From Tepidanaerobacter sp. DTU063 (GTDB lineage Bacteria > Bacillota > Thermosediminibacteria > Thermosediminibacterales > Tepidanaerobacteraceae): 40,444 nt of DNA. The DNA is taken from assembly GCA_001512695.1 (NCBI GenBank), contig LFSJ01000187.1:6702-47145 (forward strand), in the 5' to 3' direction. Positions 1 through 40,444 of the stretch are shown piece after piece. The translations under genes were made by a program, and so were the position numbers. Below the pieces are notes generated by a model, which was not told the DNA's origin, did no database searches, and worked only from the letters and a program-made list of their open reading frames with translations. The stretch's first letter is position 1, and each line of letters opens with the position of its first letter.

Positions 1-753
1 GGAGTTCTGGCCACCGGCTATAATATAGTAGACATCGAAGCAGCTAAAGAATTAGGGATTACGGTAACTAACATACCTACATATGGCACCGATTCAGTTG
101 CACAAATGGTATTTGCACATCTCTTGGAGATATGCCATCATGTAGCTGCACATAGCGATGCTGTCAAAAATGGTGAATGGACAAATAATGTTGACTGGTG
201 TTTCTGGAAATATCCTTTGATTGAACTTGCCGGCAAAACAATGGGGATAATCGGATATGGCAGAATTGGCCAAGCTGTGGGTAGAGTTGCTCAAGCATTT
301 GGTATGAAAGTGCTCGCTAATGATAAATATCCCAACAAAGATTTAGAAAGTGACACATTGAAATATGTTGAATTAGATGAGCTTCTTGCCAATTCCGATG
401 TAATTAGCCTACATTGCCCATTGTTTGAGGAAAACAAGGGAATGATCAACAAAGATTCTATAGCCAAGATGAAAGATGGAGTAATAATAATAAACACCTC
501 AAGGGGACCGTTGATTGTAGAAGACGATTTGGCAGAAGCTTTAAATAGCGGAAAAGTCTATGCTGCAGGTTTGGATGTTGTATCGACAGAACCGATAAAG
601 GCTGATAATCCACTGCTCAAAGCAAAAAATATTTTCCTAACACCCCACATAGCCTGGGCGCCGAAAGAATCCAGACAACGTCTAATGGACATAGCTGTAA
701 ACAACTTGAAGCAGTTCCTGGAGGGTTCTCCCGTTAATGTAGTGAACCAATAG
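1..753 (+). CDS. D-2-hydroxyacid dehydrogenase (NAD-dependent), 5' end outside window
   Basis: The reading frame is open from base 1, so the gene is truncated at its N-terminus; 250 residues are visible. It shows the typical D-isomer 2-hydroxyacid dehydrogenase core: a Rossmann motif GIIGYGRIGQ, then NTSRGPLI with the substrate-binding Arg, GLDVVSTEP with the catalytic-dyad Glu region, and the C-terminal HIAW His. These enzymes interconvert 2-oxoacids and D-2-hydroxyacids with NAD(P)H in the cytoplasm. The sequence resembles the glycerate/hydroxypyruvate and phosphoglycerate dehydrogenase branch, but I cannot fix the substrate. It lies directly upstream of a CdaR-type sugar-diacid/glycerate regulator, which fits a role in hydroxyacid or glycerate metabolism (inference). 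Confidence 0.9.
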   Translation, partial: GVLATGYNIVDIEAAKELGITVTNIPTYGTDSVAQMVFAHLLEICHHVAAHSDAVKNGEWTNNVDWCFWKYPLIELAGKTMGIIGYGRIGQAVGRVAQAFGMKVLANDKYPNKDLESDTLKYVELDELLANSDVISLHCPLFEENKGMINKDSIAKMKDGVIIINTSRGPLIVEDDLAEALNSGKVYAAGLDVVSTEPIKADNPLLKAKNIFLTPHIAWAPKESRQRLMDIAVNNLKQFLEGSPVNVVNQ

Positions 754-896
754 AGTAAATGAGGCCATCAGCTGCTAACATGCTGGTGGCTTTTAATATC
801 ATTCATGAGGAGGATAAAGAAATCTTTGATTTAATGAAGGATTTGGCTCAAGCACATAGAATAATTAATGTAAATGCTTTTAAGGAGAGTCCTAGC

Positions 897-2114
897 ATGG
901 AAATAACCCATGAGTATGCTCAAAGCATAGTAGAAAAAACAAAAAATTTGCTAGGTAAGAACATCAACATTATGAACAGTTTGGGTATAATCGTGGGTAG
1001 TAAAGACAAGTCGCGCATAAACACATTCCATGAAGGGGCGGCTGAAGTAATAAAAACCGGAAAAGAAATGGAAATAACTTCTGAACAAGCAGGCAAACTA
1101 GAAGGTGTAAAACCCGGGGTAAACCTCCCCATATATCTAAACGACAGGATAGTGGGCGTTGTTGGCATTACCGGTGAACCCGATGAAGTAAGGCCTTTTG
1201 GGCAGTTGCTCAAAATATCCGTTGAAACCATGTTAAAACAGTTTTTCCTGTCAGAGCAGCTTCGGATGGAGCAGAATTCTAAAGAGCTATATATACACGA
1301 TATCATTAACGGCAATTTTCAGGATAAAAATATGTTTTTGGCAAAAGGCGAAGTATTGGGATATGACATGTCTTTGCCGAGGATAGCCCTAACCATAAAG
1401 ATTAATGATTTAACTGATGATAGAAACCCGAAAAATTTTCACAGCTATCAGGCATTAAGCGCGCAAGAAAAGCGAGAAAAAATTCTTGAATTTATTAAAA
1501 GTATGTTTAACAATCCCCAGCATATGGTCAGTCATAACGGCAGCAATCATTACATCGTGCTTTTTGCTCTTATGGATCTAGATTTTGAAACGGTAAAGGA
1601 GCAAATTAACGATGCGGTTAAAATGCTAGCCAAAGAAATGGAAAAGCACTCTATTAGATTTTGCGTAGGTGTTGGCTCTTACTATCCGGACCTTGTCGGA
1701 CTTCGCAAGTCATACAAAGAAGCAGTAAAAGTTCTGCAGATTTTGGACAAAAAATCACCGGGCAAAGTGCCTCGGATAGTATTTGCACAAGATTTAAGCC
1801 TTGAAATGATGCTGGCAGTCACACCGGACCATATTATCAATATATATAAAAGCCAGGTGCTTACTAAAAAGGGGGCAGAAGTTTTTTTAAAGGATGACAA
1901 ATTGATTAATACCCTGAAGATGTATTTTTCATCCAATTTAAACATTTCAAAGACTGCAGATAAACTTAAAGTGACTAGAAATACAGTAAGTGCAAGACTT
2001 GATAAAATAAAGAAACTTACGGGTCTCATGCCAACTGATTTTAATGATGCGGTAAAACTCAAGGTACTTTTGACCGCATTGGATGTAAAAAGCTATACAC
2101 CGGGACAAAAATAG
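897..2114 (+). CDS. CdaR/PucR-family transcriptional regulator (sugar diacid recognition)
   Basis: The product has about 405 residues. The N-terminus (EYAQSIVEKTKNLLGKNIN...) and the following segment with SRINTFHEGA match the putative sugar-diacid recognition domain of CdaR. The middle resembles the CdaR GGDEF-like domain. The C-terminus has the PucR-type helix-turn-helix (NISKTADKLKVTRNTVSARL). I chose ATG 897 because AAGGAG lies at 882-887 with ordinary spacing and the protein then begins where CdaR proteins begin. A longer frame opens at ATG 759 but has no ribosome site and its extra 46 residues do not look like the family. It probably controls the adjacent dehydrogenase and/or the AbrB-type membrane gene. 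A terminator follows. Confidence 0.85.
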   Translation: MEITHEYAQSIVEKTKNLLGKNINIMNSLGIIVGSKDKSRINTFHEGAAEVIKTGKEMEITSEQAGKLEGVKPGVNLPIYLNDRIVGVVGITGEPDEVRPFGQLLKISVETMLKQFFLSEQLRMEQNSKELYIHDIINGNFQDKNMFLAKGEVLGYDMSLPRIALTIKINDLTDDRNPKNFHSYQALSAQEKREKILEFIKSMFNNPQHMVSHNGSNHYIVLFALMDLDFETVKEQINDAVKMLAKEMEKHSIRFCVGVGSYYPDLVGLRKSYKEAVKVLQILDKKSPGKVPRIVFAQDLSLEMMLAVTPDHIINIYKSQVLTKKGAEVFLKDDKLINTLKMYFSSNLNISKTADKLKVTRNTVSARLDKIKKLTGLMPTDFNDAVKLKVLLTALDVKSYTPGQK

Positions 2115-2139
2115 CTATTTGTTAATATTGTAGAAAATA

Positions 2140-2174
2140 CAGATATATCACTTTGTAGATATATCTGCTTTTTT
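2140..2174 (+). terminator. Rho-independent terminator after the cdaR-like gene
   Basis: A perfect 10-bp inverted repeat, CAGATATATC (2140-2149) and GATATATCTG (2158-2167), has an 8-nt loop and is followed by CTTTTTT. It lies 25 bases after the stop codon of the regulator. Confidence 0.8.
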
Positions 2175-2241
2175 GTTCCAGTTTTAGGTTAGACCTTTCA
2201 TTAACTTGTAATTAAACTATAAAAATTAAAAAGGGGCAATA

Positions 2242-2763
2242 GTGATGCACAAAGTTATAATTACCATTATTATAGCAGTAATAGGTGGTGTTGTTGGACA
2301 TTATCTAAAACTTCCTGCAGGGGCGATGGTCGGTGCAATGATTTCTGTGGGAGCAGCCAATATTTTAGATGTACAACCTCAACTGCCTGAAACATTGAAT
2401 ATCCTAGGTCAAATAATTATCGGAGCTGCCTTGGGGCTTAGCGTAACAAAAGAAGTATTGGTAGGTCTAAAAGATTACTTAGTTCCGTCTTTGCTTGTTG
2501 TTATTTTATTAGCAGTGTTCGGAGTAGTTACAGGCTTTATAGTCACCAAACTTACCGGTGTTGATCTTTATACCTCCTTATTTGGCAGCGTTCCAGGCGG
2601 GATGCATGAAATGGTAATCCTATCACAATCCTATGATGTCAATCATCCTGCCGTAATGACGATACAAACTGTTAGGCGGGTGTTAATCGTAGTAATATAT
2701 CCCTTATTGGTACTATTAGTATCTAAACTTACCGGAAGTTACATGCATTTGCTGGATAAGTAA
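2242..2763 (+). CDS. AbrB-family membrane protein, single-repeat (half-size) form
   Basis: The 173-residue product is strongly hydrophobic, with about five membrane segments. It carries the AbrB-duplication family signatures GHYLKLPAGAMVGAM near residues 20-34 and SVPGGMHEMV near 115-124. Full AbrB-type membrane proteins contain two such repeats in roughly 350 residues; this one has a single repeat. The family is often labelled 'ammonia monooxygenase' for historical reasons, and no transport or enzymatic role is established. The start is either GTG 2242 or the adjacent ATG 2245; AAGGGG at 2231-2236 fits the ATG slightly better. It stands alone between two transcription units. Confidence 0.8.
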   Translation: MMHKVIITIIIAVIGGVVGHYLKLPAGAMVGAMISVGAANILDVQPQLPETLNILGQIIIGAALGLSVTKEVLVGLKDYLVPSLLVVILLAVFGVVTGFIVTKLTGVDLYTSLFGSVPGGMHEMVILSQSYDVNHPAVMTIQTVRRVLIVVIYPLLVLLVSKLTGSYMHLLDK

Positions 2764-2787
2764 ATCTTTTCTTCTCCGCGAATGCCC

Positions 2788-2816
2788 TTGATAGACTATC
2801 ACCATTGTGATAAAAT
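2788..2816 (+). promoter_or_regulatory. Sigma-A-type promoter for hpt
   Basis: TTGATA at 2788-2793 and TAAAAT at 2811-2816 are separated by 17 bases, about 60 bases upstream of the hpt start. Confidence 0.6.
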
Positions 2817-2877
2817 TGTTGTAATTAATTTTAAAAATAATGTCGTTTTTAAATAGATAAGGATGGGAGGAAGTGTG

Positions 2878-3426
2878 TTGAGAGACCATATTGAACAAGT
2901 GCTGATAACGAAGGAACAAATCGAGGAAAAAATTAAGGAGCTGGGGGAAAAGATCAGTAACGATTACAGGAATTGTGACAATTTGTTGCTTGTGGGCGTG
3001 TTAAAAGGTGCTGTGGTCTTTATGGCCGATTTAATTCGGAATATCGATATACCTTTAGACATAGATTTTATGGCGGTGTCAAGTTACGGTTCTTCTACCG
3101 AATCATCCGGGGTTGTCAGGATTTTAAAGGACTTGGATGATCCAATTGAAGGGAAAGACCTGCTGGTGGTAGAAGACATAATTGACTCAGGCCTTACTCT
3201 CAGCTATATGTGTGATATATTAAAATCGCGAAAACCCAAAAGCCTTAAAATATGTGCCCTTCTTGACAAACCCAGCCGTCGCAAAATTGATTTAAAGGTG
3301 GATTATCTTGGCTTCGAGATCCCCGACTATTTTGTTGTAGGGTACGGATTAGACTATGCTGAAAAATACAGAAATTTGCCGGATATATGTGTCTTAAAGC
3401 CTGAAATCTATCAAGATCCGCAGTAA
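2878..3426 (+). CDS. hpt: Hypoxanthine phosphoribosyltransferase
   Basis: This 182-residue purine-salvage enzyme converts hypoxanthine or guanine plus PRPP to IMP or GMP in the cytoplasm. The PRPP-binding loop VVEDIIDSGLTL is at residues 97-108. LKG (42-44) supplies the pyrophosphate-contacting loop, and the flexible-loop SSYGSST is at 68-74. I chose TTG 2878 because GGGAGG at 2865-2870 sits 7 bases upstream; the ATG at 2863 overlaps that site. hpt lies directly upstream of ftsH, as in many Firmicutes, but the usual upstream neighbour tilS is not here. A good promoter lies at 2788-2816. Confidence 0.95.
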   Translation: MRDHIEQVLITKEQIEEKIKELGEKISNDYRNCDNLLLVGVLKGAVVFMADLIRNIDIPLDIDFMAVSSYGSSTESSGVVRILKDLDDPIEGKDLLVVEDIIDSGLTLSYMCDILKSRKPKSLKICALLDKPSRRKIDLKVDYLGFEIPDYFVVGYGLDYAEKYRNLPDICVLKPEIYQDPQ

Positions 3427-3439
3427 ATCCCATTTGAGG

Positions 3440-3497
3440 ATGACTAAATCAATATGATTTAGGTATAATTGTAAAAAGGCATTCGTTGTGGTAAAAT
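3440..3497 (+). promoter_or_regulatory. Two overlapping candidate promoters for ftsH
   Basis: The first candidate is ATGACT (3440-3445), 18 bases, TATAAT (3464-3469). The second is TTGTAA (3469-3474), 17 bases, TAAAAT (3492-3497). Both point into ftsH, suggesting expression independent of hpt. Confidence 0.45.
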
Positions 3498-3534
3498 ATC
3501 GTGGGAGCAAATAATCCTGGAAGGAGGGGAATTG

Positions 3535-5331
3535 TTGAACAACTTTTTTCGAAGCATTAGTTTTTATCTATTGATAATCATTCTGGTCCTATCATTAGTC
3601 CAATGGTATTCCAGCCAGGAAGCAGCCCAACTTAGGATAGGATATTCGGAATTGATTCAACTCATAGATAATGGTCAGGTTTCAAAAATTAAAATTGTGG
3701 AAAACAACATAAGCGGTACTTTAAAGGACGGACGGAATTTTGTAAGCTACGTGCCGGATATAACATCATTTATGGAAAAGATCGATCAACCTGCCAGCAG
3801 AGGTGAACTGGTGGTTGACTCGGAGCCAAGGCCTACAACTCCATGGTGGACGCAGATTCTCTCACCGTTATTGCTGATGGTTTTCATCATAGGTGCCTGG
3901 TATTTTTTTATGCAGCAAGGCCAGGGCGGCGGCCGCGTCATGTCTTTTGGCAAAAGTAGGGCCAAACTCCATACCGATGATAAGCGGCGGGTGACTTTTG
4001 AGGACGTAGCAGGCGTCGATGAAGCTAAAGAGGAACTTGAAGAGATTGTGGAGTTTTTGAAATATCCCAAGAAATTCATTGAAATCGGAGCACGAATTCC
4101 AAAAGGCGTGCTGCTCGTAGGGCCTCCGGGTACCGGCAAGACACTCTTGGCGAGAGCTGTGGCGGGAGAAGCGGGTGTTCCATTTTTCAGCATCAGCGGT
4201 TCAGATTTCGTAGAAATGTTTGTAGGTGTAGGTGCTGCAAGGGTTAGAGACTTATTTGAACAGGCCAAGAAAAATTCGCCCTGCATTGTGTTCATCGATG
4301 AAATAGATGCAGTTGGCCGTCAGCGTGGTGCCGGCCTTGGCGGTGGCCACGACGAAAGGGAACAAACCTTGAACCAACTCTTGGTGGAGATGGACGGCTT
4401 CGGAATAAATGAAGGTATCATTATTTTAGCAGCTACAAACAGACCCGATATTTTAGACCCAGCACTACTTAGACCCGGCCGTTTTGATAGACAAGTGGTT
4501 GTTGACATACCCGATGTGAAGGGCAGAGAGGACATACTAAAGGTCCATGCAAGGAACAAACCCATTGCTGAAGGAGTTGAACTTTCGGTCCTTGCCCGAA
4601 GGACACCCGGGTTTACGGGTGCTGACTTGGAAAACCTGATTAACGAGGCGGCACTATTGTCTGCGCGCCGCAACAAAAAGAAGATAGGTATGACCGAATT
4701 GGAAGAGGCCATAACTCGAGTAATTGCAGGCCCTGAGAAAAAGAGCAGAGTCATGACCGAAAGGGAACGCCGCTTAGTGGCATATCACGAAGCCGGGCAT
4801 GCTGTAGTAGCTCACCTGTTACCTTCGGTGGATCCCGTTCACGAAGTTTCTATCATACCCCGAGGCAGAGCCGGCGGATATACCATGATTCTGCCGAAAG
4901 AAGACAGATTCTTCATGGGTAAAAGCGAGCTAATGGATCAGGTAACTCATCTTTTGGGTGGCAGGGTATCAGAGGAACTTGTGCTAAATGAAATTAGCAC
5001 CGGTGCCCAAAACGACTTGGAAAGGGCAACTCAGATAGCTCGAAGGATGGTAATGGAATTTGGCATGAGTGAAAGGATCGGGCCCATGACCCTTGGCCAC
5101 AAACATGAAGAGGTTTTCCTGGGAAGGGATTTGGCTAGAGGCAGAAATTACAGTGAAGAAGTTGCAGCTTCCATTGATAAGGAAGTGAAAAACATCATTG
5201 AAACCTGCTACAACAAGGCCAAGACGCTTCTGTCGGAAAACATCAATAAGCTCCACAAAGTAGCCCAGGCATTGCTTGAGCGGGAAAAACTTGACGGCGA
5301 GGAATTCCTCGAAGTCTTTGCAAGTGCATAG
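3535..5331 (+). CDS. ftsH: ATP-dependent zinc metalloprotease FtsH
   Basis: The protein has about 598 residues, the normal FtsH length. It has an N-terminal membrane segment (about residues 5-25), a short extracellular domain, and a second membrane segment near residues 105-128. The AAA ATPase domain follows with Walker A GPPGTGKT at about 196-203, a Walker B segment ending FIDEID, and the SRH region ending in RPGRFDR. The M41 zinc protease motif HEAGH is at 418-422. It is a membrane-anchored hexamer that degrades unfolded membrane proteins and short-lived regulators. AAGGAGGGG (3521-3529) supports TTG 3532 or TTG 3535. It is followed by a hairpin terminator. Confidence 0.97.
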
Positions 5332-5348
5332 ATTAAAATTGAACTTTG

Positions 5349-5376
5349 GAGGTTGCAATATACTGCAACCTCTTTT
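5349..5376 (+). terminator. Terminator after ftsH
   Basis: GAGGTTGCA (5349-5357) and TGCAACCTC (5364-5372) form a 9-bp stem with a 6-nt loop, followed by TTTT, 18 bases after the ftsH stop. Confidence 0.75.
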
Positions 5377-5409
5377 AATTTTCGCCTTATCGTTGTTCTT
5401 GTTGAAGCC

Positions 5410-5773
5410 AAAATGACGGCGAGCAATGGAGTCCATTTACAAGCGAAGATATGACGGCACCATCCCTATAATCAAGACCTGTTGTACTAAAGCTCGGGTC
5501 TTCACTCCGCAGGGGTTCGCGGGCAATTCGGCATCCTGCCGAGTGCCTGCCAGCGTGCTTCCTGCACGCTGCCCCTGCTCCGCTTGCCCCGAGCTTAAGA
5601 ACAACTACGGTCTCGCTTAAAAGGGCTTGCTTGCCGTCATATCTTCTCTTAGAAGTCGCGGTAATCATCTATAGAAGATGCTTATTGTCACTGCCTCGCA
5701 GTTACACCTTCACTACAAAGTGGAGAAAATCATCTATAAAGTAATCACTTGCTGCCTTGCTCACCGTCATTTT
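5410..5773. repeat. Large hairpin repeat element, copy 1 (nested arms, shared core)
   Basis: This non-coding element fills most of the 580-base gap after ftsH. The outer arms 5410-5426 and 5757-5773 are complementary at 16 of 17 positions. Inner arms 5445-5459 and 5632-5646 are a perfect 15-bp inverted repeat. Further inward stems are 5475-5479/5609-5613, 5481-5485/5601-5605 and 5490-5498/5588-5596. The core 5499-5587 holds GCAGGGG/CCCCTGC (5509-5515/5572-5578) enclosing two hairpins: TCGGCA/TGCCGA around TCC (5528-5542) and CAGCGTGC/GCACGCTG (5551-5571). The core is about 85% identical by eye to the copy at 25782-25990, whereas the stems differ in sequence but keep their pairing. The interval 5647-5756 between inner and outer right arms has small hairpins and a direct repeat AATCATCTATA (5663-5673, 5728-5738). 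No protein is recognisable. Confidence 0.85.
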
Positions 5774-5913
5774 TATCTGGAAATAGCAACAATTCTCTAT
5801 TAAAGTCGGTCATTAATTCTTCATCCCTTCTATACATTATCTATAAAGCTAGATTAATTTACGCGAGTATAAATTCCAACTCAGCGAGGCAGCATAAATT
5901 AAGGGTGATTGGG

Positions 5914-6363
5914 TTGTCAATAACTAAAGACATGTTATTTCTATTGATCGCTTTTTTAGCCGGTGTCGCCATGGCGGGCCAGGGCACGATGAATTCTGCC
6001 CTCGGCAAGGCCATCGGCCTTTCGGAGTCAACATTTGTAGTACACCTCACAGCCACATTGGCAATGGCTGCCGTACTAATATTGGGTTTAGGGGATGGAA
6101 ATTGGTCAAACTACGACAGCATTCCCTGGTATTATTATTTTGGAGGTCTCATCGGGGTAGGTATTACCTACGGTGTAGTGATAAGCATCGCTAAATTGGG
6201 AGCAGCCATAGCAACGACCTCCATTATTGTGGGCCAGGTGCTCACCGCCTGTTTGCTAGACCACTTCGGGATTTTCGGATTGGAAAAATCTCCGCTTTCC
6301 TGGCTTAAGCTTTTAGGTGTCGGATTATTGGCTTTAGGTGCCAAACTCTTGTTAGGAAAATGA
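5914..6363 (+). CDS. DMT-superfamily membrane protein, DUF606/YdcZ type
   Basis: The product has 149 residues with four to five hydrophobic segments, the usual size for the YdcZ/DUF606 family of small drug/metabolite-transporter relatives. Characteristic parts are the N-terminal GVAMAGQGTMNSALGKAIG segment, GLIGVGITYGVV in the middle, and the GQVLTACLLDHFG region. Substrate is unknown. The frame is open further upstream to 5749, but that part lies in the repeat region and is not protein-like. I take TTG 5914 because AAGGG (5901-5905) is correctly spaced; GTG 5905 overlaps that site. A possible promoter for the opposite strand overlaps this start (TTGACA on the - strand at 5915-5920). Confidence 0.8.
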   Translation: MSITKDMLFLLIAFLAGVAMAGQGTMNSALGKAIGLSESTFVVHLTATLAMAAVLILGLGDGNWSNYDSIPWYYYFGGLIGVGITYGVVISIAKLGAAIATTSIIVGQVLTACLLDHFGIFGLEKSPLSWLKLLGVGLLALGAKLLLGK

Positions 6364-6369
6364 CAAGAA

Positions 6370-6381
6370 AGCATATATGCT
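6370..6381. promoter_or_regulatory. 12-bp palindrome upstream of the arsR-type gene
   Basis: AGCATATATGCT is a perfect palindrome about 70 bases upstream of the ArsR-family start and 30 bases upstream of TATAAT at 6411-6416. ArsR proteins are dimers that bind palindromes, so it could be their operator; this is inference from position and symmetry only. Confidence 0.3.
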
Positions 6382-6449
6382 GAAGGCTAAAAAAAGTTGA
6401 CAAAACATGATATAATAAAATCGGCAGATCTAGTTTAGGAGGTTGTGCC

Positions 6450-6764
6450 GTGGCATTATTTAAAAATGCACTGGAGTTTCAGGCGGAGTTTTTGCGTTGC
6501 TTGGGCGATAAAACCAGGCTCAGGATTGTCAAAGCCTTGATGGAGCGCGAAAAAACCGTATCCCAATTAGTCCAGGAGTTGCAAAGTTCACAGGCGAATA
6601 TTTCCGGCCACTTAAAGACCCTAAAGAATAGTGGAATTTTAAAGAACAGACAGCAAGGCAGGTACGTTTATTACAGCATAAACGACAAAGATATAGAAGA
6701 GCTGATAACATACTTGGAACACAGGATTTTGAGCTTTAGGCGAAAAGCTTTTGAAGGAGCATAA
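6450..6764 (+). CDS. ArsR-family winged-helix transcriptional regulator
   Basis: The 104-residue product has the ArsR-type winged helix: LGDKTRLRIVKALMERE, then TVSQLVQELQSSQANISGHL (recognition helix) and a wing ending GRYVYYSIND. The metal-binding ELCVCDL motif of ArsR/SmtB metal sensors is replaced by QLVQELQ, and the only cysteine seen is near residue 17. A classical metalloid sensor is therefore unlikely and the signal is unknown. GTG 6450 has AGGAGG at 6437-6442. It precedes the ECF S component by about 90 bases and may or may not regulate it. Confidence 0.88.
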   Translation: MALFKNALEFQAEFLRCLGDKTRLRIVKALMEREKTVSQLVQELQSSQANISGHLKTLKNSGILKNRQQGRYVYYSINDKDIEELITYLEHRILSFRRKAFEGA

Positions 6765-6857
6765 ATTATCATTATTGATTTTCAAATAATCCCTTGGTAA
6801 AATTAAAAAGAAATACGTCCGGCATCCTTACAAGGAGCTGGAACGGAGGTGGAAAGA

Positions 6858-7376
6858 ATGAAGATGGATCCAACGGTTGGACGATGGCAAGCCAGGACCT
6901 TGACCGTGTCGGGACTTTTAGGAGCTCTGTCCATAATGCTCGGCATGACGCCTCTGGGCTTCATACCGGTTCCTACTGCGGCTGGCCATGCCACCATTAT
7001 GCACATTCCTGTAATTCTCGGTGCCGTATTGGAAGGACCAAGAGTAGGAGCCCTAACGGGTTTGATTTTTGGCCTTCACAGCTTCATGAGGGCAACTAGC
7101 CCCTTGTTTGCAGACCCACTTATTGCAATAGTACCGAGGATTCTCATCGGACTTGTGGCATATGCTGTCTACCGTCTAAGCCGTAGCGAAGCTTTGGCAG
7201 CAGCTTTTGGCACCTTTACCAATACGGCAGGTGTCTTGGGGCTGGCAGTTGTGCGGGGATATCTGCCGAAGGCGGCAGCCTGGACAATTGCTGTGACACA
7301 CGGCATACCTGAAATCATCATAGCTGTTGTCATTACAGTTGTAGCTTCCGGGGCATTGCGGAAAGTGAGAAGGTGA
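6858..7376 (+). CDS. ECF transporter S component, probably pantothenate (PanT-like)
   Basis: The product has 172 residues and about five to six membrane helices, the size of the substrate-binding S subunit of energy-coupling-factor vitamin transporters. The segment starting TVSGLLGALSIMLGMTPLG and the conserved GLIFGLHSFMRA loop are typical of the family. It lacks an ATPase and would share the genome-wide ECF module. The next gene, 4 bases downstream, is type III pantothenate kinase, so pantothenate is the likely cargo: uptake followed by phosphorylation (inference from context). ATG 6858 follows CGGAGG (6844-6849); GTG 6849 overlaps that site. Confidence 0.82.
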   Translation: MKMDPTVGRWQARTLTVSGLLGALSIMLGMTPLGFIPVPTAAGHATIMHIPVILGAVLEGPRVGALTGLIFGLHSFMRATSPLFADPLIAIVPRILIGLVAYAVYRLSRSEALAAAFGTFTNTAGVLGLAVVRGYLPKAAAWTIAVTHGIPEIIIAVVITVVASGALRKVRR

Positions 7377-7380
7377 AAAA

Positions 7381-8151
7381 GTGTTACTGGCAGTTGATAT
7401 AGGTAATACGAACCTGGTCTTTGGAGTTTTTGATGGCTCAAAACTTATAGCATCATTTAGAATAGCTACCCATCACGATTTTACGGAGGACGAATACGGC
7501 CTCATTTTCGACAACCTGCTCAGGTCAAAGGGCATAAACTCAAAGGACTTTGAAGGTGCAATAATTGCCTCCGTTGTTCCTCCCTTGACGGATGTTTTAG
7601 AAAAAATGTGCGATAAATACCTTGCACTAAAGCCCATCATAGTTGGTCCCGGCATTAAAAGCGGCATCAACATAAAATACGACAATCCCAAGGAGGTAGG
7701 AGCGGACCGCATCGTAAATGCTATGGCAGCTTATCACAAGTATGGCGGCCCTGCCATAATAGTTGACTTTGGCACGGCAACCACCTTTGATGCCATTACA
7801 GCAAATTGTGATTACCTGGGCGGTGCCATTGCCCCCGGCATCAGCATTTCTTCAGAAGCTCTTTTTAAAAGTGCAGCTAGGCTTTATCGGGTGGAGATTG
7901 CCCGGCCCGAGCGGATAATCGGAAAGAACACGGCTGAAAGTATTAAGTCAGGTATTTATTACGGATACGTAGGCCTTGTGGACAATATTGTAGAGAAGAT
8001 GAAGGAAGAGATGGGTGGCGGCAAGATTTTCACCGTGGCCACGGGAGGTCTTGCCCCCCTTATATGCAGCGAAGCCAAAAATATCGATGCTGTCGATTTG
8101 ATGCTGACCCTTGAAGGGTTAAAGCTTATATATGACAAGAATAAGAACTAG
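7381..8151 (+). CDS. coaX: Type III pantothenate kinase
   Basis: This 256-residue enzyme phosphorylates pantothenate, the first step of coenzyme A synthesis. It belongs to the ASKHA fold and shows the type III motifs: DIGNTN (residues 6-11), GADR (107-110) and DFGTATTFD (129-137). It needs a monovalent cation and is not inhibited by CoA, unlike the type I enzyme (family knowledge). The GTG start follows GAAGGTGA, which overlaps the end of the ECF S-component gene, so the two are probably translated from one message. Confidence 0.95.
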   Translation: MLLAVDIGNTNLVFGVFDGSKLIASFRIATHHDFTEDEYGLIFDNLLRSKGINSKDFEGAIIASVVPPLTDVLEKMCDKYLALKPIIVGPGIKSGINIKYDNPKEVGADRIVNAMAAYHKYGGPAIIVDFGTATTFDAITANCDYLGGAIAPGISISSEALFKSAARLYRVEIARPERIIGKNTAESIKSGIYYGYVGLVDNIVEKMKEEMGGGKIFTVATGGLAPLICSEAKNIDAVDLMLTLEGLKLIYDKNKN

Positions 8152-8185
8152 TATTTAAGGGAAAACCTTGGTTTTCCCTTAAATA
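8152..8185. other. Perfect 16-bp inverted repeat between coaX and dusB
   Basis: TATTTAAGGGAAAACC (8152-8167) and GGTTTTCCCTTAAATA (8170-8185) are perfectly complementary with only TT between them. There is no T-run after it, so it is not a standard intrinsic terminator on this strand. It could be an attenuating hairpin, an mRNA-end stabiliser or a protein-binding palindrome. Confidence 0.7.
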
Positions 8186-8210
8186 TTATAAACCGATGGA
8201 GGTTACAGTA

Positions 8211-9185
8211 TTGCAGGAAGCCTTAAAACATGAAGTGCCACTTTATCTTGCCCCAATGGCCGGCATAACGGACTTGCCTTTCAGGAGCATATGCAAAGAG
8301 TACGGCGCCGATGTGCTGATTACGGAGATGGTAAGCACACGGGGCATAGTATTTGATGATGCCAAAACCTCAAAGCTGCTGAGCACAGGACCGGAAGAAA
8401 AGCCCATAGGAGTTCAGCTCTTTGGCAATGCCCCCAAGGATTTTGCAGTGGCAGTGAAGAAAATCGCCCATCTGCCCTTTGATTTTATAAATATAAATAT
8501 GGGCTGTCCTACGCCCAAAATAGTAAAAAACGGCGACGGATGTGCCCTGATGAAGGAGCCGGAGCTTGCATCGGAAATAATCAGAGCTTGCGTGGAAGCA
8601 TCGGAAGTACCCGTGACAGTAAAAATCAGAAAAGGCTGGGATGAAGAAAGCGTAAATGCGGTGGAGTTTTCCCTCATGGCGGAAAACAGCGGCGCGACCA
8701 TGATTGCAATTCACGGCAGGACCAGGGAAATCTTTTACCGGGGCCAGGCCGATTGGGATATAATAAGAGATGTAAAGAGAGCCGTCAGTATCCCTGTAAT
8801 CGGCAACGGCGATGTCTTTACGCCTGAAGATGCTGCCGGTATGATCCAAATGACCAACTGTGACGGCATCATGATAGGCAGAGGGGCCCTGGGCAGGCCC
8901 TGGCTTTTCGGGGAGATCAAACACTATTTAAAGACGGGAAGGAAACTCTCCCCACCCTCCTTAGATGAAAGATACAGGACAATTTTACTTCACTTAGATA
9001 AGGCCATATCTTATCATGGAGAGCGTTTGGGGATTTTAGAAATGCGTAAGCATCTGGCCTGGTATATAAAAGGATTGCCCCATTCGGCTCCTGTGAAAAA
9101 TGCACTGCAGCAGTGCAAGGATGCAGACAGCATAAGAGAAATACTGGAAGAGTACTTTTCAAGGCTTGTCAAGCTTGGCTGCTAA
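8211..9185 (+). CDS. dusB: tRNA-dihydrouridine synthase, DusB type
   Basis: The product has 324 residues. It is an FMN-dependent TIM-barrel enzyme that reduces uridine to dihydrouridine in tRNA D-loops. Visible motifs are LAPMAGITDLPFR near the N-terminus, the catalytic Cys99 in NMGCPTPKIVKNGDGCALM, the FMN/substrate segment VKIRKGWDEE, HGRTREIFYRGQADW, and the phosphate-binding GNGDVFTPEDA / DGIMIGRGALGRPW. TTG 8211 is chosen because GGAGG at 8198-8202 lies 8 bases upstream. ATG 8196 overlaps that site and has none of its own. Confidence 0.93.
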   Translation: MQEALKHEVPLYLAPMAGITDLPFRSICKEYGADVLITEMVSTRGIVFDDAKTSKLLSTGPEEKPIGVQLFGNAPKDFAVAVKKIAHLPFDFININMGCPTPKIVKNGDGCALMKEPELASEIIRACVEASEVPVTVKIRKGWDEESVNAVEFSLMAENSGATMIAIHGRTREIFYRGQADWDIIRDVKRAVSIPVIGNGDVFTPEDAAGMIQMTNCDGIMIGRGALGRPWLFGEIKHYLKTGRKLSPPSLDERYRTILLHLDKAISYHGERLGILEMRKHLAWYIKGLPHSAPVKNALQQCKDADSIREILEEYFSRLVKLGC

Positions 9186-9199
9186 AGGAGGTGTATGCC

Positions 9200-10159
9200 T
9201 TGGAAGTTTATGCAATACCTATTATAAACGGAGTGCTTCCACGGACGGACGGTGGTGTGCTCCAAGGCGTGTTTCTTGAACCCTTCTTTGCCAATATGCT
9301 GGCAAAGACCGGTGTAGGTGGCGATATCTTTCTATTTCCCCTGTCAACTGATGACCAAAGGACTTATCCCGTTGGTGTCCTGGCCAGAATCGAGGACCTG
9401 TGGAAGGATAAGATTCCCCAAACGGGCAAAAGTGCCCTATTTGCCCGGGTGTCGGGTAGAGATAGATGCAAGGCCAAGAGCTTTGCCGTTTCCAAGGAAG
9501 GGCTGCTGGCCCTGGACCTGGAAAAAATAGATATCCACGAACTGCGCTCATCGGGATACCCAGTAATCTGCGGCGCCGGCTGGTATCCTACGGGAGGGTA
9601 CACCAGCTTTGGTTCTGACAGGAGGGACGTGGAGATTACGATATACGGTTTTGACCTGGAAACGGGCAAGGATGTGGCCATCGTCGGCCACCTGGGCAAG
9701 GAAATAGAGCCGGAAAAGGCTCATACAGTCGAACATGCCATTATCCGCTCCCTTAAAAACTACGCCATGTGCACTCCCAAGACTCTAAGGGAATGCATGG
9801 AAAGGGAGACCGAGGAACTCAAGTGGTCTGTGGAGATTGGGATTGCCAAAAAGCTTCCCGAAATGTTCGGCGTGACCCGAAGCGGTTTCTGCGGAAATCC
9901 GCTGACACAGATGGCTTCCTTTTACCTGTCTGAAGAACTCAAAAAACAAATTACGAGCGGTGCGAATATTATAGATTCGCTGAACACCGCCAGGAATAAG
10001 ACGGTTTCAAAACTGACAAAGGAGATGGACATAAGCACTCAAAAGGGAGTGAGACACCTTCAGGGCTTAAAAAAGGGCATGTTCCATGATGACACGCCTG
10101 AAGAGATGAGTGTAATAAAGAAGGTAATTCAAAAGTTTCCTGCAAATCCCTGGAGTTAA
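9200..10159 (+). CDS. Unrecognised conserved-looking protein with HTVEH motif
   Basis: This 319-residue protein is one I do not recognise. The N-terminal part (about residues 40-125; FLFPLSTDD..., YPVGVLARIEDL) faintly resembles the LON N-terminal/PUA-like fold. The central segment has H175-TVE-H179, which matches the inverted zinc motif HxxEH, followed by two cysteines (C191 in AMCTPKTL and C199). The C-terminal 100 residues are helical and charged, with no membrane segments or signal peptide. TTG 9200 has AAGGAGG at 9185-9191. The gene follows dusB by 14 bases and ends in a terminator, so it is probably co-transcribed with it. Function unknown; a metalloprotein is possible. Confidence 0.75.
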   Translation: MEVYAIPIINGVLPRTDGGVLQGVFLEPFFANMLAKTGVGGDIFLFPLSTDDQRTYPVGVLARIEDLWKDKIPQTGKSALFARVSGRDRCKAKSFAVSKEGLLALDLEKIDIHELRSSGYPVICGAGWYPTGGYTSFGSDRRDVEITIYGFDLETGKDVAIVGHLGKEIEPEKAHTVEHAIIRSLKNYAMCTPKTLRECMERETEELKWSVEIGIAKKLPEMFGVTRSGFCGNPLTQMASFYLSEELKKQITSGANIIDSLNTARNKTVSKLTKEMDISTQKGVRHLQGLKKGMFHDDTPEEMSVIKKVIQKFPANPWS

Positions 10160-10165
10160 AATTCT

Positions 10166-10188
10166 AGTGCGGCCTTTGGCCGCACTTT
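10166..10188. terminator. Shared terminator between convergent genes
   Basis: AGTGCGGCC (10166-10174) and GGCCGCACT (10178-10186) form a 9-bp GC-rich stem with a TTT loop, followed by TT. The - strand gene's stop codon begins at 10189, so the hairpin lies between the two convergent stops. Confidence 0.7.
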
Positions 10189-11317
10189 ATCGTCCCTCCA
10201 TCATGCAGGCAACATCCAGTGCTTTTTTGGCATCATACAGCGTCACATCGGGCGATTCCTTCTCAGCGGTTATGGCGGCGGCAAGGTCTTCAATACCCTG
10301 CCGAACACAGGCCCTATACACTTCCCAGCGGTCGCAACTGAGTCTATAAGTAAATTCAGCCCTGGCCGTAGCTCCGTAACTTTTCCCCCTGCCCTTGAAA
10401 GTTTTTTCACCATCCCACTCGTTTAATAGTTTCGTTTCTAGACTTAGATCAACTCCCGGCAAAAAGGAGCGGGCTTTCATCAGTAAATCCGCCATTAGCA
10501 ATTTTTCAATTTCAGCTGTCACCATGGCATCTATGGAAAGACTTATCGGGATCCAGCCTTCAATATTGGCATAGGCCCTTTCAAAAACAAAGGAAAAGAG
10601 CGTTTTTTCAAAGGCCTCAGGCTTTGTAAAGCCGTGGTAGTAGCTAATAACTGCACCTTTGTCGTGATAAGCTGTGCCCAGCACCCTGTCTATGAGGCCA
10701 TTTCCTCTGGGAATCTTATCTCCATTGCCTCTCTTCGGCATCCCCATCAGCCAATTGACCAAATCGAAAAAGTGAACTCCATGTTCTACCCAGATGCCCC
10801 CACTTTTTTCGTAGTCCCAGAACCAGTGCTCCGGCGGCAGGCTATCATCGTGGGCGTAGTTTTCCAAGGCAGCCCTTTCAAGGAGACCGAAAATATTTAA
10901 ACTGCAGATTTCCTTTAGTATTAAGTACAGGGGATTTCTCCGCATCACAAAGTCGATGCTCGTTTTTAAACCTTTCGATTCGGCAAGCTCTATGAGTTTT
11001 GCAAGCTGCTGGGGCATAAGGGCCCCAGGCTTTTCAAAAAATACGTGCTTGCCGGCTTCTAAGGCCAGCCTTCCCATATCATAATGCTGGGCCGGCAAGG
11101 TCGCGATTATGACAAAATCTATTTCCGGGTCTGCCAATAATTTATCTATACTATCATATAACCTTTCCATACCCGCTTCTTTTCTGAACTCATTTAGCCT
11201 TTCAGGAACTATATCGCAGCCGGCAATCAAGGAAACCCTTCTACTTTCCCTTATGGCAGCTGCTATGATCCTTGCAAAGCCTCCGAGGCCGACGATAGCT
11301 CCGCTTATTACTTTCAT
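10187..11317 (-). CDS. Gfo/Idh/MocA-family NAD(P)-dependent oxidoreductase
   Basis: The product has 376 residues. The N-terminal Rossmann fold begins at MKVISGAIVGLGGFA, followed by DFVIIATLPAQHYDMGRLALE and the family signature HVFFEKPGALMP with the active-site EKP. The C-terminal half is the usual mixed alpha/beta substrate domain (WVEHGVHFFDLVNWLMGMP). Members oxidise or reduce sugars, inositols and related polyols; the substrate cannot be read from sequence. The start at 11317 has GGAGG (11323-11327 on this strand); an upstream extension to 11386 lacks a site. It is the only clear - strand gene in the window and is divergent from the HTH operon. Confidence 0.88.
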   Translation of the reverse strand: MKVISGAIVGLGGFARIIAAAIRESRRVSLIAGCDIVPERLNEFRKEAGMERLYDSIDKLLADPEIDFVIIATLPAQHYDMGRLALEAGKHVFFEKPGALMPQQLAKLIELAESKGLKTSIDFVMRRNPLYLILKEICSLNIFGLLERAALENYAHDDSLPPEHWFWDYEKSGGIWVEHGVHFFDLVNWLMGMPKRGNGDKIPRGNGLIDRVLGTAYHDKGAVISYYHGFTKPEAFEKTLFSFVFERAYANIEGWIPISLSIDAMVTAEIEKLLMADLLMKARSFLPGVDLSLETKLLNEWDGEKTFKGRGKSYGATARAEFTYRLSCDRWEVYRACVRQGIEDLAAAITAEKESPDVTLYDAKKALDVACMMEGR

Positions 11318-11372
11318 AAAAACCTCCGCCTTTTTTGCTATTAATATTCCCCCTTTGGCAAAAAATAATTTC

Positions 11373-11400
11373 ATTGTAGACCCCACAAAGACTTAATAAA
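11373..11400 (-). promoter_or_regulatory. Candidate promoter for the Gfo/Idh gene
   Basis: On the - strand TTTATT (11400-11395), 16 bases, TACAAT (11378-11373). It lies back to back with the + strand promoter whose -35 starts at 11404, so the two units may be co-regulated. Confidence 0.35.
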
Positions 11401-11403
11401 ATC

Positions 11404-11453
11404 TTGATTTTTTAGTTTCTGTAGGATAAAATAAGATGAGCACAAAAATGTGC
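11404..11453 (+). promoter_or_regulatory. Promoter and operator-like inverted repeat of the HTH/AAR-like operon
   Basis: TTGATT (11404-11409), 17 bases, TAAAAT (11427-11432). Just downstream, near the expected transcription start, GCAC-AAAAAT-GTGC (11440-11453) forms an inverted repeat that the operon's own HTH protein could bind (inference). Confidence 0.55.
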
Positions 11454-11469
11454 ACATGGAGGTGTTGTG

Positions 11470-12003
11470 GTGGACCTTGTAAGAATAGGAGATAAACTCA
11501 TAAGCTTTTCCCGCATAGTGACGACTATAAAAGAGATGCTGGATCTGAGACAGCAGGGACTTTCCCAGGCCGAAGTGGCCAAAAGGTTCAACACCGACAG
11601 GACCTTTTTGTCACGTTTGGAAGGCCTCGGAGAGATAAGAAAGGGCAAAACTATAGCTTTGATAGGCTTTCCGATAAAGAACATAGAGGAATTAAAGCAA
11701 GTGGCTGTAGAAGAAGGGGTGGATTACTCCCTGCTGATGACCGACCGGGAGCGCTGGGATTTCGTGTACGAGAAAAGCGGCATCGAGCTCTTGAATGAGG
11801 TAATGAGCATCATCTACAAGGTGAGGCAGTACGACGTGGTTATAATGCTGGGCTCGGAACAAAGGCTGAGGCTGTTTAAGGCGCTGCTGGACAATGAAGT
11901 TGTTTCAATTGAGATAGGCAAATCGCCCATAACACAGGACGTTTACGTTGAACCGGACAACTTGAGGAATATTATTAAGACTTTAAAGAAGGCGGATGAG
12001 TGA
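11470..12003 (+). CDS. Helix-turn-helix regulator, first gene of the AAR-like operon
   Basis: The product has 177 residues. Residues about 16-53 form a Cro/C1-like helix-turn-helix (IKEMLDLRQQGLSQAEVAKRFNTDRTFLSRLE). The remaining 120 residues are an alpha/beta domain with no motif I can name (KTIALIGFPIKN..., VVIMLGSEQRLRLFK), probably a ligand-sensing part. Start GTG 11470 follows GGAGG at 11458-11462; GTG 11467 is an alternative. The stop codon overlaps the start of the next gene by 8 bases, implying translational coupling. It likely controls its own operon through the repeat at 11440-11453 (inference). Confidence 0.75.
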   Translation: MDLVRIGDKLISFSRIVTTIKEMLDLRQQGLSQAEVAKRFNTDRTFLSRLEGLGEIRKGKTIALIGFPIKNIEELKQVAVEEGVDYSLLMTDRERWDFVYEKSGIELLNEVMSIIYKVRQYDVVIMLGSEQRLRLFKALLDNEVVSIEIGKSPITQDVYVEPDNLRNIIKTLKKADE

Positions 12004-12910
12004 AATGAAACATGTGATGAGCGTGAGCATAGGCTCCTCTAAGCGAAACCACAGGGTAGAAGTCGAGGTCCTGGGAGAACGGTTTATAATCGAGCGCATA
12101 GGCACCGATGGCGACATAAAAAAAGCCATCGAAATTATAAAAGAATATGACGGCAAAGTCAGCGCCTTTGGCATGGGCGGGATAGACCTTTACATATCCG
12201 TTGGTGACAAGCGCTACACGATAAAAGATGCCGTGCCGATTGCCAGGGCAGCCAAGCTTTCCCCTATTGTTGACGGTTCTGGTCTTAAGAATACTTTGGA
12301 GAGGAAAGTTATAGATTATCTTATAAGGGAAAAGATCGTGGATTTTAAAAACAAAAGAGTTCTCCTGGTGTGCGGCATGGACCGCTTCGGCATGGCTGAA
12401 TCCCTGGAAAAGTCGGGCTGCGATTTGACATTGGGGGACCTGGTATTTGCCCTGGGTGTGCCCGTTCCCCTCAAGTCTTTGAAGAGCCTAAATATAATAG
12501 CTAGCATTATTGCACCAATTGCCTGCAGGCTGCCTATCAGCGTGCTGTATCCCGTTGGAGAAAAGCAGGAAAAGAAACCCAACCCCAAATTTGGCCGCTT
12601 TTACAACGATGCCGATGTGATTGCCGGAGACTTTCATTTCATAAAGCAGCATCTGCCCCTGGATATTTCGGGGAAGATCATCCTGACAAATACGGTGACT
12701 GCTGATGACGTGGCCCTGCTCAGGGAACGCGGTGCCAGGATGCTAATTACGACTACACCGAAGCTCAACGGAAGGTCTTTCGGGACCAATGTAATGGAAG
12801 GAGTGCTGGTTTCCCTTTCAGAAAAGCCGTATAAATCACTGACTCCAGCCGATTACAACGAGCTACTTGACAGGATCGGATTTAGCCCGCGGATAGAAGT
12901 CCTAAATTAA
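11996..12910 (+). CDS. Protein of the family annotated 'quinate 5-dehydrogenase'
   Basis: The product has 304 residues. I associate this sequence type with clostridial proteins labelled quinate 5-dehydrogenase, but I see no clear Rossmann glycine motif and would not assert that activity. Notable segments are KVSAFGMGGIDLYI near residues 54-67, KRVLLVCGMDRFGMAESLE near 119-137, and DADVIAGDFHFIKQHLP near 204-220. It overlaps the HTH gene and is followed 21 bases later by the acyl-ACP-reductase-like gene, so the three form an operon. It may be a partner of that enzyme or a separate metabolic enzyme. No membrane segments or signal peptide are seen. Confidence 0.7.
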   Translation: MSEMKHVMSVSIGSSKRNHRVEVEVLGERFIIERIGTDGDIKKAIEIIKEYDGKVSAFGMGGIDLYISVGDKRYTIKDAVPIARAAKLSPIVDGSGLKNTLERKVIDYLIREKIVDFKNKRVLLVCGMDRFGMAESLEKSGCDLTLGDLVFALGVPVPLKSLKSLNIIASIIAPIACRLPISVLYPVGEKQEKKPNPKFGRFYNDADVIAGDFHFIKQHLPLDISGKIILTNTVTADDVALLRERGARMLITTTPKLNGRSFGTNVMEGVLVSLSEKPYKSLTPADYNELLDRIGFSPRIEVLN

Positions 12911-12931
12911 AATAAAATTCGAGGTGTGAAA

Positions 12932-14014
12932 ATGGAAAAATTTGCATTTATGATACATCCCATCGAACTCTCTGATATCTACAGAAAGCTTAAGTTCATG
13001 GAAAAATTGCCTGAAAGCGCCGTCGAGGGAATCATCAAGAGATTTCCGCCGATGAAGATTTCTCATATAACGGGCGTAAGAAGTGAGCACAGTGAAGCCG
13101 AAGGCTATTTCGTAGCATGTCCCCTTACTACCAAGCAAATGATAGAGCTGCCGGAGGAGTATGTAATGGACAAAATAATTAAGACCGGCAAGCTGGCAGA
13201 AAAAATGGGGGCTAAGATCCTGGGCCTTGGAGCGTTTACGGCCGTAGTGGGAGATGCAGGTATTACTGTTGCCAAGAACCTGAATATCCCGGTGACAACG
13301 GGCAACAGCTATACGGTGGCAACGGCCATCGAAGGCACCAAAAAGGCTGCGGAGATCATGGGAAAAAGCATCAAAGATGCCCAGGTCCTGGTAATAGGAG
13401 CTGCCGGTTCCATAGGCAACGTCTGTGCTCAAATCCTTGCCAAAGATTGCAAATACATGACCCTAGCCGGAAGACACACTGAGAAGCTGGAAAGGGTTGC
13501 TGATAAAATATTAAAGGACACGGGCCTTTCGGTGATGATCACATCAAATGTGAAAAAGGCTGTCAGAAAGGCCGATGTCATCATCACTGTTACCAGCAGC
13601 CTGGATGCCATAATAGAGGCGGAAGACTTAAAGCCCGGTGCGGTAGTATGTGATGTGTCAAGGCCTAGAGATGTGTCAAAGGAAGTGGCCCAAAAGCGGA
13701 GTGATGTATTGATTATAGAGGGAGGCGTTGTGGAAGTCCCCGGTGATGTGAATTTCAACTTCAATTTCGGCTTTCCACCAAAGACGGCATATGCCTGCAT
13801 GGCTGAGACCATGATGCTGGCCCTGGAAGGCCGCTACGAGAGCTTTACCCTGGGAAGAGAGCTGACCGTAGAGCAGGTAGAAGAAATAAGCAGGATAGCC
13901 GAGAAGCACGGCTTTAAACTGGCAGGTTTTCGAAGCTTTGAAAGGGCTGTTACGGAGGAACAAATTGAAAAAATCAAGGAAAATGCAAGGCGAAAAATAG
14001 AAAGATCCTGTTAA
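12932..14014 (+). CDS. Acyl-ACP reductase (AAR)-like dehydrogenase
   Basis: The product has 360 residues and would usually be annotated as a shikimate/amino-acid dehydrogenase. It parallels cyanobacterial long-chain acyl-ACP reductase along most of its length: ILGLGAFTAVVGDAG (AAR has the corresponding LGGFTSIIFEN), TTGNSYTVA (TTGNTHTA), the NADPH loop GAAGSIG at 156-162, IIEGGVVEVPGDV, and YACMAETMMLALEG (FACFAEAMLLEFEG). Cys289 lines up with the AAR thioester cysteine C294. AAR reduces fatty acyl-ACP to aldehyde. Here the substrate is unknown, but a thioester reductase is a better guess than shikimate dehydrogenase (inference). ATG 12932 follows GAGG; GTG 12926 is an alternative. A terminator follows at 14019. 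Confidence 0.85.
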   Translation: MEKFAFMIHPIELSDIYRKLKFMEKLPESAVEGIIKRFPPMKISHITGVRSEHSEAEGYFVACPLTTKQMIELPEEYVMDKIIKTGKLAEKMGAKILGLGAFTAVVGDAGITVAKNLNIPVTTGNSYTVATAIEGTKKAAEIMGKSIKDAQVLVIGAAGSIGNVCAQILAKDCKYMTLAGRHTEKLERVADKILKDTGLSVMITSNVKKAVRKADVIITVTSSLDAIIEAEDLKPGAVVCDVSRPRDVSKEVAQKRSDVLIIEGGVVEVPGDVNFNFNFGFPPKTAYACMAETMMLALEGRYESFTLGRELTVEQVEEISRIAEKHGFKLAGFRSFERAVTEEQIEKIKENARRKIERSC

Positions 14015-14018
14015 ACAA

Positions 14019-14046
14019 AGTCCATCTATTTCAGATGGGCTTTTTT
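14019..14046 (+). terminator. Terminator of the HTH/AAR-like operon
   Basis: AGTCCATCT and AGATGGGCT pair (one G-U) around ATTTC, followed by TTTTTT. Confidence 0.8.
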
Positions 14047-14057
14047 GCAAGCACAGC

Positions 14058-14086
14058 TTACTTTTTGCAGAGCTATATGATAAAAT
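14058..14086 (+). promoter_or_regulatory. Promoter for the MFS gene
   Basis: TTACTT (14058-14063), 17 bases, TAAAAT (14081-14086), about 40 bases upstream of the coding start. Confidence 0.5.
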
Positions 14087-14123
14087 AACAATTACCAGAC
14101 AATTGTAACAGGGAGAGATCAGA

Positions 14124-15296
14124 TTGAAAATACATGATGAAATAAAGAACTTTGTGATAGTCCTAGCTGCCACTATAACCTTTATTTCCACCTATTACAT
14201 AATGATGCCCGTCATACCCGACCACATGCTGTATCTCGGCTTTGACAACTTGACCATCGGCACCGTAATGGGCCTTTTTTCTATAAGCTCCATGATTGCA
14301 AGGCCGGTCGGCGGAGTTATGATAAACTCCTATGGCAGCAAAAAAGTGATGTTTATATCAATAATACTATTTTTCTTAACCCCCTTCCTGTTAAAATTGC
14401 CGTATGCAATACCTGGCCTTTCCCTTACCCTGCTGATTTACGGCTTTACGGTTGGAGCCTTTACCGTGGCCTCTGCAACTTTTAGTGCTGATATCGCGTC
14501 TTCTGAAAACCTGACCCGCTTTATGGGTTATAATTCCATTGCTGTTATTATCGCAAAAGGCCTTGCCCCTGCGGCCGGAATTAAGCTCATGGAAGGATAC
14601 GGTTTTACCGCTGCCGTCTGGGGGACTGTAATTGTTGCCGCAATTGCAATGGTGTTACTATTTTTCTCATCAGATGTAAGCACTAGCAAACAAAGCCAGG
14701 GAAATTCAAGTTTTCTAAGCGTGCTTTTAAACCGCAGCGTGTACCTGCCAACTATTGTGCTCTTTTGCGGCATGGTTACCTTTGGCGCCATTTCGGCCAT
14801 GCTGCCCCTTTTTGCTGTGGCCAAAGGGATAACCGGAACGGAGTATTTCTTTATCATAAATACTGCGGTGGTGGTTGCCACAAGGCTGGTAATCGGCAGG
14901 TGGAGCAATCGCTACCTGGAAGAACTGGTGGCGGTAGCTTTGGCAGTCCTGACCCTTTCATTTATATTCATGAGTTTCGTTGATAGTTTTCCAAAGCTCA
15001 TCGTCGCGGCAATGATTTACGGAGTGGGCTTCGCGCTCCTATTCCCGCTCATGACCTCACTTCTGGTCATTAACATTTACGAAGTATCAAGGAGCATGGC
15101 CCTAGGCGTGCTGACGGCTGCCTTTGACTTAGGCGTGGCCGCAGGAGTCATGTTGGGGGGCTTTAGCAAGTACATCGACTTTAAATGGCTGTACCTCTAT
15201 CTTGCCGTGCTGCCCTTTATAGGCTTTTGCCTGTACCAATGCGTGTATAGGCCCTTTATACGTGAGCAGCGGATGAAGTACAAGGGTGCAAGCTAA
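14124..15296 (+). CDS. Major facilitator superfamily transporter
   Basis: This 390-residue integral membrane protein has about 12 hydrophobic segments. The first loop contains the MFS-like stretch [22 protein letters not shown], a variant of the GxLaDrxGrkxxl motif, and a cytoplasmic loop around residues 190-200 ([11 protein letters not shown]) separates two six-helix halves. It is related to drug/sugar exporters of the MFS-1 group; cargo is not determinable. TTG 14124 follows GGGAGA. The gene ends 25 bases before the start of the MEMO-AMMECR1 gene. Confidence 0.85.
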
Positions 15297-15321
15297 AATA
15301 TATAGGAAAGGAGGTTTTACT

Positions 15322-16719
15322 GTGGCTATACTGTCCTGTTACCTGATGCCGCATCCCGCCATTATGATAGAAGAGGTAGGAGGCAGGGAAACCCAGAAGG
15401 TTGCAGCCTCGGTTAAGGCAGCCGATACTGTGGCGAGAGAAATAAAAGAACTTGCTCCTGACACCATTGTCATCATTTCCCCCCACGGTCCTGTTTTTTA
15501 CGATGCCTTATGCATCTACGATTTTCCGCTGAGGGGGAGCCTTGCAGACTTCGGAGTACCCCAGATAAAGATGGATTTCGTCCGGGATGATGAATTAAAA
15601 GAGGAGCTGCTGACAAGGGCGGAGCACAAGGATATACCCGCTACAACAGCCGGTAAAGCCAGTTTCTTTGGCTTCGGCATTAACAAAAAACTGGACCATG
15701 GAGTTACGGTACCCCTATACTTTGTCACCAAGCACTTTAAGGAATTTAAACTGCTTCCCATAGCCTTCGGCATGCTGCCCTACGAGGAGCTGTATGCTTT
15801 CGGCAGACTCATAAGAGAATCAGCGGAAGCCCTAGCCAAGAAAGTGGTGGTCATAGCCAGCGGAGACCTGTCCCACAGACTCACTTATGATGCTCCCGCT
15901 GGATATGATGTAAACGGAAGGATTTTTGATAATAAACTGGTGGAAATACTGAAAACCTTTGATATTAAAGCCTTGAAGGCCTTAGAACCATCCCTCATCG
16001 AAAGGGCCGGAGAATGCGGTCTTAGGTCAATCTGGACCATGGCGGGAGCCCTGGATGGCTATCGGGTAAAGTCCGAAGTACTGTCCTATGAGGGGCCATT
16101 TGGCGTCGGGTACTGCATTGCCAGGTTTAAACCCGATGGAAGGGGAGATAGCATACTCCAGGAACTATACCAGCAGCGTCGGGATGAAATCGATGAGCGT
16201 AGGGCAAAAGAAGATCCTTACGTGAGACTTGCCCGCTATACTCTTGAGACGTACGTAAGAGAAGGGAGAATACCAGAGCTTCCCGATGACCTGCCTGAGG
16301 AAATGCTAAGCTCGAAAGCCGGAGTTTTCGTATCTATAAAAAAGCACGGCCAGCTTCGGGGTTGCATAGGCACTTATCTGCCCACTCGGAAAAACATCGC
16401 CGAAGAAATACAGAGGAATGCCATAGCAGCAGGCTATGAAGACCCCAGGTTCTACCCGGTAGGCTCTGATGAGTTGGAAGACCTTGAGTATTCGGTGGAT
16501 GTACTTACAAAGCCGCAGCCCGTCGATTCAAAAGATATGCTTGATCCCAAAAAGTACGGCGTAATTGTCAGAAAGGGAGCAAGGTCCGGTCTCTTACTTC
16601 CGGATTTGGAAGGCGTTGATACGGTAGAGGAGCAGCTGAGAATTGTCCTGGCTAAAGCCGGCATAAGGCCTGATGAAAAATACCAAATTGAAAGATTTGA
16701 AGTAATTAGACATGTTTGA
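15322..16719 (+). CDS. AmmeMemoRadiSam system protein: MEMO (B) fused to AMMECR1 (A)
   Basis: The product has 465 residues. The N-terminal part (1 to about 270) is a MEMO/class III extradiol-dioxygenase-like domain ([44 protein letters not shown]). The C-terminal part (about 290-465) is an AMMECR1 domain with the signature [12 protein letters not shown]. In many prokaryotes these two occur with a radical SAM protein as the AmmeMemoRadiSam system, whose reaction is unknown. Here the radical SAM partner lies 3.2 kb downstream (19901-20890), separated by proBA and a peroxiredoxin. Start GTG 15322 has AAAGGAGG at 15307-15314. Confidence 0.92.
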
Positions 16720-16723
16720 CTCA

Positions 16724-16751
16724 TTGATTTTTTGCATACAAGTGTTATAAT
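16724..16751 (+). promoter_or_regulatory. Promoter for proBA
   Basis: TTGATT (16724-16729), 16 bases, TATAAT (16746-16751), about 49 bases before the proB start. Confidence 0.6.
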
Positions 16752-16799
16752 TATACAATACAATGAATGAATTACTTTTGGTAAACTTGGGGTGACGAC

Positions 16800-17609
16800 A
16801 TGAAATCCAATCTATATCAAACCATAGTTGTGAAAGTAGGAACTACAACACTTGTACACGAGAGCGGCAAACTGAATTTTGCGGGAATGGAAAAACTGGT
16901 CAGGGTGATTTCTGATATAAAGAACAGGGGCAAAAATGTGGTCCTGGTTTCATCAGGGGCTGTGGGCACGGGCGCCGGTAGGCTTGGCATAAATGGCAAA
17001 GGCGATATTAAGATAAAACAGGCATTGGCGGCGGTGGGCCAGGGAATCTTGATGCAGTTTTACGAAAAGCTGTTCCTGGAATACGGCATCATTGTAGCCC
17101 AGGTTTTACTTACCCGGGACGATATAGAAAAAGGCGTACGCCGGCAAAATGCTTTAAATACATTTACAACCCTTTTTGAATTCGATGTGGTTCCCATAGT
17201 AAATGAAAACGATACGGTGGCGGTAGAGGAGATAGTTTTCGGTGACAACGACACACTGGCGGCGGTGGTGGCAAAGTTAATAAGAGCAGACCTCTTGGTG
17301 CTGCTTTCGGACGTGGACGGTCTTTATACGATGCCTCCCCACGAACCCGGAGCGGAAAAAATACCTTATGTAAAGGAAATCACACCTGAAATCGAGGCCT
17401 TGGCCGAAGACAGCTACTCTGACTTTGGCACGGGAGGCATGCTGAGCAAGATAAAGGCAGCCAAAATCGCAACCGAGGCGGGAATTGCCATGGCCATTAT
17501 AGATGGGGAAAAACCATCGGACATTTACGGTATCATTGACGGGACCGGCTGTGCAGGAACCTTTTTCGAACCCAAAAAGCATTCTTTTACCGACAAAAAT
17601 GCAATGTAA
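16800..17609 (+). CDS. proB: Glutamate 5-kinase
   Basis: The product has 269 residues. It catalyses the first step of proline synthesis, ATP-dependent phosphorylation of glutamate. The amino-acid-kinase fold is clear: VVKVGTTTL at the N-terminus, VLVSSGAVGTGAGRLG, PIVNENDTVAVEE, FGDNDTLAAVVA, LLSDVDGLYT and GTGGMLSKIKAAKIATEAG. It lacks the roughly 100-residue C-terminal PUA domain of E. coli ProB, as in several other bacteria. The proA start follows 14 bases downstream, forming a two-gene operon with its own promoter and terminator. Confidence 0.95.
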   Translation: MKSNLYQTIVVKVGTTTLVHESGKLNFAGMEKLVRVISDIKNRGKNVVLVSSGAVGTGAGRLGINGKGDIKIKQALAAVGQGILMQFYEKLFLEYGIIVAQVLLTRDDIEKGVRRQNALNTFTTLFEFDVVPIVNENDTVAVEEIVFGDNDTLAAVVAKLIRADLLVLLSDVDGLYTMPPHEPGAEKIPYVKEITPEIEALAEDSYSDFGTGGMLSKIKAAKIATEAGIAMAIIDGEKPSDIYGIIDGTGCAGTFFEPKKHSFTDKNAM

Positions 17610-17622
17610 TGGAGTGATTTGA

Positions 17623-18864
17623 TTGGGCATGGTTTTAAATATTGCAAAACAGGCCAAAGAAGCATCCTATGTGCTATCAAATGCTTCCACGGCAGTTAAG
17701 GACAAGGCCCTGGCCATGATGGCAAAAGCCCTGGAGGAAATGAAGGGTGAAATAATCAATGCAAATCAAAGGGATTTAGAAAATGCCAGGGAAAAGGGCA
17801 TGAAAGATGCGATGCTGGAGCGCCTCATGCTAAATGACAAGCGAATCGACGGCATGATAAAAGGACTTTTGGATCTCATTGAGCTTCCCGACCCCGTAGG
17901 CAGCGGAAGCATAATCAAGCGCCCGAATGGCCTGACATTGCTAAAGCAAAGGGTACCCCTAGGCGTAGTCGGCATAATATACGAATCAAGGCCCAATGTG
18001 ACCTCAGACGCGGCAGGCCTTTGCATAAAATCGGGAAATGCCGTAATCCTGCGGGGCGGCTCCGAAGCCATAAATTCAAACATGGCAATAGTCAATGCCC
18101 TTCGCAAGGGCCTGGAAGAGGCGGACCTGCCGGTATCATGCATACAACTAATAGAGGATACCAGCAGGGAAAGAATTCAAGAGCTCTTTAAGATGAGGGA
18201 TTACGTAGATGTCTTAATCCCAAGGGGCGGAGCAGGCCTCATAAAAAACGTCGTGGAAAACTCCCAAATACCCGTAATCGAAACAGGTGTTGGAAATTGT
18301 CACCTGTATATAGATGAAACTGCGGATTTAGAGATGGCAAAGAACATTCTCATAAATGCCAAGACCAACAGGCCATCGGTGTGCAATGCCGCTGAGACCC
18401 TTTTGGTCCACGAAAAGATTGCTGCAGACTTTCTGCCAGGTGCCTTAGATGAGCTAAAAGAATTGGGAGTGGAAATCAGGGCTTGTGAAAGGACCCTTAA
18501 TATTTACCCCGATGCCAAATCGGCAACCGAAGAAGACTGGTCCACCGAGTACCTCGACTTGATACTTGCCGTAAAAATAGTAGATAGCATAGAAGAGGCC
18601 ATTGCTCACATCAATCGGTACGGCACCTCCCATTCGGAAGCTATAGTCACAAAAGACTACGAAAGGGCAAACCAGTTTCTTGCAAGAGTGGATGCCGCCT
18701 GCGTTTATGTCAATGCTTCCACGAGGTTTACCGATGGTGGAGAATTTGGCATGGGGGCAGAAATAGGAATAAGCACCCAGAAGCTTCATGCAAGAGGGCC
18801 CATGGGCCTTGAAGAATTGACAACGGTAAAATATTTGATCATGGGAAGCGGTCAGATACGATAG
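17623..18864 (+). CDS. proA: Gamma-glutamyl phosphate reductase
   Basis: The 413-residue product is an aldehyde-dehydrogenase-fold enzyme that reduces glutamyl phosphate to glutamate semialdehyde with NADPH, the second step of proline synthesis. Signatures include PLGVVGIIYESRPNVTSDAA, LIPRGGAGLIKNVVENS, and the catalytic cysteine in TNRPSVCNAAETLL. The C-terminus contains VYVNASTRFTDGGEFGMG. TTG 17623 is preferred because GGAG at 17611 is 8 bases away; ATG 17629 is the alternative. A strong terminator follows. Confidence 0.96.
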   Translation: MGMVLNIAKQAKEASYVLSNASTAVKDKALAMMAKALEEMKGEIINANQRDLENAREKGMKDAMLERLMLNDKRIDGMIKGLLDLIELPDPVGSGSIIKRPNGLTLLKQRVPLGVVGIIYESRPNVTSDAAGLCIKSGNAVILRGGSEAINSNMAIVNALRKGLEEADLPVSCIQLIEDTSRERIQELFKMRDYVDVLIPRGGAGLIKNVVENSQIPVIETGVGNCHLYIDETADLEMAKNILINAKTNRPSVCNAAETLLVHEKIAADFLPGALDELKELGVEIRACERTLNIYPDAKSATEEDWSTEYLDLILAVKIVDSIEEAIAHINRYGTSHSEAIVTKDYERANQFLARVDAACVYVNASTRFTDGGEFGMGAEIGISTQKLHARGPMGLEELTTVKYLIMGSGQIR

Positions 18865-18888
18865 TCGATATCAAATTTCACGATAAAT

Positions 18889-18930
18889 AGCCACGGTCAT
18901 TATGTAGTTATAAATACCGTGGCTTTTTTT
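18889..18930 (+). terminator. Terminator of the proBA operon
   Basis: AGCCACGGT (18889-18897) and ACCGTGGCT (18916-18924) form a perfect 9-bp stem followed by a run of seven T. Confidence 0.85.
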
Positions 18931-18994
18931 ATTTACAGTCTAGCTTCTAATTCTTGCAATCATATGCTGTTGTGTATAAGTTTTAAAATAACTG

Positions 18995-19031
18995 TTGACA
19001 ATTTAGTAATACACAGTTATAATAATAATAA
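18995..19031 (+). promoter_or_regulatory. Consensus promoter with overlapping PerR-like box (peroxiredoxin gene)
   Basis: TTGACA (18995-19000), 17 bases, TATAAT (19018-19023): both hexamers are full consensus. TTATAATAATAATAA (19017-19031) matches the PerR box TTATAATNATTATAA at all but one position and covers the -10 element. Repression by a Fe/Mn-bound PerR and induction by peroxide follow from known PerR biology. The leader also has ATTGCG-CT-CGCAAT (19041-19054) and two ACCGGT words (19093-19098, 19104-19109) that could form hairpins. Confidence 0.7.
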
Positions 19032-19147
19032 CTATTATCAATTGCGCTCGCAATAGCATGTTAAACAGTACATATAAGGCAGTTTGTCAATCACCGGTGT
19101 TTAACCGGTAAAATAAAAAAATATTTGTGCTAGAAGGAGGCTTCATT

Positions 19148-19711
19148 ATGGCACTTATTGGAAAAGAAGTATCAGATTTTACGGTGAAGGCTTTTGTTGA
19201 CGGAGAATTTAAGGATGTCAGCAAGGCGGATTTACTCGGCAAGTGGTCGGTGTTTGTGTTTTATCCAGCAGATTTCACTTTCGTATGCCCCACAGAATTG
19301 GAGGATTTAGCCGATATATATGATGAGTTTAAAAAGATAGGTGTAGAGGTATATTCGGTATCCACGGACAGTCATTTTGTACACAAGGCTTGGCATGATG
19401 CTTCAGAAACCATTAAGAAGATTAAATACCCCATGCTCGCAGACCCCACAGGAAAGCTCTGCAGAGACTTTGAAGTGTATATAGAAGAAGAGGGAATGGC
19501 CCTCAGGGGAAGCTTTATAATCAACCCGGCAGGTAAGATAGTAGCTTATGAAGTAAATGACAACAGCATCGGCAGAGATGCTTCCGAACTCCTGCGCAAA
19601 GTTCAAGCTGCCCAGTTCGTAGCGGAGAACGGCGATCAAGTCTGCCCTGCAAAATGGCGCCCCGGTTCCAAAACCCTGAAACCCGGCATCGACCTGGTAG
19701 GCAAGATTTAA
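19148..19711 (+). CDS. ahpC: 2-Cys peroxiredoxin, AhpC type
   Basis: This 187-residue protein reduces H2O2 and alkyl hydroperoxides. The peroxidatic Cys47 is in DFTFVCPTEL and the resolving Cys166 is in DQVCPAKWRPG, the same positions as in canonical AhpC. The reductase AhpF is not adjacent, so the electron donor is elsewhere (perhaps a thioredoxin/NrdH-type or rubredoxin-linked system). ATG 19148 has AAGGAGG at 19135-19141. The promoter carries a PerR-like box, and terminators bracket the gene on both sides, so it is monocistronic. Confidence 0.95.
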   Translation: MALIGKEVSDFTVKAFVDGEFKDVSKADLLGKWSVFVFYPADFTFVCPTELEDLADIYDEFKKIGVEVYSVSTDSHFVHKAWHDASETIKKIKYPMLADPTGKLCRDFEVYIEEEGMALRGSFIINPAGKIVAYEVNDNSIGRDASELLRKVQAAQFVAENGDQVCPAKWRPGSKTLKPGIDLVGKI

Positions 19712-19747
19712 TTATCAAGGACCAAGTTGAATACTTCATCCTGAAAC

Positions 19748-19788
19748 AAAAAACACCTTTCTTTTACTTTCAAAAAGAAAGGTGTTTT
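19748..19788. terminator. Bidirectional-type terminator after ahpC
   Basis: AAAACACCTTTCTTTT (19750-19765) pairs perfectly with AAAAGAAAGGTGTTTT (19773-19788): a 16-bp stem with A and T flanks. Confidence 0.85.
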
Positions 19789-19804
19789 CATTAAGCCCAT
19801 AAGC

Positions 19805-19834
19805 TTGAAATAGCCTTGCCGTTAAAGGTATAAT
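19805..19834 (+). promoter_or_regulatory. Promoter for the radical SAM gene
   Basis: TTGAAA (19805-19810), 18 bases, TATAAT (19829-19834), about 67 bases upstream of the start codon. Confidence 0.55.
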
Positions 19835-19900
19835 GATGTACCGGCGACTATTGAATCGAAATTATGCCCCATAAAAGAGCAAGGAGGCCAGCAAAACCCC

Positions 19901-20890
19901 ATGAGAGAAGCCATGTACTACGAGCAAGCTGCAGGCGGTGCTGTCAACTGCGCTTTGTGCCCCCACCGCTGCAGGATTGCAGCAGGGAGAGTCGGTACAT
20001 GCAAGGTGCGAAAAAATGTTGATGGTAAGCTGTATTCCATCAGTTACGGCAGGATATCTTCCTGGGCAGTGGACCCTATAGAAAAAAAGCCCCTCTATCA
20101 CTTTTACCCGGGCCGCATGATTTTTTCAGTCGGCAGCATAGGCTGCAATTTTAGGTGCAAATTTTGTCAAAACTGGCAAATAGCCCAGCTTACCGATATT
20201 CCTACACAAGAAGTTTCTGCAGAGGAATTGGTTTGGGTAGCCAAAAGACAAGCAGGCAACATAGGCATAGCTTACACCTACAATGAACCCACCATATGGT
20301 ATGAATACGTCTTAGAGTGTGTAAAGCTCGCACGTCAGCAAGGCCTGAAAAATGTCCTTGTGACCAATGGCTTTATAGAGAAGGAACCCCTGGAGGAGCT
20401 TCTCCCTTATATCGATGCGATGAACATTGATGTAAAGGCCTTCCACGAGGACTTCTACAAGGACCTGACTTTCGGACGCCTTTCCCCGGTAAAACAAACC
20501 GTTGAAATAGCACAGGATAAATGCCATGTTGAAGTAACCACTCTGATAATTCCCGGCATGAACGACGAAAACGAGGAGATCGAGGAACTGGCAAGATGGC
20601 TTTCATCCCTTAGAAGGGACATACCCCTTCATCTAAGCCGCTATTTTCCCAATTACAAACTGGACCTTCCCCCAACTCCCGTAGACAGGATAAAGACGGC
20701 CTGGGATATTGCAAAGAAATACCTTGAATATGTTTTCACCGGAAATATAATAGATGATGTAGGGAGCAATACTTACTGCCCTAGCTGCGGAAAACTCGTA
20801 ATCAGGAGGTCGGGCTATATAACGCACTCGAATGTAAAAGACAACAAATGTCCCCGTTGCAAGGCTTACATATCTATAACTGAGGACTAG
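19901..20890 (+). CDS. AmmeMemoRadiSam system radical SAM enzyme
   Basis: The product has 329 residues. Cysteines near the N-terminus (CALCPHRCRIAAGRVGTC) precede the radical SAM cluster motif CNFRCKFC with C82, C86 and C89. IAYTYNEPTIWYEY and the DAMNIDVKAF segment are typical of this PflA-like subgroup. The C-terminus carries a zinc-ribbon-like pair, CPSCGK and CPRCKA. It is the third component of the system whose MEMO-AMMECR1 fusion is at 15322-16719. Its substrate is unknown; the close relatives activate enzymes or modify proteins. AAGGAGG at 19881-19887 is rather far (13 bases) from ATG 19901. The frame stays coding-like past the TAG stop (see 20891-20977). Confidence 0.9.
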   Translation: MREAMYYEQAAGGAVNCALCPHRCRIAAGRVGTCKVRKNVDGKLYSISYGRISSWAVDPIEKKPLYHFYPGRMIFSVGSIGCNFRCKFCQNWQIAQLTDIPTQEVSAEELVWVAKRQAGNIGIAYTYNEPTIWYEYVLECVKLARQQGLKNVLVTNGFIEKEPLEELLPYIDAMNIDVKAFHEDFYKDLTFGRLSPVKQTVEIAQDKCHVEVTTLIIPGMNDENEEIEELARWLSSLRRDIPLHLSRYFPNYKLDLPPTPVDRIKTAWDIAKKYLEYVFTGNIIDDVGSNTYCPSCGKLVIRRSGYITHSNVKDNKCPRCKAYISITED

Positions 20891-20977
20891 GAAGCCTGCG
20901 GTGTCTATTTCCCGGGAAATGCTACCTTCGGTGTCGAAAGGATGATGAGATTCTGCCGAAAGTTTGAAAATAAATAG
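20891..20977 (+). pseudogene. Short coding-like segment in frame after the radical SAM stop
   Basis: Directly after TAG (20888-20890) the same frame is open for 28 codons to TAG 20975-20977. It reads EACGVYFPGNATFGVERMM followed by RFCRKFENK, which looks like a real protein C-terminus and not random sequence. It has no start codon of its own except an internal ATG. It may be the remnant of a gene deleted between the radical SAM and MFS genes, or a former extension of the radical SAM protein. The source family is not recognised. Confidence 0.35.
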
Positions 20978-20992
20978 AGAGGAGAAAAAGAC

Positions 20993-22285
20993 ATAAATAG
21001 CAAACCTACAAATATCATAGAATCTTTTAAAATACTGGATGGAAACGCCAAAGTTAGCGTAATGTTTGAACCCCTTTGGGGCATACCCTATGTGCTCTAC
21101 AATTTCTATCTGAGCCTCTACATGAAGAGTATGGGTATTACCGACAAGCAGATAGGATTTTTAATTTCTCTCGGTTTCATATCAGCTATTGTATTTTCCC
21201 TGATGGCAGGTGTCATAACGGATGCCTTAGGCAGGAGGAAGACGACCTTAATTTTCGACCTTATCGGCTGGCCTTGTTCCATACTTTTGTATGCCTTCGC
21301 CAAGGACTTTTGGATGTTTGCCCTGGCAATAATAGTAAACGGCGCTCACCGAATACCCGCCGTTTCATTCAACCTGATGGTAATAGAAGATGCCGACAAT
21401 ACACAGCGCTTTGCAGCTTTTAATTTGATCAATATAATCAATATTTCGGCAGGCCTTTTGACACCTATTGCGGGACTGGCGGTTAGGATGTACGGGATAG
21501 TGAATGCGGAAAGATTTTTGCTATTTTTTGCTGCAACGAGCATGACGCTGATGATGATTATGCGCTACCGCTATCACACCGAAACTCGGATAGGTCAAAA
21601 AATACTGCAGGAGCGAAAAAAGCACACTAAAAAACGAGGCATTCAAAAAGAAGCATACAAGAAAGTGCTGGGGGACCTTGTTAAAAAGCCTACGGTCTTA
21701 ATGATAATGAGTGTTGTTATACTGTTTAACATTTATATGACAATTGGCACCCATTTGAGCCTGTACTTTGCCCCTTATATGTCGGAAGTCCTTGGAATTG
21801 AAAAATCCATGATGTCCCTACTTGGAGTGGCCAATTCCGCAACCATGATTACCACCCTGGTCTTTATCAACCCTTTAATAAGCGGGGAAAACAAGATGAA
21901 AAACATGATGCTTGCCCTAGTACTGCAGGCCCTTTCACTCTTTTTACTGACGATAATATCGGGCAACAATTTTATGATAGTAGTTTGCTGTATCATGCTA
22001 TTTGCGGTGGGTTTTGGCATCTTTAAACCCTCCATAGACTCACTGCTGGCAGAGCTCACCGAGGGAGACAGCAGGGCAATAATCTACTCATTGGTAAATA
22101 CTAGCATTTCCGCATCAAGCGCTTTGATGGGTTTTGTGTCGGGTTACATATATGATTTAAATCCGCGACTCATATACTTAACTTCTATAACTATTTTAGC
22201 CATCTGCCTGCTTATTTTGATAGCCCTTAAACGGTCATTGGACCATGAGTATGAAGACGTGGAGTTTACGGATGCAGCTTTATAA
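20993..22285 (+). CDS. Major facilitator superfamily transporter with apparent ATA start
   Basis: This integral membrane protein has about 12 helices; residues in the first loop (GVITDALGRRKTTLIFD) carry the MFS motif A. The first ATG in frame is 21062, but it has no ribosome site and would cut into the first hydrophobic stretch. Upstream the frame is open back to 20978, and AGAGGAG (20978-20984) is placed 8 bases before ATA 20993. The protein would then start (M)NSKPTNIIESFKILDGNAKV and be 430 residues long. CTG 21035 is a weaker alternative. Cargo unknown; a basic cytoplasmic loop near residues 200-225 separates the two halves. Confidence 0.85.
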   Translation: MNSKPTNIIESFKILDGNAKVSVMFEPLWGIPYVLYNFYLSLYMKSMGITDKQIGFLISLGFISAIVFSLMAGVITDALGRRKTTLIFDLIGWPCSILLYAFAKDFWMFALAIIVNGAHRIPAVSFNLMVIEDADNTQRFAAFNLINIINISAGLLTPIAGLAVRMYGIVNAERFLLFFAATSMTLMMIMRYRYHTETRIGQKILQERKKHTKKRGIQKEAYKKVLGDLVKKPTVLMIMSVVILFNIYMTIGTHLSLYFAPYMSEVLGIEKSMMSLLGVANSATMITTLVFINPLISGENKMKNMMLALVLQALSLFLLTIISGNNFMIVVCCIMLFAVGFGIFKPSIDSLLAELTEGDSRAIIYSLVNTSISASSALMGFVSGYIYDLNPRLIYLTSITILAICLLILIALKRSLDHEYEDVEFTDAAL

Positions 22286-22291
22286 AAACTC

Positions 22292-22320
22292 TTGTGTAAA
22301 AATATAGCCTGTGCTATAAT
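22292..22320 (+). promoter_or_regulatory. Promoter for rpmE
   Basis: TTGTGT (22292-22297), 17 bases, TATAAT (22315-22320). Downstream, AGACTT-CAA-AAGTCT (22327-22341) is a short inverted repeat in the leader. A second possible -10 TATAAT lies at 22417-22422 with a poor 19-base spacing to TTGATA. Confidence 0.5.
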
Positions 22321-22439
22321 ACTAAAAGACTTCAAAAGTCTAAGTGTAAAAATGCCGTAATGCTTTTATACTGTAGAAAGCAAAATGGCACTTGATAAGA
22401 ACAAATTTGCATAACTTATAATAAAGAGGTGAATACAGC

Positions 22440-22649
22440 GTGAAAAAAGGAATCCATCCCAATTACGTGAGAGCCACAGTCAGATGTGCTTGCGGAAACA
22501 CATTTGAAACGGGGTCTACCAAAGAAGACCTGCGTGTCGAAATATGTTCAAAGTGCCATCCCTTCTTTTCAGGCCAACAGAAACTGGTAGATACCGGTGG
22601 ACGTGTAGAGAGATTCAAGAAGAGATATGGCTTAAAAGATGCGGAGTAG
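22440..22649 (+). CDS. rpmE: 50S ribosomal protein L31, zinc-binding form
   Basis: The 69-residue product begins MKKGIHPNY, as L31 does. Cys16, Cys18, Cys36 and Cys39 form the zinc site that marks the C+ (zinc-containing) paralogue. L31 bridges the 50S and 30S subunits. GTG 22440 follows AAAGAGGTG. It opens the rpmE-DUF1385-prfA-prmC block, but an intrinsic terminator separates it from the DUF1385 gene. Confidence 0.96.
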
Positions 22650-22655
22650 TCGAAG

Positions 22656-22684
22656 AAGGTTAGAGGTTATCTCTGACCTTTTTT
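22656..22684 (+). terminator. Terminator or attenuator after rpmE
   Basis: AAGGTTAGAG (22656-22665) and CTCTGACCTT (22671-22680) pair over 10 bp with one G-U and a 5-nt loop, followed by TTTT. It lies 6 bases after the rpmE stop, so rpmE may be made in excess of the downstream genes. Confidence 0.75.
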
Positions 22685-22712
22685 CTTCACTTTTGTATTG
22701 GGGGCGAAATCC

Positions 22713-23570
22713 ATGAAACCCGTATGTCCAAAAATAGGAGGGCAGGCCGTAATCGAGGGCGTAATGATGCGGGGCCCGAAGACTACAGCCATTGCCGTCA
22801 GGAAAAATGACGACATAATCATAAAAACCCAGGAAAACCATTCTGTACAGGATAAATATAAATTTCTAAAACTACCCATATTGAGAGGTATTGTTTCATT
22901 GGTAGAGATGCTGGTCCTTGGCATCCAGGTACTCTCTTACTCCGCCAGCGTTGCCGGATTAGATGATGAAGAGGAACTCACGGGCAAGGATATAGCCTTT
23001 GCACTGATTTCGGCCTTTGCCTTTGCCATACTGCTTTTCATAGTGCTGCCTACCATTGCCGTAAGGTTTATAAGCGGCAATTTGCAAAACCCATTTTTGC
23101 TGAGCCTGGCTGAAGGCCTTTTGAGAATAGCCATATTTGTAATATACATTGCGGCTATTTCTACGATGAAGGATATAAGGAGAGTCTTTGAATACCACGG
23201 TGCAGAACATAAGGCAGTCCACTGCCTCGAACACAATGACAAGCTGACGCCGGAAAATGCGAAAAAATATACCACCATTCACCCAAGATGCGGCACCAGC
23301 TTTATGATGATAGTCATGGTTGTAAGCATTCTGCTCTTTTCATTTATCGGTTGGCAGGGACTACTACTAAGGATACTCTCAAGAATTGTCTTGCTACCCG
23401 TTATAGCGGGGATTTCATATGAGTTTATCAGGCTTGCCGGTGAAAGCGAGAGCATTTTTGTAAAAGTATTGAATACTCCCGGTATGTGGCTTCAGCGACT
23501 GACTACCCGAGAACCGGATGAGTCCCAGTTAGAAGTAGCTATTGCCGCACTAAAGAGCGTAATAAGCTGA
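22713..23570 (+). CDS. DUF1385 membrane protein
   Basis: The product has 285 residues. It carries the DUF1385 signatures [14 protein letters not shown] at the N-terminus, [14 protein letters not shown] in the middle, and [10 protein letters not shown] before the last membrane segments; about four to five hydrophobic helices are visible. The family regularly sits between rpmE and prfA in Firmicutes; its function is not known to me, although the His/Glu/Cys-rich conserved motifs suggest metal binding (inference). ATG 22713 has GGGGG at 22700-22704; TTG 22698 in frame is less likely. Confidence 0.9.
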
Positions 23571-23595
23571 GTCTTGTAGTAGGAAGGTGATTGCT

Positions 23596-24666
23596 TTGAT
23601 TGAAAAGCTTGAAGCTGTAGAACAAAAATACATTGAATTGACGAAAAAAATTGCAGACCCTGAAGTCATAGCCAAACAGGAAGAGTGGAGGAAGCTGGCT
23701 AAGGAACATGCTTCCCTTGAAGAGATCGTAAATTGCTTTAGGGAATACAAAAAAGCCACCAAGCAGATAGAGGAAAACAATGAGCTGCTAAAGGAAGCCT
23801 CCGGCGATGACGAAATGGAGGAACTGATAAAGAGCGATATAGAGAGCTTGGAAGAAAAAAGGAAAAAGTTGGAGGAAGAATTAAAAATCTTGCTGCTTCC
23901 CAAGGACCCCAATGACGAGAAAAACGTCATTGTTGAAATCAGGGCCGGGACCGGCGGTGAAGAAGCGGCCCTCTTCGCCGGTGACCTGTTTCGCATGTAC
24001 AATCGCTATGCGGAAAAGCGAGGCTGGAAAGCGGAGATCATCGATTCCAACCCGACGGAACTCGGCGGCTTTAAAGAAGTCGTATTTGAAATCAACGGCA
24101 ACGGCGCTTACAGCCGTTTAAAATACGAGTCAGGGGTCCATCGCGTGCAGCGTGTCCCAACCACCGAAGCCGGTGGCAGGATCCATACATCTGCGGCAAC
24201 GGTGGCGGTATTGCCCGAAGCCCAGGAAATTGATATTGACATTAATCCTAACGACCTTAGAATAGACATTTTTAGAGCCTCGGGCCATGGTGGCCAGGGG
24301 GTCAACACCACAGATTCAGCGGTGAGAATAACCCACATTCCAACAGGCATGGTTGTCACCTGCCAGGATGAACGTTCACAGCTGAAAAACAAAGAAAAAG
24401 CCATGAAGGTTTTGCGGGCCCGCCTTATGGAAAAGGCTCAAATGGAGCAAAATCAAAAGATTGCCCAGGACCGCCGCAGCCAGGTAGGTTCCGGTGACCG
24501 CAGTGAGCGAATCCGGACTTACAACTTCCCCCAGGGAAGGATTACCGACCACAGAATTGGTCTTACCATCCATCAGCTTACAAGTGTTCTCGAAGGAGAG
24601 CTCGATGAGATAATTGATGCCCTTATTGCAGAGGACCAGGCCAAAAAGCTGGCCCAGCTTGAATAG
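23596..24666 (+). CDS. prfA: Peptide chain release factor 1
   Basis: The product has 356 residues. It recognises UAA and UAG stop codons and triggers peptide release. The GGQ motif is at 232-234 in [16 protein letters not shown], whose glutamine is the site methylated by PrmC, encoded next. The codon-recognition tripeptide is P188-T189-T190 ([13 protein letters not shown]), a variant of the usual PxT. A long N-terminal coiled coil covers about residues 1-100. TTG 23596 lies 8 bases after AGGAAGG; GTG 23587 overlaps that site. Confidence 0.96.
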
Positions 24667-24671
24667 AAAAG

Positions 24672-25535
24672 GTGTTGGAAGTGATCGTAAGGGAAGCTTT
24701 GAACATCGGCAAAAAAAGGCTTCACGAGGCAGGTGTGGCAAATCCCGATTTGGATTCCCAGCTCCTTTTAAGCCATGTACTGAGAACGGACCGACTCAAA
24801 CTTTTTGTATATGATAAAACGGAGCTCACCAAAGAACAGCTCGAATCCTATGACAAATTATTAAATGAGCGGTGTCGTTTTGTACCCGTAGCGTATATAA
24901 TAGGCCGGAAGGAGTTTTACGGCCTTAATTTTTATGTAAAAGAAGGCGTGTTGATCCCAAGGCCCGAAACCGAGTTTGTAGTGGAAGAAGCTTTAAAGGC
25001 TGCTGGCCAGATTTCAAATCCGGTGATTGCCGATTTGTGCTGCGGCAGCGGGGCAATTTCCGTGGCCATTGCCGTGAACAACAAACAAGCCAAGGTTTAT
25101 GCCGTTGAAATCTCGGAAGTAGCTTGTGAAGTAGCAAGACAGAATATCAATGCCCATGGTGTGCAAGACAGGGTCTTACTGCTCAAAGCTGACCTGTGGA
25201 CAGCCCTTGAGGAAAGAAAGCTTACAGGGCTGGATATAATAGTTTCAAATCCTCCTTACATTCCTTCCCAAGAGCTTAACAGTCTCCCCAGAGACGTGAA
25301 AAATGAACCGCAGCTGGCCCTAGACGGTGGCCCTGACGGCCTGGACTTTTACCGCAGGATAATATCAAGGGCCCCGGAGTTTTTAAAAGCAGGCGGCAGG
25401 ATAATCCTAGAAATTGGCTGGAATCAAGCTCCTGATGTAAAAAAGCTTTTAGAAAAAATCGGCTTTATACAAGTAAAGATTCGAAAAGACTACGCCGGCT
25501 TTGACCGAGTAGTAACGGGAATATTAGGTTTGTAA
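24672..25535 (+). CDS. prmC: Release factor glutamine methyltransferase
   Basis: The product has 287 residues. It methylates the GGQ glutamine of release factors using SAM. An N-terminal helical domain (1 to about 80) is followed by IPRPETEFVVEEAL, the SAM-binding loop DLCCGSGAISVAI, and the NPPY active-site motif in VSNPPYIPS. The start is GTG 24672, with TTG 24675 and GTG 24681 as alternatives, 5 bases after the prfA stop, indicating co-translation. The normal downstream neighbour sua5 is separated from it here by a 600-base non-coding stretch carrying the hairpin repeat. Confidence 0.95.
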   Translation: MLEVIVREALNIGKKRLHEAGVANPDLDSQLLLSHVLRTDRLKLFVYDKTELTKEQLESYDKLLNERCRFVPVAYIIGRKEFYGLNFYVKEGVLIPRPETEFVVEEALKAAGQISNPVIADLCCGSGAISVAIAVNNKQAKVYAVEISEVACEVARQNINAHGVQDRVLLLKADLWTALEERKLTGLDIIVSNPPYIPSQELNSLPRDVKNEPQLALDGGPDGLDFYRRIISRAPEFLKAGGRIILEIGWNQAPDVKKLLEKIGFIQVKIRKDYAGFDRVVTGILGL

Positions 25536-25781
25536 TGTTTAACTTTTTGATAGAATGGAAGCAAAAACCAAAACCATGCAAATAAGGGTTTCTCATTAAA
25601 CATGATAAATCTAAATCTGCAAAGAACTCACCCTATAACCATGGGTTTTACGAACATACTTCTTAAACTAAAAATACTGAAACGTGATTAGATATCATCA
25701 TGTTTTTCAAATATTGTTTTTCGTTAACATATCCATTTCATATATTATAGAATCGATCAAGAATTCTACATGATATTAGTC
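25536..25781. other. AT-rich non-coding stretch between prmC and the repeat
   Basis: No open frame with coding character, no terminator with a clear T-run, and no convincing promoter. CAAAGAACT at 25620-25628 recurs at 25991-25999, directly beside the right end of the repeat, but a 9-base match over this distance can be chance. Confidence 0.6.
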
Positions 25782-25990
25782 CTTGGTGAAGAAAACGGCA
25801 CCTCTTCCAGTAGTTAGACCTGTCATTCAAAAATTTGGTCCTGAACTCCGCAGGGTTTCACGAAGCTATGCGGCATCCTGCCGAGAGCCCGTCAGCGTGC
25901 GTCCTGCACGCTGCCCCTGCTCCGCTTGGCCCAAATTTAAGAATGACAACGGTCTAACTAATGGTAGCGTTTGCCGTCTTCTTCACCAAG
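25782..25990. repeat. Large hairpin repeat element, copy 2
   Basis: The outer arm CTTGGTGAAGAAAACGGCA (25782-25800) pairs with 25972-25990 at 18 of 19 positions. Inner stems are TAGTTAGACC/GGTCTAACTA (25811-25820/25951-25960), TGTCATTC/GAATGACA (25821-25828/25941-25948) and AAATTTGG/CCAAATTT (25831-25838/25931-25938), all perfect. The core 25839-25930 has GCAGGG/CCCTGC closing two hairpins, CGGCA/TGCCG around TCC (25871-25883) and CAGCGTGC/GCACGCTG (25893-25913). Core sequence and order of stems match the copy at 5410-5773 in the same orientation. Arm sequences differ, apart from GGCA and AGACC at the stem ends. It interrupts the prmC-sua5 neighbourhood. Confidence 0.88.
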
Positions 25991-26137
25991 CAAAGAACTG
26001 CAGTGAAAAGGATGTATAGTAATAATAGGAGTAATAATAAAAAATCTAGCAAATAAGAAACCTTGTAATAACGAGATATGTGGCAAAAATTATATCAAAA
26101 TAATTCCAGCAAAATCAATGAAAAAGAAGGTAATTCT

Positions 26138-27181
26138 ATGCCGAAAACCCAGATTATCACCGTTGATAAAAACCAACCCGAAAGGGACAAGATAAAAAGA
26201 GCGGCTGAAATCATAAGAAATGGCGGCCTGGTGGCCTTTCCCACCGAGACCGTTTACGGCTTGGGAGGCAACGCCCTTGACGAAGATGCTGCCAGAAAGA
26301 TTTATGCCGCAAAGGGCAGGCCACAGGACAATCCCCTGATCGTCCACATAGCTGACATCTCGCAGCTGGATGAACTGGTGAAAGAAATACCGGAAAGGGC
26401 AAAACTTTTGATGGACAAGTTCTGGCCGGGCCCCCTTACCATTATATTTAACAAAAGCGGTCTGGTCCCCTTTGGCACTACAGGAGGCCTTGATACGGTT
26501 GCAATTAGAATGCCTTCCCATCCCGTGGCCCTCGAACTTATCAAGGAGGCAGCTGTTCCCATCGCAGCTCCCAGTGCCAATATATCCGGCAGGCCAAGTC
26601 CCGTAACAGCCCAAGACGTCGCCGAAGATCTAGTCGGAAGGATAGAAATGATACTGGACGGAGGGAAGGCTTCGGTGGGGGTGGAATCTACCGTGCTGGA
26701 CCTTTCGGAAGAACTGCCGATAATATTGCGTCCCGGTGGAGTCACCCGGGAGGAGCTGGAAGAAGTCTTGGGCAGGGTGGACCTGGACCCCGGCCTTGCA
26801 CCCGGCGAAAAGCCCCGCTCTCCTGGGCAAAAGTACCGCCATTATGCACCTAAAGCTCGCATGACCCTCTTTGAGGGTCCTCTTGACAATCAGGTAAGAG
26901 CTATCAGCGAAATGGCGGAAAAGTTAGAAGTGGAGGGACTTAAAGTTGGCATAATGGCCACTGCCCAGACCCGCCATCTTTACACAAAAGGCCAGGTTAT
27001 TTCTGCAGGTGACAGAAGCGCGCCGCTCACGATTTCATCCAATATTTTCGGCGTGCTTAGGAAATTCGACCGCATGGGAGTCGACCGGATTCTGGCGGAA
27101 AGCATATCACAAGACGGCATTGGCCTTGCGGTTATGAACAGACTTTATAAGGCTGCCGGCTTCAATGTTTTAAAAGTATAG
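26138..27181 (+). CDS. sua5: L-threonylcarbamoyladenylate synthase, Sua5 type
   Basis: The 347-residue product makes threonylcarbamoyl-AMP from threonine, bicarbonate and ATP for the t6A37 modification of ANN-decoding tRNAs. The N-terminal YrdC domain shows GGLVAFPTETVYGLGG, KGRPQDNPLIVHI, FWPGPLTII, VAIRMPSHP and APSANISGRPSPV. After a linker (SPGQKYRHYAPKA, about residue 226) the C-terminal Sua5-specific domain follows, which separates it from the shorter TsaC form. ATG 26138 has AAGAAGG 7 bases upstream. The frame runs open from 26078 but has no site there. Confidence 0.94.
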   Translation: MPKTQIITVDKNQPERDKIKRAAEIIRNGGLVAFPTETVYGLGGNALDEDAARKIYAAKGRPQDNPLIVHIADISQLDELVKEIPERAKLLMDKFWPGPLTIIFNKSGLVPFGTTGGLDTVAIRMPSHPVALELIKEAAVPIAAPSANISGRPSPVTAQDVAEDLVGRIEMILDGGKASVGVESTVLDLSEELPIILRPGGVTREELEEVLGRVDLDPGLAPGEKPRSPGQKYRHYAPKARMTLFEGPLDNQVRAISEMAEKLEVEGLKVGIMATAQTRHLYTKGQVISAGDRSAPLTISSNIFGVLRKFDRMGVDRILAESISQDGIGLAVMNRLYKAAGFNVLKV

Positions 27182-27196
27182 GAGGTGTGTCCCCCC

Positions 27197-27646
27197 GTGA
27201 AAGTGGTATTTGTGTGTACCGGCAATACCTGCCGCAGTAGTATGGCGGAAGCCCTATTCAGAAAGATGCTTTACGATTTGGGAAAGCACGAGCAAATTGA
27301 AGTTGAATCTTACGGCATTGCTGCTTTTGAAGGTCAACCGGCTTCTGAAAATGCGATAAAAGTTATGGAGATGGAAGGCATAGACTTAAAAGGGCATAGG
27401 GCTAGGCAGTTTAGGCAGGAAGCCCTGGATGCGGATTTAATCCTTACCATGACCCAAAGCCACAAGGACTATATACTGGATAGATTTCCCCGGGCCAAGG
27501 GGAAGGTGTTTTTATTGGGAGAATTTGTAGGTGACTATGCCGAAATCAGTGACCCCTTCGGCCAAGGGACAGATGTCTACAAACAGGTTGCCCAGGAACT
27601 TAAAGAAAAGTTGTCAAAAATCATCGAACGCCTGGAAAAAAACTAG
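27197..27646 (+). CDS. ywlE: Protein-arginine phosphatase (YwlE type)
   Basis: The 149-residue product belongs to the low-molecular-weight phosphatase fold with P-loop C7-TGNTCRS at the N-terminus and the general-acid Asp in DPFGQG near residue 118. Thr11 in the loop, where tyrosine phosphatases usually have Ile, is the residue that gives YwlE its specificity for phosphoarginine, so I call an arginine phosphatase opposing an McsB-type kinase. GTG 27197 gives the normal N-terminus MKVVFVC; GGAGG lies at 27181-27185. GTG 27185 would overlap that site. Confidence 0.88.
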   Translation: MKVVFVCTGNTCRSSMAEALFRKMLYDLGKHEQIEVESYGIAAFEGQPASENAIKVMEMEGIDLKGHRARQFRQEALDADLILTMTQSHKDYILDRFPRAKGKVFLLGEFVGDYAEISDPFGQGTDVYKQVAQELKEKLSKIIERLEKN

Positions 27647-27673
27647 ACAATATCCATTATTTAAGTATATAAT
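27644..27673 (+). promoter_or_regulatory. Candidate promoter for rpiB-glyA-upp
   Basis: TAGACA (27644-27649), 18 bases, TATAAT (27668-27673), starting within the ywlE stop codon region. Confidence 0.4.
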
Positions 27674-27704
27674 TATTAGTATGAAGTTTTCAGGAGGGAA
27701 AGAG

Positions 27705-28148
27705 TTGAGTATAGCTATAGCTAGCGACCATGGCGGTTTTGAGTTAAAACAGGCCATAATAAAGTATTTCGACAAAAATGAAATCAGTTATACCGATTTG
27801 GGAACGTACTCTACCGAATCCGTAGACTATCCCGATATAGCGATTTCCTGTGCAGAAGCCGTTGCCCGAGGCGAATACGAAAAGGGCATTATTATTTGCG
27901 GTACTGGAATAGGCGTCTGCATTGCGGCCAACAAGGTCAAGGGCATTCGAGCAGCCCAGTGCCACGACACATTCTCTGCCCGCATGTCCCGCCTGCATAA
28001 CGATGCCAATATCTTAACTATGGGCGGTAGAGTTATAGGTTCGGGACTTGCCATAGAAATAGTAAAAGCATGGCTCGCCAGCGATTTTGAAGGTGAGCGC
28101 CATCAGCGGAGAGTAAACAAAATATCCCAATACGAAAGTAACAGGTAA
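27705..28148 (+). CDS. rpiB: Ribose-5-phosphate isomerase B
   Basis: The 147-residue product interconverts ribose-5-phosphate and ribulose-5-phosphate, feeding PRPP synthesis. The N-terminus MSIAIASDHGGFELK holds D8-H9, and catalytic Cys65 lies in IIICGTGIGVCIAANK. TTG 27705 is 6 bases after AGGAGGG (27692-27698); the ATG at 27681 upstream overlaps no site. It is followed by glyA and upp in the usual Firmicute order. Confidence 0.95.
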   Translation: MSIAIASDHGGFELKQAIIKYFDKNEISYTDLGTYSTESVDYPDIAISCAEAVARGEYEKGIIICGTGIGVCIAANKVKGIRAAQCHDTFSARMSRLHNDANILTMGGRVIGSGLAIEIVKAWLASDFEGERHQRRVNKISQYESNR

Positions 28149-28218
28149 AAGTGAATGGTCAGCCTAGTATAGGAACGGCCTGTGCCGTCTAAACCATAGA
28201 AAAAGAGGTGCTTTGGAG

Positions 28219-30106
<1,888 letters not shown>

Positions 30107-30115
30107 GTATATAAT

Positions 30116-30148
30116 AAGGGCTGTCCTTTTTAGGAGGCCTTTATTTTT
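30116..30148 (+). terminator. Probable terminator after upp
   Basis: AAGGGCTGTCCT and AGGAGGCCTT pair imperfectly around TTTT, followed by TATTTTTT. Confidence 0.45.
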
Positions 30149-30250
30149 TACTAGTAGTTAATTTTTATTAAATTGAAATTATGTTCGATTATGTGCTAAA
30201 CTATTAATCGGAGTAAATTTTCCAAGTTTCCGCATTTGAAAGAAAATGAT

Positions 30251-31675
30251 ATGAATAATGAGAGGGGTATGAAATTGTTTTTTTCTAATACCGATAAGGT
30301 AATGGATGCCATAATAAACAATAGGCCCATAGCATCCCAAAATCCCAAGGTGAAACAGGTTTTTAGCAAAATAGGCCAGTTAGAAGATTTAAAAGATGAT
30401 GCCAGGGAAATGTTATTAAAAACCATTTCATTGAGCGCATCCTTAGGGAACATAGAAGTAAATATTAAGCATTTGATGGATGAGATAGAGACCATTATGA
30501 ACAAGCTCGGCTTGCAGTCCGAGAACACCCTGGCCTTTGTGCAGGAAACCACTGCCTCCATGGGCGAAATAGATACTGCAATTGAGGACAATGTAAAAAA
30601 CATAGACGAAATTCATGCTAACATCGAGAACATTGTAAAGAGCAACAACAAGAACATGGAGAGCTTAAAACTAATGGGTGAAGTGTGCAAAAAGGTAACC
30701 GAGAGCAACAGTGCGGTCAATCAAACCTTGACCAAGCTCTTAGAGCATTTAAAGGAAATCGGCGGCATCGTTGAGGTGATAGAGGAGATCGCGGATCAGA
30801 CAAACCTGCTGGCACTCAATGCCAGCATAGAAGCAGCCAGGGCAGGAGAAGCGGGCAGGGGATTTGCGGTGGTTTCGGAAGAAATAAGGAAATTGGCGGA
30901 TAGCACCAAGGAAAGCTTGGAAAAGTTCAAGAGCTTTACCCAGGAAATACATAGGGATTCAGCCCAAAGCCTCGAAAGTATGGAGCGGACCAATGAAGTA
31001 ATGGCACAAATTCCGGAAGTGACAAGTGCAATTAGGGAAGCGGTTGAAGGAAGTTTTACCGCTATCAACAAGATTAAAAGCGATATGGAAGGCTTTGTTG
31101 CTTCATTCCAGCAGATAAGTTCCGCTGTCAGCGAGGTATCATCGGCCATGCACAGTCTTTCCACGGAAACCGAGGAGGTAGTCTACATCGTCAATACCCT
31201 TGAAAGTGATATAAAGCGTCTGGAATCAATTAAAGATCAGATTAATTATATGGATGATGGCTTTATAGCCCAAAACAAGGAATACTATCAAAAATTCATG
31301 GATAAAAACAATCCCGTCACGAAAAAAGAATTGGCAGGCATTTTGGAAAATGCCAAAAAACAGCACAGCCTCTGGATGGATACACTGAAAGAAGCTGTTG
31401 ATGAGGGCAAACTCATACCCCTGCAAGTTGATTCCAACAGATGCGCCTTCGGCCATTTCTACAACGCCCTGATAATAAAAGATGGTTCCATACATGAGCT
31501 GTGGGAACGCATTGACGAGTATCACGAGAACCTGCACAATGCCGGACAGCAGGCACTGATTGCCATAAGGGACGGAGACCTGGAAGAGGCCAAAAATCAG
31601 TACCAAATAGCCAAAGAAAACTCAAAACACGTATTTGAAATTTTAGACCGGATGATCGAAAACTTGTCACAATAA
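30251..31675 (+). CDS. Soluble methyl-accepting chemotaxis protein with C-terminal CZB domain
   Basis: The product has about 474 residues and no membrane segment, so the receptor is cytoplasmic. The coiled-coil signalling domain contains the conserved hairpin tip [20 protein letters not shown] and the following [19 protein letters not shown]. The last about 105 residues form a chemoreceptor zinc-binding (CZB) domain: [23 protein letters not shown], and [18 protein letters not shown] supply the His/Cys/His/His ligands. CZB domains bind zinc and have been linked to zinc or oxidant (hypochlorite) sensing. Start is uncertain: ATG 30251 or ATG 30269 (GAGAGGGG directly before the latter is too close). 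It sits inside an otherwise conserved upp-dCMP deaminase neighbourhood. Confidence 0.88.
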
Positions 31676-31699
31676 GATAGGTAATGTAAGGAGGCAATC

Positions 31700-32119
31700 A
31701 TGCGAAAAGATTGGGACCAGTATTTTTTGGACATAGCATTTCAGGTAAGGGATAGGTCTACATGCCCCAGGCTCAAGGTGGGAGCCGTTGTGGTGAAGGA
31801 CAACAGGATAAAAGGCACCGGTTACAACGGGAGTCCTTCAAAGATGGCCCATTGTGACGATGTTGGCTGTATGATGAGGGCAAATCACTGCGTAAGGACC
31901 ATCCATGCCGAGGTGAACGCACTGCTGGAATGTTCGCCCGAGGAGAGGAAGGGGGCCACCATCTACGTTACCGCCCGCCCCTGTGCGGAGTGCTCCAAGC
32001 TCATCATCAACTCGGGTATTACGAGGGTAGTATATGCCCAGGACTATCACGTGGATTACGATTGGTTTAAAGAGGCACCCTGGATAGAAGTAGTTCATTT
32101 GCCCAGGGAAAAGCCCTGA
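31700..32119 (+). CDS. dCMP deaminase / ComE operon protein 2 family
   Basis: The 139-residue zinc-dependent deaminase has H69-A-E71 (TIHAEVNALL) and P94-C95-AE-C98. It converts dCMP to dUMP, feeding thymidylate synthesis. The second cysteine-rich loop (HCDDVGCMMRANHCVRT) is typical of the ComEB/dCMP deaminase group. ATG 31700 follows AAGGAGG. It precedes the TagO/WecA-like gene as in related Clostridia. Confidence 0.93.
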   Translation: MRKDWDQYFLDIAFQVRDRSTCPRLKVGAVVVKDNRIKGTGYNGSPSKMAHCDDVGCMMRANHCVRTIHAEVNALLECSPEERKGATIYVTARPCAECSKLIINSGITRVVYAQDYHVDYDWFKEAPWIEVVHLPREKP

Positions 32120-32145
32120 ACTCAGCAGCTGGCAACTAACGGCAA

Positions 32146-32174
32146 TTGACAAACCCTTGTATATGCAATAAAAT
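32146..32174 (+). promoter_or_regulatory. Promoter for the TagO/WecA-like and wecB genes
   Basis: TTGACA (32146-32151), 17 bases, TAAAAT (32169-32174), 35 bases before the start codon. Confidence 0.65.
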
Positions 32175-32208
32175 GGTTAGAGACAGACCTTATAAAGGGA
32201 GCGATTTC

Positions 32209-33246
32209 ATGCCACGGTACATATACGGCTTTTTAGTCTCTATGATTTTGGCATACCTGGTTACGCCTTCCGTCATGAAACTGGCTTGGAAAATAGGCGC
32301 CATCGACAAACCCGGCGATCCTCGCCGAATTCATAAACAACCCATGCCCAGGCTCGGAGGTCTGGCCATATACATCGCCTTTGTATTAACTGGCCTTTTA
32401 ACCCTGCCTTTGAAGCAAGGATATATACAAGGCATATTCCTTGGCGCCAGCCTGATTGTTATCGTGGGCATTGTAGATGATATTTACAATTTGCCGGCAA
32501 GGGTGAAGCTGCTGGGGCAAATTGCGGCGGCCGGAATTTTGGTAGCTTTCGGAGTGAAAGTGGAGATTATTACAAATCCCTTGGGCGGCATGTTTGTTCT
32601 GGGGAAACTGGCCATTCCTGCTACCTTGTTTTGGGTGGTGGGCATTACCAATACGTTAAATTTCATAGATGGCCTCGACGGTTTAGCAGCCGGGATCGCA
32701 GCCATTGCTGCATTTACCATGATGCTGGTAAACATTAGCCTGGAGCAGGCAAATGGCGCACTGGTAATGGCAATACTTGCCGGTGCGGCTATCGGATTTT
32801 TGCCCTATAATTTCAATCCTGCCAAAATCTTTATGGGGGATACCGGTGCAATGTTTTTAGGTTTCGTCCTTGCGGCACAGGCTGTGGAAGGAACTGTAAA
32901 AAGCGCTACGGCCATAGCCCTGATTGTCCCCATCTTGGCCTTGGGTCTGCCCATTTTTGATACGGCCTTTGCCATATTGCGTAGATTCATAAATGGCAAG
33001 CCCCTGATGCAGGCTGACAAGGGCCATGTCCATCATCGCCTGATAGCCATAGGCCTATCTCAAAAGCAGGCAGTTTTGTTCATGTATATAATCAGCATAT
33101 CCTTAGGAATATGTTCGCTGGTGCTGGCAAGGATTGGCGTAAAACAAGCCGTCATTGCCCTTAGCTTGGTACTCTTTATGCTGCTCGTTAGCGTAAGGTA
33201 TATAAATATAGCCTTAGATACCAAAAAATCAACCCATGGAATGTAA
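32209..33246 (+). CDS. Undecaprenyl-phosphate GlcNAc-1-phosphate transferase (TagO/WecA/MraY family)
   Basis: This 345-residue polytopic membrane enzyme has about 10-11 helices. It transfers a UDP-sugar phosphate to undecaprenyl phosphate, the first step of teichoic-acid or surface-polysaccharide assembly. Conserved motifs are GDPRRIHKQPMPRLGG near residues 35-50, GIVDDIYNLPARVKL with the metal-binding Asp pair, NTLNFIDGLDGLAAG, MGDTGAMFLGF, and the HHR motif in KGHVHHRLIAIGLS. ATG 32209 has AAAGGGAG upstream. WecB, which follows, makes UDP-ManNAc for the same kind of linkage unit. Confidence 0.92.
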   Translation: MPRYIYGFLVSMILAYLVTPSVMKLAWKIGAIDKPGDPRRIHKQPMPRLGGLAIYIAFVLTGLLTLPLKQGYIQGIFLGASLIVIVGIVDDIYNLPARVKLLGQIAAAGILVAFGVKVEIITNPLGGMFVLGKLAIPATLFWVVGITNTLNFIDGLDGLAAGIAAIAAFTMMLVNISLEQANGALVMAILAGAAIGFLPYNFNPAKIFMGDTGAMFLGFVLAAQAVEGTVKSATAIALIVPILALGLPIFDTAFAILRRFINGKPLMQADKGHVHHRLIAIGLSQKQAVLFMYIISISLGICSLVLARIGVKQAVIALSLVLFMLLVSVRYINIALDTKKSTHGM

Positions 33247-33259
33247 AGGGGAATAAGTC

Positions 33260-34411
33260 TTGGATAAAATTAAGATTTTGTCGATCTTTGGAACAAGGCC
33301 GGAAGCCATTAAAATGGCACCCTTGGTTAAGGAGCTTCAGCAAAGGGATTGTTTTCAGTGTGAGGTAGCTGTTACAGCTCAACACCGGCAAATGCTGGAC
33401 CAGGTGTTGAGCCTTTTTGGTATTAATGTGGATTACGATTTAAATATCATGACCGATAGGCAAAGCCTTTTCAGCATCACCACAAAGGCCCTCCTGGGCT
33501 TGAGGGACGTTTTGGATAGCTCTAAACCCGACATGGTTTTAGTACATGGTGACACAACTACCACATTTGCAGGGGCCCTTGCGGCTTTTTACGATGGGAT
33601 TAAGGTAGGCCATGTTGAAGCGGGTCTCAGGACTCACAACAAATGGCTTCCATTTCCCGAGGAGATGAATCGAAAGCTCACCGGAGCCCTGGCAGATTTG
33701 CACTTTGCTCCTACCCGGACTGCTCGAAAAAACCTTTTGCGGGAGGGAGTAAGTTCTCAAAATATCTTTGTCACCGGCAATACCGTGATAGATGCCCTGA
33801 GGACTACGGTGAAAGAGGACTTTGTTTTTTCCACCGATGCACTGAACAACTTGGATTTCGACAGACAAAAAGTGGTGTTAGTGACAGCACACAGAAGGGA
33901 AAATTTAGGTGAGCCTTTGGAAAATATCTGTCATGCAATTAGAAAATTGGCCGACAGTTTCAGGGATATTAAAGTAGTGTACCCTGTGCATTTAAACCCC
34001 GCCGTAAGAGACACCGTTTTTCAGATCCTAGGCCAGCATGAGCGCATACTGCTCCTTGACCCCTTAGATACCGATGAGATGCACAATCTCATGGCCAAAA
34101 GCTTTCTTATTCTAACCGACTCCGGCGGCCTTCAGGAAGAGGCTCCCTCTCTAGGAAAGCCGGTGCTGGTATTGCGTCATGAAACCGAGCGGCCGGAAGC
34201 GGTCAAGGCCGGCACCGTTAAAATAGTTGGCACGGACAGGGAGGTCATATATAAAGAAGCTGCAAGACTTCTTACTGACAAACAAGAGTATGACCGAATG
34301 GCAAATGCCGTAAACCCTTACGGCGATGGTCGTGCTTCAATTAGGATTGCGGACTTTTTGTTATATTATTTTGGCCTGCAAGAGGACAAGCCACGAGAAT
34401 TTTGTACATGA
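33260..34411 (+). CDS. wecB: UDP-N-acetylglucosamine 2-epimerase (non-hydrolysing)
   Basis: The product has 383 residues. It interconverts UDP-GlcNAc and UDP-ManNAc in the cytoplasm. Motifs are GTRPEAIKMAPLVKEL at the N-terminus, VHGDTTTTFAGALAAFY, VGHVEAGLRTHNKW, FPEEMNRKLTGALADLHFAPT, TAHRRENLGEPL and DSGGLQEEAPSLGKPVLVLR. TTG 33260 follows AGGGG. UDP-ManNAc is needed for the wall-teichoic-acid linkage unit begun by the preceding gene product, so the pair is functionally coherent. Confidence 0.95.
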   Translation: MDKIKILSIFGTRPEAIKMAPLVKELQQRDCFQCEVAVTAQHRQMLDQVLSLFGINVDYDLNIMTDRQSLFSITTKALLGLRDVLDSSKPDMVLVHGDTTTTFAGALAAFYDGIKVGHVEAGLRTHNKWLPFPEEMNRKLTGALADLHFAPTRTARKNLLREGVSSQNIFVTGNTVIDALRTTVKEDFVFSTDALNNLDFDRQKVVLVTAHRRENLGEPLENICHAIRKLADSFRDIKVVYPVHLNPAVRDTVFQILGQHERILLLDPLDTDEMHNLMAKSFLILTDSGGLQEEAPSLGKPVLVLRHETERPEAVKAGTVKIVGTDREVIYKEAARLLTDKQEYDRMANAVNPYGDGRASIRIADFLLYYFGLQEDKPREFCT

Positions 34412-34469
34412 ACTCGACAAAATAGCTTGATTTTAGACATATTTTCCGCTAAAGTATAAGAGGCATATT

Positions 34470-35741
34470 TTGCAACTTTTTTTGGAAAGGGTGGCGATTC
34501 CTATTAACTCTTCAAAAGTCTACGATGAAAACAAGGTAGTTTCACAAGCCATACGGCCGGGAGATTATTTACCTTTCGGTCAACTATTGATTCTTGGCCT
34601 TCAGCATGCTTTTACAATGTTCGGCGCAACGGTGCTGGTGCCTATCCTCACAGGTATCAGTGTCAGTGTAGCTTTATTTACTGCTGGTATTGGAACTCTC
34701 TGGTTTCATTTGGTTACGAACCGGAAAGTTCCTATATTTTTGGGTTCATCCTTCGCCTTTATTGCACCGGTGGCTCTAGCCGTAAAGGAAATGGGAATTC
34801 CGGCGGCCCAAGGTGGCATTATCGTAGCAGGTTTACTTTATTGCGCAATGGCTGCATTTATACATTTCTTGGGACCCAAATTCATGGAATCATTGCTGCC
34901 TCCCATAGTTACCGGCCCTATAATCATGGTCATAGGCTTGAACCTAGCGCCTACTGCCATAGAAAGTGCCAGCGAAAATTGGTTCATAGCCATCGCCGTG
35001 CTCATGGTCGTCGCTTATGTAAACCTGTACGCCAAGGGTTTTTTGAGGATGCTGCCCGTTATTTCCGGAATTATTGTAGGGTACATACTTTGTCTTTTTG
35101 CGAATTTAGTCGATTTTACCCCCATCAGGGAAGCTGCCTGGTTTGCCGTGCCGGATTTTTCACTGCCGGTTTTTAACCTGTCAGCTATAGGCTTAATAGC
35201 TCCAGTGGCAATAGCCTCTATGGTGGAACATGTAGGGGACATACTCTCTGTGGGGGCAACGGTGGAAGAGGACTTTGTTAAAGATCCGGGCCTTCCTAGG
35301 ACCCTTATTGGCGACGGCATTGCAACCACCCTAGCCGGCCTTCTGGGCGGACCTGCAAACACAACCTATTCGGAGAATACGGGAGTCCTGGCCCTGACTC
35401 GGGTTTGGAAACCTGAAGTCATGAGGGTTGCGGCAGTAATTGCCATAGGCCTTTCTTTTGTGCAAAAATTAGGTGCAGCCATAAGGACCATTCCGGCCCC
35501 TGTAATCGGAGGCATATCCATAGTGCTTTTTGGAATGATTGCCAGTGTTGGAGTCAGGACCGTGGTGGAAAACCAGATAGATTTTAAACAGCCCCGAAAC
35601 CTTTTCATCTCCAGCGTAATTCTCGTAGTGGGTATAGGAGGAGCCGTCATAAATTTCGGCGGCGGCTTACAAATCGGCGGTATGGGCTTGGCAGCCATCC
35701 TTGGCATAATCTTAAATCAAGTGCTGCCGAGAGAAAGTTGA
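34470..35741 (+). CDS. Uracil/xanthine permease family transporter (NCS2)
   Basis: This polytopic membrane protein has up to 423 residues and 12-14 helices. The NCS2 signatures are LGLQHAFTMFGATVLVPILTG, FLGSSFAFIAPV (TM3), VEHVGDILSVG with the proton-coupling Glu, and GGPANTTYSENTGVLALTRV. Uracil is more likely than xanthine because upp and wall/pyrimidine genes are nearby (inference). The start is unclear. TTG 34470 has AAGAGG at 34458-34463. The better site GGAAAGGGTGG (34484-34494) is followed only by ATT codons, 34497 or 34503, which would give the more typical short N-terminus (NSSKVYDENK). Confidence 0.92.
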   Translation: MQLFLERVAIPINSSKVYDENKVVSQAIRPGDYLPFGQLLILGLQHAFTMFGATVLVPILTGISVSVALFTAGIGTLWFHLVTNRKVPIFLGSSFAFIAPVALAVKEMGIPAAQGGIIVAGLLYCAMAAFIHFLGPKFMESLLPPIVTGPIIMVIGLNLAPTAIESASENWFIAIAVLMVVAYVNLYAKGFLRMLPVISGIIVGYILCLFANLVDFTPIREAAWFAVPDFSLPVFNLSAIGLIAPVAIASMVEHVGDILSVGATVEEDFVKDPGLPRTLIGDGIATTLAGLLGGPANTTYSENTGVLALTRVWKPEVMRVAAVIAIGLSFVQKLGAAIRTIPAPVIGGISIVLFGMIASVGVRTVVENQIDFKQPRNLFISSVILVVGIGGAVINFGGGLQIGGMGLAAILGIILNQVLPRES

Positions 35742-35808
35742 GCAAAGTAGAGAGTAAATTACTATGGTGCCCTGCACCGAACTTGGTATATATCAAGTAT
35801 TACAATAA

Positions 35809-35838
35809 AGAGGAACTTGTGCGTTCCTCTTTTTTTTA
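35809..35838 (+). terminator. Terminator after the permease gene
   Basis: AGAGGAAC (35809-35816) and GTTCCTCT (35823-35830) with a 6-nt loop, followed by eight T. Confidence 0.88.
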
Positions 35839-35946
35839 ATAAATGATTTCCAGAATTTGCATAATGTTGTCAAAGGAATTTATGGCGCTGTGTAGAATTG
35901 ATATATAGTCGGAGTAGCATCAAATTTTGGAAATGTAGGGGATTTT

Positions 35947-36657
35947 ATGGAACAACATCAAAGCTTAAATGAGAGAGTAATGAACATAAAACATGATACC
36001 GAAGAGATAAATCGCCTGATAGAAGAGTACAAGCCCTTTATAGCATCAACGGTAGAACAACACCTGGCCAGGTACGTGGAATACGGCATTGACGATGAAC
36101 TGAGCATTGCACTCATGGCCTTTCACGAAGCCATTGAAAAGTATGACATAAAAAAGGGCAATTTTTTATCCTTTGCAAAGATGACCATAAAGAACCGGCT
36201 CATAGATCACTATAGAAAAGAACAAAAAATAATGGGACCGGTAGTTTACGTAGAGCAGGCCAAAGAGCAGGATGATGAAGAATTATTGAATCTCTACGTG
36301 GATGAATCGATAAAGGAGTATACAGAGGCGCAAAAAAGTGAGCTGAGGAGGCTGGAACTTCAAGAAATCAAGAAGGAGCTCGCAAAGTGGGGCCTTAGCT
36401 TTGCCGACGTGGCCAAAAGCTCGCCCAAACAGGAAGGCACTCGTCGCACGTACCTTGCAGCTATAGATTTTATTATGAAGAGCCCTGAATTAATTGATAT
36501 AATTAAAAATAAAAAGTACCTGCCGGTGGAAAAAATCGCTGCAGGCCTTAAAATACCCCGTAAGCGAATAGAAAGAGGCCGAAATTATATAATAGCAGCG
36601 GTGTTGATTTTATCGGGGGATTACCAATTTATAAACGAGTACATCAAGTGGAGGTGA
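35947..36657 (+). CDS. sigI: RNA polymerase sigma-I factor
   Basis: This 236-residue product of the SigI group has a sigma-2-like N-terminal half (SIALMAFHEAIEKYDIKKGN, then FLSFAKMTIKNRLIDHYRKE) and the SigI-specific C-terminal domain (KKYLPVEKIAAGLKIPRKRIERGRNYIIAAVLILSGDYQFINEYI). SigI directs heat-shock or cell-envelope/polysaccharide-related genes in Bacillus and Clostridium. The anti-sigma factor RsgI is the next gene, starting 5 bases after the sigI stop and sharing the GGAGGTGA region. I do not see a clear SigI-type autoregulatory promoter upstream. ATG 35947 has GGGG 5 bases before it. Confidence 0.93.
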   Translation: MEQHQSLNERVMNIKHDTEEINRLIEEYKPFIASTVEQHLARYVEYGIDDELSIALMAFHEAIEKYDIKKGNFLSFAKMTIKNRLIDHYRKEQKIMGPVVYVEQAKEQDDEELLNLYVDESIKEYTEAQKSELRRLELQEIKKELAKWGLSFADVAKSSPKQEGTRRTYLAAIDFIMKSPELIDIIKNKKYLPVEKIAAGLKIPRKRIERGRNYIIAAVLILSGDYQFINEYIKWR

Positions 36658-36662
36658 TAACA

Positions 36663-37892
36663 TTGAAAGCCATAGTTGTAGACATTGACGGAGATTATTT
36701 GATTGTGGCAAATAGCAGGGGCGACTTCATAAGAATATACAATGATTATCCCGGCTGCCAGGTGGGCGACGAGATAACGGTCAGGGAAACCAAAGCAGGA
36801 TTTTTCGGCTCAATGTTATCATCTTTCGCCAAAAAGAAGGCCTTGGTCGTTGCGGCATGTTTTATGCTTATGCTTATCACTTCTTACGGTGTGTACGGCT
36901 ATTTAAATCCGGTAACCTACGTAACGATAGACATCAATCCCAGTGTTGAGTTTTCATTAAACAGGTATGACCTGGTAAGGGATGTTTGTGCCCTGAACGA
37001 AGACGGCAAGATTATCATAGGGGACGGCCGTGAATATAAGAATATGAAATTTGATAAGGCATTAAATTTGCTCCTTTCAAGGGCTGTTGAGGCTGAGTTT
37101 TTGAATGAAGATGCCAATACTGTAATGCTTACCGTATCAAGTGTAAAGGATTCTACTTCATCTAACAAAAAACAGCAGTTGCAGGAAATTGCGGAAAAGC
37201 AATTGCACAAGGTGATTGAAAGGGAAGAGGAGAGCAGTTCTTTGCGGACAGAGCAGGCCACGAAGGGGCTTGCAACCGAAGAGACTTCCGCCCAAGGTAC
37301 AAATAAGAGAAGTATAAAAATCATAGTGGAGAATACAACGTATGAGAAGCACCAGGAAGCCAAAAGGATGGCCATATCCCAGGGAAAACTTGTGTTATAC
37401 GAGAAATTGAAAAGAGTCAAGCCTGATGTTGCCCTGGAACATATCAAGGAGACCCCAGTGGGCCAGATACTAAAGGAATTAGAAAAAATAGGGCCAAAAG
37501 ACAAACCCGGCCCCGAATCAAGGCCAAGTACTAACCGCGATGATAAAAGACAGGGCAATGACAAAAAAGAAGTTATGAATCATGGCCAACTGCATTCAGA
37601 AAAAATAAGAGAGCAAAAAGACCATAGAAGTGAACAAATGGAGAAAATACAAAAGGAGCAAAAGAATAAAATAAAGGATAAAATTAAAGAAGTAAATGAG
37701 AAAATTAAAGATGCGAAGGACCAATTAAAGGAAGCCTTAAAAGAGACTAGAGAGAAAGGCAAAGACTTAAAAGAAGAAAAAGCAAGAAAGAAGGAAAACA
37801 CGAACGAAAAAGGAAAACAGAAAGAGAAGTCGAATGATAACAGGAAATCTAAACAATGGGATAAAGAGAGCAAATATCGTCGAAAGGATTGA
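36663..37892 (+). CDS. rsgI: Anti-sigma-I factor RsgI with lysine/glutamate-rich tail
   Basis: The product has 409 residues. Residues 1 to about 45 form the cytoplasmic RsgI N-terminal domain that binds SigI. One membrane helix spans about 58-80 (KKKALVVAACFMLMLITSYG). Just outside is TIDINPSVEFSLNRYDLV, whose Asn92-Pro93 matches the conserved RsgI self-cleavage site. The extracellular part then runs through about residue 280 and ends in a roughly 130-residue, extremely charged Lys/Glu/Arg helix, with no carbohydrate-binding module of the Clostridium thermocellum kind. The sensed signal is thus probably not a polysaccharide bound by a CBM (inference). TTG 36663 has GGAGG 8 bases upstream. Confidence 0.9.
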   Translation: MKAIVVDIDGDYLIVANSRGDFIRIYNDYPGCQVGDEITVRETKAGFFGSMLSSFAKKKALVVAACFMLMLITSYGVYGYLNPVTYVTIDINPSVEFSLNRYDLVRDVCALNEDGKIIIGDGREYKNMKFDKALNLLLSRAVEAEFLNEDANTVMLTVSSVKDSTSSNKKQQLQEIAEKQLHKVIEREEESSSLRTEQATKGLATEETSAQGTNKRSIKIIVENTTYEKHQEAKRMAISQGKLVLYEKLKRVKPDVALEHIKETPVGQILKELEKIGPKDKPGPESRPSTNRDDKRQGNDKKEVMNHGQLHSEKIREQKDHRSEQMEKIQKEQKNKIKDKIKEVNEKIKDAKDQLKEALKETREKGKDLKEEKARKKENTNEKGKQKEKSNDNRKSKQWDKESKYRRKD

Positions 37893-37897
37893 GACAA

Positions 37898-38275
37898 ATG
37901 CAAAAAACCTTTTTTGAAAAAACGGGATCTGGAAAGCATGTAATAGAAGCCGTGGTCACTAGAACCTGTGAGGGAATCAACATTTATATAGGCGGTGGTG
38001 AAAAATCTCATATAGGCGCTATCGTTGTGAGTCAACCTCGTTACAGTTTGAAAGGAGATGGGACGATTAGCTGCACCACGTCGGTTTTTAATATAGTTGG
38101 CCACAAAGATGACATAATCGCCATACCCCTTGCTGAAAAGCTGTGCAAAAAAACTGGACAAGTCGTTGTAGTATGCGCTGGTGTCCATGTTGACAATGCC
38201 ACTTTAGAAGATATAAAAAAGCTAGAAAAAAATGGGGAGGAGTTAACTGAAAAGCTACTAAAGAAGTTTGACTGA
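37898..38275 (+). CDS. LpdD-like prenylated-flavin chaperone
   Basis: The 125-residue product matches proteins found beside UbiD-type decarboxylases (LpdD/BsdD-like; prenyl-FMN chaperone): GKHVIEAVVTRTCEGINIYIGGGEKSHIGA, VSQPRYSLKGDG, TSVFNIVGHKDDIIAIPLAEKLCKKTGQVVVVCAGVHVDNAT. A UbiD-family gene lies 1 kb downstream, supporting a role in maturing it. ATG 37898 begins 5 bases after the rsgI stop; TTG 37889 overlaps it. Because of this tight joint it is probably transcribed with sigI-rsgI, which is unexpected. No UbiX (prenyl-FMN synthase) gene is in the window. Confidence 0.85.
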   Translation: MQKTFFEKTGSGKHVIEAVVTRTCEGINIYIGGGEKSHIGAIVVSQPRYSLKGDGTISCTTSVFNIVGHKDDIIAIPLAEKLCKKTGQVVVVCAGVHVDNATLEDIKKLEKNGEELTEKLLKKFD

Positions 38276-38310
38276 TTCACTTTCTCGCCCAGCCTGAAGG
38301 GAGCTTGAAT

Positions 38311-38373
38311 ATGTACAAAAGTCTCACAGAATTTAAGTTTCTAAAGGATATCGTCAAACAATGTAGAATATAG
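38311..38373 (+). pseudogene. 20-codon ORF, possible remnant of a UbiD N-terminus
   Basis: ATG 38311 has AAGGGAG at 38297-38303 with ideal spacing. The short product MYKSLTEFKFLKDIVKQCRI resembles the first residues of UbiD-type decarboxylases (YxxLxxFxxLL...RI). Translation stops at TAG 38371-38373 and no continuation is recognisable in other frames. It may be the leftover of a deleted ubiD copy, or a real small ORF. The rest of 38374-38511 shows nothing I can identify. Confidence 0.3.
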
Positions 38374-38511
38374 GACAATACCTCCGAAGCTTATAAGCGT
38401 ACCCCGTTTTTAAGAAGAACGGCAAAAATAACAAGATATTTAAGGCCCGGCACAGTAAATGTCGGCAGAAAAATAAATATTAAATAATTATAAAAATGAG
38501 GGGGTTTAGGG

Positions 38512-38976
38512 ATGGCCGTAGAACTGGACGAATTGGATCACAAAATACTGGAGCTTTTAACTAAGGATGGGCGTATGTCCTATGCGGAAATAGGCAGACT
38601 ACTAAATCTTTCTAGGGTTTCAGTTAGGGAGCGAGTCAATAAACTGGTTGACAATGGAGTTATCGAACATTTTACTATTATAATCAATCCGGTTAAAGTG
38701 GGCTACAGGCTATCGGTGTTTTTCGAAATTTCGGTCAATCCCAACAAACTTCTTGAAGTTGCGGAAGCTTTGGCAGCTCACAAGTGTGTTCAATCTGTAA
38801 ACCAAATGACGGGGCCAAGCACGCTCCACGTCCATGCATGTTTAATTGATAACAATCATTTACAATCTTTCATGAAGGATTCCATATACAATTTGCCGGG
38901 AGTTAATTCAGTAAATAGCTATGTTCTTCTTCGCGGCTTTAAAACTAAAAGGGGCGGCATAAAAATAGGAATCTAG
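38512..38976 (+). CDS. Lrp/AsnC-family transcriptional regulator
   Basis: The product has 154 residues. The N-terminal winged helix is LDELDHKILELLTKDGRMSYAEIGRLLNLSRVSVRERVNKL. The C-terminal RAM/effector domain (VFFEISVNPNKLLEVAEALAAHKCV, then YNLPGVNSVNSYVLL) follows. ATG 38512 has GAGGGGG upstream. Members respond to amino acids or small acids. Its place between the LpdD-like gene and ubiD suggests it controls the decarboxylase genes (inference). Confidence 0.93.
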   Translation: MAVELDELDHKILELLTKDGRMSYAEIGRLLNLSRVSVRERVNKLVDNGVIEHFTIIINPVKVGYRLSVFFEISVNPNKLLEVAEALAAHKCVQSVNQMTGPSTLHVHACLIDNNHLQSFMKDSIYNLPGVNSVNSYVLLRGFKTKRGGIKIGI

Positions 38977-39006
38977 ATACATCGAGATCTAAAGGCTGCT
39001 CATACC

Positions 39007-39060
39007 GGTTGCCCTAATAATCAAGCATTGTTAGGATTTTTAGGGCAACCTTTATTTTTT
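39007..39060 (+). terminator. Terminator after the Lrp-type gene
   Basis: GGTTGCCCTAA (39007-39017) and TTAGGGCAACC (39040-39050) form a perfect 11-bp stem followed by TTTATTTTTTT. Confidence 0.85.
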
Positions 39061-39257
39061 TGGAATTGCATTCTGCATACACCCTAACATTGTAAGAAAA
39101 ATAGCTTCAAACTAAGTGAAAGTCAGTACAATGTAAATAGGAAAAACCCCGCTAATTGCAGAATATATCAAGCGTTGAGTATGGCGGGGGGTGAAATGTA
39201 GGAATAATTGGCGAAATAATTGTAAAATGCTAAAAAATTTGAGGAGGTATGAGTAAC

Positions 39258-40444
39258 ATGGCAAAGGACCTGAGGCATTATTTAAATAAAGTGAAAGAAG
39301 AAATGCCGGAAAACTATATTGAAATTGAAAAAGAAGTTGATCCTAAGTTTGAGATTGTCGCAATTCAACAAAAGCTAGAAGACGAAGACAGATATCCGAT
39401 TCTTCGCTTTAAGAATGTAAAAAACCTATACGGCGAACCGAGTGGCTTTGAAGTAGTAACTAATGTTTTTGCCCATCGAAAGAACTGTGCACTGGCCTTA
39501 GACTTGTCAAAAGATCAGTGGAGGATGGAGACAAGCCTGGAGTATGCCCGCAGGGCTAACGATTTGATCAAACCGGTGATTGTAGACAAGTCTGAAGCAC
39601 CGTGTAAGGAAGTAATAATGACAGGGGACGAAGTGGACTTATACAAACTGCCTGTGCAAACACATCATGAAATGGACGGCATGCCCTATCTTCCCGATGC
39701 TGTAGTCGCCGCTGACCCTGACACCGGGATTTACAACTCATCACACCATCGCATGATCATTGCCGGGAAAGATGAATCAAGAATCTGGATGAGTCCCAGA
39801 CATCTTTGGAACTATTTTATTAGAGCCGAAGAAAGAGGAGAACCCTTACCCATTGCCCATGTGTTGGGCCACCATCCCGGTTTCTTCTTGGGTTCAGAAT
39901 CAATACTGCCAATAACTACCGACGAATATGAAGTTATTGGTGGTATTTTACAGGAGCCATTGAGATTAGTTCCATCCGAAACCTATGGTGAACGACTCAT
40001 GGTTCCCGCTGATGCGGAGATTGTCATCGAAGGTGAAATTTTGCCTAACTGCAGAGCTCCGGAAGGGCCCTTTGGTGAGTTTACCGGTTACTATGGACCT
40101 CAGCGCTGGTCTCCGGTTGTAAAAATTAAAGCTATTACTCACCGCAAGAATCCAATATTCCTGAACATTTTATGCGGTCATCCTGATACCTGGCTTTTAG
40201 GCGGCATTGCCAAAGAAGCATGTCTCTATGAAGAGTTAAGACGCGTTTGCCCCGGTGTTACAGCGGTCCACCTTCCTACTACCGGAACATGCCGTTTCCA
40301 TGCTTATGTTGCCATCAAACAGAGGTTTAATGGAGAGGCGAAAGTGGCCGGCATAGCTACAATACCCCATCACGATATAGTTAAACATATTGTAGTTGTT
40401 GATGACGATATTGACCCCTTTGATGAAAAGCAAGTGCTTTGGGC
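39258..40444 (+). CDS. UbiD-family decarboxylase, 3' end outside window
   Basis: 395 residues are visible and the frame is open at the window end. UbiD enzymes use prenylated FMN and a divalent metal to decarboxylate or carboxylate aromatic and alpha,beta-unsaturated acids. Active-site residues line up with Fdc1: N160 and R165 (IYNSSHHRMII), H182 (SPRHLWNYF), and the Glu pair E269/E274 in APEGPFGEFTGYYG, the catalytic E277/E282 of Fdc1. The N-terminus MAKDLRHYLNKVKEEMPENYIEIEKEVDP is normal for the family. Start ATG 39258 has GAGGAGG upstream. The upstream leader is about 190 bases after a terminator and includes a CCCCGC/GCGGGG inverted repeat (39147-39152/39184-39189). An Lrp-type regulator and LpdD-like chaperone precede it. 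Confidence 0.94.
   Translation, partial: MAKDLRHYLNKVKEEMPENYIEIEKEVDPKFEIVAIQQKLEDEDRYPILRFKNVKNLYGEPSGFEVVTNVFAHRKNCALALDLSKDQWRMETSLEYARRANDLIKPVIVDKSEAPCKEVIMTGDEVDLYKLPVQTHHEMDGMPYLPDAVVAADPDTGIYNSSHHRMIIAGKDESRIWMSPRHLWNYFIRAEERGEPLPIAHVLGHHPGFFLGSESILPITTDEYEVIGGILQEPLRLVPSETYGERLMVPADAEIVIEGEILPNCRAPEGPFGEFTGYYGPQRWSPVVKIKAITHRKNPIFLNILCGHPDTWLLGGIAKEACLYEELRRVCPGVTAVHLPTTGTCRFHAYVAIKQRFNGEAKVAGIATIPHHDIVKHIVVVDDDIDPFDEKQVLW

What the first reader, a model, noticed from the sequence alone, without database searches (positions are those of the whole stretch)
25782..25990. Hairpin repeat family in which stem sequences differ between copies but pairing is kept
Seen directly: two elements (about 5410-5773 and 25782-25990), in the same orientation, share an approximately 90-nt core (about 85% identical by eye), flanked by the same order of stems. 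The stem sequences differ: AAGCTCGGG/CCCGAGCTT in copy 1 against AAATTTGG/CCAAATTT in copy 2, and GTTGT/ACAAC against TGTCATTC/GAATGACA. Aligning the first helix gives three positions where both partners changed (G-C to A-T once, C-G to T-A twice). Short blocks at stem ends (GGCA...TGCC, AGACC...GGTCT) stay constant. That is covariation, as in structured RNAs or hairpin DNA elements. Neither copy encodes a protein. I know no named class that fits. It could be an ncRNA, a hairpin-mobilised element or a non-autonomous mobile repeat.
Basis: seen in the sequence. Interest (0 to 1): 0.8.

Follow-up and report, generated by a model that had tools for sequence, protein, structure and literature searches.

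The report
Flipping palindromic transposon-derived intergenic repeat family
A family of about 200-letter, Y-shaped DNA palindromes, descended from small mobile elements, has stayed at the same spots in related bacteria while flipping orientation and copying changes from one arm to the other, which mimics the covariation normally read as proof of a structured RNA.

Summary
The two elements belong to a family of about 15 copies in this Tepidanaerobacter-like genome, plus about 80 in relatives; 29 of 54 paired columns carry two-sided changes (0/500 shuffles). The RNA reading does not hold: non-Watson-Crick cells show no G·T excess (22 G·T, 33 A·C, 43 other), whereas SAM riboswitches of the same genomes do (26/3/6; P about 1e-7). 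Relatives keep the outer ends: TIR TGATTNNNGTGTARAAA with a 4-bp target duplication (10/20 exact; 0.95 by shuffling), so the family is MITE-derived. No transposase with these ends was found.

Unexpected: most copies lie at orthologous sites, yet in 10 of 14 orthologous groups the whole palindrome is inverted relative to its flanks. Elements are 88% identical between orthologs against 53% at four-fold sites of neighbouring genes, without detectable conversion between loci, so they are constrained. Best mechanism: replication template switching at the hairpin inverts the palindrome and copies one arm onto the other (known in outline from yeast, bacteria and rRNA genes). The DNA-level role that keeps the core is unknown; I guess a protein-binding palindrome.

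The parts
25782..25990 (+). copy 2, whole palindrome (CM orientation +)
   Evidence: CM hit 180.6 bits + vs 41.3 bits -; fold z -10.5; G000:C30:32483-32691
25782..25800 (+). copy 2 outer left arm CTTGGTGAAGAAAACGGCA
   Evidence: sequence; pairs with 25972-25990
25972..25990 (+). copy 2 outer right arm TGCCGTCTTCTTCACCAAG
   Evidence: sequence
25816..25838 (+). copy 2 inner left arm AGACCTGTCATTCAAAAATTTGG (variable stem, conserved CCT and mismatch features)
25871..25883 (+). tip hairpin 1, CGGCATCCTGCCG, loop TCC
   Evidence: conserved in nearly all copies
25893..25913 (+). tip hairpin 2, CAGCGTGC GTCCT GCACGCTG
   Evidence: stem changes on both sides in other copies
25931..25955 (+). copy 2 inner right arm CCAAATTTAAGAATGACAACGGTCT
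5445..5646 (+). copy 1, whole palindrome; ortholog inverted in G001 (L054) and same-way in G002 (L061)
   Evidence: CM 200.9 bits
5410..5426 (+). extra outer inverted repeat around copy 1, left arm AAAATGACGGCGAGCAA, absent from orthologs
   Evidence: fold; alignment of group E
5757..5773 (+). extra outer inverted repeat around copy 1, right arm TTGCTCACCGTCATTTT

Best explanation
The elements are old copies of a MITE-like transposon family (terminal inverted repeat TGATTNNNGTGTARAAA, 4-bp target duplication) whose inside is a long interrupted palindrome ending in two TCC-loop hairpins (a Y shape). After insertion they are inherited vertically at fixed intergenic sites. At replication the hairpin lets the polymerase switch template between the two arms: this inverts the palindrome in place and copies a change made in one arm onto the other, so stems change on both sides at once without RNA-type G-U intermediates. 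The conserved tips, bulges and internal loops are kept by purifying selection at the DNA level, most likely because a protein binds the (cruciform or duplex) DNA; either orientation works. Shown: family, TIR and TSD, orthology, inversion, two-sided changes without G-U excess, constraint. Inferred: the template-switch step and the protein-binding role.
For: Family and covariation. TIR enrichment (16-27 per genome in G003, G004, G006, G008, G009, G010, against 0-4 for the reversed pattern); exact 4-bp TSD in 10 of 20 copies with good TIRs vs 0.95 expected (maximum 5 in 2000 shuffles); further TSDs visible. Orthologous sites and in-place inversion: searches (groups A, B, E, F, G, H, I, L, M; G013 vs G018 beside argS), 10 of 14 groups. 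Orthologs are mostly nearest relatives (86% vs 74% for paralogs). Single changes in stems 18 G-T, 29 A-C, 41 other next to 52 two-sided WC changes; SAM control 26/3/6. Constraint: element 88% vs four-fold sites 53%; columns just outside the palindrome 57% different, paired 12.6%, unpaired inside 16.9%; no conversion between loci detected (47 vs 46 sites). Longest perfect arms in flipped copies 7-20 bp: short for RecA exchange, enough for template switching. Mechanism precedent: PMC8604942 (arm homogenisation plus spacer inversion), PMC8794818.
Against: No single event was caught; inversion is inferred between species whose flanks are 72-88% alike. Template switching should also erase bulges, which instead persist, so selection must restore them or switch points must lie outside. 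Tip-loop flips are rare (about 3 copies: L008, L070, L131) although tips are good hairpins, which selection on the loops would have to explain. Double changes include many transversions, but so do those of the SAM control, so that test did not discriminate. No binding protein or function is known. Several genomes are MAGs or drafts, though arms of at most 20 bp make an assembly flip unlikely. No transposase with this TIR was found in the intervals examined.
Confidence: 0.6

Rival explanations
1. A structured non-coding RNA spread in many copies; pairing is kept by selection on the RNA.
For: Strong covariation, conserved loops and internal loops, constraint, single copies with the same skeleton but other stem sequences beside argS in G013 and G018.
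Against: No G-U preference on either strand (22 G-T, 33 A-C, 43 other) against 26/3/6 for SAM riboswitches of the same genomes; orientation flips relative to genes; no Rfam family; TIR and TSD.
Confidence: 0.14
2. The copies are flipped by a site-specific recombinase or a transposase acting on the outer inverted repeats (an inverton or phase switch).
For: Whole palindromes including the outer ends flip in L128/L132 and L164/L165; flips are frequent.
Against: Outer arms vary greatly between copies, so there is no fixed recognition site; in group F the outermost arm segment stays while the inside flips; copies in the same and opposite sense to genes are mixed and no promoter switch is apparent; Y1 transposases do not track the elements.
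Confidence: 0.12
3. Neutral MITE debris: palindromes corrected and flipped by template switching with no function at all.
For: MITE ends with TSD; degraded copies exist (L011, L059, L125); spectrum of single stem changes looks unselected.
Against: Copies are far more conserved than four-fold sites (88% vs 53%), including unpaired columns, and conversion between copies was not detected.
Confidence: 0.1
4. Apparent inversions are assembly errors at a repeated palindrome.
For: Some contigs end at a copy; G000 and G001 are fragmented assemblies (230 and 240 contigs).
Against: Perfect arms are at most 20 bp, below usual assembly k-mers; inversions also involve GT38 (G002) and the single-contig genomes G013 and G006; orthologs share locus-specific stem sequences.
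Confidence: 0.04

Closest known systems
MITEs and small mobile repeats of bacteria (Correia/NEMIS, ERIC/IRU, RUP, RPE; review PMC2229807)
   Same: Short, intergenic, multicopy, palindromic, TIR with target duplication, no coding capacity
   Different: Different TIR and 4-bp TSD; partner transposase not found; in-place inversion at most orthologous sites and strong post-insertion constraint, which I did not see described for those families in the abstracts searched
Quasipalindrome template switching (PMC8604942 in yeast; PMC7202029 in E. coli; PMC8794818 for rRNA hairpins)
   Same: Arm homogenisation and spacer inversion between short inverted repeats, two-sided changes in one event
   Different: There: short repeats with spacers of a few bases, or RNA genes. 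Here: a repeated family in which the whole roughly 200-bp Y-shaped unit is found inverted again and again
Small hairpin-associated inversions of chloroplast genomes (for example PMC12928735)
   Same: Recurrent flip-flop inversion at hairpins between related species
   Different: Organelle DNA; not a dispersed conserved family (abstract-level reading and own knowledge only)
REP/BIME elements with RAYT transposases (PMC2817692)
   Same: Palindromic intergenic repeats, possible protein-binding DNA
   Different: Much longer, Y-shaped, with TIR and TSD; Y1 transposase presence does not track the elements
Parvovirus inverted terminal repeats (recalled, not tested)
   Same: Stem with two small hairpins that exists in flip and flop orientation with matched arms
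   Different: Chromosomal, internal, no nickase or nick site identified; analogy only

Membership tests
MITE (non-autonomous DNA transposon) | terminal inverted repeats shared by copies | tested here: met
   TTGATTNNNGTGTARAAA strongly enriched in G003, G004, G006, G008, G009, G010; eroded in the window's genus
MITE (non-autonomous DNA transposon) | target-site duplication | tested here: met
   4-bp TSD exact in 10 of 20 copies with good TIRs, 0.95 expected; not testable in the window's own copies, whose ends are eroded
MITE (non-autonomous DNA transposon) | autonomous partner with matching TIR | tested here: inconclusive
   no transposase between the TIR pairs whose genes were listed; not exhaustive
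MITE (non-autonomous DNA transposon) | empty sites in relatives | tested here: inconclusive
   L124 site lacks the element in G001, G002, G008 but other repeats there blur the junction
Structured non-coding RNA (Rfam type) | covarying helices | tested here: met
Structured non-coding RNA (Rfam type) | G-U tolerated over A-C on the functional strand | tested here: not met
   22 G-T vs 33 A-C; SAM control 26 vs 3
Structured non-coding RNA (Rfam type) | match to a described family | tested here: not met
   no hit, gathering or E<=1
Structured non-coding RNA (Rfam type) | transcript | not testable with these tools
   no RNA-seq
REP/RAYT system | REP-associated Y1 transposase in genomes that carry copies | tested here: not met
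   PF01797 not found in G002, which has about 10 copies, and abundant in G005, which has none
Inverton (recombinase switch) | conserved recombinase recognition repeats | tested here: not met
   outer arms differ between copies

The most novel reading that the evidence does not exclude
A domesticated family of Y-shaped DNA palindromes serves a conserved chromosomal, orientation-independent function as extruded or single-stranded hairpins, its arms maintained by arm-to-arm copying at each flip, comparable to flip/flop of parvovirus terminal repeats but inside a bacterial chromosome.
Probability: 0.2. Interest if true: 0.88.

Novelty: new variant of a known kind. Interest (0 to 1): 0.62.

Why it matters
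Two-sided base-pair change is the standard proof of a functional RNA. Here a dispersed family passes covariation tests, yet its change spectrum, in-place inversions and transposon ends point to a DNA process. It gives a natural set of orthologous palindromes for measuring template switching and spacer inversion over evolutionary time, offers a simple counter-test (G-U against A-C, with a same-genome riboswitch control), and poses an open question: why a transposon-derived palindrome stays conserved while free to flip.

Tried and rejected
Known RNA family: no match. Plasmid, phage or virus origin: no match. RAYT or Y1 transposase: no correlation. Autonomous transposon between distant TIR pairs: the three intervals whose genes were listed hold apparently unrelated genes. 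Transition/transversion ratio of double changes as a test of templated change: the SAM control shows a similar ratio, so it does not discriminate. Gene conversion between copies as cause of conservation: same-genome sharing 47 sites vs 46 homoplasy. First SAM control had mixed strands and was redone. Empty-site search with L008 gave no clean two-sided empty site. The L026/L027 matches in G007/G011 (T. acetatoxydans-like) cover only one short arm of the core and were not counted.

Full report
OBSERVATION. The two elements are real and fold far better than shuffles. Whole-genome search found 14 places in the window's genome, one search added two, and there are copies in two congeneric genomes, other genera of the family and one genome of another family of the class. 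In 25 copies 29 of 54 pairs have two-sided changes; no shuffle reached the observed covariation, and sliding the partner destroys it.

ANATOMY. From outside in: outer arms (consensus GGTGAAGATGACGGCA / TGCCGTCATCTTCACC), an internal loop, arms CAAGACC / GGTCTTG, a helix with a constant two-base bulge, an AGCTTGG / CCAAGCT helix, a large internal loop, and a junction with two hairpins, both with TCC-type loops. Copies in other genera continue outward into terminal repeats TTGATTNNNGTGTARAAA with left- and right-specific spacers. That 18-mer is enriched well over the reversed control, occurs in facing pairs around elements of about 51-290 bp with very different insides, and is bounded by a 4-bp target duplication in 10 of 20 testable copies, against 0.95 expected. 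The family is therefore MITE-derived. In the window's genus the outer ends have eroded and the palindrome has not.

ORTHOLOGY AND INVERSION. Flank comparison placed most copies of the genus at orthologous sites. Locus-specific sequence makes orthologs nearest neighbours in most cases (mean identity 0.86; paralogs within a genome 0.74). Yet in 10 of 14 orthologous groups at least one copy is inverted relative to its flanks: A, B, E, F, G, H, I in the genus; L (G009/G004), M (G004/G006, weaker scores), and the single copies beside argS in G013 and G018. Window copy 2 (group A) is inverted in G001 and same-way in G002; copy 1 (group E) likewise. In group L and in G013/G018 the outer ends moved with the inside; in group F the outermost CTTTGT / ACCAAAG stayed. 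Longest perfect arms in flipped copies are 7-20 bp.

RNA OR DNA. If pairing served an RNA, G-U should be tolerated over A-C on one strand. Stem cells of the element hold 22 G-T, 33 A-C and 43 other mismatches (two mis-registered or constant non-WC columns left out); SAM riboswitches of the same genomes hold 26, 3 and 6 (Fisher P about 1e-7). Cells are related by descent, so the P value is indicative. Between orthologs there are 52 two-sided WC changes against 88 one-sided changes to non-WC pairs, the latter 18 G-T, 29 A-C, 41 other. This is what one-sided mutations followed by copying onto the other arm would give. Template switching between inverted repeats is known to homogenise arms and invert the spacer (PMC8604942), to occur at quasipalindromes in E. 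coli (PMC7202029) and to create double changes in rRNA hairpins (PMC8794818).

CONSTRAINT. Between orthologs the element is 88% identical while four-fold degenerate sites of neighbouring genes are 53% identical. Columns just outside the palindrome differ at 57%, paired columns at 12.6%, unpaired columns inside at 16.9%. Sharing of states between copies of one genome equals homoplasy (47 vs 46 sites), so conversion between copies does not explain it. Something selects for the sequence after insertion. Elements are intergenic, mostly between co-directional or convergent genes, in both orientations relative to them, so the selected property should be orientation-independent. I propose a protein-binding palindrome; this is inference.

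CONTEXT IN THE WINDOW. Copy 1 follows an FtsH-like gene and a terminator-like hairpin and precedes a YdcZ-family exporter gene; copy 2 lies between a prmC-like gene and the Sua5/YrdC threonylcarbamoyl-AMP synthase gene.

VERDICT. Covariation confirmed, RNA reading not supported, transposon origin supported; in-place inversion and constraint are the surprising parts; template switching is the best mechanism; function open.

Noticed in passing
window 5630-5673 and 5695-5738: A 65-bp-period imperfect direct repeat on the right side of copy 1, inside the extra outer inverted repeat 5410-5426/5757-5773; absent from orthologs. Possibly the remnant of a second, nested element.
   Followed up: partly
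L080, L081, L083 (G008); right arm only in L077, L079, L082: Arms contain a GTAGGGGCGGTCTTTGACCGCC-type sequence, complementary in both arms in some copies and in the right arm only in others, as if an insertion in one arm had been copied to the other.
   Followed up: partly
L210, L215, L208, L218 and others (G009, G006, G003): The same TIR bounds elements of 51-268 bp with unrelated insides, including an 84-bp minimal hairpin and one with a new hairpin in place of the tips.
   Followed up: partly
L204 (G009:C64:13155-14249): A 1.1-kb stretch between facing TIRs encodes a protein of 188 aa that looks like a nucleotidyltransferase and a 97-aa partner, perhaps a toxin-antitoxin pair; not checked against any library.
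   Followed up: no
L164 (G013) and L165 (G018): A single GC-rich copy between argS and a sigma-54-dependent PAS regulator gene in another family of the order, with the same skeleton, different stems, and opposite orientation in the two species.
   Followed up: partly
G006 complete genome (positions): Elements are mostly on the + strand below about 1.9 Mb and on the - strand above it (9 of 12), hinting at an orientation bias relative to replication in that lineage.
   Followed up: no
L012, L013, L124, L125 (G000): A G000 subgroup of copies, some flanked by another repeat, GGGACGTTTCGTTTGCC, possibly a recent burst.
   Followed up: no
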